From: Oscillospiraceae bacterium
GTDB taxonomy: Bacteria > Bacillota > Clostridia > Oscillospirales > Oscillospiraceae
Direction: 5' to 3'
Length of the DNA: 64,000 nucleotides
Assembly (NCBI GenBank): GCA_902765025.1
Contig: CACWYC010000012.1
Coordinates: 1 to 64,000, forward strand
Positions 1 to 64,000 of the stretch are shown in pieces. Under the pieces are notes generated by a model, which searched no databases, was not told where the DNA came from, and worked only from the letters and a program-made list of their open reading frames with translations. The position numbers were made by a program, and so were the translations under genes. The first letter of the stretch is position 1. Each line of letters opens with the position of its first letter.

Positions 1-386
1 GCGCAGTACGAAGCTTTCCTATTCGGTCAACTTCTCCGCTGCTGTACATATTTGCCGCAATTTCTTCCTGGGAAATGTATCTCCACCTAAGCTTGAAGCT
101 TTGCTTTCGAGATTGCTTTTGCCGATTCGTCCCGGTCGAAGTAATACACGAAAGCCGGCGCAAAGACCGCCGTTTAGCTTCCTCTACAGAGTAGCATAAT
201 CTTCCCTTTTTGAATAGTGCTTTTTCGGCAGACTATCGTCTGCCTCTTCGCCATGCCATTTTTCATGAAAATGAGCACACCGTTTCCGATGTGCTCATTT
301 CTTCAGGTTTCCCGTCCTCCGCTAATGCCTCTATCTTAATGACATTGACCTTGCGGTTGGGGATTTTTTGATAGGTAAAGAAGAAC
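1..386. other. Gene-poor stretch downstream of rplL; possible decayed gene remnant
   Basis: No complete gene is visible. On the minus strand, short open stretches in different frames read like protein (for example YISQEEIAANMYSSGEVDRI near 20-95 and FVYYFDRDESAKAISKAK near 95-165), but stops and frame changes separate them, which suggests a decayed gene or the far end of one running out of the window. A further open stretch (about 262-385) follows rplL. The DNA is less GC-rich than the genes around it. A small hairpin lies at 227-244 (GGCAGAC arms). Most Firmicutes have rpoB immediately after rplL; it is not here. Confidence 0.35.
265..303 (-). terminator. Terminator after rplL
   Basis: Perfect 11-bp stem AAATGAGCACA (269-279) pairing with 290-300, 10-nt loop, and a short T-rich tail on the minus strand. 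It would end the ribosomal protein transcript, consistent with rpoB not being co-transcribed directly. Confidence 0.6.
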
Positions 387-758
387 TTACTTCAGCTCGA
401 CCTTGCCGCCGGCCTCTTCGACCTGCTTCTTCATGGCCTCGGCCTCGTCCTTGCCCAGGGCCTCCTTCAGAGTGGTGGGGGTGCCCTCAACGGCAGCCTT
501 GGCCTCAGCCAGGCCCAGGCCGGTAATCTCGCGGACGACCTTGATGACCTTGATCTTCTGAGCGGCATCGAAACCGGTCAGAACCACGTCGAAGTCGGTC
601 TTCTCCTCAGCAGCGGGAGCAGCACCGGCAGCGGGGGCAGCAGCCATAGCGGCGGCGGACACACCAAAAACTTCCTCCAGGGCGTGAACCAGCTCGGACA
701 GCTCCAGAACGGTGAGGCCCTTGATCTCTTCGATCATAGCATTGATCTTCTCAGACAT
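387..758 (-). CDS. rplL: 50S ribosomal protein L7/L12
   Basis: Acidic stalk protein of the large ribosomal subunit; multimers bind L10 and recruit translation factors. The 123-residue product has the usual N-terminal dimerisation helix region ([20 protein letters not shown]), an Ala-rich hinge (about residues 36-52) and the globular C-terminal domain with the conserved [20 protein letters not shown] segment. Length is typical. It follows rplJ with a 51-nt gap and is the last recognisable gene of the operon before a terminator. Expression is expected to be tied to the L10 leader upstream of rplJ. Confidence 0.98.
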
Positions 759-809
759 TGTAATATCCTCCTGTTTGTTAAGATAAAAGTTGAAGTGGAT
801 GGATGAGGC

Positions 810-1337
810 TTACTCCGCAGCCTCGGCGGTCTCGGCGGGAGCGCCGTTGCGCTCCACGACCTGCTGCAGAATGAAAGCCAGGGCAGAGATGGGGGCCAGC
901 ATGGTACCCAGGACCTGGGCCTGCAGGACAGGCAGAGCGGGGATGGCAGCCAGAGCATTGACAGTCTCCATGGGAACGACCTTGCCGTCCATGAAGCCGC
1001 CCTTGATCTCGAACTTGCCATTGAGCTTCTTTGCATAGTCAGCAATCACGCGGGCAGGAGCCACGGGATCGTCAGCGCAGATGGCCAGAGAAGTGGTGCC
1101 ATTGAGCTGATCGTCCAGTTCGTTCAGGCCGCAGTTGTTGAATGCAAAGCGCAGCAGGGTGTTCTTGATGACGGCGTACTCAACGTTGTTATTACGGCAC
1201 TCAGCGCGCAGAGCGGTATCCTCTGCCACGGTGATGCCCTTATAATCAACGATGACACCGGCGGCTGCGTTCTGCAGCTTCTCGGTCAGTGCCGCCACGA
1301 TCGCCTGCTTTTCAGACAGAACTTTTGCGTTGGGCAT
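810..1337 (-). CDS. rplJ: 50S ribosomal protein L10
   Basis: Stalk base protein that anchors L7/L12 dimers to 23S rRNA. The 175-residue product begins MPNAKVLSEKQAIVAALTEK and carries the family's N-terminal domain (VDYKGITV, VIKNTLLRFA), then a C-terminal helix that binds L12. The start is preceded by GGAGGTG at 9-nt spacing. The gene lies 3' of its own promoter and of an L10 leader, so autoregulation by L10(L12)4 binding to the leader is expected from the family. Confidence 0.98.
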   Translation of the reverse strand: MPNAKVLSEKQAIVAALTEKLQNAAAGVIVDYKGITVAEDTALRAECRNNNVEYAVIKNTLLRFAFNNCGLNELDDQLNGTTSLAICADDPVAPARVIADYAKKLNGKFEIKGGFMDGKVVPMETVNALAAIPALPVLQAQVLGTMLAPISALAFILQQVVERNGAPAETAEAAE

Positions 1338-1394
1338 TCTTTGATTTCACCTCCATGATTATTGGCGGCGTGCCTCCGCACGCCAGGGGAAGGT

Positions 1395-1519
1395 GCGTTC
1401 AAAAAAGAAACCGTCCTCATATCCCAGGACATGAGGACGGCAATGTAGCAATACACTTGCTATCCTCGGCAGGACTTACGGCCGCGGGGGCCACCTGCTG
1501 TCTTTGGAACGCATCTGAT
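1395..1519 (-). ncRNA. L10 leader (rplJL autoregulatory mRNA element)
   Basis: The 5' UTR between the rplJ promoter and rplJ matches what I know of the Firmicute L10 leader: on the minus strand it has the AGACAGCAGGTGG motif followed by GTAAGTCCTGCCGAGGA, then a strong hairpin (CCGTCCTCAT, 1411-1420, pairing with 1431-1440) followed by TTTCTTTTTT (1401-1410). The last hairpin looks like an intrinsic terminator, so attenuation by L10/L12 complex binding is likely. Identification is by motif and position only; no covariance search was run. Confidence 0.85.
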
Positions 1520-1548
1520 AGTATAATTCAGCTCAAAACGATTGTCAA
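1520..1548 (-). promoter_or_regulatory. Promoter for rplJ-rplL
   Basis: Minus-strand TTGACA (1543-1548), 17-bp spacer, TATACT (1520-1525): near-perfect sigma-A promoter, placed just downstream of rplA and just upstream of the L10 leader. Confidence 0.9.
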
Positions 1549-1573
1549 GAGCCAAATCACATTTTTGGCAGCC

Positions 1574-2266
1574 TTACAGCTGCTTCATGGCGTTCATCTT
1601 CACGCCGGGGCCCATGGTGGAAGCGCACACGCAGGACTTGATATACTGGCCCTTGGCGGCGGCGGGCTTGGCCTTGATGATGGCGCCCATGAGAGCGGAA
1701 TAGTTCTCGAACAGCTTGTCAGCGCCGAAGGAGACCTTGCCGATGGGGCAGTGTATGATGTTGGTCTTGTCCAGACGATACTCCACCTTACCGGCCTTCG
1801 CCTCGGTGACGGCACGGGCGGCGTCGGGAGTGACGGTGCCGGACTTGGGAGAGGGCATCAGACCCTTGGGGCCCAGCACCTTACCCAGACGACCCACAGT
1901 ACCCATCATGTCGGGAGTGGCGATGACCACGTCGAAATCGAACCAGTTTTCCTTCTGGATCTTCTCCACCATGTCCATCTCGCCCACGTAGTCGGCGCCG
2001 GCGGCCTTGGCGGCCTCGGCGGCAGCGCCCTTGGCGAACACCAGCACGCGGACGCTCTTGCCGGTGCCGTTGGGCAGCACGATGGCGCCGCGGACCTGCT
2101 GGTCGGCGTGACGGGAGTCAACACCCAGCTTGACGTGGAGCTCGACGGTCTCGTCGAACTTGGCGGAAGCGGTCTTGCAGATCAGCTCCAGACCCTCCTT
2201 GGGGTCATACAGATTGGCTCTGTCGATCTGCTTTGCGATATCCTGATATTTCTTACCTCTAAACAT
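1574..2266 (-). CDS. rplA: 50S ribosomal protein L1
   Basis: Large-subunit protein at the E-site stalk, which binds 23S rRNA and usually represses its own rplKA mRNA. The 230-residue product starts [20 protein letters not shown] and shows conserved L1 segments ([54 protein letters not shown]). The ATG at 2266 is chosen over an in-frame TTG six bases upstream because it sits 9 nt from GGAGGG. Eight bases after rplK, so translationally linked. Confidence 0.97.
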
Positions 2267-2280
2267 CTTCAATTCCCTCC

Positions 2281-2706
2281 TTAGTCGCCCACGATGACGC
2301 CCATGGAACGGGCGGTGCCGGCGATCATGCTCATAGCGGCTTCCAGGGAAGCGGCGTTGAGGTCGCGCATCTTCAGCTCAGCGATCTTCTGGATGGAGGC
2401 CTTGGAGATGGTGGCTACCTTTTCCTTGTTGGGAACGCCGGAAGCCTTCTCAATGTTGCACTCCTTCTTGATGAGGACCGCAGCGGGGGGAGTCTTGGTG
2501 ATAAAGGAGAAAGAACGGTCAGCATAGACGGTGATCACCACGGGGATGATCAGGCCCATATCGTTCTTGGTGCGCTCATTGAATTCCTTGGTGAAGGCGG
2601 CGATGTTGACGCCGTGCTGACCCAGAGCGGGGCCAACGGGGGGTGCGGGAGTTGCTTTACCTGCAGGGATCTGCAGCTTTACGTAACCAACGACTTTCTG
2701 TGCCAT
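2281..2706 (-). CDS. rplK: 50S ribosomal protein L11
   Basis: Forms the GTPase-associated centre with 23S rRNA and is needed for the RelA stringent response. The 141-residue product has the N-terminal [20 protein letters not shown] motif and the C-terminal RNA-binding domain ending [11 protein letters not shown]. The start chosen is the ATG 8 nt after AGGAGG; an in-frame ATG nine bases upstream is too close to that ribosome binding site. Canonical length. Confidence 0.98.
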
Positions 2707-2715
2707 AACAGGCAC

Positions 2716-2851
2716 CTCCTTTTTCTAATGTGGTAGCGGCTCACCCAAAGTGAGACCCGCCCTTGGCGAGGCGCAGCTTTTTGCGTCTCTCCCACTTGCG
2801 CCGGAGTGGTTTTGCTCCGACTTGCGCGGCTTGATTTCAGACTGCCGCTGC
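2716..2851 (-). promoter_or_regulatory. nusG-rplK intergenic, probable structured rplKA leader
   Basis: The 136-nt gap holds GTGGGAG, later paired by a CTACCAC segment near the rplK ribosome binding site, with an inner hairpin (GGTCTCAC against GTGAGCC, about 2738-2758 region). A similar GTGGGAG...CCAC layout precedes rplK in many Firmicutes, where L1 or L11 feedback acts; that comparison is from memory. No clear promoter is seen inside. Confidence 0.4.
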
Positions 2852-3379
2852 TCAGTCCTGGCAGACCTCTACCTGGTCGAGCTCCAGCTCGACGGGCGTC
2901 TCTCTGCCGAACATGGAGACCACCACACGGACCTTGTTCTTCTCCGGTGCGATTTCCTCCACGATGCCCTTGAAAGTGCTCAGCGGGCCGTCGGTGATCT
3001 TGACGGTATCACCCACGTTGTAGGCCACCACGATCTCGTGGCGCTCCACGCCCAGAGCGGCGACTTCCGCGTCAGACAGGGGGATGGCCTTGTTGGCCTC
3101 GCCCACGAATCCGGTGACGCCGCGGATGTTGCGGATGAGATGCCAGGTCTCGTCGGTGAGCACCATCTTGATGAGCACGTAGCCGGGGAAAACCTTCCGC
3201 TCCACGTCCTTCATGACGCCGCTCTCCGTCACCTCGGTGACCGTCTCCATAGGAATCTCCATCTGGAGCACCATGTCCTCAAAGTGGCGGTTGACCACAG
3301 ACTTCTCAATGGCCGCCTTTACCGCGTTTTCATAGCCGGAATAGGTATGCAGCACATACCACTTCGCGTTATCTGCCAT
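2852..3379 (-). CDS. nusG: Transcription termination/antitermination factor NusG
   Basis: Binds RNA polymerase and modulates pausing, termination and transcription-translation coupling. The 175-residue product has an N-terminal NGN domain beginning AKWYVLHTYSGYENAVKAAI, the GYVLIKM segment, and a C-terminal KOW domain (VGDTVKITDGPLSTFKGIVE). Length and order are typical. It follows secE with an 11-nt gap and precedes rplK, the standard bacterial arrangement. Confidence 0.98.
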   Translation of the reverse strand: MADNAKWYVLHTYSGYENAVKAAIEKSVVNRHFEDMVLQMEIPMETVTEVTESGVMKDVERKVFPGYVLIKMVLTDETWHLIRNIRGVTGFVGEANKAIPLSDAEVAALGVERHEIVVAYNVGDTVKITDGPLSTFKGIVEEIAPEKNKVRVVVSMFGRETPVELELDQVEVCQD

Positions 3380-3390
3380 CGTTTACTTCC

Positions 3391-3603
3391 TCAGGCGAAC
3401 AGGCCGATCAGGAAATTGACGGCTGCCACGGCAACCCAGTCAAAAACCCAGATGCAAACGCCAACCACCGCGGCGCACAGCAGCACGGTGCCGGTGTTGG
3501 ACATGGTCTCCTTGCGGGAGGGCCACACGACCTTCTTCAACTCGCTTCTCATTTCGCGGAACCATTTGCCCAGGTCGCGCTTCGCTTTCTTCTCTTCAGC
3601 CAT
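3391..3603 (-). CDS. secE: Preprotein translocase subunit SecE
   Basis: Small membrane subunit of the SecYEG channel. The 70-residue product has a charged amphipathic N-terminal segment (FREMRSELKKVVWPSRKE, the conserved SecE motif) followed by one transmembrane helix (about residues 38-66). The ATG at 3603 lies 7 nt from AAGGAG; the in-frame TTG two codons upstream overlaps that site and is rejected. Confidence 0.95.
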   Translation of the reverse strand: MAEEKKAKRDLGKWFREMRSELKKVVWPSRKETMSNTGTVLLCAAVVGVCIWVFDWVAVAAVNFLIGLFA

Positions 3604-3620
3604 TTCCAATCTCCTTCCGA

Positions 3621-3770
3621 TTACTTGGTCTCGGTGTGGACGGTGTGCTTTCTGCAGAAGGGGCAGTACTTGTTCAGCTCAAGCTTGTCCGGGGTATTCT
3701 TCTTGTTTTTCATCGTGTTGTAGTTTCTCTGCTTGCACTCGTTGCAGCGGAGAGTGATTTTCACGCGCAT
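3621..3770 (-). CDS. rpmG: 50S ribosomal protein L33
   Basis: A 49-residue protein starting [19 protein letters not shown] with paired CxxC zinc-ribbon motifs (CNEC and CPFC), the zinc-binding form of L33. An AAGGAGG ribosome binding site precedes the start. It is the first gene of the rpmG-secE-nusG transcript, a common Firmicute arrangement. Confidence 0.96.
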
Positions 3771-3905
3771 TAACGGCACCTCCTTATTAGATTAGGTGTC
3801 TCCCGGCGGGAGCACCGATTGCCTCCCTGATCGGCGGCGCCCTCTCCCCCGCGCTCGAAGCGAAAAAGCGCGCAAAAAGAAAACACCCATTCACAGGTAA
3901 TGGAA

Positions 3906-3934
3906 AGTGTACCATATATTTTGGTGAAGGTCAA
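3906..3934 (-). promoter_or_regulatory. Promoter for rpmG-secE-nusG
   Basis: Minus-strand TTGACC (3929-3934), 17-bp spacer, TACACT (3906-3911). About 135 nt of leader follow before rpmG. Confidence 0.85.
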
Positions 3935-4037
3935 CAAGTTTTTCGGAAAAATTTCAGCAATTTCTAAAATTTTTCCGTCTCATTTGTTGCGCCGGGGCGG
4001 GCAATCGTGTATCATAGACGAAAAGCGAGGGATGACT

Positions 4038-4460
4038 ATGAAAATTATGGCTATCGACTACGGCGACGCCCACACCGGCATCGCCATCTCCGACAACACC
4101 ATGACGCTCACCGGGTTTACCACCGTCATCGACGCCCGGAAGGAGGACGTGGTGCTGGAGCGGATTTTGGCCCTGGCGGCGGAGCACGGCGTGGACGAGC
4201 TGGTGCTGGGCTACCCCAAGAACATGGACGGCACCCTGGGCCCCCGGGCGGAGAAATGCGCCGCCTTTGGGGAGCGCCTCAAGGCCGCCTCCTCCCTGCC
4301 CCTGACGCTGTGGGACGAGCGGCGCACCACCGTGGAGGCCCACGCCATATTGTTCGGCAACGGCAAAAACGGCAGGCAGCGGAAGAAAGTGGTGGACGCG
4401 GTGGCGGCCAGCCTGATGCTGGAGGGCTACATGACCCGCAAACGCAGGGAGGCGCAATAA
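4038..4460 (+). CDS. ruvX: Holliday junction resolvase-like protein YqgF/RuvX
   Basis: RNase H-fold nuclease family involved in pre-16S rRNA 5' processing and possibly Holliday junction resolution. The 140-residue product begins MKIMAIDYGDAHTGIAISD (first catalytic Asp in DYG), has the conserved Glu region (ELVLGYPKNMDGTLGPRA) and ends with the acidic motif in LWDERRTTVEAH plus VDAVAASLML. The ATG at 4038 is 6 nt from GAGGG; an ATG two codons upstream is too close. Its stop overlaps the next start by one base. Confidence 0.93.
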   Translation: MKIMAIDYGDAHTGIAISDNTMTLTGFTTVIDARKEDVVLERILALAAEHGVDELVLGYPKNMDGTLGPRAEKCAAFGERLKAASSLPLTLWDERRTTVEAHAILFGNGKNGRQRKKVVDAVAASLMLEGYMTRKRREAQ

Positions 4461-5659
4461 TGCAGGTACTGATTATCGGCGGCGGGGCCGCCGGCATGGC
4501 CGCGGCGCTGACGGCGGCGGCGCGGGGCCACAGCGTCACCATTTTGGAGCGGCAGGCCCGGGTGGGCCGGAAGCTGCTGACCACGGGCAACGGCCGGTGC
4601 AATCTCACCAATCAAAATGTCAGCGTGGCACATTATCACGGCGAAAACCCGGCATTTTGCCACTTTGCGCTGGAAAAACACACCCCTGCGGAGACCTTGG
4701 ACTGGTTTGCCCGGCTGGGGCTGATGACCGTCACCGAGGAGGGCGGGCGGGTGTACCCATTGAGCAATATGGCGGGCAGTGTGCTGGACGTGCTACGGTA
4801 CGCCTTGGAGCAGCCCCAAATCACCCTCCGGGCAGGAGAGACGGTGACGGCGGTGGCGAAAAAGGGCGGCCGCTTCACCGTGGAGACGGAGGGCGGCGCC
4901 TACCAGGCGGACAGGGTGATTCTGGCCGCCGGCGGCGCGGCGGGGGCCAAGGTGGGGGGCGTCATGGACGGCTACCGCATCGCCAAGGCCCTGGGCCACC
5001 ACCGCACGGCGCTGTACCCCTCCCTGGTGCAGCTGAAAACCGAACCCACCTACCCCCGGGCGCTGAAGGGCGTGAAGGCGGAGTGCGCCGTCACCATCCG
5101 CCGGGGGGAACGGGTCATGGCGGAGAACCGGGGCGAGGTGCTGTTTACGGAATACGGCGTCAGCGGGCCGGTGATCTTCGACATCTCCCGGGCGGTAGCC
5201 ACCGGCGGCGAGGGGCTGACCTGCTGCCTGGATTTGCTGCCGGAGGTGTCGGACGAGGCATTGCACGCCTATCTCCGGCAGCGGCGACGCGCCATGGGCG
5301 GCCACGAGGCCGCCACGCTGCTCACCGGGGCGCTGCAAAGCCGACTGGGCCAGATGGTGATGAAGTACGCCGGGCTGACCCAGGGCACCGCCGGGACGCT
5401 GACGGACGGGCAGCTTGCGCGTGTGGCGGCGGCGGTGCGGCAGTTTGCCCTGCCCATCACCGGCGTGTGCGGCTTCGACCAGGCGCAGGTCACCGCCGGA
5501 GGGCTGCGGACCGAGGAATTTGACCCCCAGACCATGGAAAGCCGCCTTTGCCCCGGCTTCTACGCCTGCGGCGAGGTGCTGGACGTGGACGGCGACTGCG
5601 GCGGCTACAACCTGCAATGGGCCTGGGCCAGCGGACGGCTGGCGGGAGAAAGCGTATAG
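4460..5659 (+). CDS. HI0933/BaiN-family NAD(P)/FAD-dependent oxidoreductase
   Basis: Flavoprotein of 399 residues. The N-terminal dinucleotide-binding motif is VLIIGGGAAGMAAALTAA, followed by the family signature GRKLLTTGNGRCNLTN; the C-terminal FAD motif is CGEVLDVDGDCGGYNLQWAW. Family members are annotated as aminoacetone oxidase-like or, for BaiN, bile-acid 3-dehydro-Delta4,6 reductases; the exact substrate cannot be assigned from sequence. The true start (ATG 4460) overlaps the ruvX stop, so the two genes form an operon ended by the terminator at 5667. Confidence 0.88.
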   Translation: MQVLIIGGGAAGMAAALTAAARGHSVTILERQARVGRKLLTTGNGRCNLTNQNVSVAHYHGENPAFCHFALEKHTPAETLDWFARLGLMTVTEEGGRVYPLSNMAGSVLDVLRYALEQPQITLRAGETVTAVAKKGGRFTVETEGGAYQADRVILAAGGAAGAKVGGVMDGYRIAKALGHHRTALYPSLVQLKTEPTYPRALKGVKAECAVTIRRGERVMAENRGEVLFTEYGVSGPVIFDISRAVATGGEGLTCCLDLLPEVSDEALHAYLRQRRRAMGGHEAATLLTGALQSRLGQMVMKYAGLTQGTAGTLTDGQLARVAAAVRQFALPITGVCGFDQAQVTAGGLRTEEFDPQTMESRLCPGFYACGEVLDVDGDCGGYNLQWAWASGRLAGESV

Positions 5660-5666
5660 ACATAAC

Positions 5667-5704
5667 AAAACTGTCAGGCCGCGGGCGGTCTGGCAGTTTT
5701 GTTG
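5667..5704 (+). terminator. Terminator after the flavoprotein gene
   Basis: AAAACTGTCAGGCCGC pairs with GGTCTGGCAGTTTT with a short GC loop and T-rich tail (TTTTGTTGTGTT). Confidence 0.85.
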
Positions 5705-5799
5705 TGTTAGTGAAGAGAGAATGGAGAAAAGAGAAAAGTGAAGAGAAACGGGGCCGCTGCGCGACCTTATTTATTATATGGTGTGCGCCTTGGCAGGAA

Positions 5800-7275
5800 T
5801 TAGGCAAAGGGGTTCTCGGTGGGATAGGGCAGGCTCTTGGGCTGGTTGTAGCCGATGTCCTCCACGCCCAGGTACTTGAACACCTCGTACAGGGCCTTGC
5901 CGTGATGGCCGAAGGCCACGGCGCCGTGGTGGGGGAAGCGCTTCTGGATCAGCACGTGGCGGTAGAAACGGCCCATCTCATGGATGGCGAACACGCCGAT
6001 GCCGCCGAAGGACGTGGTGGCCACAGGCAGCACCTCGCCCTGGGCGATGTAGGAGCGCAGCTTGCCCTCACTGTCGCACTGGAGGCGGTAGAAGGTAATC
6101 TCGCCGGGGGCGATGTCGCCCTCCAGGGTGCCGCGGGTGAAGTCGGGGTCGCTTCCCTCCGGCTCCAGCAGGCGGTGCTGGATGAGCTGGTACTTCACGG
6201 CACGGTCGGCGCACATCTTGCAGGAGGGTGTGTTGCCGCAGTGGAAGCCCATGAAGGTGTCGGTGAGGCTGTAATCGTACTTGCCCTTGATCTGGCTCTC
6301 CCACATCTGGGCGGGCACGGAGTTATTGATGTCCAGGATGGTGACGGCGTCCTGGGACACGCAGGCGCCGATGTACTCGGAAAGGGCGCCGTAGATGTCC
6401 ACCTCGCAGCTCACCGGGATGCCCCGGGCGGCCAGGCGGGAGTTGACGAAGCAGGGCTCAAAGCCGAACTGCTCCGGGAAGGCGGGCCAGCACTTGTCGG
6501 CAAAGGCCACGTATTTCCGGGCGCCCTTGTGGGCCTCGGCCCAATCCAGCAGCGTCAGCTCAAACTGGGCCATGCGCTCCAGCATATCGGGGAAGTAGCG
6601 GCCCTCGCCCATCTCGGCGGCCATGTCGGCGCAGACGGCGGGAATACGCGCATCGCCGGCATGGGCCTTATAGCTCACCAGCAGATCCAGCTCGGAGTTC
6701 TCCTCAATCTCCACGCCGATTTCATACAACCCCTTGATGGGGGCGTTGCAGGCAAAGAAGTCCTGGGGCCGGGGGCCGAAGGTGATGATTTTCAGATTCT
6801 GCACGCCGATGATGGCCCGGGCGATGGGCACGAAATCGCAGATCATGCGGCTGATGTCGTCGGCGGTGCCCACGGGATACTCGGGGATATAGCCCTTTAA
6901 GTGGCGCATGCCCAGATTGTAGGAGCAGTTCAGCATGCCGCAGTAGGCGTCGCCCCGGCCGTTGATGAGGTCGCCGTCACCCTCGGCGGCAGCCACGAAC
7001 ATGCAGGGGCCGTCGAAGTGCTTGGCAATCAGGGTCTCGGGGGTCTCGGGGCCGAAGTTGCCCAGGAACACCACCAGGGCGTTGCACCCGGCGGCCTTTA
7101 CGTCCGCCACGGCGGAGAGCATGTCTTTTTCGTTCTCCACGGTGACGGGGCACTCGTAGAGGCCGCCCTCACAGGCCTTGACGATGGCCTGGCGGCGGGC
7201 GATGGACAGGGAGATGGGGAAGCAGTCACGGCTGACGGCGATAATGCCCAGCTTGACCTCGGGGATGTTCTGCAT
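5800..7275 (-). CDS. L-fucose/L-arabinose isomerase family protein
   Basis: A 491-residue cytoplasmic sugar isomerase of the FucI-like fold: N-terminal Rossmann-type domain (KLGIIAVSRDCFPISLS), central substrate domain, and a C-terminal metal-binding half (CEVDIYGALSEYIG with the Glu/Asp ligands, later CGNTPSC). Family enzymes interconvert aldoses and ketoses with Mn2+; the sugar here is not certain. It is the last gene of an operon with an FGGY kinase and a DUF4867 protein, so the product ketose is probably phosphorylated by that kinase. Start follows AGGAGG. Confidence 0.82.
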   Translation of the reverse strand: MQNIPEVKLGIIAVSRDCFPISLSIARRQAIVKACEGGLYECPVTVENEKDMLSAVADVKAAGCNALVVFLGNFGPETPETLIAKHFDGPCMFVAAAEGDGDLINGRGDAYCGMLNCSYNLGMRHLKGYIPEYPVGTADDISRMICDFVPIARAIIGVQNLKIITFGPRPQDFFACNAPIKGLYEIGVEIEENSELDLLVSYKAHAGDARIPAVCADMAAEMGEGRYFPDMLERMAQFELTLLDWAEAHKGARKYVAFADKCWPAFPEQFGFEPCFVNSRLAARGIPVSCEVDIYGALSEYIGACVSQDAVTILDINNSVPAQMWESQIKGKYDYSLTDTFMGFHCGNTPSCKMCADRAVKYQLIQHRLLEPEGSDPDFTRGTLEGDIAPGEITFYRLQCDSEGKLRSYIAQGEVLPVATTSFGGIGVFAIHEMGRFYRHVLIQKRFPHHGAVAFGHHGKALYEVFKYLGVEDIGYNQPKSLPYPTENPFA

Positions 7276-7303
7276 GGTTCGTTCCTCCTATTATAATAAT
7301 CAA

Positions 7304-7936
7304 TCAGTCGTTGGCGATGTCGATGTTAGGGCCTTCCAGGCCGATATGGGCACCCCGCTTGGCCTCCTTGGCATCGGGATGGGCCAGCAGCCACTTGTTG
7401 CAGGCCCAGAGCATATTATCCTCCTGGCAGTGGGACACCGCGTCAGGGCGGGGGGTGTTGGTGCCCCGGGGCAGGGCCACCGCCACACGGAAGCCGTCGG
7501 CGGCGTCGGTATGGCAGGGGGCGTAGTGCAGCGTGGTGGCGTACACCTCCACGGCCACGCCGGCGGGGACGCGGAAGGCCATCACGGTGTCGGTGTGCAG
7601 CCTGCCGCCCACGATATCCTGCTCACGGCCCAGCAGCAGCACGAAGTCGTGGGTGCCCACGTTGACCTCGCTGTCCCGGTGGTACTCCAGGCAGTTGAGC
7701 CGGGTGTTATGGCCCCAGCACATGCCAAGCTGGGTGGGCATGCCGCCGTAAAAACGCCGGGTAAGCTCGCCGAAGATGGCGGTACTCTCCAGCTCCGGGA
7801 TGGAGGGCTGGTAGGCCGTGCCCTCCTCCGGCAGGGGGAAGGCGGACATGGCGGCGCAGAGCTGGGTGGTCACGTAGCCCTCCAGCACCTTGCCGTAGGG
7901 GCGGAACGCGGGATCGTAAACGGAATAGATGTGCAT
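7304..7936 (-). CDS. DUF4867 family protein (cupin-like)
   Basis: A 210-residue soluble protein starting MHIYSVYDPAFRPYGKVLEG, which I recognise as DUF4867. It has His-rich beta-strand segments (CLEYHRDSEVNVGTHDFVLL; VEVYATTLHYAPCHTD), suggesting a metal-binding cupin fold. Family members commonly sit beside sugar isomerases and FGGY kinases; a mutarotase or isomerase helper role is a guess. Located between xylB and the isomerase with 15- and 28-nt gaps. Confidence 0.75.
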   Translation of the reverse strand: MHIYSVYDPAFRPYGKVLEGYVTTQLCAAMSAFPLPEEGTAYQPSIPELESTAIFGELTRRFYGGMPTQLGMCWGHNTRLNCLEYHRDSEVNVGTHDFVLLLGREQDIVGGRLHTDTVMAFRVPAGVAVEVYATTLHYAPCHTDAADGFRVAVALPRGTNTPRPDAVSHCQEDNMLWACNKWLLAHPDAKEAKRGAHIGLEGPNIDIAND

Positions 7937-7951
7937 ATAATGGCCTCCTTT

Positions 7952-9427
7952 TTAGGATAGATAGGGGAAGGTATCCCGCAGGGCGGGGTAAATACGGCGG
8001 AATTTCTGATATTGGGCTTCATAGCGCTCTGTCAGCGCCGGGTCGGGCAGCGTCACGTCCGCCACCTGCACCAGGGCATCCGCCGCGGCGGCAACGGAGG
8101 CATAGCACCCCGCCCCCACCATGGCCAGCATGGCGGCACCGTAGCCGGGGCCCTGCTCGGTTTTCACCATCTCCAGGGGGATGCCCAGGACGGCGGCGAA
8201 GATTTTGCGCCACAGGGGGGATTTGCTGCCGCCGCCGCAGAGGCGGGTGGCGGGAATGGTGAGCCCCAGGCTCCGGGCTACCTCAAAGCTGTCCCGGATG
8301 GCGAAGGCCACCCCCTCCAGCACCGCCTGCACCATGTCGGTGCGGGTGGTGTCCATGGTCATGCCCACGAAGGCGCCACGGGCGGCGGTGTCGTTGATAG
8401 GGCTGCGCTCGCCCATGAGGTAGGGCAGGAAGAAGGTGTGGTTGCGGCCCAGGCGGTCGTCGGTGATGGGCTGCTGCAAAGCGGCGTAATCACCGCTGCC
8501 TAAAATATCGTCGCAGAACCATTTGTTGCAGCTTGCGGCGGAGAGCATGCAGCCCATCAGGTGATAGCCGCCGTCGGCATGGGCAAAGGCGTGGAGGGCG
8601 TTGTGGGGGTCTACGCTGAAACGGCGGGAGGAGATGAACACGGTGCCGCTGGTGCCCAGGGACAGGTTGCAGCCCCCCTCCCCTACCACGCCGGTACCTA
8701 CGGCGGCAGCGGCGTTGTCGCCGGCACCGGCCACCACGCGGGTGGAGGGCGGCAGGCCCAGATCGCGGGCCACGTCGGGCCGCAGCGTGCCGATGACCTG
8801 GAAGCTCTCGTAGAGCCGGGGCATCCACTCCTCCCGGACGTGGCAGACGTCCAGCATCTCTTTCGACCAGCACTTGTGGGCCACGTCCAGCAGCAGCGTG
8901 CCGCTGGCGTCGGAATAATCCGAGGCGTGGATGCCGGTGAGGCAGTAGTTGATATAGTCCTTGGGCAGCATCACCTTGGCAATGCGATCGTAGTTGTCCG
9001 GCTCGTGCTTTTGCAGCCACAGCAGCTTGGGGGCGGTGAAGCCGGCAAAGGCGATGTTGGCGGTGAGGCGTGAGAGGGTCTCCTTGCCCACGGCGGTATT
9101 GAGCCATTCCGTCTCCTCTGCCGTGCGGCTGTCGTTCCACAAGATGGCAGGGCGAATCACGTCGCCGCTGCCGTCCAGCGCCACCAGGCCGTGCATCTGG
9201 CCGCCGGCGCCGATGGCGGCCACCTCTTTGCCGTCGATGCCCTGGAGCAGCTCCCGGATGCCCTCCCGGCAGGCCTGCCACCAGTCCTCCGGCCGCTGCT
9301 CCGACCAGCCGGGCCGGGGGAAGGACAGGGGATATTCCCGGGTGGCGGTGCGGACGATTTCGCCGGATAGGCTGACCAGCAGCAGCTTCACGGCGGAGGT
9401 GCCCAGGTCGATGCCGATGGTATACAT
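7952..9427 (-). CDS. xylB: Xylulokinase-type FGGY carbohydrate kinase
   Basis: Phosphorylates a ketopentose, most likely D-xylulose, with ATP. The 491-residue product begins MYTIGIDLGTSAVKLLLVS (phosphate-binding loop), has GGQMHGLVALD, the IRPAILWNDSRTAEE substrate motif, and the second FGGY signature near RLCGGGSKSPLWRKIFA. The in-frame upstream ATG (14 codons earlier) is rejected because GGGAAG and the family N-terminus fit ATG 9427. First gene of the kinase-DUF4867-isomerase operon. Related pentulose or fuculose kinases share the fold, so the sugar is not fixed. Confidence 0.85.
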   Translation of the reverse strand: MYTIGIDLGTSAVKLLLVSLSGEIVRTATREYPLSFPRPGWSEQRPEDWWQACREGIRELLQGIDGKEVAAIGAGGQMHGLVALDGSGDVIRPAILWNDSRTAEETEWLNTAVGKETLSRLTANIAFAGFTAPKLLWLQKHEPDNYDRIAKVMLPKDYINYCLTGIHASDYSDASGTLLLDVAHKCWSKEMLDVCHVREEWMPRLYESFQVIGTLRPDVARDLGLPPSTRVVAGAGDNAAAAVGTGVVGEGGCNLSLGTSGTVFISSRRFSVDPHNALHAFAHADGGYHLMGCMLSAASCNKWFCDDILGSGDYAALQQPITDDRLGRNHTFFLPYLMGERSPINDTAARGAFVGMTMDTTRTDMVQAVLEGVAFAIRDSFEVARSLGLTIPATRLCGGGSKSPLWRKIFAAVLGIPLEMVKTEQGPGYGAAMLAMVGAGCYASVAAAADALVQVADVTLPDPALTERYEAQYQKFRRIYPALRDTFPYLS

Positions 9428-9458
9428 GTACGCACTTCCCTTCCATGTTTTTAAGGCC

Positions 9459-9561
9459 AGTATAGCCATTTGACAGGCGGTTTTCTATGACGATTGTGAA
9501 ATCCTGATTAGACAATCTTGACCTTTTACAAACTTTGGCAAAGCGGATAGTTTCAAGGTCA
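9459..9561 (-). promoter_or_regulatory. xylB operon promoter with candidate AraC operator
   Basis: Minus-strand TATACT (9459-9464) lies 32 nt upstream of xylB with no good -35 box, as expected for an activator-dependent promoter. Further upstream is an inverted repeat TGACCTT (9519-9525) / AAGGTCA (9555-9561). The adjacent AraC-type gene is the obvious candidate regulator; binding is inferred. Confidence 0.55.
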
Positions 9562-9580
9562 TTTTTTGTGAAAAATGGCG

Positions 9581-9610
9581 AAAACTCCGCTCCCATCACA
9601 GGGAACGGAG
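9581..9610 (-). terminator. Terminator overlapping the araC-type gene end
   Basis: Minus-strand CTCCGTTCCC (9601-9610) pairs with GGGAGCGGAG (9585-9594), followed by TTTT. It separates the regulator transcript from the xylB operon. Confidence 0.8.
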
Positions 9611-10516
9611 CATTTCTTCGCTTTCTTCCCGGGTGTAAAACCGCTCCCGGGAATAGACGGATTTTTGCTTTTCATCGGAGGGCAGGGCAGGCAGGGATCG
9701 GCTGTACTCCTCCGGGGTCATGCCGGCGTAGGTCTTGAAGCACTGGGAGAAATAGCGGTAGTCGGAAAAGCCGGCGGCCTCGCACACGTCCAGCATCCGC
9801 ATGCCGCCGGAGCGCATCATGCGGCAGGCAGCGTGGAAACGGATGCCGCTGACGTACGCCTGGAAGGTCTGGTTCAAGTTCTCTCTCAGGAAACGGGACA
9901 GGTAGCTGACGGAGCAGCCCTCGGCGGCGGCGAAGTCGGCCAGGCGGATGGGGGCGCGGTAGTTCTCGTCCACAAAGGCCAGGAATCGGGCCAGGCGGGC
10001 GCTGCGCTTGTCGGCGCTGGTCTGCTCCTCCGGCGTCATGCGGTGGATGGGCAGCAGCGGCAGCAGCAAGCCCAGCAAATCGGCACACAGGGCCGTGCAG
10101 CCCAGGGCATAGAAGGGCTCCTGTCCGAGATACCGGGCCATCAGCTCCCGGAGGGTGTCGTACACCTTTTGCCGCTGCGCCGCCGTCAGACAGGCGGTGA
10201 TGTCGGGCCGGGCGATGGTGACGGAGCGCAGCTCGGGGCAGGTCAGGTCAAAGCTGTGGGGCGACACCTGGAGGCACAAAAAAGTGGCGGGGCCGTCCTG
10301 CATGGTGAACTCGTGAACCTGGTTGGGGGCAAAGAGCAGCAAATCCCCCTTCCCCGCCGTCACATGGCGGCGGCTGCACTGGACGGCCAGGCTGCCGGAG
10401 AGGAGCCAAATCAGCTCCCATTCCGGGTGAAAGTGGGGGGTGCGGTACTCCACGGTGTTGAAAAACACGCTGATGCCGCTGATGTGCTGATGGCGGATGA
10501 TTTCCAGCTCGTTCAC
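9596..10516 (-). CDS. AraC family transcriptional regulator
   Basis: A 306-residue regulator. The N-terminal half is a cupin-type sensor (VEYRTPHFHPEWELIWLLSG), and the C-terminal HTH_18 domain has two helix-turn-helix units (IRLADFAAAEGCSVSYLSRF and VCEAAGFSDYRYFSQCFKTY). Start is a GTG (10514-10516) about 8 nt after a GGGGGG stretch. It lies directly upstream of the xylB-DUF4867-isomerase operon on the same strand and has its own promoter and terminator, so it is the likely local activator of that operon. Confidence 0.9.
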   Translation of the reverse strand: MNELEIIRHQHISGISVFFNTVEYRTPHFHPEWELIWLLSGSLAVQCSRRHVTAGKGDLLLFAPNQVHEFTMQDGPATFLCLQVSPHSFDLTCPELRSVTIARPDITACLTAAQRQKVYDTLRELMARYLGQEPFYALGCTALCADLLGLLLPLLPIHRMTPEEQTSADKRSARLARFLAFVDENYRAPIRLADFAAAEGCSVSYLSRFLRENLNQTFQAYVSGIRFHAACRMMRSGGMRMLDVCEAAGFSDYRYFSQCFKTYAGMTPEEYSRSLPALPSDEKQKSVYSRERFYTREESEEMLRSL

Positions 10517-10542
10517 GGGCGCGCCCCCCTTTCCATGGCCCT

Positions 10543-10571
10543 ATCATAGTCTTTTTTGCGCCAAATGGCAA
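10543..10571 (-). promoter_or_regulatory. Promoter of the araC-type gene
   Basis: Minus-strand TTGCCA (10566-10571), 17-bp spacer, TATGAT (10543-10548). The -35 box abuts the pyk terminator. Confidence 0.8.
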
Positions 10572-10573
10572 GA

Positions 10574-10610
10574 AAAAAGCTGACCGGGAGCCATTCCACA
10601 GTCAGCTTTT
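10574..10610 (-). terminator. Terminator after pyk
   Basis: AAAAGCTGAC (minus strand) pairs with GTCAGCTTTT around a 16-nt loop, followed by TTTTTTC. Confidence 0.85.
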
Positions 10611-10622
10611 ACACTATTATAA

Positions 10623-12035
10623 TTACACGGTTTCAATGCGGATGACGTTGGTGTTGCCGCTCTGGCCGCTGGTGTTGCCACCGGTCATGACCACGGTGTC
10701 GCCCTGGTGGAGGCCCAGAGCGTCGCGGGAGGCGCGGAGGGCGTAGAAGTTCAGCACCTCCATGCTGGGGAACTGCTCGGTGAGGATGGGCAGCACGCCC
10801 CAGGACAGGGCCAGCTTGTACCACGCCTTTTCGCCGGTGGCCAGGCCCACGATGTCGATGGGGGCGCGGAAGCGGGACACCATGCGCACGGTGAGGCCGC
10901 TGATGGAGGTGACCACGATGGCTTTGGCGCTCAGGTCGATGGCCATGGTGCAGGCGGCGTGGGAGATGGCGTCCACCCGGTTATGGATGACGAAATTCTC
11001 CCGGTGGAAGCGGCCCACATAGTTGATGTGCTTCTCCGTCTCCTCGGCGATTTCGCTCATGACCCTCACGGCGTCCACCGGGAACTTGCCGGCGGCGGAC
11101 TCGCCGGAGAGCATAATGGCGCTGGTGCCGTCGTAGACGGCGTTGGCCACGTCGCTGATCTCGGCGCGGGTGGGGCGGGGATTGGTGATCATGCTCTCCA
11201 GCATCTCCGTGGCGGTGATGACCCGCTTGCCCAGCAGGCGGCACTTGGTGATGAGGAACTTCTGGATGGCGGGCAGCTCGGTGAAGGGCACCTCCACGCC
11301 CAGGTCGCCCCGGGCCACCATAATGCCCTCGCAGGCGGAGCAGATGTCCTCGATGTTGTCCACGCCGGACTGGTTCTCAATCTTGGCGATGACGTCGATG
11401 TCGCCGCCGCCGTTGGCGGCCAGGAAGCCCTTCAAATCCAGCAGATCCTGCTTGCAGGACACGAAGGAGGCGGCCACGAAGTCCACGTCGTTCTCGATGC
11501 CGAACAGCAAATCCGCCTTGTCCTGCTCGCTGAGGTAAATCTGGTGCATCACCCGGCCGGGGAAGCTCATGCTCTTGCGGTCGGACAGCACGCCGCCGTT
11601 GATGACGCGGCAGCGGATCTCCGTGCCCTCGATGGCCGTCACGTCGAAGCTGACCAGGCCGTTATTCACCAGAATCCTGTCGCCCACGGACAAATCCTCC
11701 GCCAGGCCCTTATAGTTGACGGACACGATGGTGTCGTCGCCCATCAGGTCACGGGTGGTGAAGGTGAAGTCGGCGCCGTCGGGCAGGGTGATTTTGCCGC
11801 CCTGGAACAGGCCGATGCGGTACTCCGGGCCCTTGGTGTCCAGCATGATGGCGATGGGCAGATTCAGCTCCGCCCGGACGGCCTTAATCATGTCGATGGT
11901 CTTCTTGTGGCCCTCATGGGTGCCGTGGGAGAAGTTGAGCCGGGCCACGTTCAGGCCCTGGAGGCACATCTCCCGGAACACGGCGGGGTCCTGGCTGGCG
12001 GGGCCGATGGTGCCGATGATTTTCGTCTTTCTCAT
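10623..12035 (-). CDS. pyk: Pyruvate kinase
   Basis: Final ATP-generating step of glycolysis: phosphoenolpyruvate + ADP to pyruvate + ATP. The 470-residue product starts MRKTKIIGTIGPASQDPAVF and includes LNFSHGTHEGH, MLDTKGPEYR, the catalytic-Lys region DVIAKIENQSGVDNI, MVARGDLGVEVP and ATEMLESMI. Length fits a form without the C-terminal PEP-utiliser extension seen in Bacillus. The long upstream open frame lacks family similarity and a ribosome binding site; AAAGGA precedes ATG 12035 by about 10 nt. Confidence 0.97.
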   Translation of the reverse strand: MRKTKIIGTIGPASQDPAVFREMCLQGLNVARLNFSHGTHEGHKKTIDMIKAVRAELNLPIAIMLDTKGPEYRIGLFQGGKITLPDGADFTFTTRDLMGDDTIVSVNYKGLAEDLSVGDRILVNNGLVSFDVTAIEGTEIRCRVINGGVLSDRKSMSFPGRVMHQIYLSEQDKADLLFGIENDVDFVAASFVSCKQDLLDLKGFLAANGGGDIDVIAKIENQSGVDNIEDICSACEGIMVARGDLGVEVPFTELPAIQKFLITKCRLLGKRVITATEMLESMITNPRPTRAEISDVANAVYDGTSAIMLSGESAAGKFPVDAVRVMSEIAEETEKHINYVGRFHRENFVIHNRVDAISHAACTMAIDLSAKAIVVTSISGLTVRMVSRFRAPIDIVGLATGEKAWYKLALSWGVLPILTEQFPSMEVLNFYALRASRDALGLHQGDTVVMTGGNTSGQSGNTNVIRIETV

Positions 12036-12096
12036 AATGCAGTCGTCCTTTCCGAAACAGGCAGCCATATCCACGGTCCGCCGTAATTGTTGGCTG

Positions 12097-12125
12097 ATTC
12101 TATCACATTTCGGGGCGCTGCACAA
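12097..12125 (-). promoter_or_regulatory. Promoter for pyk
   Basis: Minus-strand TTGTGC (12120-12125), 17-bp spacer, TAGAAT (12097-12102) with an upstream TG extension. Confidence 0.8.
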
Positions 12126-12235
12126 TACGCTGGCGGGGATTGGATATGGATTTTTCGGAGAAATGGAATTTTTTACTTTTCCTTTGGCCCGGCGGGGGCT
12201 ATAATGGGGGCGAAACGAGAAAGAAGGTGTGGGAA

Positions 12236-12703
12236 ATGGAATTGCTGCCGCTGACGGCGGAATTTGACGCCGCCATGGCCCGGATCGTGCGGGAGAATTT
12301 GAAGGCACACGGGCTGGACATTCCGGGCACGGCCTATTTTGACGAGAGCCTGGACCACCTGTCCCGGTACTACGACGCCCCCGGGCGGGGGTACTGGGTG
12401 CTGTGGGACGGCCGCGTAGCGGGCGGCGCGGGCCTGGCGGAAACGGACGTGCTGCCGCAGTTTGCGGAGATGCAGAAGCTGTACCTTGCCGACGGGGCAA
12501 AGGGCCGCGGCCTGGGCCGGCGGCTGGCAGAGCACGTGGAGGCCATGGCCCGGGAAATGGGCTACCGGGGGCTCTACCTGGAAACCCACACCAACCTGAC
12601 AGCGGCCCTGGCGCTGTACGAAAAGCTGGGGTATCGGCAGATAGAAAGGCCGGGGAGCGTGGTGCATGGGACGATGAATCGGTTTTACATGAAGGAATGG
12701 TAG
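12236..12703 (+). CDS. GNAT family N-acetyltransferase
   Basis: A 155-residue acetyl-CoA-dependent acetyltransferase. The acetyl-CoA binding motif A is clear (MQKLYLADGAKGRGLGRRLA, with Gln/Arg-x-x-Gly-x-Gly/Ala type loop), followed by motif B (LYLETHTNLTAALALYEKLG), which ends in the usual YEKLGY. Substrate unknown. Start follows AGAAGG by 8 nt; a TATAAT box is at 12200-12205 with a weak -35. Monocistronic, ended by the terminator at 12718. Confidence 0.88.
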   Translation: MELLPLTAEFDAAMARIVRENLKAHGLDIPGTAYFDESLDHLSRYYDAPGRGYWVLWDGRVAGGAGLAETDVLPQFAEMQKLYLADGAKGRGLGRRLAEHVEAMAREMGYRGLYLETHTNLTAALALYEKLGYRQIERPGSVVHGTMNRFYMKEW

Positions 12704-12717
12704 GGCTGCACGCATGA

Positions 12718-12762
12718 AAGCGCCCCCGGAGGCAGGAGAAATCTCCGCTTCCGGGGGTGCTT
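12718..12762. terminator. Bidirectional terminator
   Basis: AGCGCCCCCGGA pairs with TCCGGGGGTGCTT, with an inner GGAGA/TCTCC hairpin. It lies between the converging acetyltransferase and small-peptide transcripts and could end both. Confidence 0.75.
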
Positions 12763-12812
12763 ACTAATTCAATTCCCTATTCGTTTGAAAACCAGTATTG
12801 TCCATCACACAA

Positions 12813-12953
12813 TCAATATGAGGGGCCCCAACCACTATCTTTATTCCCACCGCCGGTGCTTGTATCAGTAGGCTGACTGGAAGATGTGGCAATACAATCA
12901 GACGGATGAAGCAATATCACTTCAAATACAGGCATTTTAAACTCGTATTTCAC
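12813..12953 (-). CDS. 46-residue peptide, copy 1
   Basis: Small gene with a GTG start 7 nt after AAAGGAG. The product starts MKYEFKMPVFEVILLHPSDC and continues IATSS, then a Thr/Gly/Asn-rich tail ending WGPSY. It aligns without gaps to the equally long product of 13581-13721 over the first 24 residues: M1, K2, F5, P8, F10, I13, D19, I21, T23 and S24 are identical. No signal peptide or membrane segment. It starts 19 nt after the stop of the Gly/Ser-rich membrane protein, so it is probably translated from the same mRNA. Function unknown; the fixed N-terminus and variable tail recall a leader-core or pheromone design, but no maturation gene is nearby. Confidence 0.7.
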   Translation of the reverse strand: MKYEFKMPVFEVILLHPSDCIATSSSQPTDTSTGGGNKDSGWGPSY

Positions 12954-12972
12954 AATCCCTCTCCTTTCTGCA

Positions 12973-13482
12973 TTATATACTTGGGGACCATGCATTTACA
13001 TCGCCGCTATTGTTTTCCGGCGCCGGAGCGGGAGCAGGTGCAGGCTCTGTTGCGGGATTGGAGCCAGAACTCGAGCCAGAACCCGAGCCAGAGCCAGAAC
13101 CAGAACCAGAACCAGAACCAGCGCTAGCTCCAGAGGCAGGGCCAGGCGTAGGCGTTGTTGTCTGACCTGGCTGGGAGGGCACAGTGGTATCCGAAGGGGT
13201 ATCCGTTACCGTTTCCGTCCCCGATGCGGTGTTGGGTGCCGTCTCTGCCTCCGGCAGCGAGACAGAAGTATCGTCGCCTGTCTCGTGCGATGGGTCGCCC
13301 ACAGATACATCGGAGGACTGGCTGTCGCCTTCTTGTTTGATAGCAGTCTCAGATGCTGTGCCCTCTCGGCTGGGAGCTGCCGAGCTGCCGCTTTTAATGG
13401 TATGAATCAGGTATGCGGTGGCGGCAATAATCGCGAATAACGCAACCGCCGCCGCAATAACACCTATGGTTTTGCGCTTCAT
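12973..13482 (-). CDS. Membrane-anchored Ser/Thr/Gly-rich protein
   Basis: A 169-residue protein with a short positive start (MKRKT), one hydrophobic segment (GVIAAAVALFAIIAATAYLI, residues 7-26), then a low-complexity extracellular region rich in Ser, Thr, Asp and Pro, a Gly-Ser dipeptide run (about residues 118-136), an Ala-Pro run, and the end DVNAWSPSI. There is no LPXTG motif. It resembles a type II or uncleaved signal-anchored surface protein; no enzymatic domain is visible. AGGAG precedes the ATG. It lies between the two 46-residue peptide genes. Confidence 0.75.
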   Translation of the reverse strand: MKRKTIGVIAAAVALFAIIAATAYLIHTIKSGSSAAPSREGTASETAIKQEGDSQSSDVSVGDPSHETGDDTSVSLPEAETAPNTASGTETVTDTPSDTTVPSQPGQTTTPTPGPASGASAGSGSGSGSGSGSGSGSSSGSNPATEPAPAPAPAPENNSGDVNAWSPSI

Positions 13483-13527
13483 AGCCGCCTCTCCTGTTCT
13501 CCGTAAAAATTGGAATTACTTGATTGA

Positions 13528-13563
13528 CAGCATGACCTCCCCCAGTGGAGGGAGGTCATGCTG
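13528..13563. repeat. 14-bp perfect stem hairpin in the small-peptide operon
   Basis: CAGCATGACCTCCC (13528-13541) pairs perfectly with 13550-13563 across an 8-nt loop, in the 98-nt gap between copy 2 of the small peptide and the Gly/Ser-rich protein. No T run follows on either strand, so it may be an mRNA stabiliser or processing site rather than a terminator. Confidence 0.7.
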
Positions 13564-13580
13564 AATCTCAAATGCGACGA

Positions 13581-13721
13581 TTAGGGAACCGTTACCTCAG
13601 TATTCTGGTCACTGTCTTTAGTCTGATCATCTTCATTGGTAACATCGCCGCTTGTTACGATGACATCGCAGGCAGAGAATCTGATCAACGAAAACCGAGG
13701 GTCTTCAAAATACTTCTTCAT
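13581..13721 (-). CDS. 46-residue peptide, copy 2
   Basis: ATG start 7 nt after AAAGGA, 16 nt behind the stop of the large secreted protein. The product begins MKKYFEDPRFSLIRFSACDV and continues IVTSG, then an acidic Asp/Asn/Gln/Thr tail ending TEVTVP. It has the same length as the 12813-12953 product and the same N-terminal pattern (K, F5, P8, F10, I13, D19, I21, T23, S24). One Cys in each copy, at different positions (18 here, 20 there). No export signal. From memory, similar short proteins with a Pro...Ile...Asp-x-Ile-x-Thr-Ser pattern occur in gut Clostridia without assigned function; I could not check this. Confidence 0.72.
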   Translation of the reverse strand: MKKYFEDPRFSLIRFSACDVIVTSGDVTNEDDQTKDSDQNTEVTVP

Positions 13722-13737
13722 TTGATTTCCTTTCATA

Positions 13738-16700
13738 TTAGTTGTTATTCTTATACGAATTTAGATCATAAGTATCATGCCCCGGACGACCAAGCAGGAA
13801 TTGTCCGTAGTCAATCCACTCTTTTAAAATACTGCCAGGTGTTGCGTCAGCCATCGCAGTCGCGATATAGGTGACGCTACGGTGCATGGGGCCGCAAACC
13901 ATGGTATACTCCTGGTCGCCCAGCCTATAGGTCAGGTGCAGCTGGCAATAGATCTCCGTATCAAACTGCGCAGCCTTTACTCTGTTGATAATCAGAGCTG
14001 CATACACCTTGCTGGTACTGGTGAGGGGTGCGCTGTAGCTCATGGACTCGTCCAGGCCCCAGTCGAAGTAAGACTTATCTGGGCCTTGCACGATTTCAGC
14101 GCCCTCAGGCAGATTGATCTTGAAACGCAGACGGAGGTCGGTAGCGTAGTTAATCACAGAATCACGATTGTCTGTCAGCACACGGCGACGCAGGCTGCCG
14201 CCATCAATCTCAAGGAAGCCGCCCTCGCTGGAATCCGGCAGGATTGCCTTGATGTCGGAGAAGTGGCTGACATAGAACTCGCAGTAGCCATCCGCATCAT
14301 CATACTTGAAGGTGTTCAAGGTGGCCTCGCTGCCCTTGGTCAGAGACTCCGTCGTAGTACCGCAGATGTGAAGCAGAATCTTAGGCTCAACGCCGGTGTA
14401 CAGCTTTACGAAGATAGGCTGATCCTTATCGATCATTTCGTTGGTGACTTCAACGCCCTCTACGCTGACAGGGTCTTCATTCTCCTTCGTCACGGTAACC
14501 GTGGCATAGGGGGTCAGGTCAAAGGTCAGGACCTTATCGACGGTCGGGTCATACTTCGTAGGCGTGACCTTTACGTCCACGTCGATTTTTACCGTGGCAG
14601 GGGAATCAAGGCTGCTGGTAAAATCGTCATTGTGATCAATCACAGCCTTTGTCCTCGCCGCGTCCACAACCGCCTGAACGCCGGTCTTGGTGTTGCTACT
14701 CACCGTTTTATCCATGGTCAGCACGACGCCGGAAACGGTGACGGCATTTTGGGTGGTTATGTTTGCACCACTAACCGCACTCGTGTACGCATTAATTGCG
14801 GTCTGATTACCCGTATCAGTAGTTACCAGTTTGGAGTCCTGATTCACGGTGACGGTGGCATTCTGATTCTCCACCACCTTCATCTTGTCGACCTTGTAGG
14901 GGTAGGCGCCTTTGGTGCTATCGTCATCATTATCCATCGCGGCATAGCCGGTTGCGATGTAAGCAGCGGCGGGCTTGGCGGAGAAGATACCGCCGGAGAT
15001 GAAGTTGGCGGGCATATCGTCGTCGCCGTCGATGGTGTCAGCCACAAACACAGCGCCGTCGCCGCCATTGAAGCTACCGCCGGTAACGTCGAGGGTAACA
15101 GGATGAGTGAAGGTAACAGTCTTATTTTTCCCGCTATCGTAAGAGTGGCCCACATACAGGGCGGCGTTGTTGTTGCTGGTAATGGTACCGCCGGAAACGT
15201 TCACTGCCATTCCGCCATACTGGCTATACGTGGGGGTGACGGAAATGGCCGCGCCGGTCATCTCGGTACCATTGTTGTTGGCCGCTGCGGGGTCAACCTT
15301 TACACCATTGGCGACAAGGGTTGCACCGTCCTGAACATTCAGCGTGCCCCGCTTCACGGTGATGGCGGTGTTGCCCGTCAGCGTACCACCGGTGACATTC
15401 ACGGTAGCCAGGCCGTTCAGAGCGATGGCGCAGTTATGATCAGAGGTAATGCTGCCGCCGGTCACGTTGATCACGTTCTTGGCGTCGCCGTCGATATTGT
15501 TGCCCAGGTTGCCGGAGACGAAGATGGCGCCATTGTCTTTGGTGTGAATTGTCGCTTTGGTATTCACCACCGCGCCGTAGCCATTGGTGGTAGCCTTTTT
15601 GCCAAACATGCAGACCGCGAACTCATCAGCGGTCACAGTCACATTGCTGGCAAGGGTCAGCACGCTGTAGTTCACCGCAGAGGAATTGTCGCTGCCGTAG
15701 ACGTTCAGCGCCTGCTTAGTGCCGCCGGCCACAGTACCATTCTGAATGGTCAGGTTACCGCTCTTCAGGTTGGTGCGGCCGGTGAGGGTCTTGCCGCCCA
15801 GGTCGAGGGTTACGGACTTGTCATCAAGGGTGACGTCCATGGGATCGCTCAGGGTGACGTCCTTCAGCAGCTCGATGGTCTCGCCGGTCTGCACAGCGGC
15901 GAAGGCAGCCTGGAGGGTGGCGTACTTCTTATTGCCAATCTGGGCGACGGCGGTATTAGCAGGGACAACCGTCCAGGTGCCGTTGCCGTTGTCCACAGCC
16001 TCATAGCCAGCGTGGACATAATCGGTAGGATCAGCATCGAATGTACCGCCAGTGATATCAATCTTGGCATACTCAGCAGCACCCGTGCCAGTACACACGA
16101 AGGTATACTCTACATTGGTAAATGTGCCGCCAGAAATGTTGATGATGGACTGGTTGTAATCCTCATGATAGGAATCGCGGTCGATATTCGCACAAAGCTT
16201 TCCCTGGAACGTGCCTCCCTTAATGTTGACAATGCCGCCCGAACTGAAAATATACACTGCATAACCATTATCAGAAGTATAGGTTCCGCTTTCCACTGTC
16301 AGTTCGGAGGGACCTTGACCTATGCCCTGAACAGTCAGCGCCGCATTACGCCACGATACCGCGTGGGAACCAGTATTAGTAACTGTCACATTGGTCAATG
16401 TTCCGCGCGCACCATTTGCATAACTCAACGCGGTATTACCGTTACCTGTGATGGTCACGTCCGTTAGGTTCGCAGTTAGTCCATCAAACAGCGTATTGTA
16501 GTCACCAGCGTCTTTCGCCAGCGTGATGCCGTTCACATTGAGAACATCGCTTGGCCTGTTGCCGCTATCATAATCGCCGAAGTAAAAACCGAAACGGCCA
16601 TCGGAAGGTGAAGTCAGCGTTTTGCTGCCGGTGATTGTGACTGTCTTATCTTTCAGCGCACTGGCAGTCACGCCGTACAGAATGTCGTTTGCTGTGCTGT

Positions 16701-18294
16701 CCGCAATTACCTCGATGGTCTGGCCGTTAGCAACATGCGTAATTGCATCTTTAACTGTCGTATAGCTTACATCGCCAATCTGGGCGACGTAGGTGGGCTC
16801 AGGAGCCAGGCCCACGATGCCCTCATATTCAGTATTGGACTTAATTGTGCAGGAATTGGTGCCGTCGACAGTCACATCAAAGGTTATGGCATCTCTCATC
16901 TTGGTTTCGGCAGTAGCCACTGTGTCGCCAGTACCGCCGGAAACCAGACCCATGATGTAGTTCTTGCCGCTGTCAATGCTGGCAGGGCCGGTCATGGTAA
17001 TACCACTCACCGTGCCTGTGTAAGAACTGGCCATCGGATTGGCAAACAGTCCGACCAGACCGCCCATGGTCAAATCCTTTTCATAACTCGTTGTCGCGCG
17101 GGACTCAAGCGTTACACCGCTGACGTTCACACCTGTGCAAGTGACATATGCTTCGTTCGCCTGTCCGATGAGACCACCGATCTTGCGATAGCCACTGATA
17201 ATTGTGTCGGAAACAGAGCAGTCCGTAATCGTCAGATAGCGAAGCGCCTGTCCGATCAGGCCGCCAACCATTCTGCCGTCACTGCCGGTGCAGCTGATGG
17301 TACCGCCGTTGACGGAGCAGCCGCTGATGGTAGACCGGGCTTCTGGTGCGGTCACGTTGTTGTTAAGGCTTCCGATCAGGCCTCCGACGTTACCGCCTTT
17401 GCCGTCATTTTGTGTACATGAGACAGTAGGATTGTTCACCGTGACATTAGTGATGGTCACGCAGTCTGCCTGGCCGACCAACACGCCGACATAGGAGCCA
17501 CTCGAAGTGACAGACGGATTGACAAATGTCAGGTTCTTAACCTCAAACCCGTTGCCGCTATGGCCACTGTTTCTAAAGAAGCCGGTTTCGGCGGTAGTGT
17601 CGTTGATCACCAGCCCGCTGATGGTGTGGCCGTCACCGTCAAAGATACCGTGGAATTTGCCTGCCATGGGCGTCCAATCAGATGTCAGTGTAATGTCAGC
17701 CGTCAGCCGAACTGTCTGACGCGGAAATCCCAGGCCGCTATATTCGCTGCGGAAACTTCTGCCCAGATTGACCTCACGGGCGAAGGCACGCAGCTCCGCT
17801 TCGTTACTGATGGTATAGACGTCGTTGACGGTGGAGAAATGCGGCACCAGCGTGATGTCCTCGGTCACATGAGTCGAGAAATCATAGCGCTCGTCTGAAT
17901 CCGGAAGTCTCCAACCGTCAAAAATGTAGACTTGACTTTGCTCGACGGAGAAAGGAATACCGTCGTTGTTGTCTGCGGGGAATGTCTTGCCGGAGTGATA
18001 CCAATAAGACGGTTTACCGGTAGGCTCGGTTGCTGTACCATTGTCGGCAACAGTCTGGGTCATGCAGTTAAGTACAACGGCCCCGCTTCTGCTAACGCCA
18101 TCCTGTGTTTGGAAAGAATAGGTAGTGATGTTATTATTAATAAAATCGTTATAATCAGAAATCGTCATATCGCCGACACTATCCCGAAGCAGGAAAGTAA
18201 CGGTATGGCTCCCCTCCGCCAACGCCGTCACCGGCACCAGCGTGAAGGTCATTACCAGCGCCATGAGGAGCGCCAGCAATTTCTTTTTGTTCAT
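13738..18294 (-). CDS. Large secreted beta-helix/GLUG-repeat protein
   Basis: A 1518-residue secreted protein. Residues 1-26 are a signal peptide (MNKKK, hydrophobic core, cleavage after VTALA). An InlB-like segment follows (about 110-150, IFDGWRLPDSDERYDF), then GLUG-type repeats (about 230-420, recurring GGLIGQ/GGLVG), then a long right-handed beta-helix of pectate-lyase-like repeats with INISGGTF, VNVTGGTLTG and VNVSGGTIT steps (about 500-1180), interrupted by two copies of a VAQIG..Y.T segment. The C-terminal third lacks such repeats. No LPXTG, SLH or other wall anchor is visible. Probably an adhesin or glycan-binding surface protein. GGAGG precedes ATG 18294; no convincing promoter lies just upstream. 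Confidence 0.85.
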   Translation of the reverse strand: MNKKKLLALLMALVMTFTLVPVTALAEGSHTVTFLLRDSVGDMTISDYNDFINNNITTYSFQTQDGVSRSGAVVLNCMTQTVADNGTATEPTGKPSYWYHSGKTFPADNNDGIPFSVEQSQVYIFDGWRLPDSDERYDFSTHVTEDITLVPHFSTVNDVYTISNEAELRAFAREVNLGRSFRSEYSGLGFPRQTVRLTADITLTSDWTPMAGKFHGIFDGDGHTISGLVINDTTAETGFFRNSGHSGNGFEVKNLTFVNPSVTSSGSYVGVLVGQADCVTITNVTVNNPTVSCTQNDGKGGNVGGLIGSLNNNVTAPEARSTISGCSVNGGTISCTGSDGRMVGGLIGQALRYLTITDCSVSDTIISGYRKIGGLIGQANEAYVTCTGVNVSGVTLESRATTSYEKDLTMGGLVGLFANPMASSYTGTVSGITMTGPASIDSGKNYIMGLVSGGTGDTVATAETKMRDAITFDVTVDGTNSCTIKSNTEYEGIVGLAPEPTYVAQIGDVSYTTVKDAITHVANGQTIEVIADSTANDILYGVTASALKDKTVTITGSKTLTSPSDGRFGFYFGDYDSGNRPSDVLNVNGITLAKDAGDYNTLFDGLTANLTDVTITGNGNTALSYANGARGTLTNVTVTNTGSHAVSWRNAALTVQGIGQGPSELTVESGTYTSDNGYAVYIFSSGGIVNIKGGTFQGKLCANIDRDSYHEDYNQSIINISGGTFTNVEYTFVCTGTGAAEYAKIDITGGTFDADPTDYVHAGYEAVDNGNGTWTVVPANTAVAQIGNKKYATLQAAFAAVQTGETIELLKDVTLSDPMDVTLDDKSVTLDLGGKTLTGRTNLKSGNLTIQNGTVAGGTKQALNVYGSDNSSAVNYSVLTLASNVTVTADEFAVCMFGKKATTNGYGAVVNTKATIHTKDNGAIFVSGNLGNNIDGDAKNVINVTGGSITSDHNCAIALNGLATVNVTGGTLTGNTAITVKRGTLNVQDGATLVANGVKVDPAAANNNGTEMTGAAISVTPTYSQYGGMAVNVSGGTITSNNNAALYVGHSYDSGKNKTVTFTHPVTLDVTGGSFNGGDGAVFVADTIDGDDDMPANFISGGIFSAKPAAAYIATGYAAMDNDDDSTKGAYPYKVDKMKVVENQNATVTVNQDSKLVTTDTGNQTAINAYTSAVSGANITTQNAVTVSGVVLTMDKTVSSNTKTGVQAVVDAARTKAVIDHNDDFTSSLDSPATVKIDVDVKVTPTKYDPTVDKVLTFDLTPYATVTVTKENEDPVSVEGVEVTNEMIDKDQPIFVKLYTGVEPKILLHICGTTTESLTKGSEATLNTFKYDDADGYCEFYVSHFSDIKAILPDSSEGGFLEIDGGSLRRRVLTDNRDSVINYATDLRLRFKINLPEGAEIVQGPDKSYFDWGLDESMSYSAPLTSTSKVYAALIINRVKAAQFDTEIYCQLHLTYRLGDQEYTMVCGPMHRSVTYIATAMADATPGSILKEWIDYGQFLLGRPGHDTYDLNSYKNNN

Positions 18295-18363
18295 GTTTTT
18301 TCCTCCATTAGAAATACGTTTTGTTTTCTTATGGTGTGCCGGGAAGCGCCCGGCGGGGTTTTT

Positions 18364-18383
18364 GCGGGACACGTAGGTCCCGC
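18364..18383. repeat. GC-rich hairpin repeat unit
   Basis: GCGGGAC (18364-18370) pairs with GTCCCGC (18377-18383). It resembles the next unit (18419-18440) and both are embedded in copies of a GCCCGGCGGG-type sequence, typical of dispersed intergenic repeats. Confidence 0.6.
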
Positions 18384-18418
18384 CCTACGAATTGGCGGGC
18401 ATCGCCCGGCGGGAGTTT

Positions 18419-18440
18419 GGGCGGACAGAGTCGTCCGCCC
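18419..18440. repeat. GC-rich hairpin repeat unit
   Basis: GGGCGGAC (18419-18426) pairs with GTCCGCCC (18433-18440); followed by CCTACGGGG. Confidence 0.6.
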
Positions 18441-18474
18441 CTACGGGGTAATCGGCTTCCCCTTGGGGGGAAGC

Positions 18475-18571
18475 TGTCAGCCGAAAGGCTGACTGATGAG
18501 GGGGCGATGTTCTATTGAACGTTGGTGGAAAACTGCCCCCTCATCCGTCACGGCCTTTGGCCGTGACACCT
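18475..18571. repeat. Two facing copies of a hairpin repeat
   Basis: One unit reads TGTCA, a hairpin (GTCAGCC/GGCTGAC, 18476-18493), then TGATGAGGGGGC. The second unit, on the opposite strand, reads GGTGTCA, a hairpin (GTCACGGCC/GGCCGTGAC, 18547-18567), then GGATGAGGGGGC. The shared outer sequence with different but self-complementary stems suggests a mobile REP-like or MITE-like family. Confidence 0.65.
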
Positions 18572-18926
18572 CTTGCCCTCGTTGCGGCAACCGTTTTTCG
18601 CTCCCGTTGGTCGCGAAAAGCGGGCCGCTGCCTTGCCACAGCCTCGCTTTTTCCGCCACAGGCGGCGCTTCGGCTGTAGGCCCCCCGAGGGGAAGGCTGG
18701 GTTCTACGATTTTATTCGCCCTGTTGTCCCTATCACCTCCGATGGTTGGTCCGGTGGGCGGTACGGCTGCCGGTGGTTCAGCAGCTACGCGCCGGCTGCC
18801 AACTGACTGGCTGCCATGTCGCCCGATTGCCTGGGCGCTCCTTTTAGGGGAACGTCGCTTCTTACTATTTCACGGGAGGCGCGACCTCCCGGTGAAAACA
18901 GGGGATTGCCGTTTATGGCCACGGCG

Positions 18927-19631
18927 CTATGCCGAAGTCATCATATCGTCGCCAAGGCCCTCACGGCCACGGCGGAGGGCGCTGCACGCCGGGCAGCCCA
19001 CGGCGGACTTGCCGGTGCGGCTGAACACCACCGCCTGCCACTCGTGGCCCCGGCCGCAGCGCCACCACACCTTGCGATGGCTGCCGGGGGTGACGGCGTC
19101 GGGGGTCAGGTCGCCGTTGCGGGGCGACCACTGGCGGGCCAGCAGCGGGTACTCCGCCGCCAGGCTGCCCCGGCGCTCCGGCCGGGGGCGGGGCGCTGCG
19201 CTGCGACGCGCCGCGGCGCACTGGGGACAGCCGCTGCCGCTTGTCACCGCCTGGGGGGACGCCCGCCAGGTATGGCCCTGGGCGCACTGCCACCACACGG
19301 CCCGGCGGCTGCCGGGCATCACGTCCTGGGGCGTGAGGGTGCCGTTATAGCTGGGGTGCCACTGGCTTGCCAGCGCCGGGGCCAGGGTGGCCAGATCGTT
19401 GACCCCCGGCACGGGGCGGAGCCCGGCGCAGTAGGGGCAGCCGGCGCCGGTCTTGCGGCCGTCGGGACTGGCCTGCCAGGCGTGTCCCTTATCGCACCGC
19501 CACCACACCTTCCGATGGCTGCCAAAGGTGACGGTGTCGGGGGTCAGGGGGAGATTCCGCTCCTCGTCCCACTGGGTCAGCAGAAAGCCGAAGCCCCTGC
19601 GCTGGCAGTGCTGCCGGAATGATTCACCCAT
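18927..19631 (-). CDS. Protein with three treble-clef zinc-ribbon (zf-TCL/DUF4379-type) domains
   Basis: A 234-residue soluble protein made of three tandem copies, at about residues 18-70, 82-135 and 165-220. Each reads L.xQW.........LTPD.V..GS.RxVWW.C..GH.W.A followed by a C-x2-C pair (CPYC, CPQC, CPAC), so each copy has C, H and CxxC zinc ligands. This matches the zf-TCL zinc-ribbon family, often linked to nuclease or DNA-binding contexts; no catalytic domain is visible here. The ATG at 19631 follows GGGAGGGAG. Only 33 bp separate it from the left inverted repeat, so its promoter must lie in or beyond the candidate invertible segment. Confidence 0.82.
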   Translation of the reverse strand: MGESFRQHCQRRGFGFLLTQWDEERNLPLTPDTVTFGSHRKVWWRCDKGHAWQASPDGRKTGAGCPYCAGLRPVPGVNDLATLAPALASQWHPSYNGTLTPQDVMPGSRRAVWWQCAQGHTWRASPQAVTSGSGCPQCAAARRSAAPRPRPERRGSLAAEYPLLARQWSPRNGDLTPDAVTPGSHRKVWWRCGRGHEWQAVVFSRTGKSAVGCPACSALRRGREGLGDDMMTSA

Positions 19632-19664
19632 GGCGTCTCCCTCCCCTCTCCGGGGCGGATGCGG

Positions 19665-19681
19665 CATAATGTTGATTATGT
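19665..19681 (+). repeat. Left inverted repeat of candidate invertible switch
   Basis: CATAATGTTGATTATGT, identical to the reverse complement of 19936-19952. Each copy is itself nearly palindromic (CATAAT-GTTG-ATTATG) with an asymmetric centre, the usual form of a tyrosine-recombinase core site. The flank continues TTGAAA. Confidence 0.75.
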
Positions 19682-19683
19682 TG

Positions 19684-19706
19684 AAAAAAGCACCCCGCAG
19701 GGTGCC
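19684..19706 (-). terminator. Terminator facing the zinc-finger gene
   Basis: Minus-strand GCACCC, TGCG loop, GGGTGC, then TTTTTT, sitting just inside the left repeat. In the present orientation it would stop minus-strand transcription coming from the recombinase side before it reaches the zinc-finger gene. Confidence 0.75.
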
Positions 19707-19859
19707 GTCAACGAATAAACGATATTTCAATAGCTGAACCCGCGTTTTTTCGCGTGCGAAACAGAGCCCCTTTTTCCGTCTGTGAAAAAGGGGCCGCCGT
19801 GCGTTCTCTAATTCTGAAAATGGAGGATGAATCGTTCACCCTCCGGCGGCAACTGGGGC

Positions 19860-19888
19860 TTGACAATACTATGTTTTTGGATTACTAT
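19860..19888 (+). promoter_or_regulatory. Promoter inside the candidate invertible segment
   Basis: TTGACA (19860-19865), 17-bp spacer, TACTAT (19883-19888). It reads rightward through the right repeat into the antisense of the recombinase gene; no plus-strand gene follows for 2.4 kb. After inversion it would read toward the zinc-finger gene. Confidence 0.75.
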
Positions 19889-19901
19889 TTGTTAAATAGT
19901 A
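19883..19901. promoter_or_regulatory. Palindrome overlapping the switch promoter -10 box
   Basis: TACTATTT-GTT-AAATAGTA, perfect 8-bp arms, overlapping the -10 box and start region; could be an operator or an mRNA 5' hairpin. Confidence 0.5.
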
Positions 19902-19935
19902 TAAATGTGGGCGGATAAGTACATTTGCTGTTGCG

Positions 19936-19952
19936 ACATAATCAACATTATG
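19936..19952 (-). repeat. Right inverted repeat of candidate invertible switch
   Basis: ACATAATCAACATTATG on the plus strand, the exact reverse complement of 19665-19681. The recombinase stop codon (19948-19950) lies inside it, so inversion would leave the reading frame end unchanged. Confidence 0.75.
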
Positions 19953-20805
19953 TTGCGGCGGCTTTTTTGCTGCCCAGCAGCACCAGGCCTGTGCGGCGCA
20001 GGCACCGGCGGTGCTCCTCGCCGGAGGTCATGATATAGATGCGGGTGGTGTTGATGCTGCTGTGGCCCAGCACGTCCGCCAGCCGGGCGATGTCCTTATC
20101 CACGGCGTAAAAGCAGCGGGCGAACAGCTTGCGCAGGCTGTGGGGAAACACCTTGCGCTGGTCTACGCCCGCCGCGGCGCACAGATTTTTCATGGCCCGC
20201 CAGACGGTGCTGCGGTGCAGGGGGCGGCCCGATCGGCCCACGAAAAGAGGGCCTTTGCCAATGCCCAGACCGGCGGCGTAGGACAGCAGCAGGCGGCGCA
20301 AATCGGGGGCGAGCAGGATGACCCGGTATTTCCCCTTGGCGTGGATGCCCACCTCCCCGCGGCGCACCGCCTCCAGGGTGAAATATTGCAGCTCGGAGAT
20401 GCGGATGCCGGTGGCGGCAATGGTTTGCAGCACCATTTGCAGCCGGGGCCGGCGGCGGGCCGCTTGCAGCAGCCGCCGGAACTCCTCCCGGGTCAGCTCC
20501 CGCTCGGCGGGGAGATAGGGGCTTTGCTGGAGGCGCAGGGCCTTTACCCGGCAGTCCTCCCGGCCTGAAAAGGCAAGATAGCTGTTGACGGCGGCCAGCA
20601 TGGAGTTGACGCTGCGCACGGCGTAGCCCCGCTCCTGCAAGTGGGCCTTGTAGTCCATCACCAGGGCTTTGGTCACCTCCCGGCCTCCGGCAAAGGCCAG
20701 GAAACAGGCCACATCCCGGCGATACTTCTCGATTGTGCAGCGGCTGCGCTCCTCCTGCTCCAGATGGGCCACAAACCGGGCCAGCGCATGGTTTTCACAG
20801 GACAT
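19948..20805 (-). CDS. Tyrosine recombinase (XerC/D-like integrase)
   Basis: A 285-residue site-specific recombinase. N-terminal SAM-like core-binding domain (about 1-90, TIEKYRRDVACFLAFAGG), then the catalytic domain with Arg in ATGIRISELQ, Lys in HAKGKYRVIL, His-x-x-Arg in FPHSLRKLF, His in LGHSSINTTRIY and the nucleophile Tyr in the same segment. All catalytic residues are present. ATG 20805 is 7 nt from AAGGAGG; an upstream TTG is rejected. Its 3' end runs into an inverted repeat, so it is the likely invertase for the adjacent segment; a solitary integrase from a lost element is the alternative. Confidence 0.88.
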   Translation of the reverse strand: MSCENHALARFVAHLEQEERSRCTIEKYRRDVACFLAFAGGREVTKALVMDYKAHLQERGYAVRSVNSMLAAVNSYLAFSGREDCRVKALRLQQSPYLPAERELTREEFRRLLQAARRRPRLQMVLQTIAATGIRISELQYFTLEAVRRGEVGIHAKGKYRVILLAPDLRRLLLSYAAGLGIGKGPLFVGRSGRPLHRSTVWRAMKNLCAAAGVDQRKVFPHSLRKLFARCFYAVDKDIARLADVLGHSSINTTRIYIMTSGEEHRRCLRRTGLVLLGSKKAAAT

Positions 20806-20876
20806 ATACAATCCTCCTTATGGGCATAGTACCTTTTATTATCACCGCTTTTGCCGCCGATTACCACCGCAGGGGG

Positions 20877-20923
20877 CAAAAAAGCACCGGCAGCGTCCCT
20901 TTTTTGGGGGGCGCTGCCGGTGC
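20877..20923 (-). terminator. Terminator after the rhamnosidase-operon regulator
   Basis: GCACCGGCAGCG (20884-20895) pairs perfectly with 20912-20923, followed on the minus strand by TTTTTTG. It lies between the regulator and the recombinase gene. Confidence 0.85.
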
Positions 20924-20939
20924 GGCATTTTGGGGGCGG

Positions 20940-22166
20940 TCACCGGGACGCAAAGGCCTTGCGGTATTTGGCGGGGGAATAGCCGGTGACCTCGTGGAAG
21001 CATTTGATGAAGAAATTCTGGGAGGTGAAGGCCAGGCGCTCGGCAATCTCCCGGACGCACAGGTCGGTGGACTCCAGGAGCACCTTGGCCTTCTCGATTT
21101 TGGCGAAGCGGATATAGAGATAGAGGGGGATGCCGGTCTCCTTTTTGAATTTATCGGTGAGGTAATACTCGGTATACCCGGTGAGGGCCGCCAGGTCGGA
21201 CAGGCGGATCTTTTTATCCAGGCTCAATTCAATATAGGTGCAGCACTTCTGGATGGCGGGGGAATAATCGGGGTTGACCCGGAGGTTGTGGACGCGGTAG
21301 ATGAAATCGTGGTACATGGTCTGGGCCAGGGCGCTGAGCTCGCCGGTGTCACGGCTGCGGACGGCGGAGGCGATGTAGGCGTCGCCCAAGGGATAGGCCA
21401 CCTCCGGGCTGAGGCCGCCCTCGATGGCCGCCCGGCAGACCAGAGAGGTGAACACGATGATGCTGATGCGGGTCTGCTGCAAGGGATCCTCCCCCTGGAC
21501 CGGCACGCCGGGGCTCAGGCTGGAGGACAGGTTCAGGGCGTGCTGGTAGTTGATGTCGCCGTTGCGCACCATTTGCAGCATGGCCCGCTCCGCCTGGTAG
21601 ACCTTGGTGCGGTCCCGGCCCTGGGGGGCGGGGGCGGCATGGCCGGGGTCTGCAGTGGTTTGTTGCAGGGCGGACAGGTCCAGCCGGCTGCCGGTGAGGG
21701 CGTTGTGCACCATCATCACATAGCGGCTGAAAATGGCGTAGGGCATCACCGGCAGGAAGGGCAGGCGGCGCAGCAGCGCGGCGGCCCAGCGGGCGTCGGC
21801 CACGTCGTCGGTATACCGGCGGAGGATGCTGCGGAGCTGGGACTCGGAAGGCAGGGTGTAGAACACGGGGCCCGCCACGAACACCAGGCTGCCTCGGCGC
21901 TCCGCCTCAAAGGTGACGGCCCACTGCAAGCCGATGGGGGAGCCGATGAGCCGGGGCTCCCCCGCCTCCGCCGCCGCCAGTGCCTTCGCCCAGCCGCCGA
22001 AGCGGTGGAACGCCCGCTCCAGCAGGGGCCTGTCCTCGGCGGGGCAGGAGGTGCCCAGGCAGCGGCCGTCACGGGTGAAGCACCAGACGTAGAACTGCTC
22101 GTTGGCCGGTATCATGGCGTGGAGCAGCGTAAGATTCTGCTCGGCCTGGGTGATATGGGATTCCAT
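20940..22166 (-). CDS. AraC family transcriptional regulator
   Basis: A 408-residue regulator. The C-terminal HTH_18 domain is clear (KIRLSDLAALTGYTEYYLTD and IAERLAFTSQNFFIKCFHEV, ending GYSPAKYRKAF). The large N-terminal region (about 1-300) is not a simple cupin and resembles sensor regions of other long AraC-type proteins; ligand unknown. ATG 22166 follows GGGGAGAGG. It is divergent from the GH78-GPH-GH2 operon with a 204-bp gap between start codons, so it very probably controls that operon in response to its glycoside substrate. Confidence 0.9.
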   Translation of the reverse strand: MESHITQAEQNLTLLHAMIPANEQFYVWCFTRDGRCLGTSCPAEDRPLLERAFHRFGGWAKALAAAEAGEPRLIGSPIGLQWAVTFEAERRGSLVFVAGPVFYTLPSESQLRSILRRYTDDVADARWAAALLRRLPFLPVMPYAIFSRYVMMVHNALTGSRLDLSALQQTTADPGHAAPAPQGRDRTKVYQAERAMLQMVRNGDINYQHALNLSSSLSPGVPVQGEDPLQQTRISIIVFTSLVCRAAIEGGLSPEVAYPLGDAYIASAVRSRDTGELSALAQTMYHDFIYRVHNLRVNPDYSPAIQKCCTYIELSLDKKIRLSDLAALTGYTEYYLTDKFKKETGIPLYLYIRFAKIEKAKVLLESTDLCVREIAERLAFTSQNFFIKCFHEVTGYSPAKYRKAFASR

Positions 22167-22237
22167 GGCGCCTCTCCCCTTTCCGTTTGGGCGGTGCAAA
22201 GAACACGAATGAGTGTAACTTTTCGTGAATCAGTGGC

Positions 22238-22266
22238 TTTACGGTGTTGCCCTGCGTTACTATAAT
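22238..22266 (+). promoter_or_regulatory. Promoter for the glycoside utilisation operon
   Basis: TTTACG (22238-22243), 17-bp spacer, TATAAT (22261-22266), in the gap between the AraC regulator and GH78. The imperfect -35 is compatible with activation. Confidence 0.75.
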
Positions 22267-22370
22267 GAAACCATATTATTGTGGAAATAGCAAGAATTGA
22301 TTTGGATTTCGGTAAAATAGTCTCTCTTTTCCAATATGGCGAAAGAGTGAAACAAGAAAGGATGGCGGCC

Positions 22371-24992
22371 ATGGAAGCGCGGGCACTGAAGACGGAATAT
22401 CTGGTGAATCCCCTGGGGCTGGGCACGCGGCAGCCCCGGCTGAGCTGGCTGTGTCAGGGCGGCGTGGCCCAGACGGCCTACGAAATCGAGGCCCTGCGGG
22501 GCGAAACCGTTGTCTGGCGCAGCGGCAAGGTGGCCAGCCGGGAGATGGGGGCCCTTTTCGGCGGCGAAGTCCACAGCCGGGAGCGCATCCACTGGCGGGT
22601 GCGGCTGTGGGACGAGAACGGCGCGGCGGGCCCGTGGCGGGAGGCCTGGTTTGAGATGGGCCTGCTGGACCAGGGCGACTATGTGGCCCAATGGATCGAC
22701 CCGGAGCTTACCCGGGACCCCCAGGCCCACAAACCCGCCAGCATTCTCAGGCGGACGTTCACCGTGCCGGAGGGCTTTCAGCAGGCCAGGCTGTACGTCA
22801 CCTGCCACGGCCTGTACGTGGCGGAACTCAACGGCATCCGGGTGGGCGACGCGGTGCTGACCCCGGGCACGTCCACCTATGATAAAAGGCTGTTCGTCCA
22901 GACCTACGACGTGACGGCGCTGCTCCGCCCCGGCGAAAATGAGGCAGCCGTCACCCTGGGCGACGGCTGGTACAGAAGCTGCTCCGGCGTGGACGGCGAC
23001 CGGAACCTGTACGGCGAGGACGTGGCGCTGTACTTCCAGCTGGAGGTGGACGGCGCGGCGGTATGCCTGTCGGACGGACAGTGGCAGGCCAGCCAGGACG
23101 GCCTCCTCCGGGAAAACGATATGCAGCAGGGCGAGGTGGTGGACGCCCGGCGGGCACTTCAAGAATGGCACGGCGTGACGGTGCGGGACTACGGCACCGC
23201 CAACCTGGCCTGCGCCGACTGCGTGCCCATCCGGGAGCAGGAGCATTTCACCGGCCGTCTTTTCACCACCCCCAACGGCGAAAGGGTGCTGGATTTCGGC
23301 CAGAACATGGCGGGATACATCGCCTTTACTCTGACGGCCCGGGAGGGCCAGACCATTACCCTTTGGTGCGGCGAGACGCTGGATGAAAACGGCAACTTCA
23401 CCCAGGAAAACTTCCAGGACCGCCAGCGCCACAAGGAGGGCGGCACCCGGCAGCAGGTGGTGTACACCTGCCGGGAGGGACGCAACGAATACAAGACCAC
23501 CTTCTCCCTCTGGGGCTTCCGCTACGCCAGGGTGGAGACGGACATCGAGTTGACGGACGCGGTGTTCACCGCCATCGCCGTCTACTCCCACATGGAACGG
23601 ACAGGGTGGTTCACCTGCGGAAACGAGGACGTGAACCGCCTGGTGGAGAACACGGTGTGGAGCATGAAGTCCAACTTCTGCGACGTGCCCACCGACTGCC
23701 CCACCCGGGAGCGGGCCGCCTGGACAGGCGACATGGGCGTGTTCATCGACACGGGGCTGTATCTCATGGACTGCGGCGGCGTGGTGCGGAAATGGCTGGG
23801 CGAATGCAGGCTGAACCAGTATGACGACGGCAAAATCGCCAACATCGCCCCCCGGAACAACGTGCCCGGCTTTACCGCCGACCTGCTGGCAGGCTCCGTG
23901 GGATGGGGCGACGCCGCCATACTGGTGCCCTGGGCGCTGTATCGCCGCAGCGGCGACGCCCGGATTTTGCAGGAGAATGCGGACATGATGCGCCGCTGGT
24001 ACGGCTTTTTGGAGAGCCGGGCCGGGCAGCAGCAGACCGCGGTGGACATGGACGCCATTCCGGCGCAGTACAAGGCCATGCTGGCCAATCTGCCCCCGGA
24101 GGCCCTGGCCCAGATGATGCAGAAATTCGCCCCCGCCCAGAGCAGCGACGGCAATCCCTATGAAAAATACACCATCTCCTCCGGCACGGACTACGGCGAG
24201 TGGTGCGAGCCGGACGTGGACAATCTGGCGGCCATGGGCAAGCCCCAGCCCAAGGTGGCCACCGCCTACTACGCCAAGTCCGGCGCGGTGCTGGCGGAAA
24301 TCAGCGCCATTCTGGGCGACGTGGCGGGCGAGGCCCATTATCGGAAAATCGCAGACGGCGCCAAAAAGGCCTACCGCCATCTGGCGGCGCCGGAGGGCGT
24401 GATTCGCTCCGATCGGCAGGCGGAATACGTGCGGGCCATTCGCTTTGACCTGCTGGACGAGGCGGAAAAGCAGCAGGCGGCACGGGACTTGGACGCGCTG
24501 GTGCGGCGCTGCGGCTGCCACCTGAACACCGGCTTCCTGGCCACCCCCGACCTGTGCCCGGTGCTGGCGGAGAACGGCTGCACCGACACCGCCTACGCCC
24601 TGCTGCTGCAGCCCACCTGCCCCGGCTGGCTCTACGAGGTGAAGCGGGGCGCCACCACCATCTGGGAGGAGTGGGACGGCGTGGACGAACAGGGCCACGT
24701 GAAGGCGTCGCTGAACCACTACTCCAAGGGCGCCGTGTGCGGCTGGCTCTTCGGCGGCGTGTGCGGCATCCGGGTAGACCGGGGCGAAATCACCATCGCG
24801 CCCCAGCCCCATCCCTCCCTGGGCCACGCCCAGGCCCGATACCTCTCCCCCGTGGGCGAGATCGTCAGCGGCTGGCGGTACGATGGCGACACCGTCCGCT
24901 ACCACTTCTCCCTGCCCGCCAACGCCACCGCCCGCGTCATCCTGCCCGACGGGCGGGAGGCCGTTTTGGGTCCGGGCGACCACACCATGTAA
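22371..24992 (+). CDS. Alpha-L-rhamnosidase, GH78 family
   Basis: Hydrolyses terminal alpha-L-rhamnose from glycosides such as plant flavonoids or rhamnogalacturonan fragments. The 873-residue product has N-terminal beta-sandwich domains (about 1-330, including YVTCHGLYVAELNGIRVGD), then the (alpha/alpha)6 catalytic domain with the signature DCPTRERAAWTGDMGVFIDT (general acid region) and a second acid in ATTIWEEWDG. A C-terminal beta domain follows. No signal peptide, so it acts inside the cell. ATG 22371 is 8 nt from AAAGGA; an in-frame start further upstream has no ribosome binding site. Confidence 0.9.
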   Translation: MEARALKTEYLVNPLGLGTRQPRLSWLCQGGVAQTAYEIEALRGETVVWRSGKVASREMGALFGGEVHSRERIHWRVRLWDENGAAGPWREAWFEMGLLDQGDYVAQWIDPELTRDPQAHKPASILRRTFTVPEGFQQARLYVTCHGLYVAELNGIRVGDAVLTPGTSTYDKRLFVQTYDVTALLRPGENEAAVTLGDGWYRSCSGVDGDRNLYGEDVALYFQLEVDGAAVCLSDGQWQASQDGLLRENDMQQGEVVDARRALQEWHGVTVRDYGTANLACADCVPIREQEHFTGRLFTTPNGERVLDFGQNMAGYIAFTLTAREGQTITLWCGETLDENGNFTQENFQDRQRHKEGGTRQQVVYTCREGRNEYKTTFSLWGFRYARVETDIELTDAVFTAIAVYSHMERTGWFTCGNEDVNRLVENTVWSMKSNFCDVPTDCPTRERAAWTGDMGVFIDTGLYLMDCGGVVRKWLGECRLNQYDDGKIANIAPRNNVPGFTADLLAGSVGWGDAAILVPWALYRRSGDARILQENADMMRRWYGFLESRAGQQQTAVDMDAIPAQYKAMLANLPPEALAQMMQKFAPAQSSDGNPYEKYTISSGTDYGEWCEPDVDNLAAMGKPQPKVATAYYAKSGAVLAEISAILGDVAGEAHYRKIADGAKKAYRHLAAPEGVIRSDRQAEYVRAIRFDLLDEAEKQQAARDLDALVRRCGCHLNTGFLATPDLCPVLAENGCTDTAYALLLQPTCPGWLYEVKRGATTIWEEWDGVDEQGHVKASLNHYSKGAVCGWLFGGVCGIRVDRGEITIAPQPHPSLGHAQARYLSPVGEIVSGWRYDGDTVRYHFSLPANATARVILPDGREAVLGPGDHTM

Positions 24993-25046
24993 TTCCTTGC
25001 GTAAGGCAAACAAATCATATATTCTATTGTGAAAAGGAGAATCATC

Positions 25047-26600
25047 ATGGCAAAAGAGAAATTGACCCAGAGCGAAATCGACGGCGTGCAGTATCGCCGC
25101 GCCAAACTGTGGCAGATCATCCTGGTGGCCTGCAATGCCCTCAACGGCATGGCCATCTACTCCCTCATCGGTCAGGCGTCCTATGCCGCCAGCATTGGCT
25201 TCGGCATCTCCACGCTGCTGGTGGGCGGCCTGCTGACCTTCACCCGCATTTTCGACGCCATCACCGACCCGCTGCTGGCTTTCCTGTATGACCGGGTCAA
25301 CACCCCCTTCGGCAAGATTCGTCCCCTGATGCTGCTGGGCTGGCTGATCCAGTCCCTGGGCGTGATGTGCATGTTCTCCTGGACGGCCAGCAAGGGCTTC
25401 GGCGTGGGCATGTTCCTCATCACCTACATGGTGTACGTCATCGGCTACACCATCGTGAATATGACCGCCCAGACCCTGCCCGCCCTGCTGACCAACGACC
25501 CCAAGCAGCGGCCCACCGTGGGCGTGTGGCAGACGGTGTTTAACTACCTGGTGCCCATGGCCTTCACCATCATCCTCAACACCAAGCTGCTGCCCAAGTA
25601 CGGCGAAATCACCATGACCGAGGCCGGCGGCTACGCCGTCAACTACTCCCAGGCGTACCTCACCGCCGCCGCCATCTTCACCGTGCTGGTGTCCCTGGTG
25701 GGCGTGATTCTGTGCTGCGTCGGCATCTCCGCCTACGACAAGCCCGAGAACTTCCGGGGCACCAACAAGGTCAGCGAGCGGCTGAAGTGGAAGGATATGT
25801 GGGCGGTGCTCAGCAAGAATAAGCCCCTCCAGGCCTACATCATCTCCGCCTCCTCCGACAAGATTGCCCAGCAGGCCGGCTCCACCGCCATCGTGGGCAC
25901 CATGCTCAGCGGCATCCTCATCGGCAACATGACCATCGCCACCTACCTGTCTGTGGGCGGTATGCTGCCCTCCATCATCTTCGCCATCCTGGGTGCCCGG
26001 TACTGCGGCAAGCACGGCAACAAGGAATCCATTGTCAACTGGGCCAGGTACTGCATCTACGCCAACCTGGTGATGATCGCCTTCTTCGCCATCACCTGGT
26101 TCACCGTGGGTACCCACACCATTGCCAGCTTTGGCATCACCATGATTGTCTACATCCTGCTGACGCTGGTGTGCAACGGCTTTATGATGGCCGGCACCAC
26201 CGCCAACACCGCCTTTATGGCCGACATCATCGACTATGAGCTGGACCGCAGCGGCAAGTACATCCCCGCCGTGGTGTCCGGCACCTACTCCCTGGTGGAC
26301 AAGATCGTGTCCTCCTTCTCCGCATTGATTGCCACCGGCTGCGTGGCCCTCATCGGCTACACCGCCACCATGCCCCAGCCCGGCGACACCCCCACCGGCG
26401 CCATCTTCTGGGTTACCATGTTCCTGCGCTACGGCCTGGCCATCCTGGGCTGGATCTGCACGCTGCTGGCCATGCGCACCTGCCGTCTGGGCAAGAGTGA
26501 GATGGTGGAAGTGCAGAAGCGCATCGAGGACAAAAAGGCTGAGGCCCAGGCCGAGCTCTTCGAGGAAGAACTGCACAAGGGAGATCCGAAGAATGCGTAA
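25047..26600 (+). CDS. GPH family sugar:cation symporter (MFS)
   Basis: A 517-residue membrane protein with about 12 hydrophobic helices. It has the family's N-terminal region (ITDPLLAFLYDRVNTPFGKI, the D-x-x-N-T-x-x-G-K-x-R-P loop) typical of melibiose/glucuronide carriers. It imports glycosides or oligosaccharides with Na+ or H+. It lies 54 nt after GH78 and its stop overlaps the GH2 start by 8 bp, so it probably supplies substrate to the surrounding intracellular hydrolases. AAAAGGAGA precedes ATG 25047. Confidence 0.92.
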   Translation: MAKEKLTQSEIDGVQYRRAKLWQIILVACNALNGMAIYSLIGQASYAASIGFGISTLLVGGLLTFTRIFDAITDPLLAFLYDRVNTPFGKIRPLMLLGWLIQSLGVMCMFSWTASKGFGVGMFLITYMVYVIGYTIVNMTAQTLPALLTNDPKQRPTVGVWQTVFNYLVPMAFTIILNTKLLPKYGEITMTEAGGYAVNYSQAYLTAAAIFTVLVSLVGVILCCVGISAYDKPENFRGTNKVSERLKWKDMWAVLSKNKPLQAYIISASSDKIAQQAGSTAIVGTMLSGILIGNMTIATYLSVGGMLPSIIFAILGARYCGKHGNKESIVNWARYCIYANLVMIAFFAITWFTVGTHTIASFGITMIVYILLTLVCNGFMMAGTTANTAFMADIIDYELDRSGKYIPAVVSGTYSLVDKIVSSFSALIATGCVALIGYTATMPQPGDTPTGAIFWVTMFLRYGLAILGWICTLLAMRTCRLGKSEMVEVQKRIEDKKAEAQAELFEEELHKGDPKNA

Positions 26601-28785
26601 CATCACGGCATTGCACGAGGGCTGGCGGTTTCTGAAAGCCGACCTGCCTGTGGAAACGGCCATGGCCTACGCCCCCCGGGGCGAGGCCGTCACCGTGCCC
26701 CACACCTGGAACGCCATCGACGGCCAGGACGGCGGCAACGACTACCACCGGGGACGCTGCTGGTACGTCCGGGAGCTGACGGCGGAGGAGACCGCGGGGG
26801 AGCGGCTGTTTCTGGAGATCAACGGCGCCAACCACACCTGCGAGGTGTACTTGAACGGCGAAAAGCTGGCTTGCCACGAGGGGGGCTATGCCACCTTCCG
26901 TGTGGCCCTCACCGGCCACCTGGCGGCAAAAAACGTGCTGGCCATCGCCGTGGACAACCGAGACAGCGACCACGTGTACCCCCAGAAGGCGGACTTCACC
27001 TTCTACGGCGGCCTGTACCGGGACGTGAACCTGATTGCCGTGCCCGCAGAGCATTTCGAGCTTTTGAAGGACGGCACCCCCGGCATCAAGGTGACCCCCG
27101 TGGTGGATTTGGCAAAGAAAACCGCCACCGTCACCGTGGAGACGTGGCACAACGGTGAATCGGTTGACATTACGGTGAACGGCGAAACCAAGACCGTGGC
27201 GCGCTGCGCGACCTTTACCATTGACAACGTCCACCTATGGGACGGCGTCTTTGACCCCTATCTTTACACCGCCACCGCCACCCTGCCCTCCGGCGACACC
27301 GTGTCCGCCCGCTTCGGCTGCCGCGTCTTTGCCTGCGACCCGGAAAAGGGCTTCTTCCTCAACGGCCGCAGCTACCCCCTGCGGGGCGTCAGCCGCCACC
27401 AGGACCGGAAGGGCCTGGGCAACGCCATCACCAGCAAGGAGCACCGGGAGGACATGGCCATCATCCGTGAGCTGGGGGCCAACACGGTGCGGCTGGCCCA
27501 CTACCAGCACGCCCGGGAGTTCTACGACCTGTGCGACGAAAACGGCATTGTGGTATGGGCGGAGATCCCCTACATCACCATGCACATGGCCGGCGGGCGG
27601 CAGAACACCCTCTCCCAGATGCGGGAGCTGATTACCCAGTGCTACAACCATCCCTCCATCGCCGTGTGGGGCCTCTCCAACGAGATTACCGCCGCCAGCG
27701 CCGTCAATGACGATTTGCTGGAAAACCACCGGGCCCTCAACGACCTGTGCCACCGCATGGACCCCACCCGGCTCACCACCATGGCGGACGTGTTCATGCT
27801 GGAGATCGACAGCCCCATTCTGGAAATCCCGGATATCAACAGCTATAACCTGTATTTCGGCTGGTATCTGGGGGAGCTGGAGCAGACCGACGAGTTCTTT
27901 GACGAGTACCACGCCAAGTACCCGGGCCGCGTCATCGGCTTCTCGGAATACGGCGCCGACGCCAACCCCGCCTTCCACTCCTCTCATCCCGAGAAAGGCG
28001 ACTACACCGAGGAATACCAGGCGCTGTACCACGAGCATATGCTGAAAATGATCAACGCCCGGCCCTACCTCTGGGCCACCCACGTGTGGAACCTGTTCGA
28101 CTTCGCCGCCGACGGCCGGGACGAGGGCGGCAAGCACGGCGAGAACCAGAAGGGCCTGGTCACCTTCGACCGCCAGCTCCGCAAGGACGCCTTTTACCTC
28201 TACAAGGCGGCCTGGAACAAAACCGAGCCTTTTGTACACCTGTGCGGCAAGCGTTATGTAAACCGCTGCGAAGACACCACCGAGATAAAGGTATACTCCA
28301 ACTGCCCCGCCGTCAGCCTGTACGTGGACGACACGCTGGTGGGCACAGCGGAGGGCGAGACGGTGTTCACCTTCTCCGTGCCGCTGCTGGGCGAGCATCT
28401 CATCCGGGCGGAGGCGGGAGAGGGCGTCAGCGACGCTATGACCATCCGCCGGGTCAGCGAGCCGGACGAGAGCTATATCTTCAACAAGGCCGCCGCCACC
28501 GTCACCAACTGGTTTGACGCCGGCGACATCGACCCCACCTGCTTCTCCGTGGGCGACACCCTGGGCGAAATTCGCAGCCATCCCCAGGCCGGGGCCATTG
28601 TGGACGCCATGATGGCCAAGGGCGCCTCGGAGCGGGGCGACGTGGCCGACGCGGTGAAGGACAACCCGGCGCTGCAACGGATGATGGGCCGCATGACCAT
28701 GTTGAGCCTGTTAAAGCAGGGCGGCGCGGACGAGGAGAGTATAAAGCAGCTCAACCGCGTCCTGCAAGGCATTAAAAAAGCATAA
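26593..28785 (+). CDS. Glycoside hydrolase family 2 protein
   Basis: A 730-residue beta-galactosidase/beta-glucuronidase-type enzyme. Order: sugar-binding jelly roll (about 1-160, VPHTWNAIDGQDGGNDYHRG), immunoglobulin-like domain (160-260), TIM barrel (260-570) with acid/base Glu in WGLSNEITA and nucleophile Glu in GFSEYGAD, then a further beta domain and an unusual helical Met-rich tail (last 60 residues). No signal peptide. Start overlaps the symporter gene. Beta-galactosidase is the more likely activity, but glucuronidase or other specificity cannot be excluded. Confidence 0.9.
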   Translation: MRNITALHEGWRFLKADLPVETAMAYAPRGEAVTVPHTWNAIDGQDGGNDYHRGRCWYVRELTAEETAGERLFLEINGANHTCEVYLNGEKLACHEGGYATFRVALTGHLAAKNVLAIAVDNRDSDHVYPQKADFTFYGGLYRDVNLIAVPAEHFELLKDGTPGIKVTPVVDLAKKTATVTVETWHNGESVDITVNGETKTVARCATFTIDNVHLWDGVFDPYLYTATATLPSGDTVSARFGCRVFACDPEKGFFLNGRSYPLRGVSRHQDRKGLGNAITSKEHREDMAIIRELGANTVRLAHYQHAREFYDLCDENGIVVWAEIPYITMHMAGGRQNTLSQMRELITQCYNHPSIAVWGLSNEITAASAVNDDLLENHRALNDLCHRMDPTRLTTMADVFMLEIDSPILEIPDINSYNLYFGWYLGELEQTDEFFDEYHAKYPGRVIGFSEYGADANPAFHSSHPEKGDYTEEYQALYHEHMLKMINARPYLWATHVWNLFDFAADGRDEGGKHGENQKGLVTFDRQLRKDAFYLYKAAWNKTEPFVHLCGKRYVNRCEDTTEIKVYSNCPAVSLYVDDTLVGTAEGETVFTFSVPLLGEHLIRAEAGEGVSDAMTIRRVSEPDESYIFNKAAATVTNWFDAGDIDPTCFSVGDTLGEIRSHPQAGAIVDAMMAKGASERGDVADAVKDNPALQRMMGRMTMLSLLKQGGADEESIKQLNRVLQGIKKA

Positions 28786-28798
28786 TTTCGCCGCATTG

Positions 28799-28820
28799 CC
28801 CCGGGGATTGTTCCCCGGGG
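28799..28820. repeat. Intercistronic hairpin
   Basis: CCCCGGGGA, loop TTGT, TCCCCGGGG: 9-bp perfect stem with no T run, between the GH2 and epimerase genes. It may set mRNA stability inside the operon. Confidence 0.55.
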
Positions 28821-28847
28821 CCATACGGCAATATGAGGTGAAACCCC

Positions 28848-29693
28848 ATGAGAACATACGTACAACAGATTATGCTGGGCACCGTTACCGGCAGCCCCGA
28901 CCAGGCACGGAACACCCTGGCCGCCATCAAGGCCGCCGGCTATGACGGCGTGGAGCTGAACCGGTTTATGGTGCACCCCTCGTCCATGATGGTGCGGCTG
29001 CTGACCCGGGCCGCCGGCATGCCCACCGGCAACGGCGGCAAGCTGGACTGGCACGCTCTGCTGCAAGAGAGCGGCCTTGCCGTGGCCTCCCTCCACGCCG
29101 ATCTGGGCTCCCTGGAGCGGGAGGTGGACGCGGTGGCGGACGAGGCCCTCCGCTTCGGCACCCACACGGTGGTCATCACCGGCATGTACCGCTTTGACTA
29201 TTCCGATGAAACCGCTGTCCGGGACCTGGCGGCGCGGCTGAACCGCTGCGGCGAGGCGCTGCAGCGCCACGGCGTGCAGCTTCTCTACCACAACCATAAC
29301 GTGGAGCTGCTGAGCGTCTCGCCGGGGCTGCGGGCCTACGACGTGCTGCTCGCGGACACCGATGCGGCGCTGGTGAACTTCGAGTTTGACAGCTATTGGT
29401 TCACCGACGGCGGCGCCGACGCCGCGGCCTGGATGGAGCGGCTGGGGCCGCGGATGAAGCTGTGGCACATCAACGACCGGGGCACCCGCCTCTCCGGCCC
29501 CGCCATGACCCCCATTCTCAAATGCGACAGCATGGAGCTGGGGGATGGCAACATGGATCTGGCGCGGCTGTGGGCCGTCGCTGTAAAAAACGGCGTGGAG
29601 GACGTGGTGCTGGAGAGCCACCGCAACTGGGTGGACAAGGACCCCGTCAAGAGCCTGACACGCAGCGCCCTGTGGCTTAACGAGCGGAAGTGA
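28848..29693 (+). CDS. Sugar phosphate isomerase/epimerase (xylose isomerase-like TIM barrel)
   Basis: A 281-residue cytoplasmic TIM-barrel protein of the AP-endonuclease-2 superfamily (IolE/sugar epimerase type). Visible: start QQIMLGTVTGSPDQARNTLA, AGYDGVELNRF, LLYHNHNVELL (metal-ligand His/Glu region), FEFDSYWFTDGG (Asp ligand), MKLWHINDRG (His) and VVLESH. Substrate unknown; it probably processes a sugar released by the neighbouring hydrolases. GAGGTG precedes the ATG. Confidence 0.82.
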   Translation: MRTYVQQIMLGTVTGSPDQARNTLAAIKAAGYDGVELNRFMVHPSSMMVRLLTRAAGMPTGNGGKLDWHALLQESGLAVASLHADLGSLEREVDAVADEALRFGTHTVVITGMYRFDYSDETAVRDLAARLNRCGEALQRHGVQLLYHNHNVELLSVSPGLRAYDVLLADTDAALVNFEFDSYWFTDGGADAAAWMERLGPRMKLWHINDRGTRLSGPAMTPILKCDSMELGDGNMDLARLWAVAVKNGVEDVVLESHRNWVDKDPVKSLTRSALWLNERK

Positions 29694-29707
29694 AAAAGGA
29701 GAACAAA

Positions 29708-31513
29708 ATGAACTATTTTTGCAATCCGATTAACGTAAATTATCGCTATCAATTCAACGCCGACCCCCGCAGAGGCGGCGCGCTGCAAATCTGCCGGGAG
29801 GCCGCCGACCCGTCCTTAATTGTCTTCCAGGGGCGGTATTACCTGTTCGCCTCCATGACCCTGGGAGTGTGGGTGTCGGACGATCTGGCCCACTGGGAAA
29901 ACCACCGTCTGCCGGAGGAGCTGCCCCTGTACGACTACGCCCCGGACGTGCGGGTGATGGGCCAGTGGGTGTATTTCTGCGCCTCCCGCCGGGAGGAGAA
30001 CTGCGACAGATACCGGACGAAGGACATTCTCCACGGCCCCTATGAGAAGATCGAGGGTTCCTTCCCCTTCTGGGACCCCAACCTGTTTGTGGACGATGAC
30101 GGCCGGGTGTACTTCTACTGGGGCTGCTCCAACGTAACCCCCATTTACGGCGTGGAGCTGGATAGGGACACCATGCAGCCCAAGGGTGAGCCCCTGGCGC
30201 TGATCGAGGGCCATCCCTTCACCATCGGCTATGAGCGCTTCGGCGAGAACAACAGCCTCTTTCCCGCCTCGGAGGCGGAGATTGACGCCAAATATGAGGC
30301 CTTCCACAAGGCCCAGGGTATCCCGGAGAGCATGATTCCCGAAAATGTGAAGCCCCTGATCCGGGGTATGTTCTCCAACCGGCCCTATATCGAGGGGGCA
30401 TGGATGGACAAGCACGATGGCAAATACTACCTGCAATACGCCGCCCCCGGTACCCAATTCAACACCTATTCCGACGGCGTGTACGTAGGCGACGGCCCTC
30501 TGGGGCCCTTCCGCCTGGCGGACAACGCCCCCTACTCCTACAAGCCCGGCGGCTTCCTGCCCGGTGCGGGCCACGGCTCCACCATGGAGGACAAGAACGG
30601 CTGCTGGTGGCACACCGCCACCATGCGCATCAGCGTCAACCACGACTTTGAGCGCCGGGTGGGATTGTGGCGCGCCGGGTTTGACCGGGACGGCCAGCTC
30701 TACTGCAACCAGCGCTACGGCGACTGGCCCACGTCGGTGGAAGCGCTGCAAGCTGACCCCTGGGCGGAGCCGGAGTGGCTGCTGCTCAGCGCCGGGAAGG
30801 CTGCCTGCGCCTCCTCCGCCGCCCCCGGCTGCGGCCCGGAAAAGGCTACGGAGGAGAACGTGCAGACCTGGTGGCAGGCAGGGTCAAACAGCCGTGAGGA
30901 GTGGCTGCAGGTGGATTTGGGCAAGGTCTACGACGTCCGGGCCGTGCAGGTGAACTTCGCCGACGACAAGCTGGACGTCCCCTGCCCCGGCGCCATTCGC
31001 CCCGGCTCCCAGGCCCGGTATATTGAGGAGCGGGACCTGCTGACCCAGTGGAAGCTGCTGGGCAGTGAGGACGGCGAGGCTTGGTTCACCATCGAGGACA
31101 AGTCGGCAGTGGAGACGGATTTGAGCCACGACCTGGTGGTGCGCCCCGAGGGCTTTGGTGCCCGGTACCTGCGGCTCCAGGACATGGCGGTGCCCTACGG
31201 CCAGGCCCCCTGCGTGTCGGGCCTGCGGGTGTTCGGTTTGGGGAACGGCGAAGCTCCCGCTGCGGCGGACTTCACCTGCCGCCGGGATGACAACGGTCTG
31301 GATATGACCGTGGACATTGCCCCCGTGGAGGGCGCTGTGGGCTACAACATTCTCTTTGGCAATGACCCCGAAAAGCTGTACCACAGCGACATGGTGTTCG
31401 CCGCCGGGGCCCACCGGGTAGGCGCGCTGGTAAAGGGCCGGGACTACTGGGTGCAAGTGGACACCTTCAATGAAAACGGCATCACCCACGGCAAGTGTGT
31501 AAAACTGTCATAA
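29708..31513 (+). CDS. GH43-like five-bladed beta-propeller glycosidase with C-terminal beta domains
   Basis: A 601-residue protein. The N-terminal propeller (about 1-345) has the catalytic pattern of clan GH-F: REAADPSLIVFQGRYYLFAS with the base Asp, the FWDPNLFVDDDGRVYFYWG segment, and the acid Glu in YIEGAWMDKHDGKYYL. A coagulation factor 5/8-like domain (about 370-520, EEWLQVDLGKVYDVRAVQVN) and a fibronectin-III-like domain (520-601) follow. Probably arabinosidase- or xylosidase-like, substrate unknown. No signal peptide. Start at ATG 29708 after AAAAAGGAG. Confidence 0.82.
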   Translation: MNYFCNPINVNYRYQFNADPRRGGALQICREAADPSLIVFQGRYYLFASMTLGVWVSDDLAHWENHRLPEELPLYDYAPDVRVMGQWVYFCASRREENCDRYRTKDILHGPYEKIEGSFPFWDPNLFVDDDGRVYFYWGCSNVTPIYGVELDRDTMQPKGEPLALIEGHPFTIGYERFGENNSLFPASEAEIDAKYEAFHKAQGIPESMIPENVKPLIRGMFSNRPYIEGAWMDKHDGKYYLQYAAPGTQFNTYSDGVYVGDGPLGPFRLADNAPYSYKPGGFLPGAGHGSTMEDKNGCWWHTATMRISVNHDFERRVGLWRAGFDRDGQLYCNQRYGDWPTSVEALQADPWAEPEWLLLSAGKAACASSAAPGCGPEKATEENVQTWWQAGSNSREEWLQVDLGKVYDVRAVQVNFADDKLDVPCPGAIRPGSQARYIEERDLLTQWKLLGSEDGEAWFTIEDKSAVETDLSHDLVVRPEGFGARYLRLQDMAVPYGQAPCVSGLRVFGLGNGEAPAAADFTCRRDDNGLDMTVDIAPVEGAVGYNILFGNDPEKLYHSDMVFAAGAHRVGALVKGRDYWVQVDTFNENGITHGKCVKLS

Positions 31514-31525
31514 GGAGGGCAAACC

Positions 31526-32806
31526 ATGGCTTTTCCCAAGGGATTTTTCATCGGCGCCGCCACGGCGGCCCATCAGGTGGAGGGCAACAATATCCACAGC
31601 GACTACTGGGCCCAGGAGCTGCTGCCCCACACCAGCTTTGCCGAGCCCAGCGGCGACGCCTGCGACCACTACCACCGCTATGAGGAGGACATCCGCCTGC
31701 TGGCCCAGGCCGGGCTGAACGCCTACCGCTTCTCCATCGAATGGGCCCGTATTGAGCCGGAGGAGGGGCAGTTTGACGAGGCGGAAATCGAACATTACCG
31801 CAAGGTCATCGCCTGCTGCAAGGCAAACGGCGTGGAGCCCATTGTCACCCTCCACCACTTCACCTCCCCGGCGTGGCTCATCCGCAAGGGCGGCTGGGAG
31901 GCGGAGAGCACCATCGAGTACTTCCGCCGCTACGCCGCCTACGTCACGGAAAAGCTGGGCGGCGAGCTGCGCTATATCTGCACCATCAATGAGGCCAACA
32001 TGGGCTTGCAGCTGGCCGCCATCTCCAAGCGGTATATGCTGATGGCCCAGCAGGCGGCCCAGGCCAAGAGCGCCGAGGGCACCGTGCAGGTGGGCATGAA
32101 CTTTGAGAAGATGATGGAGAACATGAAGTTCGCCGCCATGGAGAACGCCCAGGTGTTCGGCACGCCCCAGCCCCAGGTCTTCGTCTCCTCCCGGACGGCG
32201 GAGGGGGACATTCTGGTGTTCCGGGCCCACCAGGCGGCCAAGGCAGCCATCAAGGCGCTGTACCCCTATATGCAGGTGGGCATCACCCTCTCCATGCACG
32301 ACTGCCAGGCGGAAGAGGGGGGCGAGGCCGCCGCTGCGGCGGCGTGGGACGAGGAGTTCCGCCACTATCTGCCCTACATTCAGGACGACGACTTCCTGGG
32401 CGTGCAGAACTACACCCGCACCCTGTTCGGCCCCCAGGGCCAGCTGCCCGCCCCCCAGGGCGCGGAGCTGACCCAGATGGAGTACGAGTTCTACCCCCAG
32501 GCGTTGGAGCACGTTCTCCGCAAGGTGCATGAGGATTTCAAGGGCGATCTGATCGTGACGGAGAACGGCGTGGCCGTGGCTGACGACAGCCGCCGGGTGG
32601 AATTCATCCGTCGGGCGCTGGCCGGTGTGGAACGCTGCGTCCGCGACGGCATCCCCGTCAAGGGCTACTGCTACTGGAGCCTGATGGACAACTTTGAGTG
32701 GCAAAAGGGCTACGCCATGACCTTCGGGCTGATGGCGGTAGATCGGGCCACCATGGAGCGCCATCCCAAAGAGAGCCTGGCTTTCCTGGGCAGCTACGCC
32801 AAATAA
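31526..32806 (+). CDS. Beta-glucosidase, GH1 family
   Basis: A 426-residue TIM-barrel enzyme. It has the family N-terminus (FPKGFFIGAATAAHQVEGNN), the YRFSIEWARIEPEEG motif, the acid/base Glu in TINEAN and the nucleophile Glu in IVTENGVAV, then WSLMDNFEWQKGY. Removes non-reducing beta-glucose or related sugars; likely acts after GH78 on imported rhamnosyl-glucosides such as rutinosides, a pathway inference. No signal peptide. Last gene of the operon, followed by a terminator. Confidence 0.92.
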   Translation: MAFPKGFFIGAATAAHQVEGNNIHSDYWAQELLPHTSFAEPSGDACDHYHRYEEDIRLLAQAGLNAYRFSIEWARIEPEEGQFDEAEIEHYRKVIACCKANGVEPIVTLHHFTSPAWLIRKGGWEAESTIEYFRRYAAYVTEKLGGELRYICTINEANMGLQLAAISKRYMLMAQQAAQAKSAEGTVQVGMNFEKMMENMKFAAMENAQVFGTPQPQVFVSSRTAEGDILVFRAHQAAKAAIKALYPYMQVGITLSMHDCQAEEGGEAAAAAAWDEEFRHYLPYIQDDDFLGVQNYTRTLFGPQGQLPAPQGAELTQMEYEFYPQALEHVLRKVHEDFKGDLIVTENGVAVADDSRRVEFIRRALAGVERCVRDGIPVKGYCYWSLMDNFEWQKGYAMTFGLMAVDRATMERHPKESLAFLGSYAK

Positions 32807-32816
32807 AACCGCACAG

Positions 32817-32852
32817 AAAATGCCGTCAGCTTTCGGGCTGACGGCATTTTTG
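32817..32852. terminator. Terminator after the glycoside operon
   Basis: AAAATGCCGTCAGC, loop TTTCGG, GCTGACGGCATTTTT; T run on both strands, so it can also serve the converging nitroreductase gene. Confidence 0.9.
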
Positions 32853-32864
32853 GTCACAATGGCT

Positions 32865-33680
32865 TTACTTCTCTTTCACATAGGAGACGATATATTCCGT
32901 GCGCTCCGGGGCGGCGAAGCCGGGGTCGGCGAACGTGAAGCGGCCTGTGTGGCCCTCCTCCTGCATGGTCATGTCGAAATGACACAGGGCGATGCCCATA
33001 TCCACCTTCTGGATGTCCCCCAGCGGGGTGTCCCGCATGGTGCGCTCCTCGTAGAAATGGACGGTGTCGCCCGCCACCACCGCCCGCCAGGGCTGCTTGT
33101 TGGTGGCGGAGGGGGCCCAGCGCATCAGCTCCAGGGCGGAGGCGAAGTCCCCCGCCTGGGCCGGGGACAGGGCGGCGGAGAAATCGCCACGGTAATACAG
33201 CTTTTCAAAGGCAATGCGGTCGTCGGCCTTCAAGCCCTTGCGCATCAGCGTGTCCCGGACGGAGCGCTTTTGGGCGGCGTGGCCCACAGGGCTGGCTACC
33301 GCCATCACCTCGTCGTGGGTCACCGCCATGGCGGCCTCGAAGGCGGGGCGATTGATGGACGCGGCCAGCATCACCGTGCCCAGACCCAGGGAGGCGGCGT
33401 AGAGACAGGCGCTCTCGAAGCTGTAGCCATAGGCCAGCTCGTAGTGGGGCTGACGGCCCACCTTGGCGCACAGATACAGGTCGGCCCCCACCACCACAGG
33501 GCTGGTAAGGCCGTGGGCGGCGCTGTCCAGCAGGCGGAACTCCACCGGCACGCCGAAGGGATTGGCGGCGTCCGCCACATAGGCCAGCAGGGCCTCCCGC
33601 TGGGCCACGGTGATGCCGGTGCCGTCAAAGGTGCGGACGCTCTTGCGGCGGCGGATGGCCTCTTTGGCAGAAAACAACAT
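32865..33680 (-). CDS. Nitroreductase family protein
   Basis: A 271-residue FMN-dependent oxidoreductase. It starts MLFSAKEAIRRRKSVRTFDG (the RRSVR FMN-binding motif), has YSFESACLYAASLGLGTVML, and a second FMN segment (MRWAPSATNKQPWRAVV) unusually placed in the C-terminal half, as in the nitroreductase subgroup annotated as putative TM nitroreductases. Substrate unknown. ATG 33680 is 9 nt from AAGGAG. Single gene with its own promoter. Confidence 0.85.
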   Translation of the reverse strand: MLFSAKEAIRRRKSVRTFDGTGITVAQREALLAYVADAANPFGVPVEFRLLDSAAHGLTSPVVVGADLYLCAKVGRQPHYELAYGYSFESACLYAASLGLGTVMLAASINRPAFEAAMAVTHDEVMAVASPVGHAAQKRSVRDTLMRKGLKADDRIAFEKLYYRGDFSAALSPAQAGDFASALELMRWAPSATNKQPWRAVVAGDTVHFYEERTMRDTPLGDIQKVDMGIALCHFDMTMQEEGHTGRFTFADPGFAAPERTEYIVSYVKEK

Positions 33681-33719
33681 AGGATAATCTCCTTTCCCGG
33701 TATGAATCATTTCCTCCAC

Positions 33720-33748
33720 ATTATAGGATAGAGTGGGGCGTATATCAA
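33720..33748 (-). promoter_or_regulatory. Promoter of the nitroreductase gene
   Basis: Minus-strand TTGATA (33743-33748), 17-bp spacer, TATAAT (33720-33725). Confidence 0.85.
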
Positions 33749-33782
33749 AGGCCTGTTGGGTAATTTTTCCATCCCGTTTCGA

Positions 33783-33812
33783 CAAAAGGCCGCAAGCCCA
33801 TGGCTTGCGGCC
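33783..33812 (-). terminator. Terminator after hslO
   Basis: GGCCGCAAGCC / GGCTTGCGGCC, 11-bp perfect stem with 3-nt loop, followed on the minus strand by TTTTG. Confidence 0.85.
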
Positions 33813-33831
33813 CTCTGCGTTTTTTGGTCTG

Positions 33832-34707
33832 TCAAATCTCTTGCAGCAGCTTTTCCAGATCGGCGGCGGTGAAGTCATACACCGCGTCGCAGAACTGGCA
33901 GGTCATCCGGCAGCCGCCCTGGTCGTGGAGAATGGCCTCCAGCTCGTCGCGGCCCAGGGAGATCAGCGCCCGCTCCACCCGGTCCCGGGAGCAGTAGCAG
34001 CGGTATTCCACAGGGGTGGAGTCCAAAATCTTCAGGTCAAAGTCGGACATGACGGTGCGCAGCAGGTGCTCCGGGTCGTCGTCCTCCGCCAGGAGGGCCG
34101 ACACGCTGGGGGCCGCCATGATGCCGCCCTCCACCTTGCAGATGGTGTCCTCCCCCGCGCCGGGCATCAGCTGGATGAGGTAGCCGCCGGCGGCCTTGAC
34201 GCTCTGGTCCCGGTCCACCAGCACCCCCAGGCCGCAGGCGGTGGGAATCTGCTCCGACTCCACAAAGTAGGCGGCGATGTCCTCGGCGATCTCGCCGCCC
34301 AGCAGATCCACGGTGCCCACATAGGGCTCCTTCATGTGCAGATCCTTGATGACCGTCAGCGTGCCCTCGCTGCCCACAGCGGTGCCCACGTCCAGCTTGC
34401 CGTCCGGCCGCAGGGGTAGGTCCACGGCGGGATTGACCACGTAGCCCCGGACGTTGCCCTCCGCATCGGACACCGCCAGCACGGTGCCCAGAGGGCCGCC
34501 GCCCTTGATTTGCAGCGTCAGGCTGGCGCCGTGGCCCTTCAGGGCGTTGCCCATCAGACTGCAGCCGGACAGAGCCCGGCCCAGGGCCGCCGTGGCCACC
34601 GGCAGGGTGTGGTGAATCTGGCGGGCACGCTCCACGATTCCGCGACTGCTGATGGCCGCCGCCTGCACCATGCCGTCAGAGGAAATTGCTCTTACGATAC
34701 GATCCAC
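33832..34707 (-). CDS. hslO: Redox-regulated chaperone Hsp33
   Basis: Holdase chaperone activated by oxidation of a zinc-bound cysteine centre. The 291-residue product begins VDRIVRAISSDGMVQAAAIS and has the conserved core (GRALSGCSLMGNALKG, LGVLVDRDQ, GGYLIQLMPGA) and the C-terminal redox switch with CxC (YRCYCSRDRVE) and CxxC (CQFCDAVYDF) pairs. A GTG at 34707 is 9 nt from AGGA and matches the family N-terminus better than the ATG three codons upstream, which touches the ribosome binding site. Downstream of the methyltransferase gene in one operon. Confidence 0.94.
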   Translation of the reverse strand: MDRIVRAISSDGMVQAAAISSRGIVERARQIHHTLPVATAALGRALSGCSLMGNALKGHGASLTLQIKGGGPLGTVLAVSDAEGNVRGYVVNPAVDLPLRPDGKLDVGTAVGSEGTLTVIKDLHMKEPYVGTVDLLGGEIAEDIAAYFVESEQIPTACGLGVLVDRDQSVKAAGGYLIQLMPGAGEDTICKVEGGIMAAPSVSALLAEDDDPEHLLRTVMSDFDLKILDSTPVEYRCYCSRDRVERALISLGRDELEAILHDQGGCRMTCQFCDAVYDFTAADLEKLLQEI

Positions 34708-34760
34708 GATAGTCATTCCTTTGCAGAAGAGTCCCGCCCCCGAAGGAGCGGGGTGATGGT

Positions 34761-35495
34761 TTATTTTCGGATGGCGGAGAAGTAAATCCGCTGCTCGTCC
34801 TGCCGGGGCCGGCGCAGCACGCCGTCGCCGTAGGTGCGGATGTCGGTAAAGCACGCCTCATGGAGCCACGCCGTCAGCTGGGCCACGGTGTAGTACCGCT
34901 GGCGGTGGTGCTCAAAGCTGCGGCGCCAAGCGCCGTTTGGCTGCCGGCGGAACAGATCCACGTAGTAGTGGCACACGCCCCGGGTCACTTCCGTCCGCCA
35001 GACGCAGTAGCTGTCCTCGTTCTCGTCCAAATACACCTGGCCGTCCAACGCGGCGAATTTGGCCGCCGAATGGACGTCAAACACCAGCACGCCGCCGGGG
35101 GCGATGAAGAGATGGAGCCGGGCGAAGGTGCGGCGCACGTCGGCGGGGGCGGTGAGATAGTTGAGGCTGTCCAGGCAGCAGACGGCGGCGTCCACCGTGC
35201 CGTACAAATCCAGCCGGGGCATGGACTGGTGGAGGAACAGGGGCGGTATCCCCTCCCCCGTCTTGCTCATGGCCTGGGAGAGCATATCCTCGCTGCCGTC
35301 CACGCCGATCATCTCGTGGCCCCGCTCTGCCAGCAGCCAGGTCATGGTGCCGGTGCCGCAGGCCAGATCCAGCACCGTGTGGCTGCCGATGCGGCTGCGC
35401 TTCATCAGCTTTTCCAGAAAGTCGGCCCGGCGGGCATAGGCCACGTCCCGGGTCAGGCCGTCATAGGCCCCGGCCAGGGCCTCATAGGCGCTCAT
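34761..35495 (-). CDS. Class I SAM-dependent methyltransferase
   Basis: A 244-residue methyltransferase. It starts YEALAGAYDGLTRDVAYARR and has SAM-binding motif I (VLDLACGTGTMTWLLAERG) and motif II (GVDGSEDMLSQA). Substrate unknown; the fold is that of small-molecule or ubiquinone/menaquinone-type methyltransferases. Its ATG overlaps the stop of the TrpR-like gene (35492-35495), so translation is coupled. Hsp33 follows. Confidence 0.85.
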   Translation of the reverse strand: MSAYEALAGAYDGLTRDVAYARRADFLEKLMKRSRIGSHTVLDLACGTGTMTWLLAERGHEMIGVDGSEDMLSQAMSKTGEGIPPLFLHQSMPRLDLYGTVDAAVCCLDSLNYLTAPADVRRTFARLHLFIAPGGVLVFDVHSAAKFAALDGQVYLDENEDSYCVWRTEVTRGVCHYYVDLFRRQPNGAWRRSFEHHRQRYYTVAQLTAWLHEACFTDIRTYGDGVLRRPRQDEQRIYFSAIRK

Positions 35496-35806
35496 TTATC
35501 GCTGTCTTTCATCTTCTCCAGCACGCTCTCATAGCCGCCGGCGCCGTTGATGAGGCTGCGGTTGACACGGCTGATGGTGGCGCTGGAAGCACCGGTTTTC
35601 TCCAGAATCTCCTGGTAAATCATGCCCTCGTTCAGCAGCGTGGCCACCTCGTAGCGCTGCTCCATGGCGCGCAGCTCCGAGATGGTGCACAGATCCTGGA
35701 AGAACTGGTAGCACTCCTCCGGGGTCTCCAACGTGAGAATGGCGCGATAGAGAAGGTCGCTCTTCTCCTTCTTGGCAATTTTGGACTTGGCTGCTCTAAT
35801 AGCCAT
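35492..35806 (-). CDS. YerC/YecD family TrpR-related regulator
   Basis: A 104-residue DNA-binding protein of the TrpR-like superfamily (PRISM of B. subtilis YerC). It shows TPEECYQFFQDLCTISELRA and the helix-turn-helix EMEQRYEVATLL to SSATISRVNRSLI. The long upstream open frame is not part of it: GAGGAGG precedes ATG 35806. A palindrome in its own promoter suggests autoregulation, an inference. Heads the operon with the methyltransferase and hslO. Confidence 0.85.
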   Translation of the reverse strand: MAIRAAKSKIAKKEKSDLLYRAILTLETPEECYQFFQDLCTISELRAMEQRYEVATLLNEGMIYQEILEKTGASSATISRVNRSLINGAGGYESVLEKMKDSDK

Positions 35807-35845
35807 CGTTCCGCCTCCTCGTGTACTTTTACACTTTACTGTGTG

Positions 35846-35874
35846 AGTATAACACTTTCGCAAGCGAAAGTAAA
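35846..35874 (-). promoter_or_regulatory. Promoter with palindromic operator for the YerC-type operon
   Basis: Minus-strand TTTACT (35869-35874), 17-bp spacer, TATACT (35846-35851). The spacer and -35 edge contain the perfect palindrome ACTTTCGC-AA-GCGAAAGT (35854-35871), well placed for a repressor dimer. Confidence 0.8.
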
Positions 35875-35897
35875 GGGTCTTCTTGCTGTTATTTCGC

Positions 35898-36731
35898 CTA
35901 TTCCCGGGCCGGGCGGCGGGAGGGGGCGCAGCCGAACCGCTTTTTGTAGGCCCGGGAGAAGGTGGAGTAATCCTGGTAGCCGCAGCGCTCCGCCGTGTCG
36001 GTGAGGCTGGCGCCGGACTGCAAAAGCTGCTGGGCCAATAAGAGCCGCTTTTCCGTCACGTAGCTGTGGATGCTGTACCCCGTCTCCGCCCGGAAGCGGC
36101 GCATCATGTGGTATTTGCTCAGGTAAAACCGGCCCGCCAGGTCGTCGATGGACAGGGGGTCCGTCAGATGGGTGTTGAGATAGTGGAGGATGTCCAGCAC
36201 CTTGGTGTCGCCGGCGTGGGCGTCCACGCTGTCGCCCCGGAGGACGCGGCGGTTCACCGCCACCATCAGCTGGGCGAACAGCGCCTCCTGCAGCAGCGCG
36301 CTGCCGAAGCCGCCCTCCACTCCGGCCCGCTCCAGCTTGCCGAACAGCTCCCGGATGCCGTCACCCGCCGCCACGCGGAACACGTAGCGGAACTGCTGCT
36401 GGGCCAGGGCAAAGCACTCGTCCATCTCCTCTCCCCCGGGCAGGCTGCGGAGATAGGACGGGGAGATGTAGAGAATCATCCGCTCGTAGAAGTCGCCGTC
36501 AGCCACCTCCGGGCGGTGGATACTGCCCCGGCCCACCAGCACGCAATCCCCGCTTTGCAGGTGGTAGTGCTCGCCCTCCACGGCGTAATCCGCCCGGCCC
36601 GCCAGCAGGAAAATGATTTTATGAAAGGTATGATAGTGAAACGAAAAGGTCTCCCGGGCGTTATCCGCCAGGTGGAAAAGACGGAAATTCTCGTGGAGAT
36701 AGCCCCGCTGTTCATACTGTAACGGCTCCAT
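35898..36731 (-). CDS. AraC family transcriptional regulator
   Basis: A 277-residue regulator with N-terminal cupin (HYHTFHKIIFLLAGRADYAV, GDCVLVGRGSIHRPEV) and C-terminal two-part HTH (LSIDDLAGRFYLSKYHMMRR and LTDTAERCGYQDYSTFSRAY). ATG 36731 follows GGAGGG. Its target is not evident; the neighbours are the YerC operon (same strand) and an NlpC/P60 gene (divergent). Ligand unknown, probably a sugar. Confidence 0.88.
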   Translation of the reverse strand: MEPLQYEQRGYLHENFRLFHLADNARETFSFHYHTFHKIIFLLAGRADYAVEGEHYHLQSGDCVLVGRGSIHRPEVADGDFYERMILYISPSYLRSLPGGEEMDECFALAQQQFRYVFRVAAGDGIRELFGKLERAGVEGGFGSALLQEALFAQLMVAVNRRVLRGDSVDAHAGDTKVLDILHYLNTHLTDPLSIDDLAGRFYLSKYHMMRRFRAETGYSIHSYVTEKRLLLAQQLLQSGASLTDTAERCGYQDYSTFSRAYKKRFGCAPSRRPARE

Positions 36732-36761
36732 AAGCCCTCCAAACGCGCATGATTTGCCTAT

Positions 36762-36791
36762 ATAATAGCATAGATTGGGCGTATCGTGCAA
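36762..36791 (-). promoter_or_regulatory. Promoter of the araC-type gene
   Basis: Minus-strand TTGCAC (36786-36791), 18-bp spacer, TATTAT (36762-36767). Confidence 0.7.
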
Positions 36792-36859
36792 GCACTTCTG
36801 TGCAATCCTCCAAAAATCCGACGCTCCGGCCCCTTTCTATGGCCTTTTGCCTGTCGGTG

Positions 36860-36868
36860 TGGTATAAT
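36860..36868 (+). promoter_or_regulatory. Extended -10 promoter of the NlpC/P60 gene
   Basis: TGGTATAAT (extended -10 form) with no strong -35; about 45 nt of leader before the start codon. Confidence 0.65.
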
Positions 36869-36914
36869 AGGCTTGTTTTGTAGGAGAGAAATCTAAAAAT
36901 CAGGACGGTTTACT

Positions 36915-37748
36915 ATGTTTACCCGGAAGCTTTTGTGCCTTTTGTTGGCACTGGTGCTGGCGGCCGGTCTTGTGACCACGGCTCATGCAGCCCCTCCGGT
37001 GGACCTGGACGATGCGTCCGCGGCGCTGCTGGGCGCCCTGCGGAATAAAGATATAACCCTGGCCGACAGCCGGCTGACGCTGGCGGAGGTGCTGGGGCAG
37101 GCCACCGACGAAATCGCAAAGCGCGCCTACGTGGCGGCGCTGTTGCAGGAATACGACGCCATCGAAATTGAATGTGAAGACCGCGTGAACGTGTGGCAGG
37201 ACACGGACAAGGAGACCTCCCTGCTGACGCTGCGCAGCGGCAAGGTAGCCCATTTGGAGGACATCCAGGACGACTGGTATCTGGTTACCTTCGGCGACGT
37301 CACCGGCTATGTGGACAGCCAGTATGCCCACCTGGCCCACTATGCGGACTATGAGGACACCTCCGCCGTCACCACCGAGCGGGAGGACCTGGTGGCCCTG
37401 GCCCAGGAGTGGCTGGGCACCCGGTATCGCTACGGCGGGTCCAGCAAGAGCGGCACCGACTGCTCCGGCTTCACCATGGCGGTGTTCAAGGAGTTTGGCT
37501 ACAATCTGTACCACGGCGCCTCCGACCAGTATCGCAGCGCCACCCCCATCACCACCGAGGAGCGGGATATGGGCGATTTGGTGTTCTTCTCCTTCTACGG
37601 CGACGGCCGCATCGCCCACGTGGGCATCTACATCGGCAATGGCCTGTTCATCCACGCCAGCACCAGCCGGGGCGTCATCATCAGCTCCGTGTACGAGAGC
37701 TATTACGCCAAAAACTACATCGGCGCAGCTCGCGTCCTGCCGGAATAA
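36915..37748 (+). CDS. Secreted NlpC/P60 peptidoglycan hydrolase
   Basis: A 277-residue exported cell-wall endopeptidase. Signal peptide residues 1-25 (hydrophobic core LLCLLLALVLAAGLV, cleavage near AHA-AP). A bacterial SH3 domain follows (about 90-140, VNVWQDTDKETSLLTLRSGK), then the NlpC/P60 domain (about 155-277) with catalytic Cys in GTDCSGFTMAV, His in RIAHVGIYIGNGLFIHAS. Probably cleaves gamma-D-Glu-diaminopimelate bonds. Single gene. Confidence 0.92.
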   Translation: MFTRKLLCLLLALVLAAGLVTTAHAAPPVDLDDASAALLGALRNKDITLADSRLTLAEVLGQATDEIAKRAYVAALLQEYDAIEIECEDRVNVWQDTDKETSLLTLRSGKVAHLEDIQDDWYLVTFGDVTGYVDSQYAHLAHYADYEDTSAVTTEREDLVALAQEWLGTRYRYGGSSKSGTDCSGFTMAVFKEFGYNLYHGASDQYRSATPITTEERDMGDLVFFSFYGDGRIAHVGIYIGNGLFIHASTSRGVIISSVYESYYAKNYIGAARVLPE

Positions 37749-37767
37749 GGCCACGCTTCATTTGCAT

Positions 37768-37803
37768 AAAAGAGACCGCCTCCTGCGAGGCGGTCTCTTA
37801 TTG
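37768..37803. terminator. Bidirectional terminator
   Basis: AAGAGACCGCCTC, loop CTGC, GAGGCGGTCTCTT: 13-bp perfect stem between converging genes; A/T tails on both sides. Confidence 0.9.
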
Positions 37804-37816
37804 CCTGTATGACGTG

Positions 37817-38611
37817 TCAGCCCAGCAGCATCTTGTCGTTGGCCTCCTGGCTGCCGCTGGCCTGGCCGAAGCGCTGCAGCAAATCCTGCACCGTCAGCTT
37901 CTTTTTCTCCTCGCCGGAGATGTCCAGCACGATGCGGCCGCCGTCCATCATAATGAGCCGGTCGCCGTGGGCGATGGCGTCACGCATATTGTGGGTGACC
38001 ATCATGGTGGTGAGGTGGTTCTCCGCCACGATGCGGTCGGACAGCGCCAGCACCTTGGCGGCGGTGCGGGGGTCCAGGGCGGCGGTGTGCTCGTCCAGCA
38101 GCAGCAGCTTGGGCTTTTCCAGCGCCGCCATCAGCAGCGTCAGCGCCTGGCGCTGGCCGCCGGAGAGCAGGCGGGTTTTCACGGTGAGGCGATCCTCCAG
38201 GCCCAGCTCCAGCGTGGCAAGCTGCTGGCGGAAAAACTCCCGCTCCTCCTTCTGGATGCCCCATTTGAAGCCGCGCCGCTTGCCGCGGCGGGCCGCCAGG
38301 GCCAGGTTTTCCTCAATCCACATATCGCCGGCGGTGCCCATCATGGGATCCTGGAACACACGGCCCAGGTACTTGGCCCGGCGGTATTCCGGCATGTGGG
38401 TGATGTCCACGCCATCCAGGACGATGGAACCGCTGTCCACCTGGAGCGTGCCGGCAACGGCGTTGAGCATGGTGGATTTTCCGGCACCGTTGCCGCCGAT
38501 AACGGTGACGAACTGGCCCGTTTCCAGCGTCAGGCTGACACCGTCCAGGGCGATCTTCTCATTGACCGTGCCGGCGTGGAAGGTCTTGCGGATGTCACGG
38601 ATTTCAAGCAT
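37817..38611 (-). CDS. ABC transporter ATP-binding protein (TrpXYZ-type importer)
   Basis: A 264-residue ATPase with Walker A GGNGAGKST, Q-loop VFQDPMMG, signature LSGGQRQ, Walker B LLLLDEHTAALD and switch His in MMVTHNMRDA. It energises import through the adjacent permease. The family (with a PF04392-type binding protein) is predicted to import aromatic amino acids in Firmicutes. Start overlaps the permease stop by 8 bp. Confidence 0.9.
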   Translation of the reverse strand: MLEIRDIRKTFHAGTVNEKIALDGVSLTLETGQFVTVIGGNGAGKSTMLNAVAGTLQVDSGSIVLDGVDITHMPEYRRAKYLGRVFQDPMMGTAGDMWIEENLALAARRGKRRGFKWGIQKEEREFFRQQLATLELGLEDRLTVKTRLLSGGQRQALTLLMAALEKPKLLLLDEHTAALDPRTAAKVLALSDRIVAENHLTTMMVTHNMRDAIAHGDRLIMMDGGRIVLDISGEEKKKLTVQDLLQRFGQASGSQEANDKMLLG

Positions 38612-39518
38612 GGCGCGGTCCTCCCTTCTTTCCTGCCCTGTGGGCGCGCCAGTAGGGCACCGCCAGGAACAGGGCCACGATGATGGCGGACAGCAGCTTC
38701 AAGTCGTTGGTGTTCAGGCCCAGCTGCAGCACCACCTGCAGCACGATGTAGTAGATCACCGCGCCCACGGACACGCTGCAAAGCCGCAGGGCGTAGTTGC
38801 GCACCACCTTGCCCAGCACGCTCTCGCCGATGATGACGGAGGCCAGGCCGATGACGATGGCGCCGCGGCCCATGTTCACGTCGGCAGAGCCCTGGTACTG
38901 GGCCAGCAGGCCGCCGGCCATGGCCACGATGGCGTTGCTGAGGGCCAGGCCGATGACGGTGTTCCGCCCGGTGTGGATGCCCTGGGCACGGGCCATGTGG
39001 GCGTTGGCGCCGGTGGCACGGAAGCCGCAGCCCCACTCGGTGCCGCACAGCCAGTAGAGAAACAGTACCAGCACGGCGGTGAAGAGCAGCAGCAACGGCA
39101 GGGGGTTGGTGAGATCCAAAGTGCGCACGAAGCGCTGGGACAGCAGCAGGGGGTATTTGTCCACGCCCACGGCCTGGTTGGCCTTGCCGCCCATAATCCG
39201 CAGGTTGACGGAGTACAGGGACAGCTGGGTGAGAATACCGGCCAGAATGGCGGGGATGCCGCAGCGGGTGTGGAGCTCGCCGGTGATGAAGCCGGCCACG
39301 GCACCGCACAGCGCCGCGCACAGCAGCGCCAGCCAGGGGTTGACGCCGCCGCGAATCAGCATGACGCACACGGCGCCGCCGGTGGCCAGGGAGCCGTCCA
39401 CCGTCAGGTCCGCCACGTCCAGCACCCGGAAAGTGAGGTAGACGCCGATGGCCATCAAGCCCCACACCAGGCCCTGGGCAACAGCGCCGGGCATTGCGTT
39501 GAGCAAAGATACGATCAT
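38604..39518 (-). CDS. ABC transporter permease (TrpXYZ-type importer)
   Basis: A 304-residue membrane protein with about 8-9 hydrophobic helices, of the branched-chain-amino-acid/monosaccharide permease fold (LTFRVLDVADLTVDGSLATG; GFRATGANAHMARAQGI). ATG 39518 after GGAGG is preferred to one four codons upstream. It forms an importer with the ATPase and the lipoprotein encoded upstream. Confidence 0.88.
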   Translation of the reverse strand: MIVSLLNAMPGAVAQGLVWGLMAIGVYLTFRVLDVADLTVDGSLATGGAVCVMLIRGGVNPWLALLCAALCGAVAGFITGELHTRCGIPAILAGILTQLSLYSVNLRIMGGKANQAVGVDKYPLLLSQRFVRTLDLTNPLPLLLLFTAVLVLFLYWLCGTEWGCGFRATGANAHMARAQGIHTGRNTVIGLALSNAIVAMAGGLLAQYQGSADVNMGRGAIVIGLASVIIGESVLGKVVRNYALRLCSVSVGAVIYYIVLQVVLQLGLNTNDLKLLSAIIVALFLAVPYWRAHRAGKKGGPRHA

Positions 39519-39596
39519 GGTTTCCTCCATAGGAGCGCCCGCCCCGGGCGATAAGGCCCGGGACGGGGCGGTGATGATAATTGGGTTACGCTTGCC

Positions 39597-40580
39597 TTAC
39601 TCGGCAGCCTCGTAGCCCTCCACAGGGGTGATACCCAGCGCCTCGCAGGCGGCGGGGCTGAACTTGCGGGTGACGGGGGCGTACTCAATGGGCATGGTGG
39701 ACACGTCGGCCTCGCCCTTGAGAATCTTGGCGGCCATCTTGCCGGTGGTGACGCCCAGGTCGTAGTAGCTGATGGACAGGGTAGCTACGCCGCAGCCGCC
39801 CAGCATGCCTTCCTCGCCCACGATGGCAGCCTTGCCGGCGGCCAGGGCCACGTTGTTGATGGACTCAATGTTGGAAGCGGCGGTATTGTCGGTGGGGATG
39901 TACAGCACGTCGCAGCTGTCGCAGGCCTTCTGGGTCACAGAGGACACGTCGTTGGAATCGGTGAAGGCAAACTCCACGCACTCCACGCCGGCGGCGGTCA
40001 GCTCAGCGGTGACCACGTCCACCTGGTAGCGGGAGTTGGCCTCGGCGGAGCAGAACAGCAGGCCCACCTTCTTGGCCTCGGGGAACCACTCCAGAATCAT
40101 GGCGGCCTGCTGCTTCAGGTCAGCCAGGTCGGAGGTGCCGGAGATGTTGCCGCCCACCACGCCGTTGAAGTTATCCAGCTCCAGGGCCGCATCGTAGGCG
40201 GTGATGGAGGTGCCCAGCACGGGGATGTCGGCGGTGGCGGATGCCGCGGCGGTGAGGGCGGGGGTGGCGTTGGCCATAATCAGGTCCACATCGGAGGACA
40301 CAAAGCCGTTGACGATGGTGGAGCAGTTGGTGGGCTCGCCGGAGGCGTTCTGCACGTCGATGGTGACGGCGTCACCCAACTCGGCGGTCAGGGCATCCAC
40401 AAAGCCCTGGGTGGCAGCGTCCAGCGCGGGGTGCTGCACCAGCTGGCAAACGCCTACGGTAAAGGACTGGGCGGCATCGTCGCCACCCTGGGGGGCCGCG
40501 CTCTCATTGGAGGCGGAGCCGCAAGCGGCCAGGGACAGCACCATAGCCAGAGCCAGCAGCAGAGCAAAAAACTTTTTCAT
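39597..40580 (-). CDS. ABC transporter substrate-binding lipoprotein (TrpX-like)
   Basis: A 327-residue lipoprotein: lipobox LSLAAC with Cys near residue 20, then a periplasmic-binding fold of the ABC_sub_bind (PF04392) type, with FTVGVCQLVQHPALDAATQG, VGLLFCSAEANSRYQVD and LGVTTGKMAAKILKG. Family members bind tryptophan or tyrosine. The upstream Tyr-rich leader peptide favours tyrosine here, an inference. AAGGAG precedes ATG 40580. First structural gene of the importer operon. Confidence 0.9.
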   Translation of the reverse strand: MKKFFALLLALAMVLSLAACGSASNESAAPQGGDDAAQSFTVGVCQLVQHPALDAATQGFVDALTAELGDAVTIDVQNASGEPTNCSTIVNGFVSSDVDLIMANATPALTAAASATADIPVLGTSITAYDAALELDNFNGVVGGNISGTSDLADLKQQAAMILEWFPEAKKVGLLFCSAEANSRYQVDVVTAELTAAGVECVEFAFTDSNDVSSVTQKACDSCDVLYIPTDNTAASNIESINNVALAAGKAAIVGEEGMLGGCGVATLSISYYDLGVTTGKMAAKILKGEADVSTMPIEYAPVTRKFSPAACEALGITPVEGYEAAE

Positions 40581-40627
40581 CTTGTCTTCTCCTTCAAATT
40601 TTGAATGATTTTCCATTGTTTTTCATC

Positions 40628-40678
40628 AAAAAAAGGACCTCGCCGCCGTGGCAAGGCCCCTTCTAAGAGAACGAGGTC
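40628..40678 (-). terminator. Attenuator terminator of the importer leader
   Basis: Minus-strand GACCTCG (40672-40678) pairs with CGAGGTC (about 40636-40642), then TTTTTTT. It begins 6 nt after the leader-peptide stop codon and ends about 48 nt before the binding-protein gene, so it can only act as a regulated (attenuator) terminator. Confidence 0.8.
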
Positions 40679-40683
40679 AGCAA

Positions 40684-40797
40684 TCAGCAGCCTTGCAGCA
40701 TCCGGGCAGCATAAGTATAGCCCGCATAGCGAGCCTGGTAGGCATAATAGAAGCCACGGGCGGCATGGAAACGCTTCATAGCGGTGAAGTGACGCAT
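40684..40797 (-). CDS. Tyrosine-rich leader peptide of the importer operon
   Basis: A 37-codon gene with AAGGAG 7 nt before its ATG. The product starts MRHFTAMKRFHAARGFYYAY and contains six Tyr (positions 17, 18, 20, 24, 27, 29) and three Phe, mostly between residues 16 and 29. It sits between the promoter and an intrinsic terminator, upstream of an aromatic-amino-acid-type importer. This is the layout of ribosome-mediated attenuation, in which stalling at Tyr codons would prevent termination. The antiterminator pairing was not worked out. Confidence 0.78.
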   Translation of the reverse strand: MRHFTAMKRFHAARGFYYAYQARYAGYTYAARMLQGC

Positions 40798-40844
40798 CGT
40801 ATGGCTCCTTTCTGTCACCCGGCGGGCGGCTGGTTGATACTGAT

Positions 40845-40873
40845 ACTTTAGCGCTTTTAGCTGCTAAAGTCAA
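40845..40873 (-). promoter_or_regulatory. Promoter for the importer leader and operon
   Basis: Minus-strand TTGACT (40868-40873), 17-bp spacer, TAAAGT (40845-40850); the start region includes repeated GCTAAA. Confidence 0.8.
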
Positions 40874-40995
40874 TGACGGAATAACACAAATGTGTCCAAT
40901 AAAGCCATGGCGATTTTGTGTAATATGACAACAGCTGCGCCATTGCGGCAAAAAAATATCCGCCCCGGCGGGGCGGATATTTTGATGATGCATAA

Positions 40996-42277
40996 TCAGT
41001 CGTCCTTCTCGGTGCCGCACTGGGAGCAGGTGCAGCGGCCCATGTCGTCGGTGACCCAGGTGTGCTCCAGGGCGGGGATGCGGCCGTAGCCCAGCTCCTC
41101 ACCGCAGACCTTGCAGACCATGCGGCCGATGCCGGCGCTCTGGCAGGTGGGGGCCTTCATCACCACAGCGGGGATGGGGGTGTGGGTGCCGGTGGGCTTG
41201 GTCTCGGAGGCCACATAGCTGTCGCCGCAGCGGGAGCAGGTGTAGGTGGTGAAGCCGCCCTTGATGCAGGTGGGTTCGGTGACCTCGGCTACATAGTCAT
41301 GGCCCAGGGCGGGGTCGATGTCGCCCAGGTTGTCCTCAATGATGGGCTCGCCGCAGACGGCGCAGCGGGTGATGTACTTGCCGGACTCGGTGCAGGTGGG
41401 GGCCACATACTCGCTGTCGCCGGCGGTATGGCCCATGGCGGGAATCTCCTCGGTGTAGCTGTCGCCGCAGCGGACGCAGGTGTAGGTGACCACACCAGAC
41501 TCGGTGCAGGTGGCGTCCTTGGTGCCAGTGCTGGCATACTCATGGCCCAAAGCGGGATCCATATCCTTCAGGTCGTCCTGACGGATGATCTCACCGCATA
41601 TGGAGCAGCACACCACGTACTTGCCGGACTCGGTGCAGGTGGCGGCGATATACTTGCTCTCGCCCTCGGTGTGGCCCGTGGCGGGAATGGTCTCGGTGTA
41701 GCTGTCGCCGCAGCGGGAGCAGGTAAAGGTGACCACGCCTGGCTCGGTGCAGGTGGCGGCCACGGTGATCTCGCTGGTATACTCGTGGCCCAGAGGCTCA
41801 CCCACGCTGACCAGCTCGCCGTTCAGCGCACCGCACATGGCACACACGCTGCCCACCCGGACAGGCTCGGTGCAGGTGGCGTCGGACACCATGGTGTCGG
41901 GGACCCAGGTGTGTACACCGGTGGCGGGGATGGTCTCAATGACCTCCTGGCCGCAGACGGAGCAGTTATAGGTCTCACAGCCGGACTCCACGCAGGTGGG
42001 CTCCACGGTGACGATGCCGCTCTCGGGCCGGACATGGCTGGCGGGAATGGTGGCATAGCGATAGGCACCGCACTCGGAGCAGGTGCACTTCTTCACGCCG
42101 GTGGTGGTGCAGGTGGCGGGCTTGATGACCAGATCGATGTAGCTGTGCTCATGGACACCGGAAGGCTTCTGCGCACTTTTTCGGCAGGATCGGCACCGGC
42201 AGGGGGCAGGGTGAACATCTCGGCCTGCTCCGGCTTGCGGATGCCCAGGGCAGCAAGAAAGCGATCAAAGAAACTCA
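40996..42277 (-). pseudogene. CxxC-repeat protein gene with a frameshift at an A5 run
   Basis: The gene starts at ATG 42277 (GGAGGA at 7 nt) with MSFFDRFLAALGIRKPEQAE. After about 34 codons, at the A5 run 42177-42181, the frame stops shortly, but the -1 frame continues at once with matching repeat sequence (SYIDLVIKPATCTTTGVKKC) and runs 366+ codons to 40996. The protein consists of about ten modules, each with a TCTESG-type Cys and a CxxCG pair (TYTCSRCGDSYTETIPATGH is one). No signal peptide. It may be a broken gene, a sequencing error, a homopolymer phase switch or a programmed frameshift. Function unknown; zinc-ribbon folds likely. Confidence 0.72.
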
Positions 42278-42433
42278 TGTTCATTCCTCCGTTACTGATT
42301 AGGATACCGCTCTCCCCTCCCCCGACGCCACACAAAAGACGTCAGGCGGGGGCAGATACGAAACGTCGGCATTTGTCAGACCCGGCCTACAAGGGCGCAT
42401 AAATCCGGAAAAAGCCTACTATATTTCCTCATA

Positions 42434-42463
42434 ATTCTACGCCTACACGGCCGATTTTGTCAA
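42434..42463 (-). promoter_or_regulatory. Promoter of the CxxC-repeat gene
   Basis: Minus-strand TTGACA (42458-42463), 18-bp spacer, TAGAAT (42434-42439), about 150 nt upstream of the start codon. Confidence 0.75.
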
Positions 42464-42523
42464 GGACAAATTCTCCCAGATTGTCAGCAGGGGAAAACGG
42501 TGCACTTATCGCCCAAACCCGGA

Positions 42524-42569
42524 AAAATCGAGCGTTTCTCACAGCATTTTGTGAGAAACGCTCGATTTT
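42524..42569. terminator. 20-bp perfect hairpin terminator
   Basis: AAAATCGAGCGTTTCTCACA (42524-42543) pairs perfectly with 42550-42569 across a 6-nt loop; A/T ends give a U run in both directions. It follows the peroxidase gene on the minus strand. Confidence 0.85.
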
Positions 42570-42590
42570 CATGCCAGATATTGGGGTGGA

Positions 42591-43133
42591 TTACAGCAGG
42601 CCCTCCACGCAGGCGCGGACCTTGGCCATGTCGGCGGTGGGCTCGAAGCGCGCCACCACGTTGCCCTCCCGGTCCACCACGAACTTGGTGAAGTTCCACT
42701 TGATGTCGGGATTGTTCTTGTAATCCTTGTCGAGCTTCTTCAGCATCACGCCCATGGCCAGGGCAGCAGGGCCCTTGCCGAAGCCCTCAAAGCCCTTCTG
42801 GCTCTTGAGGTAGGTGAACAGGGGCAGGGCGTTTTCGCCGTTGACGTCGGACTTCTTCATCTGGGGGAACTGGGTGTTGTACTTCAGGGCGCAGAACTGG
42901 TGGATCTCCTCGTCGGTGCCGGGGGTCTGGCCGGCAAACTGATTGCAGGGCACGTCGATGACCTCAAAGCCCCGGTCGTGCAGGTCCTCATACATCTTCT
43001 CGATGGGCTCATAGTGGGGGGTGAAGCCGCAGCCGGTGGCGGTGTTGACGATCAGCAGCACCTTGCCCCGGTAGTCCTCCATGGAGATCTCCCCACCGTT
43101 GGGGGTGGGCAGCTTGTAGTCGTAAATGCTCAT
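42591..43133 (-). CDS. Glutathione peroxidase family thiol peroxidase
   Basis: Reduces hydroperoxides, in bacteria usually with thioredoxin as donor. The 180-residue product has the family motifs: VLLIVNTATGCGFTPHYEPI with the catalytic Cys (not selenocysteine), the DVPCNQFAGQTPGT segment with the conserved Gln, and WNFTKFVVDREGNVVARFEP with the conserved Trp. GGAGG precedes ATG 43133. Single gene. Confidence 0.93.
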   Translation of the reverse strand: MSIYDYKLPTPNGGEISMEDYRGKVLLIVNTATGCGFTPHYEPIEKMYEDLHDRGFEVIDVPCNQFAGQTPGTDEEIHQFCALKYNTQFPQMKKSDVNGENALPLFTYLKSQKGFEGFGKGPAALAMGVMLKKLDKDYKNNPDIKWNFTKFVVDREGNVVARFEPTADMAKVRACVEGLL

Positions 43134-43195
43134 GGAAATCGCCTCCATTTTTTCATTTGTGTATCTATTGTACCCAAAAGGGCGGAAAAACACTG

Positions 43196-43609
43196 TCAGC
43201 TTTTGCCGTGAATCTCCCCGCCGCACTTGGGGCAGGTGATGATGATTTTGCCCTTGCCCCGGGGCACCCGGCACACGGTACGGCAGTTGGGGCAGGAGAA
43301 ATACTTGTGCTCCTTGTCCCTGGCCCGGCCCAGCTTGTCCCGCACGGGCTGCCAGAGGTGGGTGAGAAACCACTCGTTCTCCCTCCGGCGGGCGTAGAGA
43401 TTCTTGGAAAAGAGGCGGAACACCTCCCACAGCAGCAGCGCCGAGGACGCCAGGGAGATGACGCCGTGGATGACGCCGCCACGGACAAACCAGTTGACCG
43501 CTTCCAGCAGAATGGCCGTCCAAAGGAGGCCCAGGCCCAGGTGATCCGCACCGTTGCGGCCGTACATAAAGCGGGAGATGCCGTTTTTCAAGCGTTGGAG
43601 AAAAGTCAT
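43196..43609 (-). CDS. Small membrane protein with C-terminal zinc ribbon
   Basis: A 137-residue protein with two hydrophobic segments (about residues 24-42 and 44-62), a charged linker and a zinc-ribbon C-terminus with two CxxC pairs (YFSCPNCRTVCRVPRG and IITCPKCGGEI). It resembles uncharacterised zinc-finger membrane proteins common in Clostridia. ATG 43609 is about 9 nt from GAGGCG; the longer upstream frame lacks a ribosome binding site. Function unknown. Confidence 0.7.
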   Translation of the reverse strand: MTFLQRLKNGISRFMYGRNGADHLGLGLLWTAILLEAVNWFVRGGVIHGVISLASSALLLWEVFRLFSKNLYARRRENEWFLTHLWQPVRDKLGRARDKEHKYFSCPNCRTVCRVPRGKGKIIITCPKCGGEIHGKS

Positions 43610-43761
43610 AGCAAAAACGCCTCTGTTCTCTGATACTGTCTGCATTGTAGTGTACTTTCCGCCAAAAAGAAAGGGGGGCGGCGCAAAATTCACAAAATGG
43701 TAAAAAATAATGGTGTCCCCGCCCGGTATGTCTTTTTTACGCCGCAAAGGGACGGCGGCTC

Positions 43762-43790
43762 TTTACGCCGGGACATAAATATGGTATATT
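43762..43790 (+). promoter_or_regulatory. Promoter upstream of rpe
   Basis: TTTACG (43762-43767), 17-bp spacer, TATATT (43785-43790); predicted start near 43797 gives a leader of about 190 nt. Confidence 0.75.
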
Positions 43791-43814
43791 GCTATATTAG
43801 AGTGAAAACGGATT

Positions 43815-43959
43815 GCGTCCCGCCGGGAGAAACGCCACAGTGAGGGCCGGCAGGTCTGCCCCACCGGCCCCCTATCTCAAAAGCGGACGCCCCACAGCGG
43901 GCGGAGCGGGCAGCCGTGGCCTTCGGGCGCCGCTTGCCCCATTCTATGAGGCGGGACGC
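43815..43959 (+). ncRNA. Structured rpe leader RNA, unknown class
   Basis: A 10-bp perfect closing stem, GCGTCCCGCC (43815-43824) with GGCGGGACGC (43950-43959), encloses three likely hairpins: TGAGGGCCGG region with CCGGCCC/CTCA (43841-43879), CGCCC with GGGCG (about 43888-43904), and GGGCA...TGCCC around CTTCG (about 43908-43939). This multi-branch design just upstream of the rpe ribosome binding site suggests a cis-regulatory RNA or a separate small RNA. I cannot match it to a riboswitch class I know. Confidence 0.4.
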
Positions 43960-43986
43960 CGCGCCGTGCGGAGAAAGGAAAACGCC

Positions 43987-44634
43987 ATGATCAAGATCGC
44001 ACCCTCCATTTTAAGCGCCGATTTTGCCAATCTGGAGCGGGATATCCGGCGCATCCACACCGCCGACTACGTCCACGTGGACGTGATGGACGGCCAGTTC
44101 GTGCCCAATATCACCATCGGCGTGCCGGTGGTGAAGTGCATCCGCCCCACCACCGACCTACCCCTGGACGTGCATCTGATGATTGACCGGCCGGTGCGGT
44201 ATGTGGAACAGTTCTGCGAGGCCGGGGCCGACATCGTCACCTGCCACGTGGAGGCGGACACGGAGGAGAACATTTCAGCCGCCCTCCGGGCCATCCGTGC
44301 CAAGGGAAAGAAGGCCGGCGTGGTGGTGAAGCCCAAGACCCCCGGCAGCGCCGTGCTGCCCTTTATCGACCTGTGCGACATGATTCTGGTGATGACGGTG
44401 GAGCCGGGCTTCGGCGGGCAGAAGTTCATGGGCGACATGATGCCCAAGGTGCAGGAGATCCGCCGCTACATCGACGCCCTGCGCCCGGGCTGCGACCTGG
44501 AGGTGGACGGCGGCGTGGACACCGACACCGCCCCCCTGTGCATCGCCGCCGGGGCCAACGTGCTGGTGGCGGGCAGCGCCGTCTATAAGGCGGACGACAT
44601 CCCCGCCAAAATCCGCGCCCTGCGGGGGCAATAA
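43987..44634 (+). CDS. rpe: Ribulose-phosphate 3-epimerase
   Basis: Interconverts D-ribulose 5-phosphate and D-xylulose 5-phosphate in the pentose phosphate pathway. The 215-residue TIM barrel has IKIAPSILSADFANLERDI (catalytic Asp region), VHVDVMDGQFVPNITIG (metal His/Asp), DVHLMIDRP, VMTVEPGFGGQKFM and EVDGGVDTDTAPLC (second Asp). ATG 43987 follows AAAGGA. recR follows 21 nt later. Confidence 0.97.
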   Translation: MIKIAPSILSADFANLERDIRRIHTADYVHVDVMDGQFVPNITIGVPVVKCIRPTTDLPLDVHLMIDRPVRYVEQFCEAGADIVTCHVEADTEENISAALRAIRAKGKKAGVVVKPKTPGSAVLPFIDLCDMILVMTVEPGFGGQKFMGDMMPKVQEIRRYIDALRPGCDLEVDGGVDTDTAPLCIAAGANVLVAGSAVYKADDIPAKIRALRGQ

Positions 44635-44655
44635 GCAAAAGAGAGGATTAACGGT

Positions 44656-45255
44656 ATGGAATACTTTCCCGCGCCGCTGGAAAAGCTGACGGAGCAGTTT
44701 GCCCGGCTGCCGGGCATCGGCGGCAAAACCGCCCAGCGCCTGGCCTTTTACGTGCTGCGCCTGCCCCAGGAGGAGGCCCAGGAGTTCGCCGACGCCATCA
44801 TGGACGCCAAGCGCTCCGTCACCCTCTGCCCCGTGTGCCGCAACCTGTCCGCCGGCGGACTGTGCCCCATCTGCGCCGCCCCCAAGCGGGACGGCTCCGT
44901 CATCTGCGTGGTGGCGGACCCACGGGACGTGGCGGCCATGGAGCGAGCCCGGGAGTACCACGGCCATTACCACGTGCTCCACGGCGTACTGAGCCCCATG
45001 AACCACGTGGGGCCTGACGATTTGCAGATTAAGCCCCTGTTGGACCGGGTGGCCAAGGGCGGCGTGGAGGAGGTCATTATGGCCACCAACCCCGACACCG
45101 AGGGGGAGGCCACGGCGCTGTATATCGCCCGGCTTTTGAAGCCCTTCGGCGTAAAGGTGACCCGCCTTGCCTACGGCATCCCCGTGGGCGGCCATCTGGA
45201 GTTTGCCGACGACGCCACGCTGATGCGGGCGCTGGAAGGGCGGCAGGAGCTGTGA
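44656..45255 (+). CDS. recR: Recombination protein RecR
   Basis: Clamp-like protein that works with RecF and RecO to load RecA at gaps. The 199-residue product has the N-terminal helix-hairpin-helix (FARLPGIGGKTAQRLAFYVL), a zinc finger (CPVC...CPIC), and the Toprim domain (ICVVADPRDVAAMER; MATNPDTEGEATALYIARLL). Typical length. Its stop overlaps the apbE start. Confidence 0.97.
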   Translation: MEYFPAPLEKLTEQFARLPGIGGKTAQRLAFYVLRLPQEEAQEFADAIMDAKRSVTLCPVCRNLSAGGLCPICAAPKRDGSVICVVADPRDVAAMERAREYHGHYHVLHGVLSPMNHVGPDDLQIKPLLDRVAKGGVEEVIMATNPDTEGEATALYIARLLKPFGVKVTRLAYGIPVGGHLEFADDATLMRALEGRQEL

Positions 45256-46265
45256 AACGGCTTTGCTGCCTGGCGCTGACACTGGTGCTGGCCCTGGCCC
45301 TCACCGGCTGCGGCGAGCCCGCCCAGGCCGGCTTTTTCGCCATGGACACCTACATGACCGTCACCGCCTACGGCCCCGGCGCCCAGGACGCGGTGACCGC
45401 CTGCGGCATCCACATCAACGCGCTGGAGCGGGACATCTCCCGCACAATCAGCGGCAGCGACGTGGACGTGCTGAATACCGCCCACGCCGCAGACCTCGCC
45501 CCGGACACCGACATCCTGCTGGCCCTGGCCCAGGAGTACAGCGCCGTCACCGGCGGCGCCTTTGATATCACCGTGGCCCCGCTGGTATCGCTGTGGAACG
45601 TAACCGGCGACACGCCCCATGTGGCAAGCGAGGCGGAAATCGCCGCCCTGCTGCCATTCGTGGGCAGCCACCACCTCCACCTTGACCGGGAGAACTGCCG
45701 GGCCACGTTGGACGAGGGCTGCGCCATTGACTTGGGCGGCATCGGAAAGGGCTACGCCAGCGATCTGGTGAAGCATATCCTCACCGATAACGGCGTCAAG
45801 CGGGCCACCGCCGCCCTGGGCGGCAACGTGATGGTGATGGGCGGCAAGGGGCGGAACTCCCCCTGGACCGTGGGCATTCAGGACCCCGCGGACGCGGCAG
45901 GCTACGCCGCGCTGCTGGATCTCTACGACGGCTTCGTGGTCACCTCCGGCGGCTATCAGCGGTATTTCGTAGCCGAGGACGGCACCGTTTACCAGCACAT
46001 CATTGACCCCGCCACCGGGGCCCCCGCCGTGACGGATTTGACCTCCGTCACCATTGTGGCGGATAGCGGCACTATGGCCGACGCCTTTTCCACGGCGCTG
46101 TACGTCATGGGCGAGGCGGAGGCCGTGGCCTTTTGGCGGAGCCATCAGGCGGACTACCCCTTTGATATGATTCTCATCACCGCCGACGGGCGGCTGCTAT
46201 ACACCCCCGGCCTTTCCCTGGCGGCACCGGAGGGCTGCCCTTACACCTATCAGAGTATCAAATGA
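45252..46265 (+). CDS. apbE: FAD:protein FMN transferase (ApbE), lipoprotein
   Basis: Attaches FMN covalently to Thr of target flavoproteins such as Rnf/Nqr subunits. The 337-residue product is a lipoprotein (lipobox LALTGC, Cys about residue 20) with MDTYMTVTAYG, FDITVAPLVSLW, DLGGIGKGYASD, GGNVMVMG and the metal-site segment DSGTMADAFSTALYVMG. A GTG start (45252) overlaps the recR stop, so it is co-translated. No Rnf genes are in the window. Confidence 0.93.
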   Translation: MKRLCCLALTLVLALALTGCGEPAQAGFFAMDTYMTVTAYGPGAQDAVTACGIHINALERDISRTISGSDVDVLNTAHAADLAPDTDILLALAQEYSAVTGGAFDITVAPLVSLWNVTGDTPHVASEAEIAALLPFVGSHHLHLDRENCRATLDEGCAIDLGGIGKGYASDLVKHILTDNGVKRATAALGGNVMVMGGKGRNSPWTVGIQDPADAAGYAALLDLYDGFVVTSGGYQRYFVAEDGTVYQHIIDPATGAPAVTDLTSVTIVADSGTMADAFSTALYVMGEAEAVAFWRSHQADYPFDMILITADGRLLYTPGLSLAAPEGCPYTYQSIK

Positions 46266-46288
46266 CAGTACCTTTTGGGGAGGAACGT

Positions 46289-47320
46289 ATGGATAAGAAA
46301 GACGAAATCATTTTGCAGCAGCTGGACGTAATCCGCTCCATGACGGAGAACAACATAAACCGTATGTCCAATGATTTCTGGGGCGCGCCCAAGGCCCAGC
46401 AGGGCGCCGTGCCCAAAAAGGACCAGCCCCCCACCGCCGACGGCACCCCCGGCAGCGGCGACACCGCCAAGGAGGAGCCGGCCCAGCCCAAGGAGAAGAT
46501 TGAGGACATTCTGGCGGAGCTGGGCGGCTACATCGGCCTGGAGGTGGTGAAGGAGGAGGTACATAACCTCATCAACATGGTGCAGGTGTACAAGCTGCGG
46601 CGGGAACACGACCTGCCCACCACCGATATGTCCCTCCACATGGTGTTCACCGGCAACCCCGGCACCGGCAAGACCACCGTGGCCCGGATTATGGCCCGCA
46701 TCTACCACTCTCTGGACATCCTCTCCAAGGGCCAGCTGGTGGAGGTGGACCGCAGCGGCCTGGTGGCGGGCTACGTGGGCCAGACCGCCATCAAGACGGC
46801 CAAGGTCATCGAGAAGGCCATGGGCGGCGTGCTGTTCATCGACGAGGCCTACGCCCTCAACGGCCGCAGCGAGAACGACTTCGGCCAGGAGGCCATCGAC
46901 ACCATTTTAAAGGCCATGGAGGACCACCGGGACGACCTGGTGGTGATCGTGGCGGGGTACACGGAGTTGATGGATCGGTTTATCCACTCCAACCCCGGCC
47001 TGGAGAGCCGCTTCAACCGCTTCCTGGAGTTTGAGGACTACACCACCGACGAGCTGGTGGCCATCTTCCGGATGCAGTGCAAAAAGGGCTGCTACACCCT
47101 GGACGAGGGCGTGGAAGACCTGGTGCGGGACTACATCGCCGAGGAAAACGCCGACAGCGACAGCTTCGGCAACGCCCGGGGCGTCCGCAACATCTTCGAG
47201 CATATTTTAGTGGCCCAGAATAACCGCCTGGCCGCCATGGAAAAGGTGACGAAAGAGGATCTGATGAAAATCACCGAGGAGGATATTCTCCACGCCAGGG
47301 GGAAGATTGACGAGGAATAA
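46289..47320 (+). CDS. CbxX/CfqX-type AAA ATPase (SpoVK-like)
   Basis: A 343-residue AAA+ protein. An N-terminal Pro/Ala-rich linker (about 30-75) leads to the ATPase core with Walker A (FTGNPGTGKTTVARIMARIY), Walker B (VLFIDEAYALNG), sensor region (VVIVAGYTELMDRF) and Arg finger segment (NPGLESRFNRFLEFEDY). Best match is the family of stage V sporulation protein K and RuBisCO-activase-like CbxX; client unknown. ATG 46289 follows GGGGAGG; an in-frame start nine codons earlier overlaps apbE. Confidence 0.87.
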   Translation: MDKKDEIILQQLDVIRSMTENNINRMSNDFWGAPKAQQGAVPKKDQPPTADGTPGSGDTAKEEPAQPKEKIEDILAELGGYIGLEVVKEEVHNLINMVQVYKLRREHDLPTTDMSLHMVFTGNPGTGKTTVARIMARIYHSLDILSKGQLVEVDRSGLVAGYVGQTAIKTAKVIEKAMGGVLFIDEAYALNGRSENDFGQEAIDTILKAMEDHRDDLVVIVAGYTELMDRFIHSNPGLESRFNRFLEFEDYTTDELVAIFRMQCKKGCYTLDEGVEDLVRDYIAEENADSDSFGNARGVRNIFEHILVAQNNRLAAMEKVTKEDLMKITEEDILHARGKIDEE

Positions 47321-47337
47321 TTCTCATTTTACGCATG

Positions 47338-47364
47338 AAAAGACCGCCTTTCGGCGGTCTTTTT
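47338..47364 (+). terminator. Terminator after the rpe-recR-apbE-AAA operon
   Basis: AAGACCGCC, loop TTTC, GGCGGTCTT then TTTTG. It also has an A run before it, so it may serve the converging yfbR-like gene. Confidence 0.88.
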
Positions 47365-47381
47365 GCTATAAATGGGAATGA

Positions 47382-47954
47382 TTACTCCAACTCGTCCAGC
47401 GTCAGGGAGAACGACGGCAGGCAGTGTTCCATGAACCAGTCCAGCTCCGGCATGCGGTACTCCTGCAGGGCGGACAGGGTCTGCAGGGCGGCCTTGCGGA
47501 ACTCGGTGTTGCCCGCTTTCAGCTCCTCCAGACACTTGATGTGGGCCGACAGCTTATCGGCGGCCTTTACCAGCCGCTCCACCTCATGGGGCGGCGTCAG
47601 CGCGGCGGCGTAGTCGCCCTGCAGCTCGGCGGGCAGCATGTGCAGCAGCTTTTCCCCGGCGATGGCCTCCACCTGCTTGTAGCTGTCCCGGATGGCGGGA
47701 TTGTAATATTTAATAGGTGTGGGCATGTCGCCGGTGAGAATCTCGGTGGCGTCGTGGTAGAGGGCCGCCACCGCCACCTGGCCTGCGTCAATGCTGCCGC
47801 CGAAATAGCGGTTGCCGATGAGGGCCAGGGCGTGGGCCAGCACCGCCACCTGGTGGCTGTGCTCCTGGATATTCTCCGTGTAGCTGTTGCGCATCAAGGC
47901 CCAGCGGTTAATAAACCGCATCCGGGCGATGTAGGCAAAGAAATGGTGCTTCAT
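47382..47954 (-). CDS. YfbR-like HD-domain 5'-deoxynucleotidase
   Basis: A 190-residue HD phosphohydrolase. It begins HHFFAYIARMRFINRWALMR, then ENIQEHSHQVAVLAHAL (metal His), ALYHDATEILTGDMPTPIKY (HD pair) and VKAADKLSAHIKC (metal Asp), all diagnostic for YfbR, which dephosphorylates dNMPs. It overlaps mtaB by 4 bp on the same strand (mtaB first), so the two are co-translated. Confidence 0.9.
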   Translation of the reverse strand: MKHHFFAYIARMRFINRWALMRNSYTENIQEHSHQVAVLAHALALIGNRYFGGSIDAGQVAVAALYHDATEILTGDMPTPIKYYNPAIRDSYKQVEAIAGEKLLHMLPAELQGDYAAALTPPHEVERLVKAADKLSAHIKCLEELKAGNTEFRKAALQTLSALQEYRMPELDWFMEHCLPSFSLTLDELE

Positions 47955-49240
47955 TGTACGACCTCCCCCACCAGAATTTCTCCGTCTATGCCGGTGATTT
48001 CCACCGTCAGCATTTTGTTATGTAAACCTTCACCTGCCACGGCCACCTCCATGTAGTCGGCGCTGTGGCCGTGGTAGCGCCCATCCTCCCCGGGCTGCTC
48101 GAACAGCACGGCGCAGCGCGTGCCCACGCAGCTTTTAAGATACTTTTGATGCATCTCCCGGGCCACCTCCGCCGCCTGGGCGGCGCGGCGCTCCTTCACC
48201 GGCCCGCTGACCTGGGGCATGGACGCCGCCTTGGTGCCGGGGCGGATGGAGTAGGGGAAGATATGCATATCCGCAAAGCCGCAGCGGCGGATAAAGGCCA
48301 GCGTCTGGGCGAACTCCTCCTCCGTCTCCTCCGGGAAGCCGGTAATCAGGTCGGTGGTGACGGCCACACGGGGGAAATACTGCCGCAGCAGCGCCACGGA
48401 TTCATAATACCGGGCCGTGTCATACCGCCGGTTCATCCGCCGGAGGGTATCGTCGCAGCCGGATTGCAGCGAGAGATGGAAATGGGGGCACAGGTTGGGC
48501 AGTGCGGCGCAGCGGCGGCAGAAGTCCTCGGTAATGGTGCGGGGCTCCAATGAACCCAAACGAATCCGCATCTCCCCCGCCGCCGGGCTGATGGCCTCCA
48601 GCAGGTCGGTGAGGGTGGTGCCGTCCTTAAAATCGCTGCCGTAGGAGGAGATTTCGATGCCCGTCAGCACCAGCTCCCGGTACCCCTCGGCGGCCAGCCG
48701 GGCCGTCTCCGCCACCGCCTGGTCAAGGGGCAGGGAACGCACCGGTCCTCGGGCGAAGGGGATGATGCAGTAGGTGCAGAAGTTGACGCAGCCGTCCTCC
48801 ACTTTCAGCATGGCGCGGGTGCGGCTGGCCATGCCGCCGCCGGGCAGCGCCTCAAATTGGCGGCGGCGCAGGGCGTCATCCAGCAGCGCCGAGCCCCGGC
48901 GCTGGGCCCACTCCTGCTCCAATAAATCCAGAAAGGCCATGTGGTCGCCGGTGCCGGCAATCAGGTCCATGTCCAGCTTGGCCGCCTCCTCCGCATGGGT
49001 CTGGACGTAGCAGCCGCAAGCCGCCACCACCGCTTCGGGGTTTTGCTTGCGGCAGCGGCGGATCATCTGGCGGGATTTTTTATCGCTGACGGCGGTGACG
49101 GAGCAGGTGTTGACGATGTAGGCGTCGGCCACGCCGTCGAAATCCGTCAGCGTGTGGCCCCGCCGCAGCAGCTCCCGCTCCATGGCCTGGGTCTCATATT
49201 GGTTCACCTTGCAGCCCAAGGTATAAATGGCAACCTTCAT
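47951..49240 (-). CDS. mtaB: tRNA t6A37 methylthiotransferase MtaB
   Basis: Radical SAM enzyme that adds a methylthio group to N6-threonylcarbamoyladenosine 37 of tRNAs. The 429-residue product has the N-terminal UPF0004 domain with its cluster cysteines (LGCKVNQYE, NTCSVT, CGCYVQ), the radical SAM triad CxxxCxxC (CVNFCTYC), and a C-terminal TRAM domain (about 365-429). ATG 49240 follows AAGGAG. yfbR-like gene is downstream. Confidence 0.95.
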   Translation of the reverse strand: MKVAIYTLGCKVNQYETQAMERELLRRGHTLTDFDGVADAYIVNTCSVTAVSDKKSRQMIRRCRKQNPEAVVAACGCYVQTHAEEAAKLDMDLIAGTGDHMAFLDLLEQEWAQRRGSALLDDALRRRQFEALPGGGMASRTRAMLKVEDGCVNFCTYCIIPFARGPVRSLPLDQAVAETARLAAEGYRELVLTGIEISSYGSDFKDGTTLTDLLEAISPAAGEMRIRLGSLEPRTITEDFCRRCAALPNLCPHFHLSLQSGCDDTLRRMNRRYDTARYYESVALLRQYFPRVAVTTDLITGFPEETEEEFAQTLAFIRRCGFADMHIFPYSIRPGTKAASMPQVSGPVKERRAAQAAEVAREMHQKYLKSCVGTRCAVLFEQPGEDGRYHGHSADYMEVAVAGEGLHNKMLTVEITGIDGEILVGEVVQ

Positions 49241-49297
49241 GGGGAAATCTCCTTGCGCTTTCCATTGCAGTTCTGTATAATAACGTGTTAGCAATTC

Positions 49298-49326
49298 ATT
49301 ATAAAGAAATTTTCCGCCGCTGGCAA
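49298..49326 (-). promoter_or_regulatory. Promoter for mtaB
   Basis: Minus-strand TTGCCA (49321-49326), 17-bp spacer, TATAAT (49298-49303). Confidence 0.85.
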
Positions 49327-49356
49327 GTCCCGCCGGTGGGAAAATGAGGGTTACTT

Positions 49357-50490
49357 ATGATTTATCTGGATCACGCCGCCACCACGCCCCTGCCCCCCGC
49401 CGTGGCAGAGGCCATGTATGACGTGCTGGCAAACGACTTCGCCAACCCCTCCGCCCAGTACCCCGCCGGGGTGGCCATGAAGAAGCGGGTGGAGGGTTGG
49501 CGCGCCGCCATTGCAGACGCCATCCCCTGCCAGCCCCGGCAGCTCCACTTCACCTCCTGCGGCACGGAGAGCGACAACTGGGCCATCCAGGCCGCCCTGT
49601 GGCAGAACCGCCGGGTGGGCCGCCACATCATCACCACCGCCGTGGAGCACAGCGCCGTTTTGGAGCCGCTGAAGCTGCTGGAGCAGCAGGGCTATGAGGT
49701 CACCCGGCTGAAGCCGGGCCGCGACGGCATGGTGACGCCCCGGCAGGTGGCAGACGCCCTGCGGGAGGACACGGCGCTAGTGACCATGATGCTGGTAAAC
49801 AACGAAACCGGGTGCGTGTTCCCCCTTGGCGAGGTGGCGGCGCTGCTGCGGCAGCGGGGCAGCCGGGCCCTGCTCCACACCGACGCGGTGCAGGCCTTTA
49901 TGAAGGTACCCTGCGACCCCAAGGCCCTGGGCGTGGACATGATGAGCCTCTCCGCTCACAAAATCGGCGGCCCCAAGGGCATCGGCGCATTGTACGTGGC
50001 GGACACCGTCCGGGCCATCCGGCCCCTGCTGCCCGGCGGCGGCCAGGAGGAGGGCACCCGCTCCGGCACCGAGGCCACGGCCCAGATCGCCGGGTTTGCC
50101 AAAGCGGTGGAGATTCGCCGGGGCGATGAAAACGCCGCTCCCGCCCGCCTCGCCGCCCTGAAAGACTACTGCCGCCAAAAGCTGCTGGCCATCCCCGGCG
50201 TGGTGGAGGTGGCACGCGGCGACGCCCCCCATATTATAATGGTATCCCTGCCCGGCTACCCCAGCGCCAACGTCATCACCGACCTGGGGGCCCAGGGCAT
50301 CTGTATCAGCGCAGGGTCTGCCTGCCACCGGGGCAAGCTGAGCCACGTGGTGGAGGCCCTGGGGCTGGACAAGCGCACCGCCGCCGGGGTGCTGCGCATC
50401 AGCTTCGGCCCGGAAAACACAGAGGCCGACGTGGACGCTCTCGCCGCCGCGCTGGACGCCCACCGCAAACAGCGCTTCCCCATGCTGTAA
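49357..50490 (+). CDS. Cysteine desulfurase (NifS/IscS-type)
   Basis: PLP enzyme that releases sulfur from cysteine for Fe-S clusters or tRNA thiolation. The 377-residue product has the family N-terminus (IYLDHAATTPLPPAVAEAM), HFTSCGTESDNWAI, TTAVEHSAVLEP, the PLP-lysine in SLSAHKIGGPKGIGALY and the active Cys loop SAGSACHRGK. The Cys loop is of the short NifS type. No Fe-S scaffold gene is adjacent; tRNA thiolation or general sulfur supply is possible. GAGGG precedes the ATG. Confidence 0.92.
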   Translation: MIYLDHAATTPLPPAVAEAMYDVLANDFANPSAQYPAGVAMKKRVEGWRAAIADAIPCQPRQLHFTSCGTESDNWAIQAALWQNRRVGRHIITTAVEHSAVLEPLKLLEQQGYEVTRLKPGRDGMVTPRQVADALREDTALVTMMLVNNETGCVFPLGEVAALLRQRGSRALLHTDAVQAFMKVPCDPKALGVDMMSLSAHKIGGPKGIGALYVADTVRAIRPLLPGGGQEEGTRSGTEATAQIAGFAKAVEIRRGDENAAPARLAALKDYCRQKLLAIPGVVEVARGDAPHIIMVSLPGYPSANVITDLGAQGICISAGSACHRGKLSHVVEALGLDKRTAAGVLRISFGPENTEADVDALAAALDAHRKQRFPML

Positions 50491-50514
50491 TCCCCCCGTT
50501 TGGAGGTAATAAAA

Positions 50515-51906
50515 ATGTTTGCCGTATTACACCGCGAACCCGGCTTTTACCGCCGCCTGTGGCAGCTGAGCCTGCCCATGATTTTGCAGCACCTTATCAC
50601 CTTTTCCCTTGGCCTCATCGACACCTTTATGGTGAGCCAGCTGGGCAACGACGCCATGGCCGCCGTCACCGCCGCCAACGTGCCGGTGTTTCTGCTGATG
50701 TCCATTGTGTTTGGCGTCCAGTCGGGCCTGGGCATTCTGGTGAGCCAATACTGGGGCAAGCAGGACCACGCCGCCATCAGCCGCGCCATGGGCGTGGCCT
50801 CCTTCTTCGGCATGGGGCTGTCGCTGGTGCTGGCCCTGGCCTTCTTCCTGTTCCCGGTGCCCATTATGGACCTTTTGAGCAACGACCACCACCTGTCCCT
50901 TTTGGGCGCGCCCTATCTGCGGATCATCGGCTTTTCCTATCTATTTAATATGTTCTCCAGCATCTATGTGGGTGTGCAGCGCAGCGTGGAAAACCCCGGT
51001 TTCGGCCTGAAATTGTACGGTTTTTCCACGGTACTCAACACTATTTTGAACTATTTCCTCATCTTCGGCAAAATGGGCTTCCCCGCCCTGGGCATTGCCG
51101 GGGCGGCGCTGGCTACGCTGTGCGCCCGCATTTCCGAGTGCGTCATCTGCGCCGTGTCCATCGGCCGGAGCCAGACCATCCGTATCCGCTGGGACGCTTT
51201 TTTCCGCCCCGGCGGGGAGATGGCGAGGCGGTTTGTGAAATACGCCACGCCGGTGCTGGTGAATGAGATCGCCTGGGGCGCAGGGAACAGCATGCTGACG
51301 GTGGTGCTGGGCCACACGGTGAACTCCGTGGCCTTCCTGTCCGCCTACTCCGTCACCGGCAACCTGGGGCGGCTGTTCCTGGTGGTGTGCTTCGGCCTGG
51401 GCGCTTCCACCGCCGTCATGGTGGGCAAGGCCATCGGCGAGGGACAGAGCCATGAGGAGGTACTGTCCTTGAGCCGGTGTCTGCTGGTGTTCACCTTTTT
51501 GGTGGGCATAGTGCTGGCGGCGGTGTCTACGGCGCTGGTGCCGCTGCTGTTCCAGCCGGTGGTGTTCCCCATCTTCAAGCTCTACGGCGAGCCGGCCCGC
51601 ATCGCCACCGCTCTGGCGGTCACCGCTTTCGTGGCTATCCCCCTCCACGCCTACACCATCTCCGCCGTCACCGGCGTGCTGCGCTCCGGCGGCGACGTGA
51701 CCTGGGCGGCCCTGCTGGACCTGCTGCCCCAGTGGTGCATCGGTCTGCCGCTGACGGCCCTGTTCGCCCTGGTGCTGCGCCTCGACCCCTGGTGGATTGG
51801 CGTGGCCATGCAGGGTGAGAGCATCGTGAAAATGCCCCTGTGCCTGCTGCGCTGCCGCAAAACCGCCTGGATTCACGACGTCACCCTGTCGGAGGCGGAG
51901 CTATGA
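50515..51906 (+). CDS. MATE family efflux transporter
   Basis: A 463-residue membrane protein with about 12 hydrophobic helices. The MATE pattern is clear: LPMILQHLITFSLGLIDTFM, LGNDAMAAVTAANVP, FGVQSGLGILVSQYWG, and the second-half repeat TPVLVNEIAWGAGNSMLTVV. Exports cationic drugs or metabolites using Na+ or H+. ATG 50515 after GGAGGT; stop overlaps the rlmA-like gene (ATGA). Confidence 0.93.
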   Translation: MFAVLHREPGFYRRLWQLSLPMILQHLITFSLGLIDTFMVSQLGNDAMAAVTAANVPVFLLMSIVFGVQSGLGILVSQYWGKQDHAAISRAMGVASFFGMGLSLVLALAFFLFPVPIMDLLSNDHHLSLLGAPYLRIIGFSYLFNMFSSIYVGVQRSVENPGFGLKLYGFSTVLNTILNYFLIFGKMGFPALGIAGAALATLCARISECVICAVSIGRSQTIRIRWDAFFRPGGEMARRFVKYATPVLVNEIAWGAGNSMLTVVLGHTVNSVAFLSAYSVTGNLGRLFLVVCFGLGASTAVMVGKAIGEGQSHEEVLSLSRCLLVFTFLVGIVLAAVSTALVPLLFQPVVFPIFKLYGEPARIATALAVTAFVAIPLHAYTISAVTGVLRSGGDVTWAALLDLLPQWCIGLPLTALFALVLRLDPWWIGVAMQGESIVKMPLCLLRCRKTAWIHDVTLSEAEL

Positions 51907-52724
51907 GCCTTTTCATCTGCCCCCTGTGCGGCGCTGCCTTGACCCGTGAACCCACCCGGTACTATTGCCCCGGCGGCCACAGCTTCGACGTGGCAAAGGA
52001 GGGCCACACCCACCTGCTGCCGGTGAACCGCAAGCACAGCAAGATGCCCGGCGACGACAAGGGCATGGCCAGGGCCCGGCAGCTCTTTCTGGACACCGGC
52101 AGCTACGCCCCGCTGCGTGATGTGTTATGTAAACTTGCTGTCTCCCTCACCGGCGACGCCCCCCGGGTGCTGGACACCGGCTGCGGCGAGGGGTATTACA
52201 CCGCCGGCATCTATCACGCCCTGCTGGACGCGGGAAAACAGCCCCAGATGGCGGGCATTGACATCTCCAAGGAGATTCTCCGCCTGGCCGCCAAGCGGGA
52301 AAAGGGCGTGGAATTCGCCGTGGCCAGCAGCTACCATCTCCCCGTGGCGGCGGGCTCCATTGACCTGCTGGTGAACTGCTTCTCCCCCCTGGCATTGGAG
52401 GAATTTCAGCGGGTGCTGGTGCCCGGCGGCCATTACCTCTACGTGGTGCCGGGGCCCAGGCACCTGTGGGAGATGAAGGAGATTCTCTACGAAAACCCCT
52501 ACCCCAACGAGGAAAAGGAGACGCCCTACGAGGGCTTCCGCTACCGGGACATCGTGCCCGTGGAATACCCCTTCCGCCTGGAAAGCCGGGAGGCCATCGC
52601 CGCATTGTTCCGCATGACGCCCTACTACTGGAAGACGCCGAAAGCCGGCGTGGAGCGGCTGGCCCAATACGACAGCCTGACCCTCACCGCCTCCTTCGCC
52701 ATCCATGTGTTTGAACGTATCTGA
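51903..52724 (+). CDS. 23S rRNA (guanine-N1)-methyltransferase RlmA-like
   Basis: A 273-residue enzyme. An N-terminal zinc-binding domain (FICPLCGAALTREPTRYYCP, GHSFDVAKEGHTHLLP) precedes the SAM-binding fold (VLDTGCGEGYYTAGIYHALL, GIDISKEILRLAA), typical of RlmA(I)/(II), which methylates G745 or G748 and can affect macrolide or tylosin binding. Four-base overlap with the MATE gene suggests a shared role in drug tolerance, an inference. Confidence 0.9.
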   Translation: MSLFICPLCGAALTREPTRYYCPGGHSFDVAKEGHTHLLPVNRKHSKMPGDDKGMARARQLFLDTGSYAPLRDVLCKLAVSLTGDAPRVLDTGCGEGYYTAGIYHALLDAGKQPQMAGIDISKEILRLAAKREKGVEFAVASSYHLPVAAGSIDLLVNCFSPLALEEFQRVLVPGGHYLYVVPGPRHLWEMKEILYENPYPNEEKETPYEGFRYRDIVPVEYPFRLESREAIAALFRMTPYYWKTPKAGVERLAQYDSLTLTASFAIHVFERI

Positions 52725-52727
52725 CAG

Positions 52728-52762
52728 CGAAAAACGCCCCATCCAAACGGATGGGGCGTAAA
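52728..52762. terminator. Bidirectional terminator
   Basis: AAAACGCCCCATCC, loop AAAC, GGATGGGGCGT, then AAAAATT; the minus strand gives TTTTT after the stem. Serves the converging rlmA-like and typA genes. Confidence 0.88.
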
Positions 52763-52774
52763 AATTATGTCAAC

Positions 52775-54607
52775 TTATTTGTTCTTGCCGCCGTGGGTGG
52801 CCTTCATGCGCTTTTCGTGGTTCAAGATGGTCTTGCGGATGCGCAGGCTCTTGGGGGTGACCTCCAGCAGCTCGTCGTCGGCCAGGAATTCCAGGCACTG
52901 CTCCAGGCTCAGGCGGCGGGGCGGCACCAGGCGCAGGGCCTCGTCGGAGCCGGCGGCCCGCATGTTGGTCATCTGCTTGCGCTTGCACACGTTGACCACG
53001 ATGTCCTCCACCTTGGGGCTGACGCCCACCACCATGCCCTCATACACGTCCACGTTGGGGCCGATGAACAGCGCGCCCCGCTCCTGGGCGTTGAAGAGGC
53101 CGTAGCTGACGGACTCGCCGGTCTCGGAGGCCACCAGGGAGCCGGTGTTGCGGCGCTGCAGCTCACCCTTGAAGGGGGCGTAGGAGTCGAACACGCTGGC
53201 CATGATGCCCTCGCCACGGGTGTCGGTGAGGAACTCGTTGCGGTAGCCGAAGAGGCCCCGGGAGGGCACCAGGAACTCGATCTTCATCCGGTTGCCCACG
53301 GGGGTCATCTCCACCAGGTCGCCCTTGCGGGAGCCCAGCTTCTCGATGACGGCGCCCACGCTCTCGCTGGGCACGTCCACCACCAGCCGCTCAATGGGCT
53401 CGCACTTCTTGCCATCGATGGTCTGGTACAGCACCCGCGGGGGAGACACCTGGAACTCGTAGCCCTCACGGCGCATGGTCTCGATGAGGATGGAGAGGCT
53501 CATTTCGCCCCGGCCCGCCACGTTGAAGGCGTCCATGACGCCCTCCAGCTCCGTGACCCGCAGGGACACGTCCTTCAACGTCTCCCGCATCAGCCGCTCA
53601 CGGATCTGGCGGGAGGTGACGAACTTGCCCTCCCGGCCCGCCAGGGGGGAGTCGTTGACGCTGAAGGTCATCTCCATGGTGGGGGCGGAAATCTTCACAA
53701 AGGGCAGGGGCTCCACGCAGGTGGGCGCGCAGATGGTGTCGCCGATGGTGATGTCGCCGATGCCGCTGAGGGCAATGATGTTGCCGGCGGTGGCCTCGGT
53801 GACGGGCTTTTTGCCCAGGCCGTCGAACTCATACATGGACACGGCCTTGGCCTTCTTGGGGGCGGCGTCGGGGTCGTGGAAGTTGCACACGGCGATCTCC
53901 TGGTTCTGCTTCAAGGTACCCCGCTCAATGCGGCCGATGGCGATACGGCCCACAAACTCATTATAGTCAATGGCGGACACCAGCATCTGGAAGGGCTGGT
54001 CCACGTCGGCCTCGGGGGCGGGGATGTAGTCCAGAATGGTGTCGAAAAGGGGCTTCAAATCGGTGCCCGCCACGTCGGGGGAATAGCTGGCGGTGCCGTT
54101 GCGGGCGGAGCAGAACAGCATGGGGCTGTCCAGCTGCTCGGAGGTGGCGTCCAGGTCCAGCAGCAGCTCCAGCACCTCGTTGATGACCTCCTTGATGCGG
54201 CGGTCGGGCCGGTCGATCTTATTCACCACCACGATAACACGGTGGCCCAGCTCCAACGCCCGGCTGAGGACGAAGCGGGTCTGGGGCATAGGGCCCTCGG
54301 CGGCGTCCACCAGCAGGATAACGCCGTTGACCATCTTCAAAATACGCTCCACCTCGCCGCCAAAGTCGGCGTGGCCCGGGGTGTCCACGATGTTGATTTT
54401 GGTGTCGCCGTACTGGATGGCGGTGTTCTTGGCCAGGATGGTGATGCCACGCTCCCGCTCCAGATCGTTGGAGTCCATGACCCGCTCCACCGTCTCCTGG
54501 TTCTCACGGTACACGCCGCCCTGCTTCAGCATCTGGTCCACCAGGGTGGTCTTGCCGTGGTCCACGTGGGCGATAATGGCTACGTTTCTCAATTTCTCGT
54601 TCTGCAA
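52775..54607 (-). CDS. typA: Ribosome-associated GTPase TypA/BipA
   Basis: A 610-residue translational GTPase, which aids ribosome assembly and stress adaptation. G1 is VAIIAHVDHGKTTLVDQML, switch I ERERGITILAKNTAI, G3 DTPGHADFGGEVER and G4 NKIDRPD; domains II, III, V and a unique C-terminal domain follow. The start is a TTG (54605-54607), with AAAGGGG about 9 nt upstream and the family N-terminus immediately after it; no ATG fits. Single gene. Confidence 0.96.
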   Translation of the reverse strand: MQNEKLRNVAIIAHVDHGKTTLVDQMLKQGGVYRENQETVERVMDSNDLERERGITILAKNTAIQYGDTKINIVDTPGHADFGGEVERILKMVNGVILLVDAAEGPMPQTRFVLSRALELGHRVIVVVNKIDRPDRRIKEVINEVLELLLDLDATSEQLDSPMLFCSARNGTASYSPDVAGTDLKPLFDTILDYIPAPEADVDQPFQMLVSAIDYNEFVGRIAIGRIERGTLKQNQEIAVCNFHDPDAAPKKAKAVSMYEFDGLGKKPVTEATAGNIIALSGIGDITIGDTICAPTCVEPLPFVKISAPTMEMTFSVNDSPLAGREGKFVTSRQIRERLMRETLKDVSLRVTELEGVMDAFNVAGRGEMSLSILIETMRREGYEFQVSPPRVLYQTIDGKKCEPIERLVVDVPSESVGAVIEKLGSRKGDLVEMTPVGNRMKIEFLVPSRGLFGYRNEFLTDTRGEGIMASVFDSYAPFKGELQRRNTGSLVASETGESVSYGLFNAQERGALFIGPNVDVYEGMVVGVSPKVEDIVVNVCKRKQMTNMRAAGSDEALRLVPPRRLSLEQCLEFLADDELLEVTPKSLRIRKTILNHEKRMKATHGGKNK

Positions 54608-54720
54608 GGAAATAACCCCTTTCTTGGGTAAAAATCAATCATTTACGCATTAACCTCGCTATTATAGGCGTTTATACACCCAAATGCAAGGGGCAATTCC
54701 GATTTTTTGCGAAATTTGCG

Positions 54721-54750
54721 TTGACAAAGACCACGGCGGCGGGGTACAAT
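54721..54750 (+). promoter_or_regulatory. Promoter for tRNA-Arg
   Basis: TTGACA (54721-54726), 18-bp spacer, TACAAT (54745-54750), about 27 nt before the tRNA. Confidence 0.85.
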
Positions 54751-54783
54751 AGCCTTCGGCGGCGCCCGCCGTCCACCATATAC

Positions 54784-54860
54784 GCCCGCGTAGCTCAGCA
54801 GGATAGAGCGACCGCCTCCTAAGCGGTAGGTCGGAGGTTCGAATCCCCTCGCGGGTGCCA
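54784..54860 (+). tRNA. tRNA-Arg, anticodon CCT
   Basis: A 77-nt cloverleaf. Acceptor GCCCGCG pairs with CGCGGGT (G-T at the first pair), D arm GCTC...GAGC, anticodon stem ACCGC/GCGGT with loop CTCCTAA, so the anticodon is CCT (reads AGG), T arm GGAGG TTCGAAT CCCTC-type, discriminator G and encoded CCA. Own promoter and terminator. Confidence 0.95.
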
Positions 54861-54862
54861 TG

Positions 54863-54893
54863 AAAAAAGCACTTGCTTCGGCAAGTGCTTTTG
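54863..54893 (+). terminator. Terminator after tRNA-Arg
   Basis: AAAAGCACTTGC, loop TTCG, GCAAGTGCTTTT, directly after the tRNA. Confidence 0.88.
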
Positions 54894-54978
54894 TGCATGA
54901 TGTTTGCCCCTGGCGGGGCAAGTGATGCTTGGCTGCGCAAGTGATGTGTGCCTGGCGGCGGGCGAAGGGCGTGATTGG

Positions 54979-55779
54979 TCAGTCCGTTGCCGATGCCATG
55001 ATCACCACAAAGCGGTGGAGGGTTTTATCGTAAACCGTTACGCACAGCGTACCCCACCACTCATGGCCCTCACGGAAATAGTCCGACCAGTCCGTAGTCC
55101 ATTCAAATACTTCCAGCGTGTCCGTTCCGTTGGGGAAAAGGGCGGCGTTGACGTGCGCAAAGTCTTTGCCTGTGTAACCGTTTTCATGGGGCGGGTACAG
55201 AAAGGCGCGGCGGTAATTGAGGCCGTTTTTCGGATAATCTGAGGAAAAAAGCGCCTCGGCAGGCATCCGCTTTCCCGCCGCAAGGGCGGGATTTCCCTCC
55301 CATCCGTCGCAAATCACAGTGCAGGCGGCTTTCAGCGCATGACGGTGGGACTCATAACCCCCATCGCTCCGTTCATTTTTCACAATGCAATAGTCCACAG
55401 CCAGGTCGGGGTACGAAGCAATCAGCTTGTAAAACGGGTCTTCCTTCTGCGTTGGCCGTTTCTTCGGCTCCGGCATGACCGTGTCCGGCGGCTCCTGCGT
55501 ATACGCACTCTCCGTCTTGGGTGGTTTTCCGGCGAGCGTATCCCGGACTATGGCGTCAATCAGCGCCTGGCGGCTGCCGTAGCCATAGGGTATCGAAACC
55601 ATGGTATACCACTTTCCCGGATAGTCCCAATGCTCCTGAAAGTAGTCCTCCACCGGATGGCGGTCAATGACCTCCGCCACGTCAGGCCGCGTCTTGCGAA
55701 CGATGGCAAGCGCCTCCCGGTGAATGCCCTCGCGGAATTCCGCCGCATATTGCAAATCCTGTTTACTGTATTCCGGCAT
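54979..55779 (-). CDS. Hypothetical protein, orphan gene next to tRNA-Arg
   Basis: A 266-residue soluble protein that I do not recognise. It starts MPEYSKQDLQYAAEFREGIH, has a Pro/Lys-rich linker (about 95-115), then a beta-rich C-terminal half with several Trp and Tyr (FEWTTDWSDYFREGHEWWGT). No signal peptide or membrane segment. The C-terminal half recalls immunity-type or DUF domains, but no assignment is justified. Base composition is lower in GC than neighbours and the gene lies beside a tRNA, a common insertion site, so horizontal acquisition is plausible. GAGGAG precedes the ATG. Confidence 0.7.
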   Translation of the reverse strand: MPEYSKQDLQYAAEFREGIHREALAIVRKTRPDVAEVIDRHPVEDYFQEHWDYPGKWYTMVSIPYGYGSRQALIDAIVRDTLAGKPPKTESAYTQEPPDTVMPEPKKRPTQKEDPFYKLIASYPDLAVDYCIVKNERSDGGYESHRHALKAACTVICDGWEGNPALAAGKRMPAEALFSSDYPKNGLNYRRAFLYPPHENGYTGKDFAHVNAALFPNGTDTLEVFEWTTDWSDYFREGHEWWGTLCVTVYDKTLHRFVVIMASATD

Positions 55780-55870
55780 GATGCTGCTCCTCTATCCATT
55801 TCGCTTTGTAACCGCACAGTCCATTTCCGCAGGAACCGCCCTGTTTACCGTATCTTTCTCATGTAAGGCG

Positions 55871-55899
55871 ATTATACTACGGATCGTCCCGTATGGCAA
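55871..55899 (-). promoter_or_regulatory. Promoter of the orphan gene
   Basis: Minus-strand TTGCCA (55894-55899), 17-bp spacer, TATAAT (55871-55876). The spacer contains an inverted repeat TACGG...CCGTA, a possible operator. Confidence 0.8.
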
Positions 55900-55956
55900 T
55901 GAATACCGTGATGATGCAGCCCGCATCACTATGCCGCAGACATAGCGTTCCCCTTC

Positions 55957-55985
55957 TTGACGATTCGCCGTTAATTTGATATATT
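55957..55985 (+). promoter_or_regulatory. Promoter of the HD-GYP gene
   Basis: TTGACG (55957-55962), 17-bp spacer, TATATT (55980-55985), divergent from the orphan gene. Confidence 0.8.
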
Positions 55986-56040
55986 GATGGCAACTTTCTA
56001 CACCTATCCATTCTATTATCGTTGTCGGAGGGGATCACCG

Positions 56041-57402
56041 TTGAAAACCAACCATCGCATGCGGACCATTCTCATTTTTGTGGTCTCGCTGTGCCTCATC
56101 GCCGCCATGCTGGCCGCCAGCGTGGTGATGAACAACGCCTACAACAGCAAGTGGCATCTGGCCACCTTTGAAGGCCCCGCCCTGTTTGCCCCGGAGGAAC
56201 AGGCGGAGGTATCGGTGGTGGGCGTGGCCCGGGGCAGCACCTGGACGAAGGTGTTCGACTTTAACAACGAGGGCCTGACGGAGCACAACTACCAGGCCTT
56301 CACCTATGATTTTACCGTGGCCAACAACACGAGGGACCAGGTGGAGGATTTCTCCTTTACCCTCACCTTCCACCGGGACGTGTACCTCATGTCCGGCTGG
56401 AACGGCGCCCTGGAGATTCATCAGTTTATCGCCGGCAACGAGCTCGTGGACACCATCCCCGACCTGCGGGAATACGACCCCACCGCCCACAGCCTGAACT
56501 ACGTGGTCTTTGACGGCGAGCCCCTGGTGGCCATGCACGACGGCGACTACATGGTGTACCACCCCAGCAGGACCATGAACGCCATGGAGGTGCCCATCGA
56601 GCCCTTTGAGGCAACCACACCCGGCTTCATCCTGTACGTGGCCATCGGCGAGACCATCGAGGACAGCTCTCTGGAGCTGGCCTACCGCTTCCACCGGCTG
56701 CTGACGGACGAGCCCCTGTTCTGGATCGCCCTGAGCCTGCTGCTGATCTGGATTGTGGCCCGGATTATATCCATCATCACCGCCATTCAGATTCGCAAAT
56801 ACCAGGCCCGCCACGAGCGGGACAACGAGATCATCAACGAGTCCATCGAGACCTTCACCGGCTTCATCGACGCCAAGGACCCCTACACCAACGGCCATTC
56901 CAAACGGGTGGCCATCTACACCAAAATGATTGCCCGGGAAATGGGCTACGAGGGCGAGGAGCTGGACCGCATCTACTACATCGCCCTGCTCCACGACTGC
57001 GGCAAGATCGGCGTGCCCGACGACATCCTCACCAAGCCCGGCAAGCTCACCGACGAGGAGTTCGCCGTGCTGAAATCCCACCCCCAGCGGGGCAGCGAGA
57101 TCCTCCGCAGCTTCAAGAGCCTGCCGGACGTGGACAAGGGCGCCCACTACCACCACGAGCGCTACGACGGCCACGGCTACCCCGAGGGCCTGGCGGGAGA
57201 GGACATCCCCCTGGTGGCCCGGATGATCTGCGTGGCCGACTCCTTCGACGCTATGGCCACCAACCGGGTCTACCGCAAAAAACTGCCCATGGAGACCATC
57301 ATCAGCGAGATTGAGACCAACAAGGGCCGCCAGTTCGACCCCGACATCGCCGACATCATGCTCCGCCTTATCCGGGAGGGCAAGGTGCCCGTGGAACTGT
57401 AA
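56041..57402 (+). CDS. Membrane HD-GYP domain protein (probable c-di-GMP phosphodiesterase)
   Basis: A 453-residue protein. Start is a TTG 7 nt after GGAGGGG. First membrane helix about residues 8-30, an extracytoplasmic sensor region (30-225), second helix (LFWIALSLLLIWIVARIISI, about 228-252), then the HD-GYP domain with ESIETFTGFIDAKDPYTNGH, HD in LLHDCGKIGVPDDIL, GAHYHHERYDGHGYPEGLAG (the HHE...GYP signature) and ADSFDAMATNRVYR. All metal ligands are present. It probably degrades c-di-GMP in response to an external cue; no diguanylate cyclase is in the window. Confidence 0.9.
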   Translation: MKTNHRMRTILIFVVSLCLIAAMLAASVVMNNAYNSKWHLATFEGPALFAPEEQAEVSVVGVARGSTWTKVFDFNNEGLTEHNYQAFTYDFTVANNTRDQVEDFSFTLTFHRDVYLMSGWNGALEIHQFIAGNELVDTIPDLREYDPTAHSLNYVVFDGEPLVAMHDGDYMVYHPSRTMNAMEVPIEPFEATTPGFILYVAIGETIEDSSLELAYRFHRLLTDEPLFWIALSLLLIWIVARIISIITAIQIRKYQARHERDNEIINESIETFTGFIDAKDPYTNGHSKRVAIYTKMIAREMGYEGEELDRIYYIALLHDCGKIGVPDDILTKPGKLTDEEFAVLKSHPQRGSEILRSFKSLPDVDKGAHYHHERYDGHGYPEGLAGEDIPLVARMICVADSFDAMATNRVYRKKLPMETIISEIETNKGRQFDPDIADIMLRLIREGKVPVEL

Positions 57403-57419
57403 CGCCTTCTTATCTTCTC

Positions 57420-57456
57420 AAAAGTGCCGGAAATCCTCGATTTCCGGCACTTTTTC
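57420..57456 (+). terminator. Terminator after the HD-GYP gene
   Basis: AAAAGTGCCGGAAAT, loop CCTCG, ATTTCCGGCACTTTTT; 15-bp perfect stem. Confidence 0.9.
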
Positions 57457-57484
57457 CTGTCCGTATACATTCTTCCTCCCCGCC

Positions 57485-57513
57485 TTGACGCGCTGTTCTT
57501 TTTGAAATATAAT
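57485..57513 (+). promoter_or_regulatory. Promoter of the DUF3343 gene
   Basis: TTGACG (57485-57490), 17-bp spacer, TATAAT (57508-57513). Confidence 0.85.
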
Positions 57514-57543
57514 GAACGTAATCCATCCCGGGGGGTGATTGCA

Positions 57544-57780
57544 ATGATACCCAAACAGGAACGGGTGGTGGTCACCTTTTACACCACCGCCGAGGCCATG
57601 GCCACGGAGAAGCTGTGCGCCGCCCACGGCTTGCCCGGCAAGCTGATCTCCGCCCCCCGGGCCCTCAGCGCCGACTGCGGCATCGCCTGGAGCGGCCCTG
57701 CGGACACCGCCGCCGCCCTCCGGGCCGCACTGGAGACCGGCGGCGTGGAGTACGCCGGCTTCCACACCATGACCGTTTGA
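57544..57780 (+). CDS. DUF3343 family protein (putative Se/S carrier-like)
   Basis: A 78-residue protein, starting MIPKQERVVVTFYTTAEAMA, with the single Cys in SADCGIAWSG. It matches DUF3343, which is commonly found beside YedE and TusA homologues and is thought to handle selenium or sulfur. GGGGGGTG precedes the ATG. The next gene (YedE) has its own promoter 54 nt downstream. Confidence 0.85.
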   Translation: MIPKQERVVVTFYTTAEAMATEKLCAAHGLPGKLISAPRALSADCGIAWSGPADTAAALRAALETGGVEYAGFHTMTV

Positions 57781-57833
57781 GCCGCCCATCAGTAGGGAAA
57801 CGATAATTTCCCGAAAGGTTTCCACTTTACCGG

Positions 57834-57862
57834 TTGACCTTTTCACCGTGATATTTTATAAT
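57834..57862 (+). promoter_or_regulatory. Promoter of yedE-tusA
   Basis: TTGACC (57834-57839), 17-bp spacer, TATAAT (57857-57862); an 80-nt GC-rich leader follows with a possible hairpin (GGGCGGTG region) before AAAGGAG. Confidence 0.88.
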
Positions 57863-57945
57863 GGATAACGATATAGGGCGGTGCCCCTGCCCCGGGGTAG
57901 CGGTTACCTCCGGCGGGGCCGCCTCTTTGAAAGGAGAGAGAACCT

Positions 57946-59046
57946 ATGACAAAACGCGTCAATCCTCTGGTACTGATTGCCGGCTTCGCCGTGGGCGTGG
58001 CGGCGCTGGTGCTGACGGCCCTGGGCAACCCCGCCAACATGGGCTTCTGCATTGCCTGCTTCGTCCGTGACATCGCCGGTGCCACCAAGCTGCACACCGC
58101 CGCGCCGGTGCAGTATTTCCGCCCGGAGATCGTGGGCCTGGTACTGGGCTCCACCATCATGTCCCTGGCTACGAAGGAATTCAAGGCCCGGGCCGGCTCC
58201 GCCCCCGCCACCCGGTTTGTGCTGGGCGCCTTCGTGATGATTGGCGCGCTGGTGTTCCTGGGCTGCCCGCTGCGCATGGTCATCCGCATGGGCGGCGGCG
58301 ACCTCAACGCCATTGTGGGCCTGGCCGGCTTCTTCATCGGCATCCTGCTGGGCGTGTTCTTCCTGAAAAAGGGCTTCTCCCTGAAGCGCAGCTACACCGT
58401 GGCCACCGTGGAGGGCTACACCCTGCCCGGCATCCTGGTGGTGCTGTTCATCCTGGTGCTGGCGGTGCCCGCCCTGTTCGCCTTCTCCGAGAGTGGCCCC
58501 GGCAGCAAACACGCCCCCGTCATTGCCTCCCTGCTCATCGCCCTGGTGGTGGGCGCCCTGTGCCAGCGCTCCCGCATGTGCATGGTGGGCGGTATGCGTG
58601 ACGCCGTCATGTTCCGCGACTTCAACCTGCTGTCCGGCTTCGGCGTGATTTTCGTCACCGTGCTGCTGGGCAACATCATCCTGGGCAACTTCAAGGGCTT
58701 CTCCACCTATCTGCAGCCCATCGCCCACGCCTCCCAGCTGTGGAACCTGCTGGGCATGGTGCTGGTGGGCTGGGGCAGCGTGCTGCTGGGCGGCTGCCCC
58801 CTGCGCCAGCTGATTCTGGCCGGCGAGGGCAACGGCGACAGCGCCGTTACCGTGCTGGGTATGCTGGTGGGCGCTGCCTTTGCCCACAACTTCAAGCTGG
58901 CCGGCAGCGCCGCCGCCCTCAATGACGGCGTGTACTCCCCCGGCGGCATCGGCACCACCGGCAAGGTGGCCGTTATCATCGGCTTTGCCGTGCTGCTGGT
59001 GATTTCCCTGCTGAATCTTCCCAAGGAGGCGAAACAAAATGGTTGA
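57946..59046 (+). CDS. yedE: YedE family putative selenium/sulfur transporter
   Basis: A 366-residue membrane protein with about 9-10 hydrophobic helices. It has the YeeE/YedE cysteine motifs: MGFCIACFVRDIAG, LGCPLRMVIRMGG, SRMCMVGGMRDAVMF and a second GCPLRQLILAGEG. In selenium-using bacteria, a YedE clade clusters with TusA-like and DUF3343 proteins and is predicted to import a selenium species; thiosulfate uptake (TsuA type) is the alternative. AAAGGAGAG precedes the ATG. Its end overlaps the tusA-like start by 8 bp. Confidence 0.88.
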   Translation: MTKRVNPLVLIAGFAVGVAALVLTALGNPANMGFCIACFVRDIAGATKLHTAAPVQYFRPEIVGLVLGSTIMSLATKEFKARAGSAPATRFVLGAFVMIGALVFLGCPLRMVIRMGGGDLNAIVGLAGFFIGILLGVFFLKKGFSLKRSYTVATVEGYTLPGILVVLFILVLAVPALFAFSESGPGSKHAPVIASLLIALVVGALCQRSRMCMVGGMRDAVMFRDFNLLSGFGVIFVTVLLGNIILGNFKGFSTYLQPIAHASQLWNLLGMVLVGWGSVLLGGCPLRQLILAGEGNGDSAVTVLGMLVGAAFAHNFKLAGSAAALNDGVYSPGGIGTTGKVAVIIGFAVLLVISLLNLPKEAKQNG

Positions 59047-59242
59047 CGCCAGAGGTTTGTCCTGCCCGCTGCCCGTGGTGATGGTGCAGAAGGAAGTCAA
59101 GGCCAACGCCCCCAAGGAATTGGAGGTCAAGGTGGACAGCATGGTGTGCGTGGAGAACGTGAAGCGCTACGCCGCCTCCCAGGGCTACGCCGTGTCCGTG
59201 AAGGACGAGGGCGACGAATTCACCATGATGCTGACCAAATAA
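59039..59242 (+). CDS. TusA/SirA-like sulfurtransferase
   Basis: A 67-residue protein of the TusA family. It starts MVDARGLSCPLPVVMVQKEV with the CPxP motif (persulfide- or selenide-carrying Cys), and ends with the family beta strand (VSVKDEGDEFTMMLTK). Probably receives sulfur or selenium from the YedE channel. Its start overlaps yedE, so the two are translationally coupled. Confidence 0.92.
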   Translation: MVDARGLSCPLPVVMVQKEVKANAPKELEVKVDSMVCVENVKRYAASQGYAVSVKDEGDEFTMMLTK

Positions 59243-59256
59243 AAAGCACTCATAGT

Positions 59257-59292
59257 AAAAATATCCCGCTGCGTCTGCAGCGGGATATTTTT
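59257..59292. terminator. Bidirectional terminator
   Basis: AAAAATATCCCGCTGC, loop GTCT, GCAGCGGGATATTTTT: 16-bp perfect stem between the tusA-like gene and glyA. Confidence 0.92.
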
Positions 59293-59301
59293 ATATAAGA
59301 A

Positions 59302-60516
59302 TCAGCCCTCGGCCACCTTTTTGTCCAGCTCCCGGATGACCGCGTCGATCCGTCCGGCGATGGCCACGAAGTCCTCCGCCGTCTTGCCCCGGGTGGTCTC
59401 GGCGGCGGTGCCGATGCGGACGCCGCTGGCCTCCATAGGACTGCGCTTTTCGCCGGGCACGCAGTTCTTGTTCAGGGTGATGCCGTGGCGGTCCAGCTCC
59501 TCCTGCACCATGGCGCCGGTGAGGCGGGGATGGGTGCGGCTCAGATCCAGCAGGAACAGGTGGTTCTCCGTGCCGCCGGTGACCACGTGGTAGCCCATTT
59601 TGATAAAGGCACGGCACATGGCGTCGCAGTTTTCCACCACCCGCCGGGCGTAGTCCCGGAACGCCGGCGTGCAGGCCTCCTCCGCCGCCACCGCCTTGGC
59701 GGCGATGACGTGCTGCAGCGGGCCGCCCTGGGTGCCGGGGAACACGGCGCCGTCCACCTTCCCCGCCAGCTCCGGGCGGCAGAAGATAAGGCCGCCCCGG
59801 GGGCCCCGGAGGGTCTTGTGGGTGGTGGTGGTGACGATGTCCGCCAGGCCGAAGGGGGAGGGATGCACGCCCCCGGCCACCAGCCCCGCAATGTGGGCCA
59901 TGTCCACCATAAACCAGGGCCGCCGCCCGCCTGTGGCGCACTTGTCCAGAATGGCGCGAATCCGGGCAAAATCGATGATGCGGGAGTAGGCGCTGGCCCC
60001 CGCCAGCACCAGGCTGGGCTGGTACTTGCGGATTTTCCGGGCGATGTCGTCGTAGTCGATGAAGCCGTTTTCATCCACGTCGTAGAACACGGTGTGGTAG
60101 ATTTTCCCGCTGAAATTGGCGGCGGAGCCGTGACTCAGGTGGCCGCCGTTGTTCAGGTCCATGGCCAGAATGGTGTCCCCCGGCTGCAACACCGCCTGGT
60201 AGGCCGCCAGATTGGCCTGGGAGCCGCTGTGAGGCTGCACGTTCACGTGGTAGTCGGTTTGAAACACCTCCTGCCACTTGGCGCAGCAGTACTCCTCAAT
60301 CCGATCCACCACCTGGCAGCCGCCGTAATACCGTCCCTTGCGGCCCACGCCGTCGTGGCGGTGGGCGGGGTAGCCCTCGCTGTATTTGTTGGTGAGGCAG
60401 GACCCCATGGCCCGCATCACGTTGTCGCTGGTGAAATTTTCGCTGGCGATCAGCTCGATGGTGTTCTCCTGCCGCTGCCGCTCTTGCTCGATCCATTCGA
60501 AAACCTTGGATTCCAT
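59302..60516 (-). CDS. glyA: Serine hydroxymethyltransferase
   Basis: PLP enzyme: serine + tetrahydrofolate to glycine + methylene-tetrahydrofolate. The 404-residue product has ENTIELIASENFTSDNVMRA, the YYGGCQVVD segment, MVDMAHIAGLVAGGVHPSP, the PLP-Lys in VTTTTHKTLRGPRGGLIF and SGVRIGTAAETTRG. GAGGAG precedes ATG 60516. Single gene. Confidence 0.97.
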   Translation of the reverse strand: MESKVFEWIEQERQRQENTIELIASENFTSDNVMRAMGSCLTNKYSEGYPAHRHDGVGRKGRYYGGCQVVDRIEEYCCAKWQEVFQTDYHVNVQPHSGSQANLAAYQAVLQPGDTILAMDLNNGGHLSHGSAANFSGKIYHTVFYDVDENGFIDYDDIARKIRKYQPSLVLAGASAYSRIIDFARIRAILDKCATGGRRPWFMVDMAHIAGLVAGGVHPSPFGLADIVTTTTHKTLRGPRGGLIFCRPELAGKVDGAVFPGTQGGPLQHVIAAKAVAAEEACTPAFRDYARRVVENCDAMCRAFIKMGYHVVTGGTENHLFLLDLSRTHPRLTGAMVQEELDRHGITLNKNCVPGEKRSPMEASGVRIGTAAETTRGKTAEDFVAIAGRIDAVIRELDKKVAEG

Positions 60517-60561
60517 ATCTTTTTCTCCTCAATGGCCCGAAAAGGCCCTCATTAAGCAAAG

Positions 60562-60590
60562 ATAATATGCCCAAAGGGCTTCACTGTCAA
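60562..60590 (-). promoter_or_regulatory. Promoter of glyA
   Basis: Minus-strand TTGACA (60585-60590), 17-bp spacer, TATTAT (60562-60567). The leader is only about 40 nt with a small hairpin (AATGAGGGCC / GGGCCATT), too short for a riboswitch. Confidence 0.88.
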
Positions 60591-60636
60591 TACCCAATCC
60601 CCAAAATCCGCCGTAGACGGCAGGGCGGAATTGTGC

Positions 60637-60642
60637 TATAAT
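60637..60642 (+). promoter_or_regulatory. Extended -10 box of the PIN/NYN gene
   Basis: TGCTATAAT (TG extension plus TATAAT at 60637-60642), about 30 nt before the start codon; the -35 is poor. Confidence 0.7.
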
Positions 60643-60673
60643 GGCACAAATTATGGAAAATGAGGAACCATAT

Positions 60674-61489
60674 ATGAGACGATTCTTTCTGGTGGACTAC
60701 GAAAACGTGTCCGACGGCGGCCTCCACGGTTTTTTTGACCTGACGGGCGATGACACCGTGGCCCTGTTCTACACCCAGAACGCCAATAAAATCAGCATTG
60801 ACTTTTTTGAGATTGCCATGCGCAGCGACACAGCCGCCCACATCGCCTTCATCAAGGTGAATCCCGGCAACCAGGCGCTGGATTTGCAGCTGGCCTCCTA
60901 CCTTGGCGCCCTGATGGCCAGCGCCGAGGACGACTGCGCCTTTTACATCGTCAGCAAGGACAAGGGCTTCCAGTGCCTCATCCCCTTCTGGGGCGCCCAC
61001 CACGGCGGCACGCCGCTGTACCATGTGCGCAGCATCGAGGAGGCTATCCAGCCCGGCGGGGCAAAGCCTGCCGAGGTCAAGCCCGCCCGGGCCGCCCGCC
61101 CCCAGCCAAAACCCGCTCCCCAGCCCCCCAAACAGCCGGAAAAGACGCCGGAGCCCCAGCCGGAGACAGACCCCGCGCCCCAGCCAGCCCCGGTAGTGGA
61201 GGGCAAGGCCCCGGAGACCACCGCCACGCCGGTGAAGCCCAAGAAGGCCGCCAAGGCCAAGAGCCTCTCCGCCGCCTCCGCCGGCAAGGCCGCCGCCAAC
61301 AACATGGTGCAGCAGGTGCTGAGCAAGGCCAAGGTGGACAGCCCCGACATCGCCTTCATGGCCTCCCTGGTGAGCAAGCACACCGGCCAGGACAAAATGA
61401 AGCAGACCGTCTACCGCGCCACCATCGCCAAGTTCGGCCAGAAGCGGGGTCTGGAAATCTACAATCTGGTGAAATCCCTCTTGAAGTGA
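60674..61489 (+). CDS. PIN/NYN-like domain protein with Pro-rich linker
   Basis: A 271-residue protein. The N-terminal domain (about 1-125) is a PIN-like fold: RRFFLVDYENVSDGGLHGF with the first acidic pair, LDLQLASYLGALMASAEDDC with Asp, and FYIVSKDKGFQCLIPFWGA with Asp, as in NYN nucleases. Residues about 130-190 are a Pro/Lys/Glu-rich linker, and a helical C-terminal domain follows (about 195-271). Probably an RNA-processing nuclease; substrate unknown. GAGGAA precedes ATG 60674. Single gene. Confidence 0.75.
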   Translation: MRRFFLVDYENVSDGGLHGFFDLTGDDTVALFYTQNANKISIDFFEIAMRSDTAAHIAFIKVNPGNQALDLQLASYLGALMASAEDDCAFYIVSKDKGFQCLIPFWGAHHGGTPLYHVRSIEEAIQPGGAKPAEVKPARAARPQPKPAPQPPKQPEKTPEPQPETDPAPQPAPVVEGKAPETTATPVKPKKAAKAKSLSAASAGKAAANNMVQQVLSKAKVDSPDIAFMASLVSKHTGQDKMKQTVYRATIAKFGQKRGLEIYNLVKSLLK

Positions 61490-61501
61490 TGGCATCCCCA
61501 C

Positions 61502-61537
61502 AGGGAAAAGGCTCAAAAGCCGCCTTTTCCCTTGTTT
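61502..61537 (+). terminator. Terminator after the PIN/NYN gene
   Basis: AGGGAAAAGGC pairs with GCCGCCTTTTCCCT, followed by TGTTTT; it overlaps the -35 box of the thiN promoter. Confidence 0.75.
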
Positions 61538-61560
61538 TATGCCCCCAGCGGTGCTATACT
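61532..61560 (+). promoter_or_regulatory. Promoter of thiN
   Basis: TTGTTT (61532-61537), 17-bp spacer, TATACT (61555-61560) with a TG extension. Only 33 nt to the start codon, leaving no room for a TPP riboswitch. Confidence 0.75.
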
Positions 61561-61593
61561 GGCAAAAGGCTGTTTTTTGGGGAGGGTGAATCC

Positions 61594-62220
61594 ATGGGCC
61601 GATGTGTCATTGTGGGCGGCGCGCCCATTGCCGACTATGCCGAAATCCGCCGCGCCCTGCGTGGGGACGATTACGTGATTTACTGCGACAGCGGCCTTGC
61701 CCACTGCGACGGCCTGGGCCGGGTCCCCGACCTGATCGTGGGCGACTTCGACTCCCACCCCCGGCCCGAGACGGACGTGGAGACCATCGTCCTGCCCCGG
61801 GTGAAGGACGACACCGACACCGTCTTTGCCGTAAAAGAGGCGCTGCGCCGGGGCTATGACGATTTCCTGCTGCTGGGCGTGGTAGGCCGCCGCCTGGATC
61901 ACACCTGGGGCAACGTGTCCCTTTTGCTGTATCTGGACACCTTGGGCAAAACCGCCGCCATTTGGGACGACTATTCGGAGCTGTCCGTCGTCTCCCGCGG
62001 CCCGGCCCTGATTCCGGACCGCTACCCCTTCTTTTCCCTGCTGAATGTCTCCGGCCTTGCGGAGGACGTGACCATTGAAAACGCCAAATACCCCCTGCAA
62101 AATGCCGCCATCACCTGCGACTACCCCATCGGCGTCAGCAACGAAGTGACCCCCGGCATGACCGCCTGTGTCACCGTGGGCCGTGGGCGGCTGCTGCTCA
62201 TCAAAGTACGGCACGAATGA
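61594..62220 (+). CDS. thiN: Thiamine diphosphokinase
   Basis: Transfers pyrophosphate from ATP to thiamine, making the cofactor TPP. The 208-residue product has the N-terminal CVIVGGAPIADYAEIR, ICDSG-type motif (VIYCDSGLAHCDGLGRVPDL), VGDFDSH (catalytic Asp cluster), KDDTDTVFAVKEALRRGYDD and LLLGVVGRRLDHTWGNV, then a C-terminal beta domain. GGGAGGG precedes ATG 61594. mntP follows 22 nt downstream. Confidence 0.93.
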   Translation: MGRCVIVGGAPIADYAEIRRALRGDDYVIYCDSGLAHCDGLGRVPDLIVGDFDSHPRPETDVETIVLPRVKDDTDTVFAVKEALRRGYDDFLLLGVVGRRLDHTWGNVSLLLYLDTLGKTAAIWDDYSELSVVSRGPALIPDRYPFFSLLNVSGLAEDVTIENAKYPLQNAAITCDYPIGVSNEVTPGMTACVTVGRGRLLLIKVRHE

Positions 62221-62242
62221 TTCCATAATCGAGAGGTGCGCC

Positions 62243-62827
62243 ATGCGCTACGATGCCCTGTTTTTTGTCAATAGTATCCTCTTCGGCGTGGGCCTTGCCA
62301 TGGACGCCTTCTCCGTGTCGGTGGCCAACGGCCTGCGGGAGCCCCATATGCCCCGCCGCCGCATGGCGCTGATTGCCGGCACCTTCGCCTTTTTCCAGAT
62401 TGTCATGCCCCTGGCGGGCTGGCTGTGCGTCCACACCATCGCCACCGCCTTTGCCGCCGCCCAGAGGGCCATCCCCTGGGTGGCCCTGGCGCTGCTGGCC
62501 TACCTGGGCATCAGCATGATTCGGGAGGGGCTCCACCCGGCGTCCGACGGCGGCGAGGCCCTGCCTGTGGGCCTGGCGGCCCTGCTGGGCCAGGGGGTGG
62601 CTACCTCCATCGACGCCCTGTCCGTGGGCTTCACCATCGCGGACTACGACTTCCCCGCCGCCCTTTTGGAGTGCCTCATCATCGGCGCGGTCACCTTTGT
62701 CATCTGCCTGGCGGGGCTGCTGCTGGGCCGCCGTTTCGGCGCCCGCCTGGCGGGCCGCGCCCCCATTCTGGGCGGCGTCATCCTCATCGCCATCGGCCTG
62801 GAAATCTTCATTACAGGCATTATGTAA
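62243..62827 (+). CDS. mntP: Manganese efflux pump MntP
   Basis: A 194-residue membrane protein with six hydrophobic helices arranged as two repeats. Conserved acidic motifs in helices: GVGLAMDAFSVSVANGL and GVATSIDALSVGFTIAD. Exports Mn2+. No yybP-ykoY-type riboswitch fits in the 22-nt gap to thiN. GAGAGGTG precedes ATG 62243. Confidence 0.94.
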   Translation: MRYDALFFVNSILFGVGLAMDAFSVSVANGLREPHMPRRRMALIAGTFAFFQIVMPLAGWLCVHTIATAFAAAQRAIPWVALALLAYLGISMIREGLHPASDGGEALPVGLAALLGQGVATSIDALSVGFTIADYDFPAALLECLIIGAVTFVICLAGLLLGRRFGARLAGRAPILGGVILIAIGLEIFITGIM

Positions 62828-62845
62828 ACCAATTTCAGACAGATG

Positions 62846-62874
62846 AAAACCGCTGCCGTGGAGGCAGCGGTTTT
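62846..62874. terminator. Bidirectional terminator
   Basis: AAAACCGCTGCC, loop GTGGA, GGCAGCGGTTTTT; between converging mntP and CPBP protease genes. Confidence 0.9.
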
Positions 62875-62878
62875 TCTG

Positions 62879-63643
62879 TTATTCCGGCAGCAGCATGTAA
62901 TATGTGGCCAGGCTGTTGCACCAGATGTGGAGCAATATGGAAAAGCTGATGTTGCCGGTCACATCGTACACCGCCGTCAGCACAACGCCGCCCACCAGGT
63001 ACACCAGGCCGTCCAGCAGCTGCCGCCATTCGCCGTCGAACACCGCGTAGGCCCACACGTGCATCAATGCGAACAGCCCCGCCGTCACCACATAGGCCGC
63101 GAAGCGGCTGCGCCGCTCCAGGGGCCGGAAGATGCCGTAGCGGAAGATCAGCTCCTCCAAAATAGGCCCCGCCACCGCCGTCACCAGAATAAACAGCCAC
63201 GTGTGGGCACCGCCTACGGCCTGCTCCTCAATGGCGGACTGGTTGCCGGACACCACGCCCATGGTGCCCTCCAGCCAGTCGGTTATCAGCCATTCCGCCC
63301 AGGTCATGGCCTCGTCGATTACCGGCAGCAGCAACAGCGTCACCACCAGCCGCCAACGGGGATAGGCCCGCAGCCCCGCCAAGGCCTGGGCCAGAGGCCG
63401 CCGCAGCAGCCATATCGCCGCCAGGCACAGCGCCACGTCGTACAGTTCGAACAGCAAATCCCAGTTGCTGTCCACCGCCAGGAAAGCGTAAAGCCTGTCG
63501 CTCCATTCCGCCGCCATCCACAGCCCATCCCTCACCGGGTAGAGCAGCAGCACGTAGCAAAACAGCAGCACCGGCCCGATCCACCACCGTTTTTTATCGT
63601 ATTCCTCCGCAAAGGGCCGCATCAGAAGCATAGGGAAAACCAT
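62879..63643 (-). CDS. CPBP family intramembrane metalloprotease
   Basis: A 254-residue membrane protein with about 7 hydrophobic segments. The Abi/CPBP motifs are present: EExxxR in GPILEELIFRYGIFRP, FxxxH in LFALMHVWAYA, and the third His in NISFSILLHIWCNSL. Related to Rce1-type proteases; bacterial members act in bacteriocin immunity or protein maturation, target unknown. The start is uncertain: ATG 63643 is very close to AAAGGA, and ATG 63631 is 13 nt away. Confidence 0.88.
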   Translation of the reverse strand: MVFPMLLMRPFAEEYDKKRWWIGPVLLFCYVLLLYPVRDGLWMAAEWSDRLYAFLAVDSNWDLLFELYDVALCLAAIWLLRRPLAQALAGLRAYPRWRLVVTLLLLPVIDEAMTWAEWLITDWLEGTMGVVSGNQSAIEEQAVGGAHTWLFILVTAVAGPILEELIFRYGIFRPLERRSRFAAYVVTAGLFALMHVWAYAVFDGEWRQLLDGLVYLVGGVVLTAVYDVTGNISFSILLHIWCNSLATYYMLLPE

Positions 63644-63664
63644 TTCCTTTCAACCTTTTTCCCC

Positions 63665-63692
63665 ATTATACCACGAAAACCGCCGAATGCAA
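63665..63692 (-). promoter_or_regulatory. Promoter of the CPBP protease gene
   Basis: Minus-strand TTGCAT (63687-63692), 16-bp spacer, TATAAT (63665-63670) with a TG extension. Confidence 0.8.
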
Positions 63693-63696
63693 ATCG

Positions 63697-64000
63697 CTAC
63701 GGCAACGTGACGCTCCCGGCGCTTTGCGCCTTCCCATCTGCCTCTTGTACGTTGCTACCGTCACCGTCGGGCAAAAAGGCGTGATACGTATCCTCCATCA
63801 CGTCCAGCAGCTGTGTGCCCCGGCCAGAGGGATACGCCTCACGGCATTGCCGGAAGACAGCCGTGTAGTCCAGGACATCATTGGGGGACATTTCCATTGA
63901 GACCCGCAGGCTGCGGGTGAAGCCAATGGCTCGGCACAGAATTACGGCGGCGTAGTCGTCCCCCACCTTCTGGTGGCCAATTTTTACCAGATAGTCCAGA
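63697..64000 (-). CDS. C-terminal part of an unidentified protein
   Basis: Open on the minus strand from the window edge to a stop at 63697-63699, about 100 residues. It reads LDYLVKIGHQKVGDDYAAVI at the edge, then a helical region with GFTRSLRVSMEMSPNDVLDY and an Asp/Gly/Ser-rich tail. The true start lies beyond the window, so the GTG at 63966 is not taken as a start. No family recognised. Confidence 0.6.
   Translation of the reverse strand, partial: LDYLVKIGHQKVGDDYAAVILCRAIGFTRSLRVSMEMSPNDVLDYTAVFRQCREAYPSGRGTQLLDVMEDTYHAFLPDGDGSNVQEADGKAQSAGSVTLP

Follow-up and report, generated by a model that had tools for sequence, protein, structure and literature searches.

A probable locally encoded invertible-promoter switch beside a Xer-type recombinase in an Oscillospiraceae genome

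In the genome of an Oscillospiraceae bacterium, a tyrosine recombinase gene ends within one of two inverted repeats that enclose a promoter, an arrangement that raises the question of whether the enclosed segment is turned around and, if so, which genes it controls. The locus is contained in a 64,000-nucleotide stretch of DNA, here termed the window (positions 1 to 64,000 of contig CACWYC010000012.1, GenBank assembly GCA_902765025.1). A sequence-only reading of the window had proposed that the segment inverts and that it is present in the OFF state. With inverted repeats around a promoter and a recombinase adjoining them, the locus has the makeup of a phase-variation switch, and comparison with related loci indicates that it is very probably a locally encoded invertible promoter.

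Results

Putative recombination sites and the adjoining recombinase

The segment (19665 to 19952) is bounded by perfect 17-bp inverted repeats at 19665 to 19681 and 19936 to 19952, exactly as the sequence-only reading had described. These repeats are the sole pair of at least 17 bp at 100–700 bp spacing in the 64-kb window. In 40 sequences generated from a dinucleotide model, no inverted repeat of 17 bp was present, and repeats of 16 bp had a mean of 0.05, which rules out a chance origin. Overlooked in the earlier reading, each repeat arm is itself a palindrome, CATAAT-GTTG-ATTATG, composed of two half-sites around an asymmetric 4-bp core, and constitutes a complete putative recombination site. 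The left, or distal, site (19664 to 19681) reads GCATAAT-GTTG-ATTATGT, with its core at 19671 to 19674, and the right, or proximal, site (19936 to 19953) reads ACATAAT-CAAC-ATTATGT, with its core at 19943 to 19946; the sites and the segment are unstranded features. The core-to-core distance is 272 bp, or 26.0 helical turns at 10.46 bp. CATAAT-GTTG-ATTATG is found in only two copies in the 2.06-Mb genome, both beside the recombinase; one unrelated site has another core.

The right site overlaps the stop codon of the recombinase gene (19948 to 20805, minus strand), which confirms from the sequence that the gene ends inside the right repeat, as had been claimed. The 285-residue product is a XerA/XerD-like tyrosine recombinase that matches Phage_integrase (PF00589, E = 9.7e-20) and contains the R-K-HxxR-H-Y signature, with R135, K159, H222, R225, H248, and Y257 invariant in an 18-sequence alignment. 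The best sequence and fold matches are XerA, XerD, and XerH, of which XerA and XerD are the best solved relatives. Judged by its NCBIfam scores, the protein is not the chromosomal XerC or XerD, since these scores fall far under the equivalog cut-offs (bits/cut-off: XerD, 113.5/329.6; XerC, 108/335; XerA, 138/220). It is ~28–30% identical to the Xer-like proteins of the same genome. The AlphaFold model (pLDDT 82, pTM 0.60) is decent for the individual domains; whole-chain TM-scores near 0.5 and a high rmsd render the domain arrangement unreliable. A phage or plasmid origin was set aside, as the phage matches are all distant (best 41%) and the 42–48% relatives on large records filed as plasmids have an identical architecture. 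Between the recombinase gene and an AraC-type regulator gene (20940 to 22166, minus strand), a strong hairpin with a T run on the minus strand (20884 to 20923) probably insulates the recombinase gene against upstream transcription.

Promoter and terminators within the segment

A sigma-A-type promoter, TTGACA-17-TACTAT, lies where the earlier reading had placed it, at 19860 to 19888 on the plus strand, and 47 bp separate the end of its −10 element from the right site's inner edge. In the orientation read, this presumably active promoter is directed away from the target; the window is called OFF because the promoter points toward the recombinase, and the state originally proposed follows from that direction. 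The left-facing intrinsic terminator claimed for the segment is likewise present (19706 to 19689, minus strand; z = −3.8). In the OFF orientation it is directed at the target, where it would keep transcription of the recombinase gene from reading through. A right-facing intrinsic terminator, which had been overlooked, is made of the right site itself (19927 to 19968, plus strand): a 16-bp stem with the core as tetraloop is followed by TTTTTT (19927 to 19962 plus the T run; −23.5 kcal/mol, z = −3.7). The OFF-state transcript would be halted here, ahead of the recombinase gene.

A close relative in the other orientation

Three genomes carry recombinases that are 98–100% identical; locus L035 belongs to one of them, and G026 is the third. 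L035 (JAFSMA010000060.1), from a goat reticulum metagenome-assembled genome, has flanks that are collinear with the window at 96–97% identity, and between these flanks its 289-bp segment aligns inverted relative to the window (95%). The promoter in L035 is directed at an intact DUF4379 gene, so that inversion does place the promoter ahead of the zinc-finger gene, as had been predicted. The reversed segment between collinear flanks supports the proposal that the segment inverts. Comparison of related genomes for both orientations, which the sequence-only reading had suggested as a check, thus gives opposite orientations for the window and L035, and the wider family contains both ON and OFF loci. 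L035 represents another species-level genome, and its inverted segment could reflect a rare past event. In G026 (CAMKGX010000040.1, a bin of SRR12081293), the recombinase contig stops at base 19936, the inner edge of the repeat and the very point at which the two orientations would part, and overlaps the next contig, which has the window orientation, by exactly 55 bases. The break fits a branch in a k = 55 assembly graph and suggests, short of proof, that the sample contained both orientations. Both orientations, as read from these assemblies, occur in nature, and we infer that inversion takes place within one population.

Genes under the switch

The first gene under the switch (18927 to 19631, minus strand) encodes a 234-residue protein with three DUF4379 (treble-clef zinc finger) repeats; its start at 19631 is the one previously assigned to the zinc-finger gene. 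It is the only DUF4379 gene in the genome. DUF4379 resembles parts of phage endonucleases, and the protein is probably a nucleic-acid-binding accessory. The probable second gene of the unit (13738 to 18294, minus strand) encodes a 1518-residue secreted surface protein with a GLUG motif and a signal peptide recognized by eye. It is located 632 bp behind the DUF4379 gene, and no strong terminator was found in that gap. The intervening DNA, from the DUF4379 stop to the start of the surface protein gene (18295 to 18926), is repeat-rich and contains indels relative to L035. Co-transcription of the two genes is plausible, if rendered uncertain by the length and repeat content of the gap, and the controlled unit probably comprises the DUF4379 gene and the large surface protein gene behind it.

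Of the 130 loci of the recombinase family, 13 have a DUF4379 gene as the first gene after the switch, usually with a large secreted protein following closely. Targets elsewhere in the family include SLH or repeat-containing surface proteins, SipW-like signal peptidases with small secreted proteins, Wzz-type polysaccharide genes, and type IV pilin-like proteins. At L147, L149, L154, and L157 (4378 to 4653, minus strand), the position that the DUF4379 gene has in the window, first after the switch, is taken by members of a family of ~95-residue leader proteins that have no Pfam match. At L155, the first gene under the switch (4738 to 5586, minus strand) encodes a second tyrosine recombinase, an arrangement that suggests a cascade of switches.

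The recombinase family and its sites

By profile search, the recombinase clade is represented in 114 of the 395 near-complete genomes from the order and in 52 of 393 from the class. A site pair, defined as a perfect inverted pair of at least 12 bp with a palindromic centre beside the recombinase, lies by the recombinase stop in 71 of the 79 hold-out loci with enough sequence 3′ of the stop codon; the remaining ~10% of these 79, and likewise several recombinases of the first set, have no detectable pair. By the same definition, no pair was found beside any of 14 XerC/D-like paralogues or at random anchors in the window. Over 130 loci, the median stop-to-core distance is 19 bp. The same layout is observed in named records of Subdoligranulum variabile, Pusillibacter faecalis (with an SLH-domain target), and Monoglobus pectinilyticus.

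The family consensus, ACATAAT-N4-ATTATGT, is a dif-like palindrome whose arms are matched at 12 or more of 14 positions in 103 of 130 loci; arm variants include ACAAAAT/ATTTTGT and CGAAAT/ATTTCG. In its letters, this site corresponds to a symmetrised version of the central portion of dif (CATAA-N6-TTATG, PMC2731167). The cores are variable, with 75 different ones among 129 loci, and none of the 129 is palindromic (chance ~2e-4 with random cores), as expected if core asymmetry sets direction. All cores are distinct in 17 of the 19 genomes in which more than one locus was typed; in the other two, the loci share their spans as well as their cores. The polarity of the 129 proximal cores with respect to the recombinase is non-random, the third base being mostly a purine and the fourth mostly a pyrimidine, and perhaps reflects which strand is cut first.

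Several variations on this layout were observed. Three-site switches (L039, 6207/6470/6514; L044, 3041/3104/3353; L051, 6616/6689/6996; and L126, L127, L129, L166, and L167) have two direct sites 35–75 bp apart and one inverted site, a configuration that permits two inversion lengths or deletion. Genomes G042 (L046, L047, L049) and G118 (L172, L174, L176), both of one genus, have several loci each with core TGGT and arms ACATTAT/ATAATGT; several G042 contigs stop just behind the recombinase, and recombination between the loci sharing this core is possible. Contig C56 of G005 (L038, L039) contains three related recombinases within 40 kb, one with an adjoining site pair and two seemingly orphaned.

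Promoter direction and terminators across the family

When promoters were scored on both strands of the 130 loci with no favoured spacer length, one promoter was clearly better in 93, and 37 were ambiguous in direction. A 17-bp spacer is present on the winning strand in 80 of the 93 loci versus 20 of 93 on the losing strand (Fisher p = 2e-19). The −10 element of the winning promoter is located ~26, 37, 47, 57, or 66 bp from the site, with 47 bp in both the window and L035; promoter-to-site distances on the losing strand of the same 93 loci have no pattern. The window promoter shares its distance class and its 17-bp spacing with the family, and this conservation rules out a chance promoter, removing the weakness that the sequence-only reading had conceded for a match in AT-rich DNA. 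The quantisation of promoter-to-site distance may follow from the site-to-site rule described below together with common descent.

By promoter direction, 61 loci are OFF, with the promoter toward the recombinase, and 32 are ON (binomial p = 0.003). That OFF is the commoner assembled state, with its promoter aimed at the recombinase gene, would suit a segment that inverts mainly to control the recombinase itself, through antisense or read-through feedback. Against such a role, 36 of 59 loci have, in the interval from the proximal site to the stop codon of the recombinase gene, an intrinsic terminator directed so as to end the OFF transcript ahead of that gene, versus 1 of 59 with one in the opposite orientation, and the far-side genes recurrently serve the surface or secretion (SLH, β-helix, Listeria–Bacteroides repeats, signal peptidase, Wzz); we consider recombinase control as the main role very improbable. 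The recombination site supplies the terminator stem, and its core the loop, in the window and at about eight further loci.

Helical phasing of the distance between sites

Core-to-core distances cluster at ~220, 230, 241, 251, 262, 272, 283, and 292 bp, and the window segment falls on one of these peaks. The first 58 loci gave a period of 10.45 (R = 0.59). A periodicity test fixed in advance was then applied to new loci, and the phasing was found again in the order hold-out (n = 49, R = 0.60, V-test p = 1.5e-7) and in the class hold-out (n = 23, including one artefact of N bases at L248; p ~9e-6). For all 130 loci, the best period is 10.46 bp. Phasing is pronounced at 200–300 bp (R = 0.64) and non-significant above 300 bp (R = 0.25, n = 17). 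The signal is retained when each 70% recombinase identity cluster contributes a single locus (n = 64, p = 4e-9), which argues against shared ancestry as the sole cause, and it is weaker at 60% (n = 16, p = 0.014); Rayleigh p-values presuppose independence and are indicative. Length differences between related loci are mostly ~10, 21, 31, or 42 bp. The stop-to-site distance, measured in the same loci with the same script, has no periodicity (R = 0.05), and this flat control rules out an artefact of the site-finding script. The phasing is most simply explained by a short loop of matching twist through which the two sites meet, and by selection that has maintained efficient inversion.

The phasing also bears on whether the locus could be a former switch, now static, with its sites kept as terminators or as Xer/dif-like resolution sites and the L035 orientation as an old one-off. 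The right site does belong to a good terminator, and the sites do resemble dif (CATAA-N6-TTATG, PMC2731167). Distances held to helical steps in 130 loci point the other way, the only explanation being that the sites react with each other. The intact recombinase retains its full catalytic set, and contig ends are enriched at the sites (3′ side, 15 of 99; 5′ side, 3 of 77; Fisher p = 0.02; weak on a single strand, p = 0.05), some of them exactly at the inner edge. A static relic is considered very improbable, and a switch that still inverts is preferred.

Discussion

In the proposed mechanism, the Xer-type recombinase would bind the two identical dif-like palindromic sites of the window, each with 7-bp arms and a 4-bp asymmetric core, 272 bp apart. 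The sites would be brought together by a short, helically phased DNA loop, and the segment would then be reversed. In the OFF state, the single promoter would be aimed at the recombinase, its transcript would end at the terminator containing the right-site stem, and the internal terminator would stop read-through toward the target. In the ON state, as in L035, the promoter would be aimed at the DUF4379 gene and probably also serve the large surface protein gene. We likewise infer that the recombinase acts on the window sites.

A more general reading, toward which we lean, is that invertons of this family are encoded by length and by address. Whole-turn spacing would tune the switching rate, the 4-bp core would be the address of the locus, and the palindrome would have a second role as a terminator hairpin protecting the recombinase gene. 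With the sites synapsing through a short, direct DNA loop, the distance between them would be confined to whole turns. If this reading is true, a locus-specific core prevents recombination between the several switches of one genome.

Locally encoded invertible promoters are already known as a kind. The fimS element of Escherichia coli is an invertible promoter with local tyrosine recombinases, FimB and FimE. The family described here differs in having a single recombinase and dif-like palindromic sites with locus-specific cores, and no accessory-protein sites were identified here. In length, fimS is similar, at ~300 bp (PMC5903667).

RecV of C. difficile, the model offered by the sequence-only reading, is apt insofar as a tyrosine recombinase inverts short promoter or leader segments beside surface genes (cwpV, flgB, cmr), but it is not the closest analogue. 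RecV acts in trans on several switches with mostly unrelated repeats (PMC5903667), whereas the window genome has one site pair, beside the recombinase, and relatives each have their own. A better comparison is Cdi7, which alone among the C. difficile switches has a recombinase next to it. Similar to XerC/XerD-dif and XerH-difH, the family has a Xer fold and the inner site CATAA-N6-TTATG (PMC2731167); it differs in a single recombinase, a symmetric site, inverted pairs, and a probable function in inversion rather than dimer resolution.

The recombinase family is probably that of inverton group 139, as compared by class, gene type, and two lengths. According to a survey of a defined gut community (PMC11892184, Microbiome 2025), 32 of the 33 members of this group are from Clostridia and are linked to a tyrosine recombinase group, and orientation shifts over passages or with mucin attachment, reads showing both orientations. 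Group 139 and invertase group 35 resemble the present family in being clostridial and intergenic, ~230–240 bp long, with a tyrosine recombinase nearby (PMC11892184). For the two group 139 examples with printed coordinates, the start-to-start distance, computed by hand, is 231 bp in one and 241 bp in the other, and both values lie on family peaks (230.1 and 240.6). Main-text passages on group 139 describe no variable-core palindrome, terminator role, or helical phasing (PMC11892184).

The nearest precedent for the phasing is the ~10-bp periodicity of Paramecium IES lengths, which is ascribed to DNA looping in recombination (PMC3464196). That system is eukaryotic excision by a domesticated transposase, mostly below 150 bp, whereas the family is one of bacterial inversion at 220–300 bp. 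No description of helical phasing in bacterial invertons was found in the literature searched, and one may exist elsewhere. As far as checked, three features appear to be new: a dif-like palindrome whose core is specific to its locus, the second use of the site as a terminator, and the helical phasing.

The window locus reveals what an uncultured lineage of gut or rumen Clostridia switches, namely a DUF4379 gene and probably a surface protein. The known site anatomy, the readable ON or OFF state, and the size rule make it possible to detect and type switches of this kind in any assembly. The phasing, lost above 300 bp, constitutes a natural DNA-looping experiment that predicts a measurable 10.5-bp oscillation in switching rate, and it is taken to show that the efficiency of inversion is under selection.
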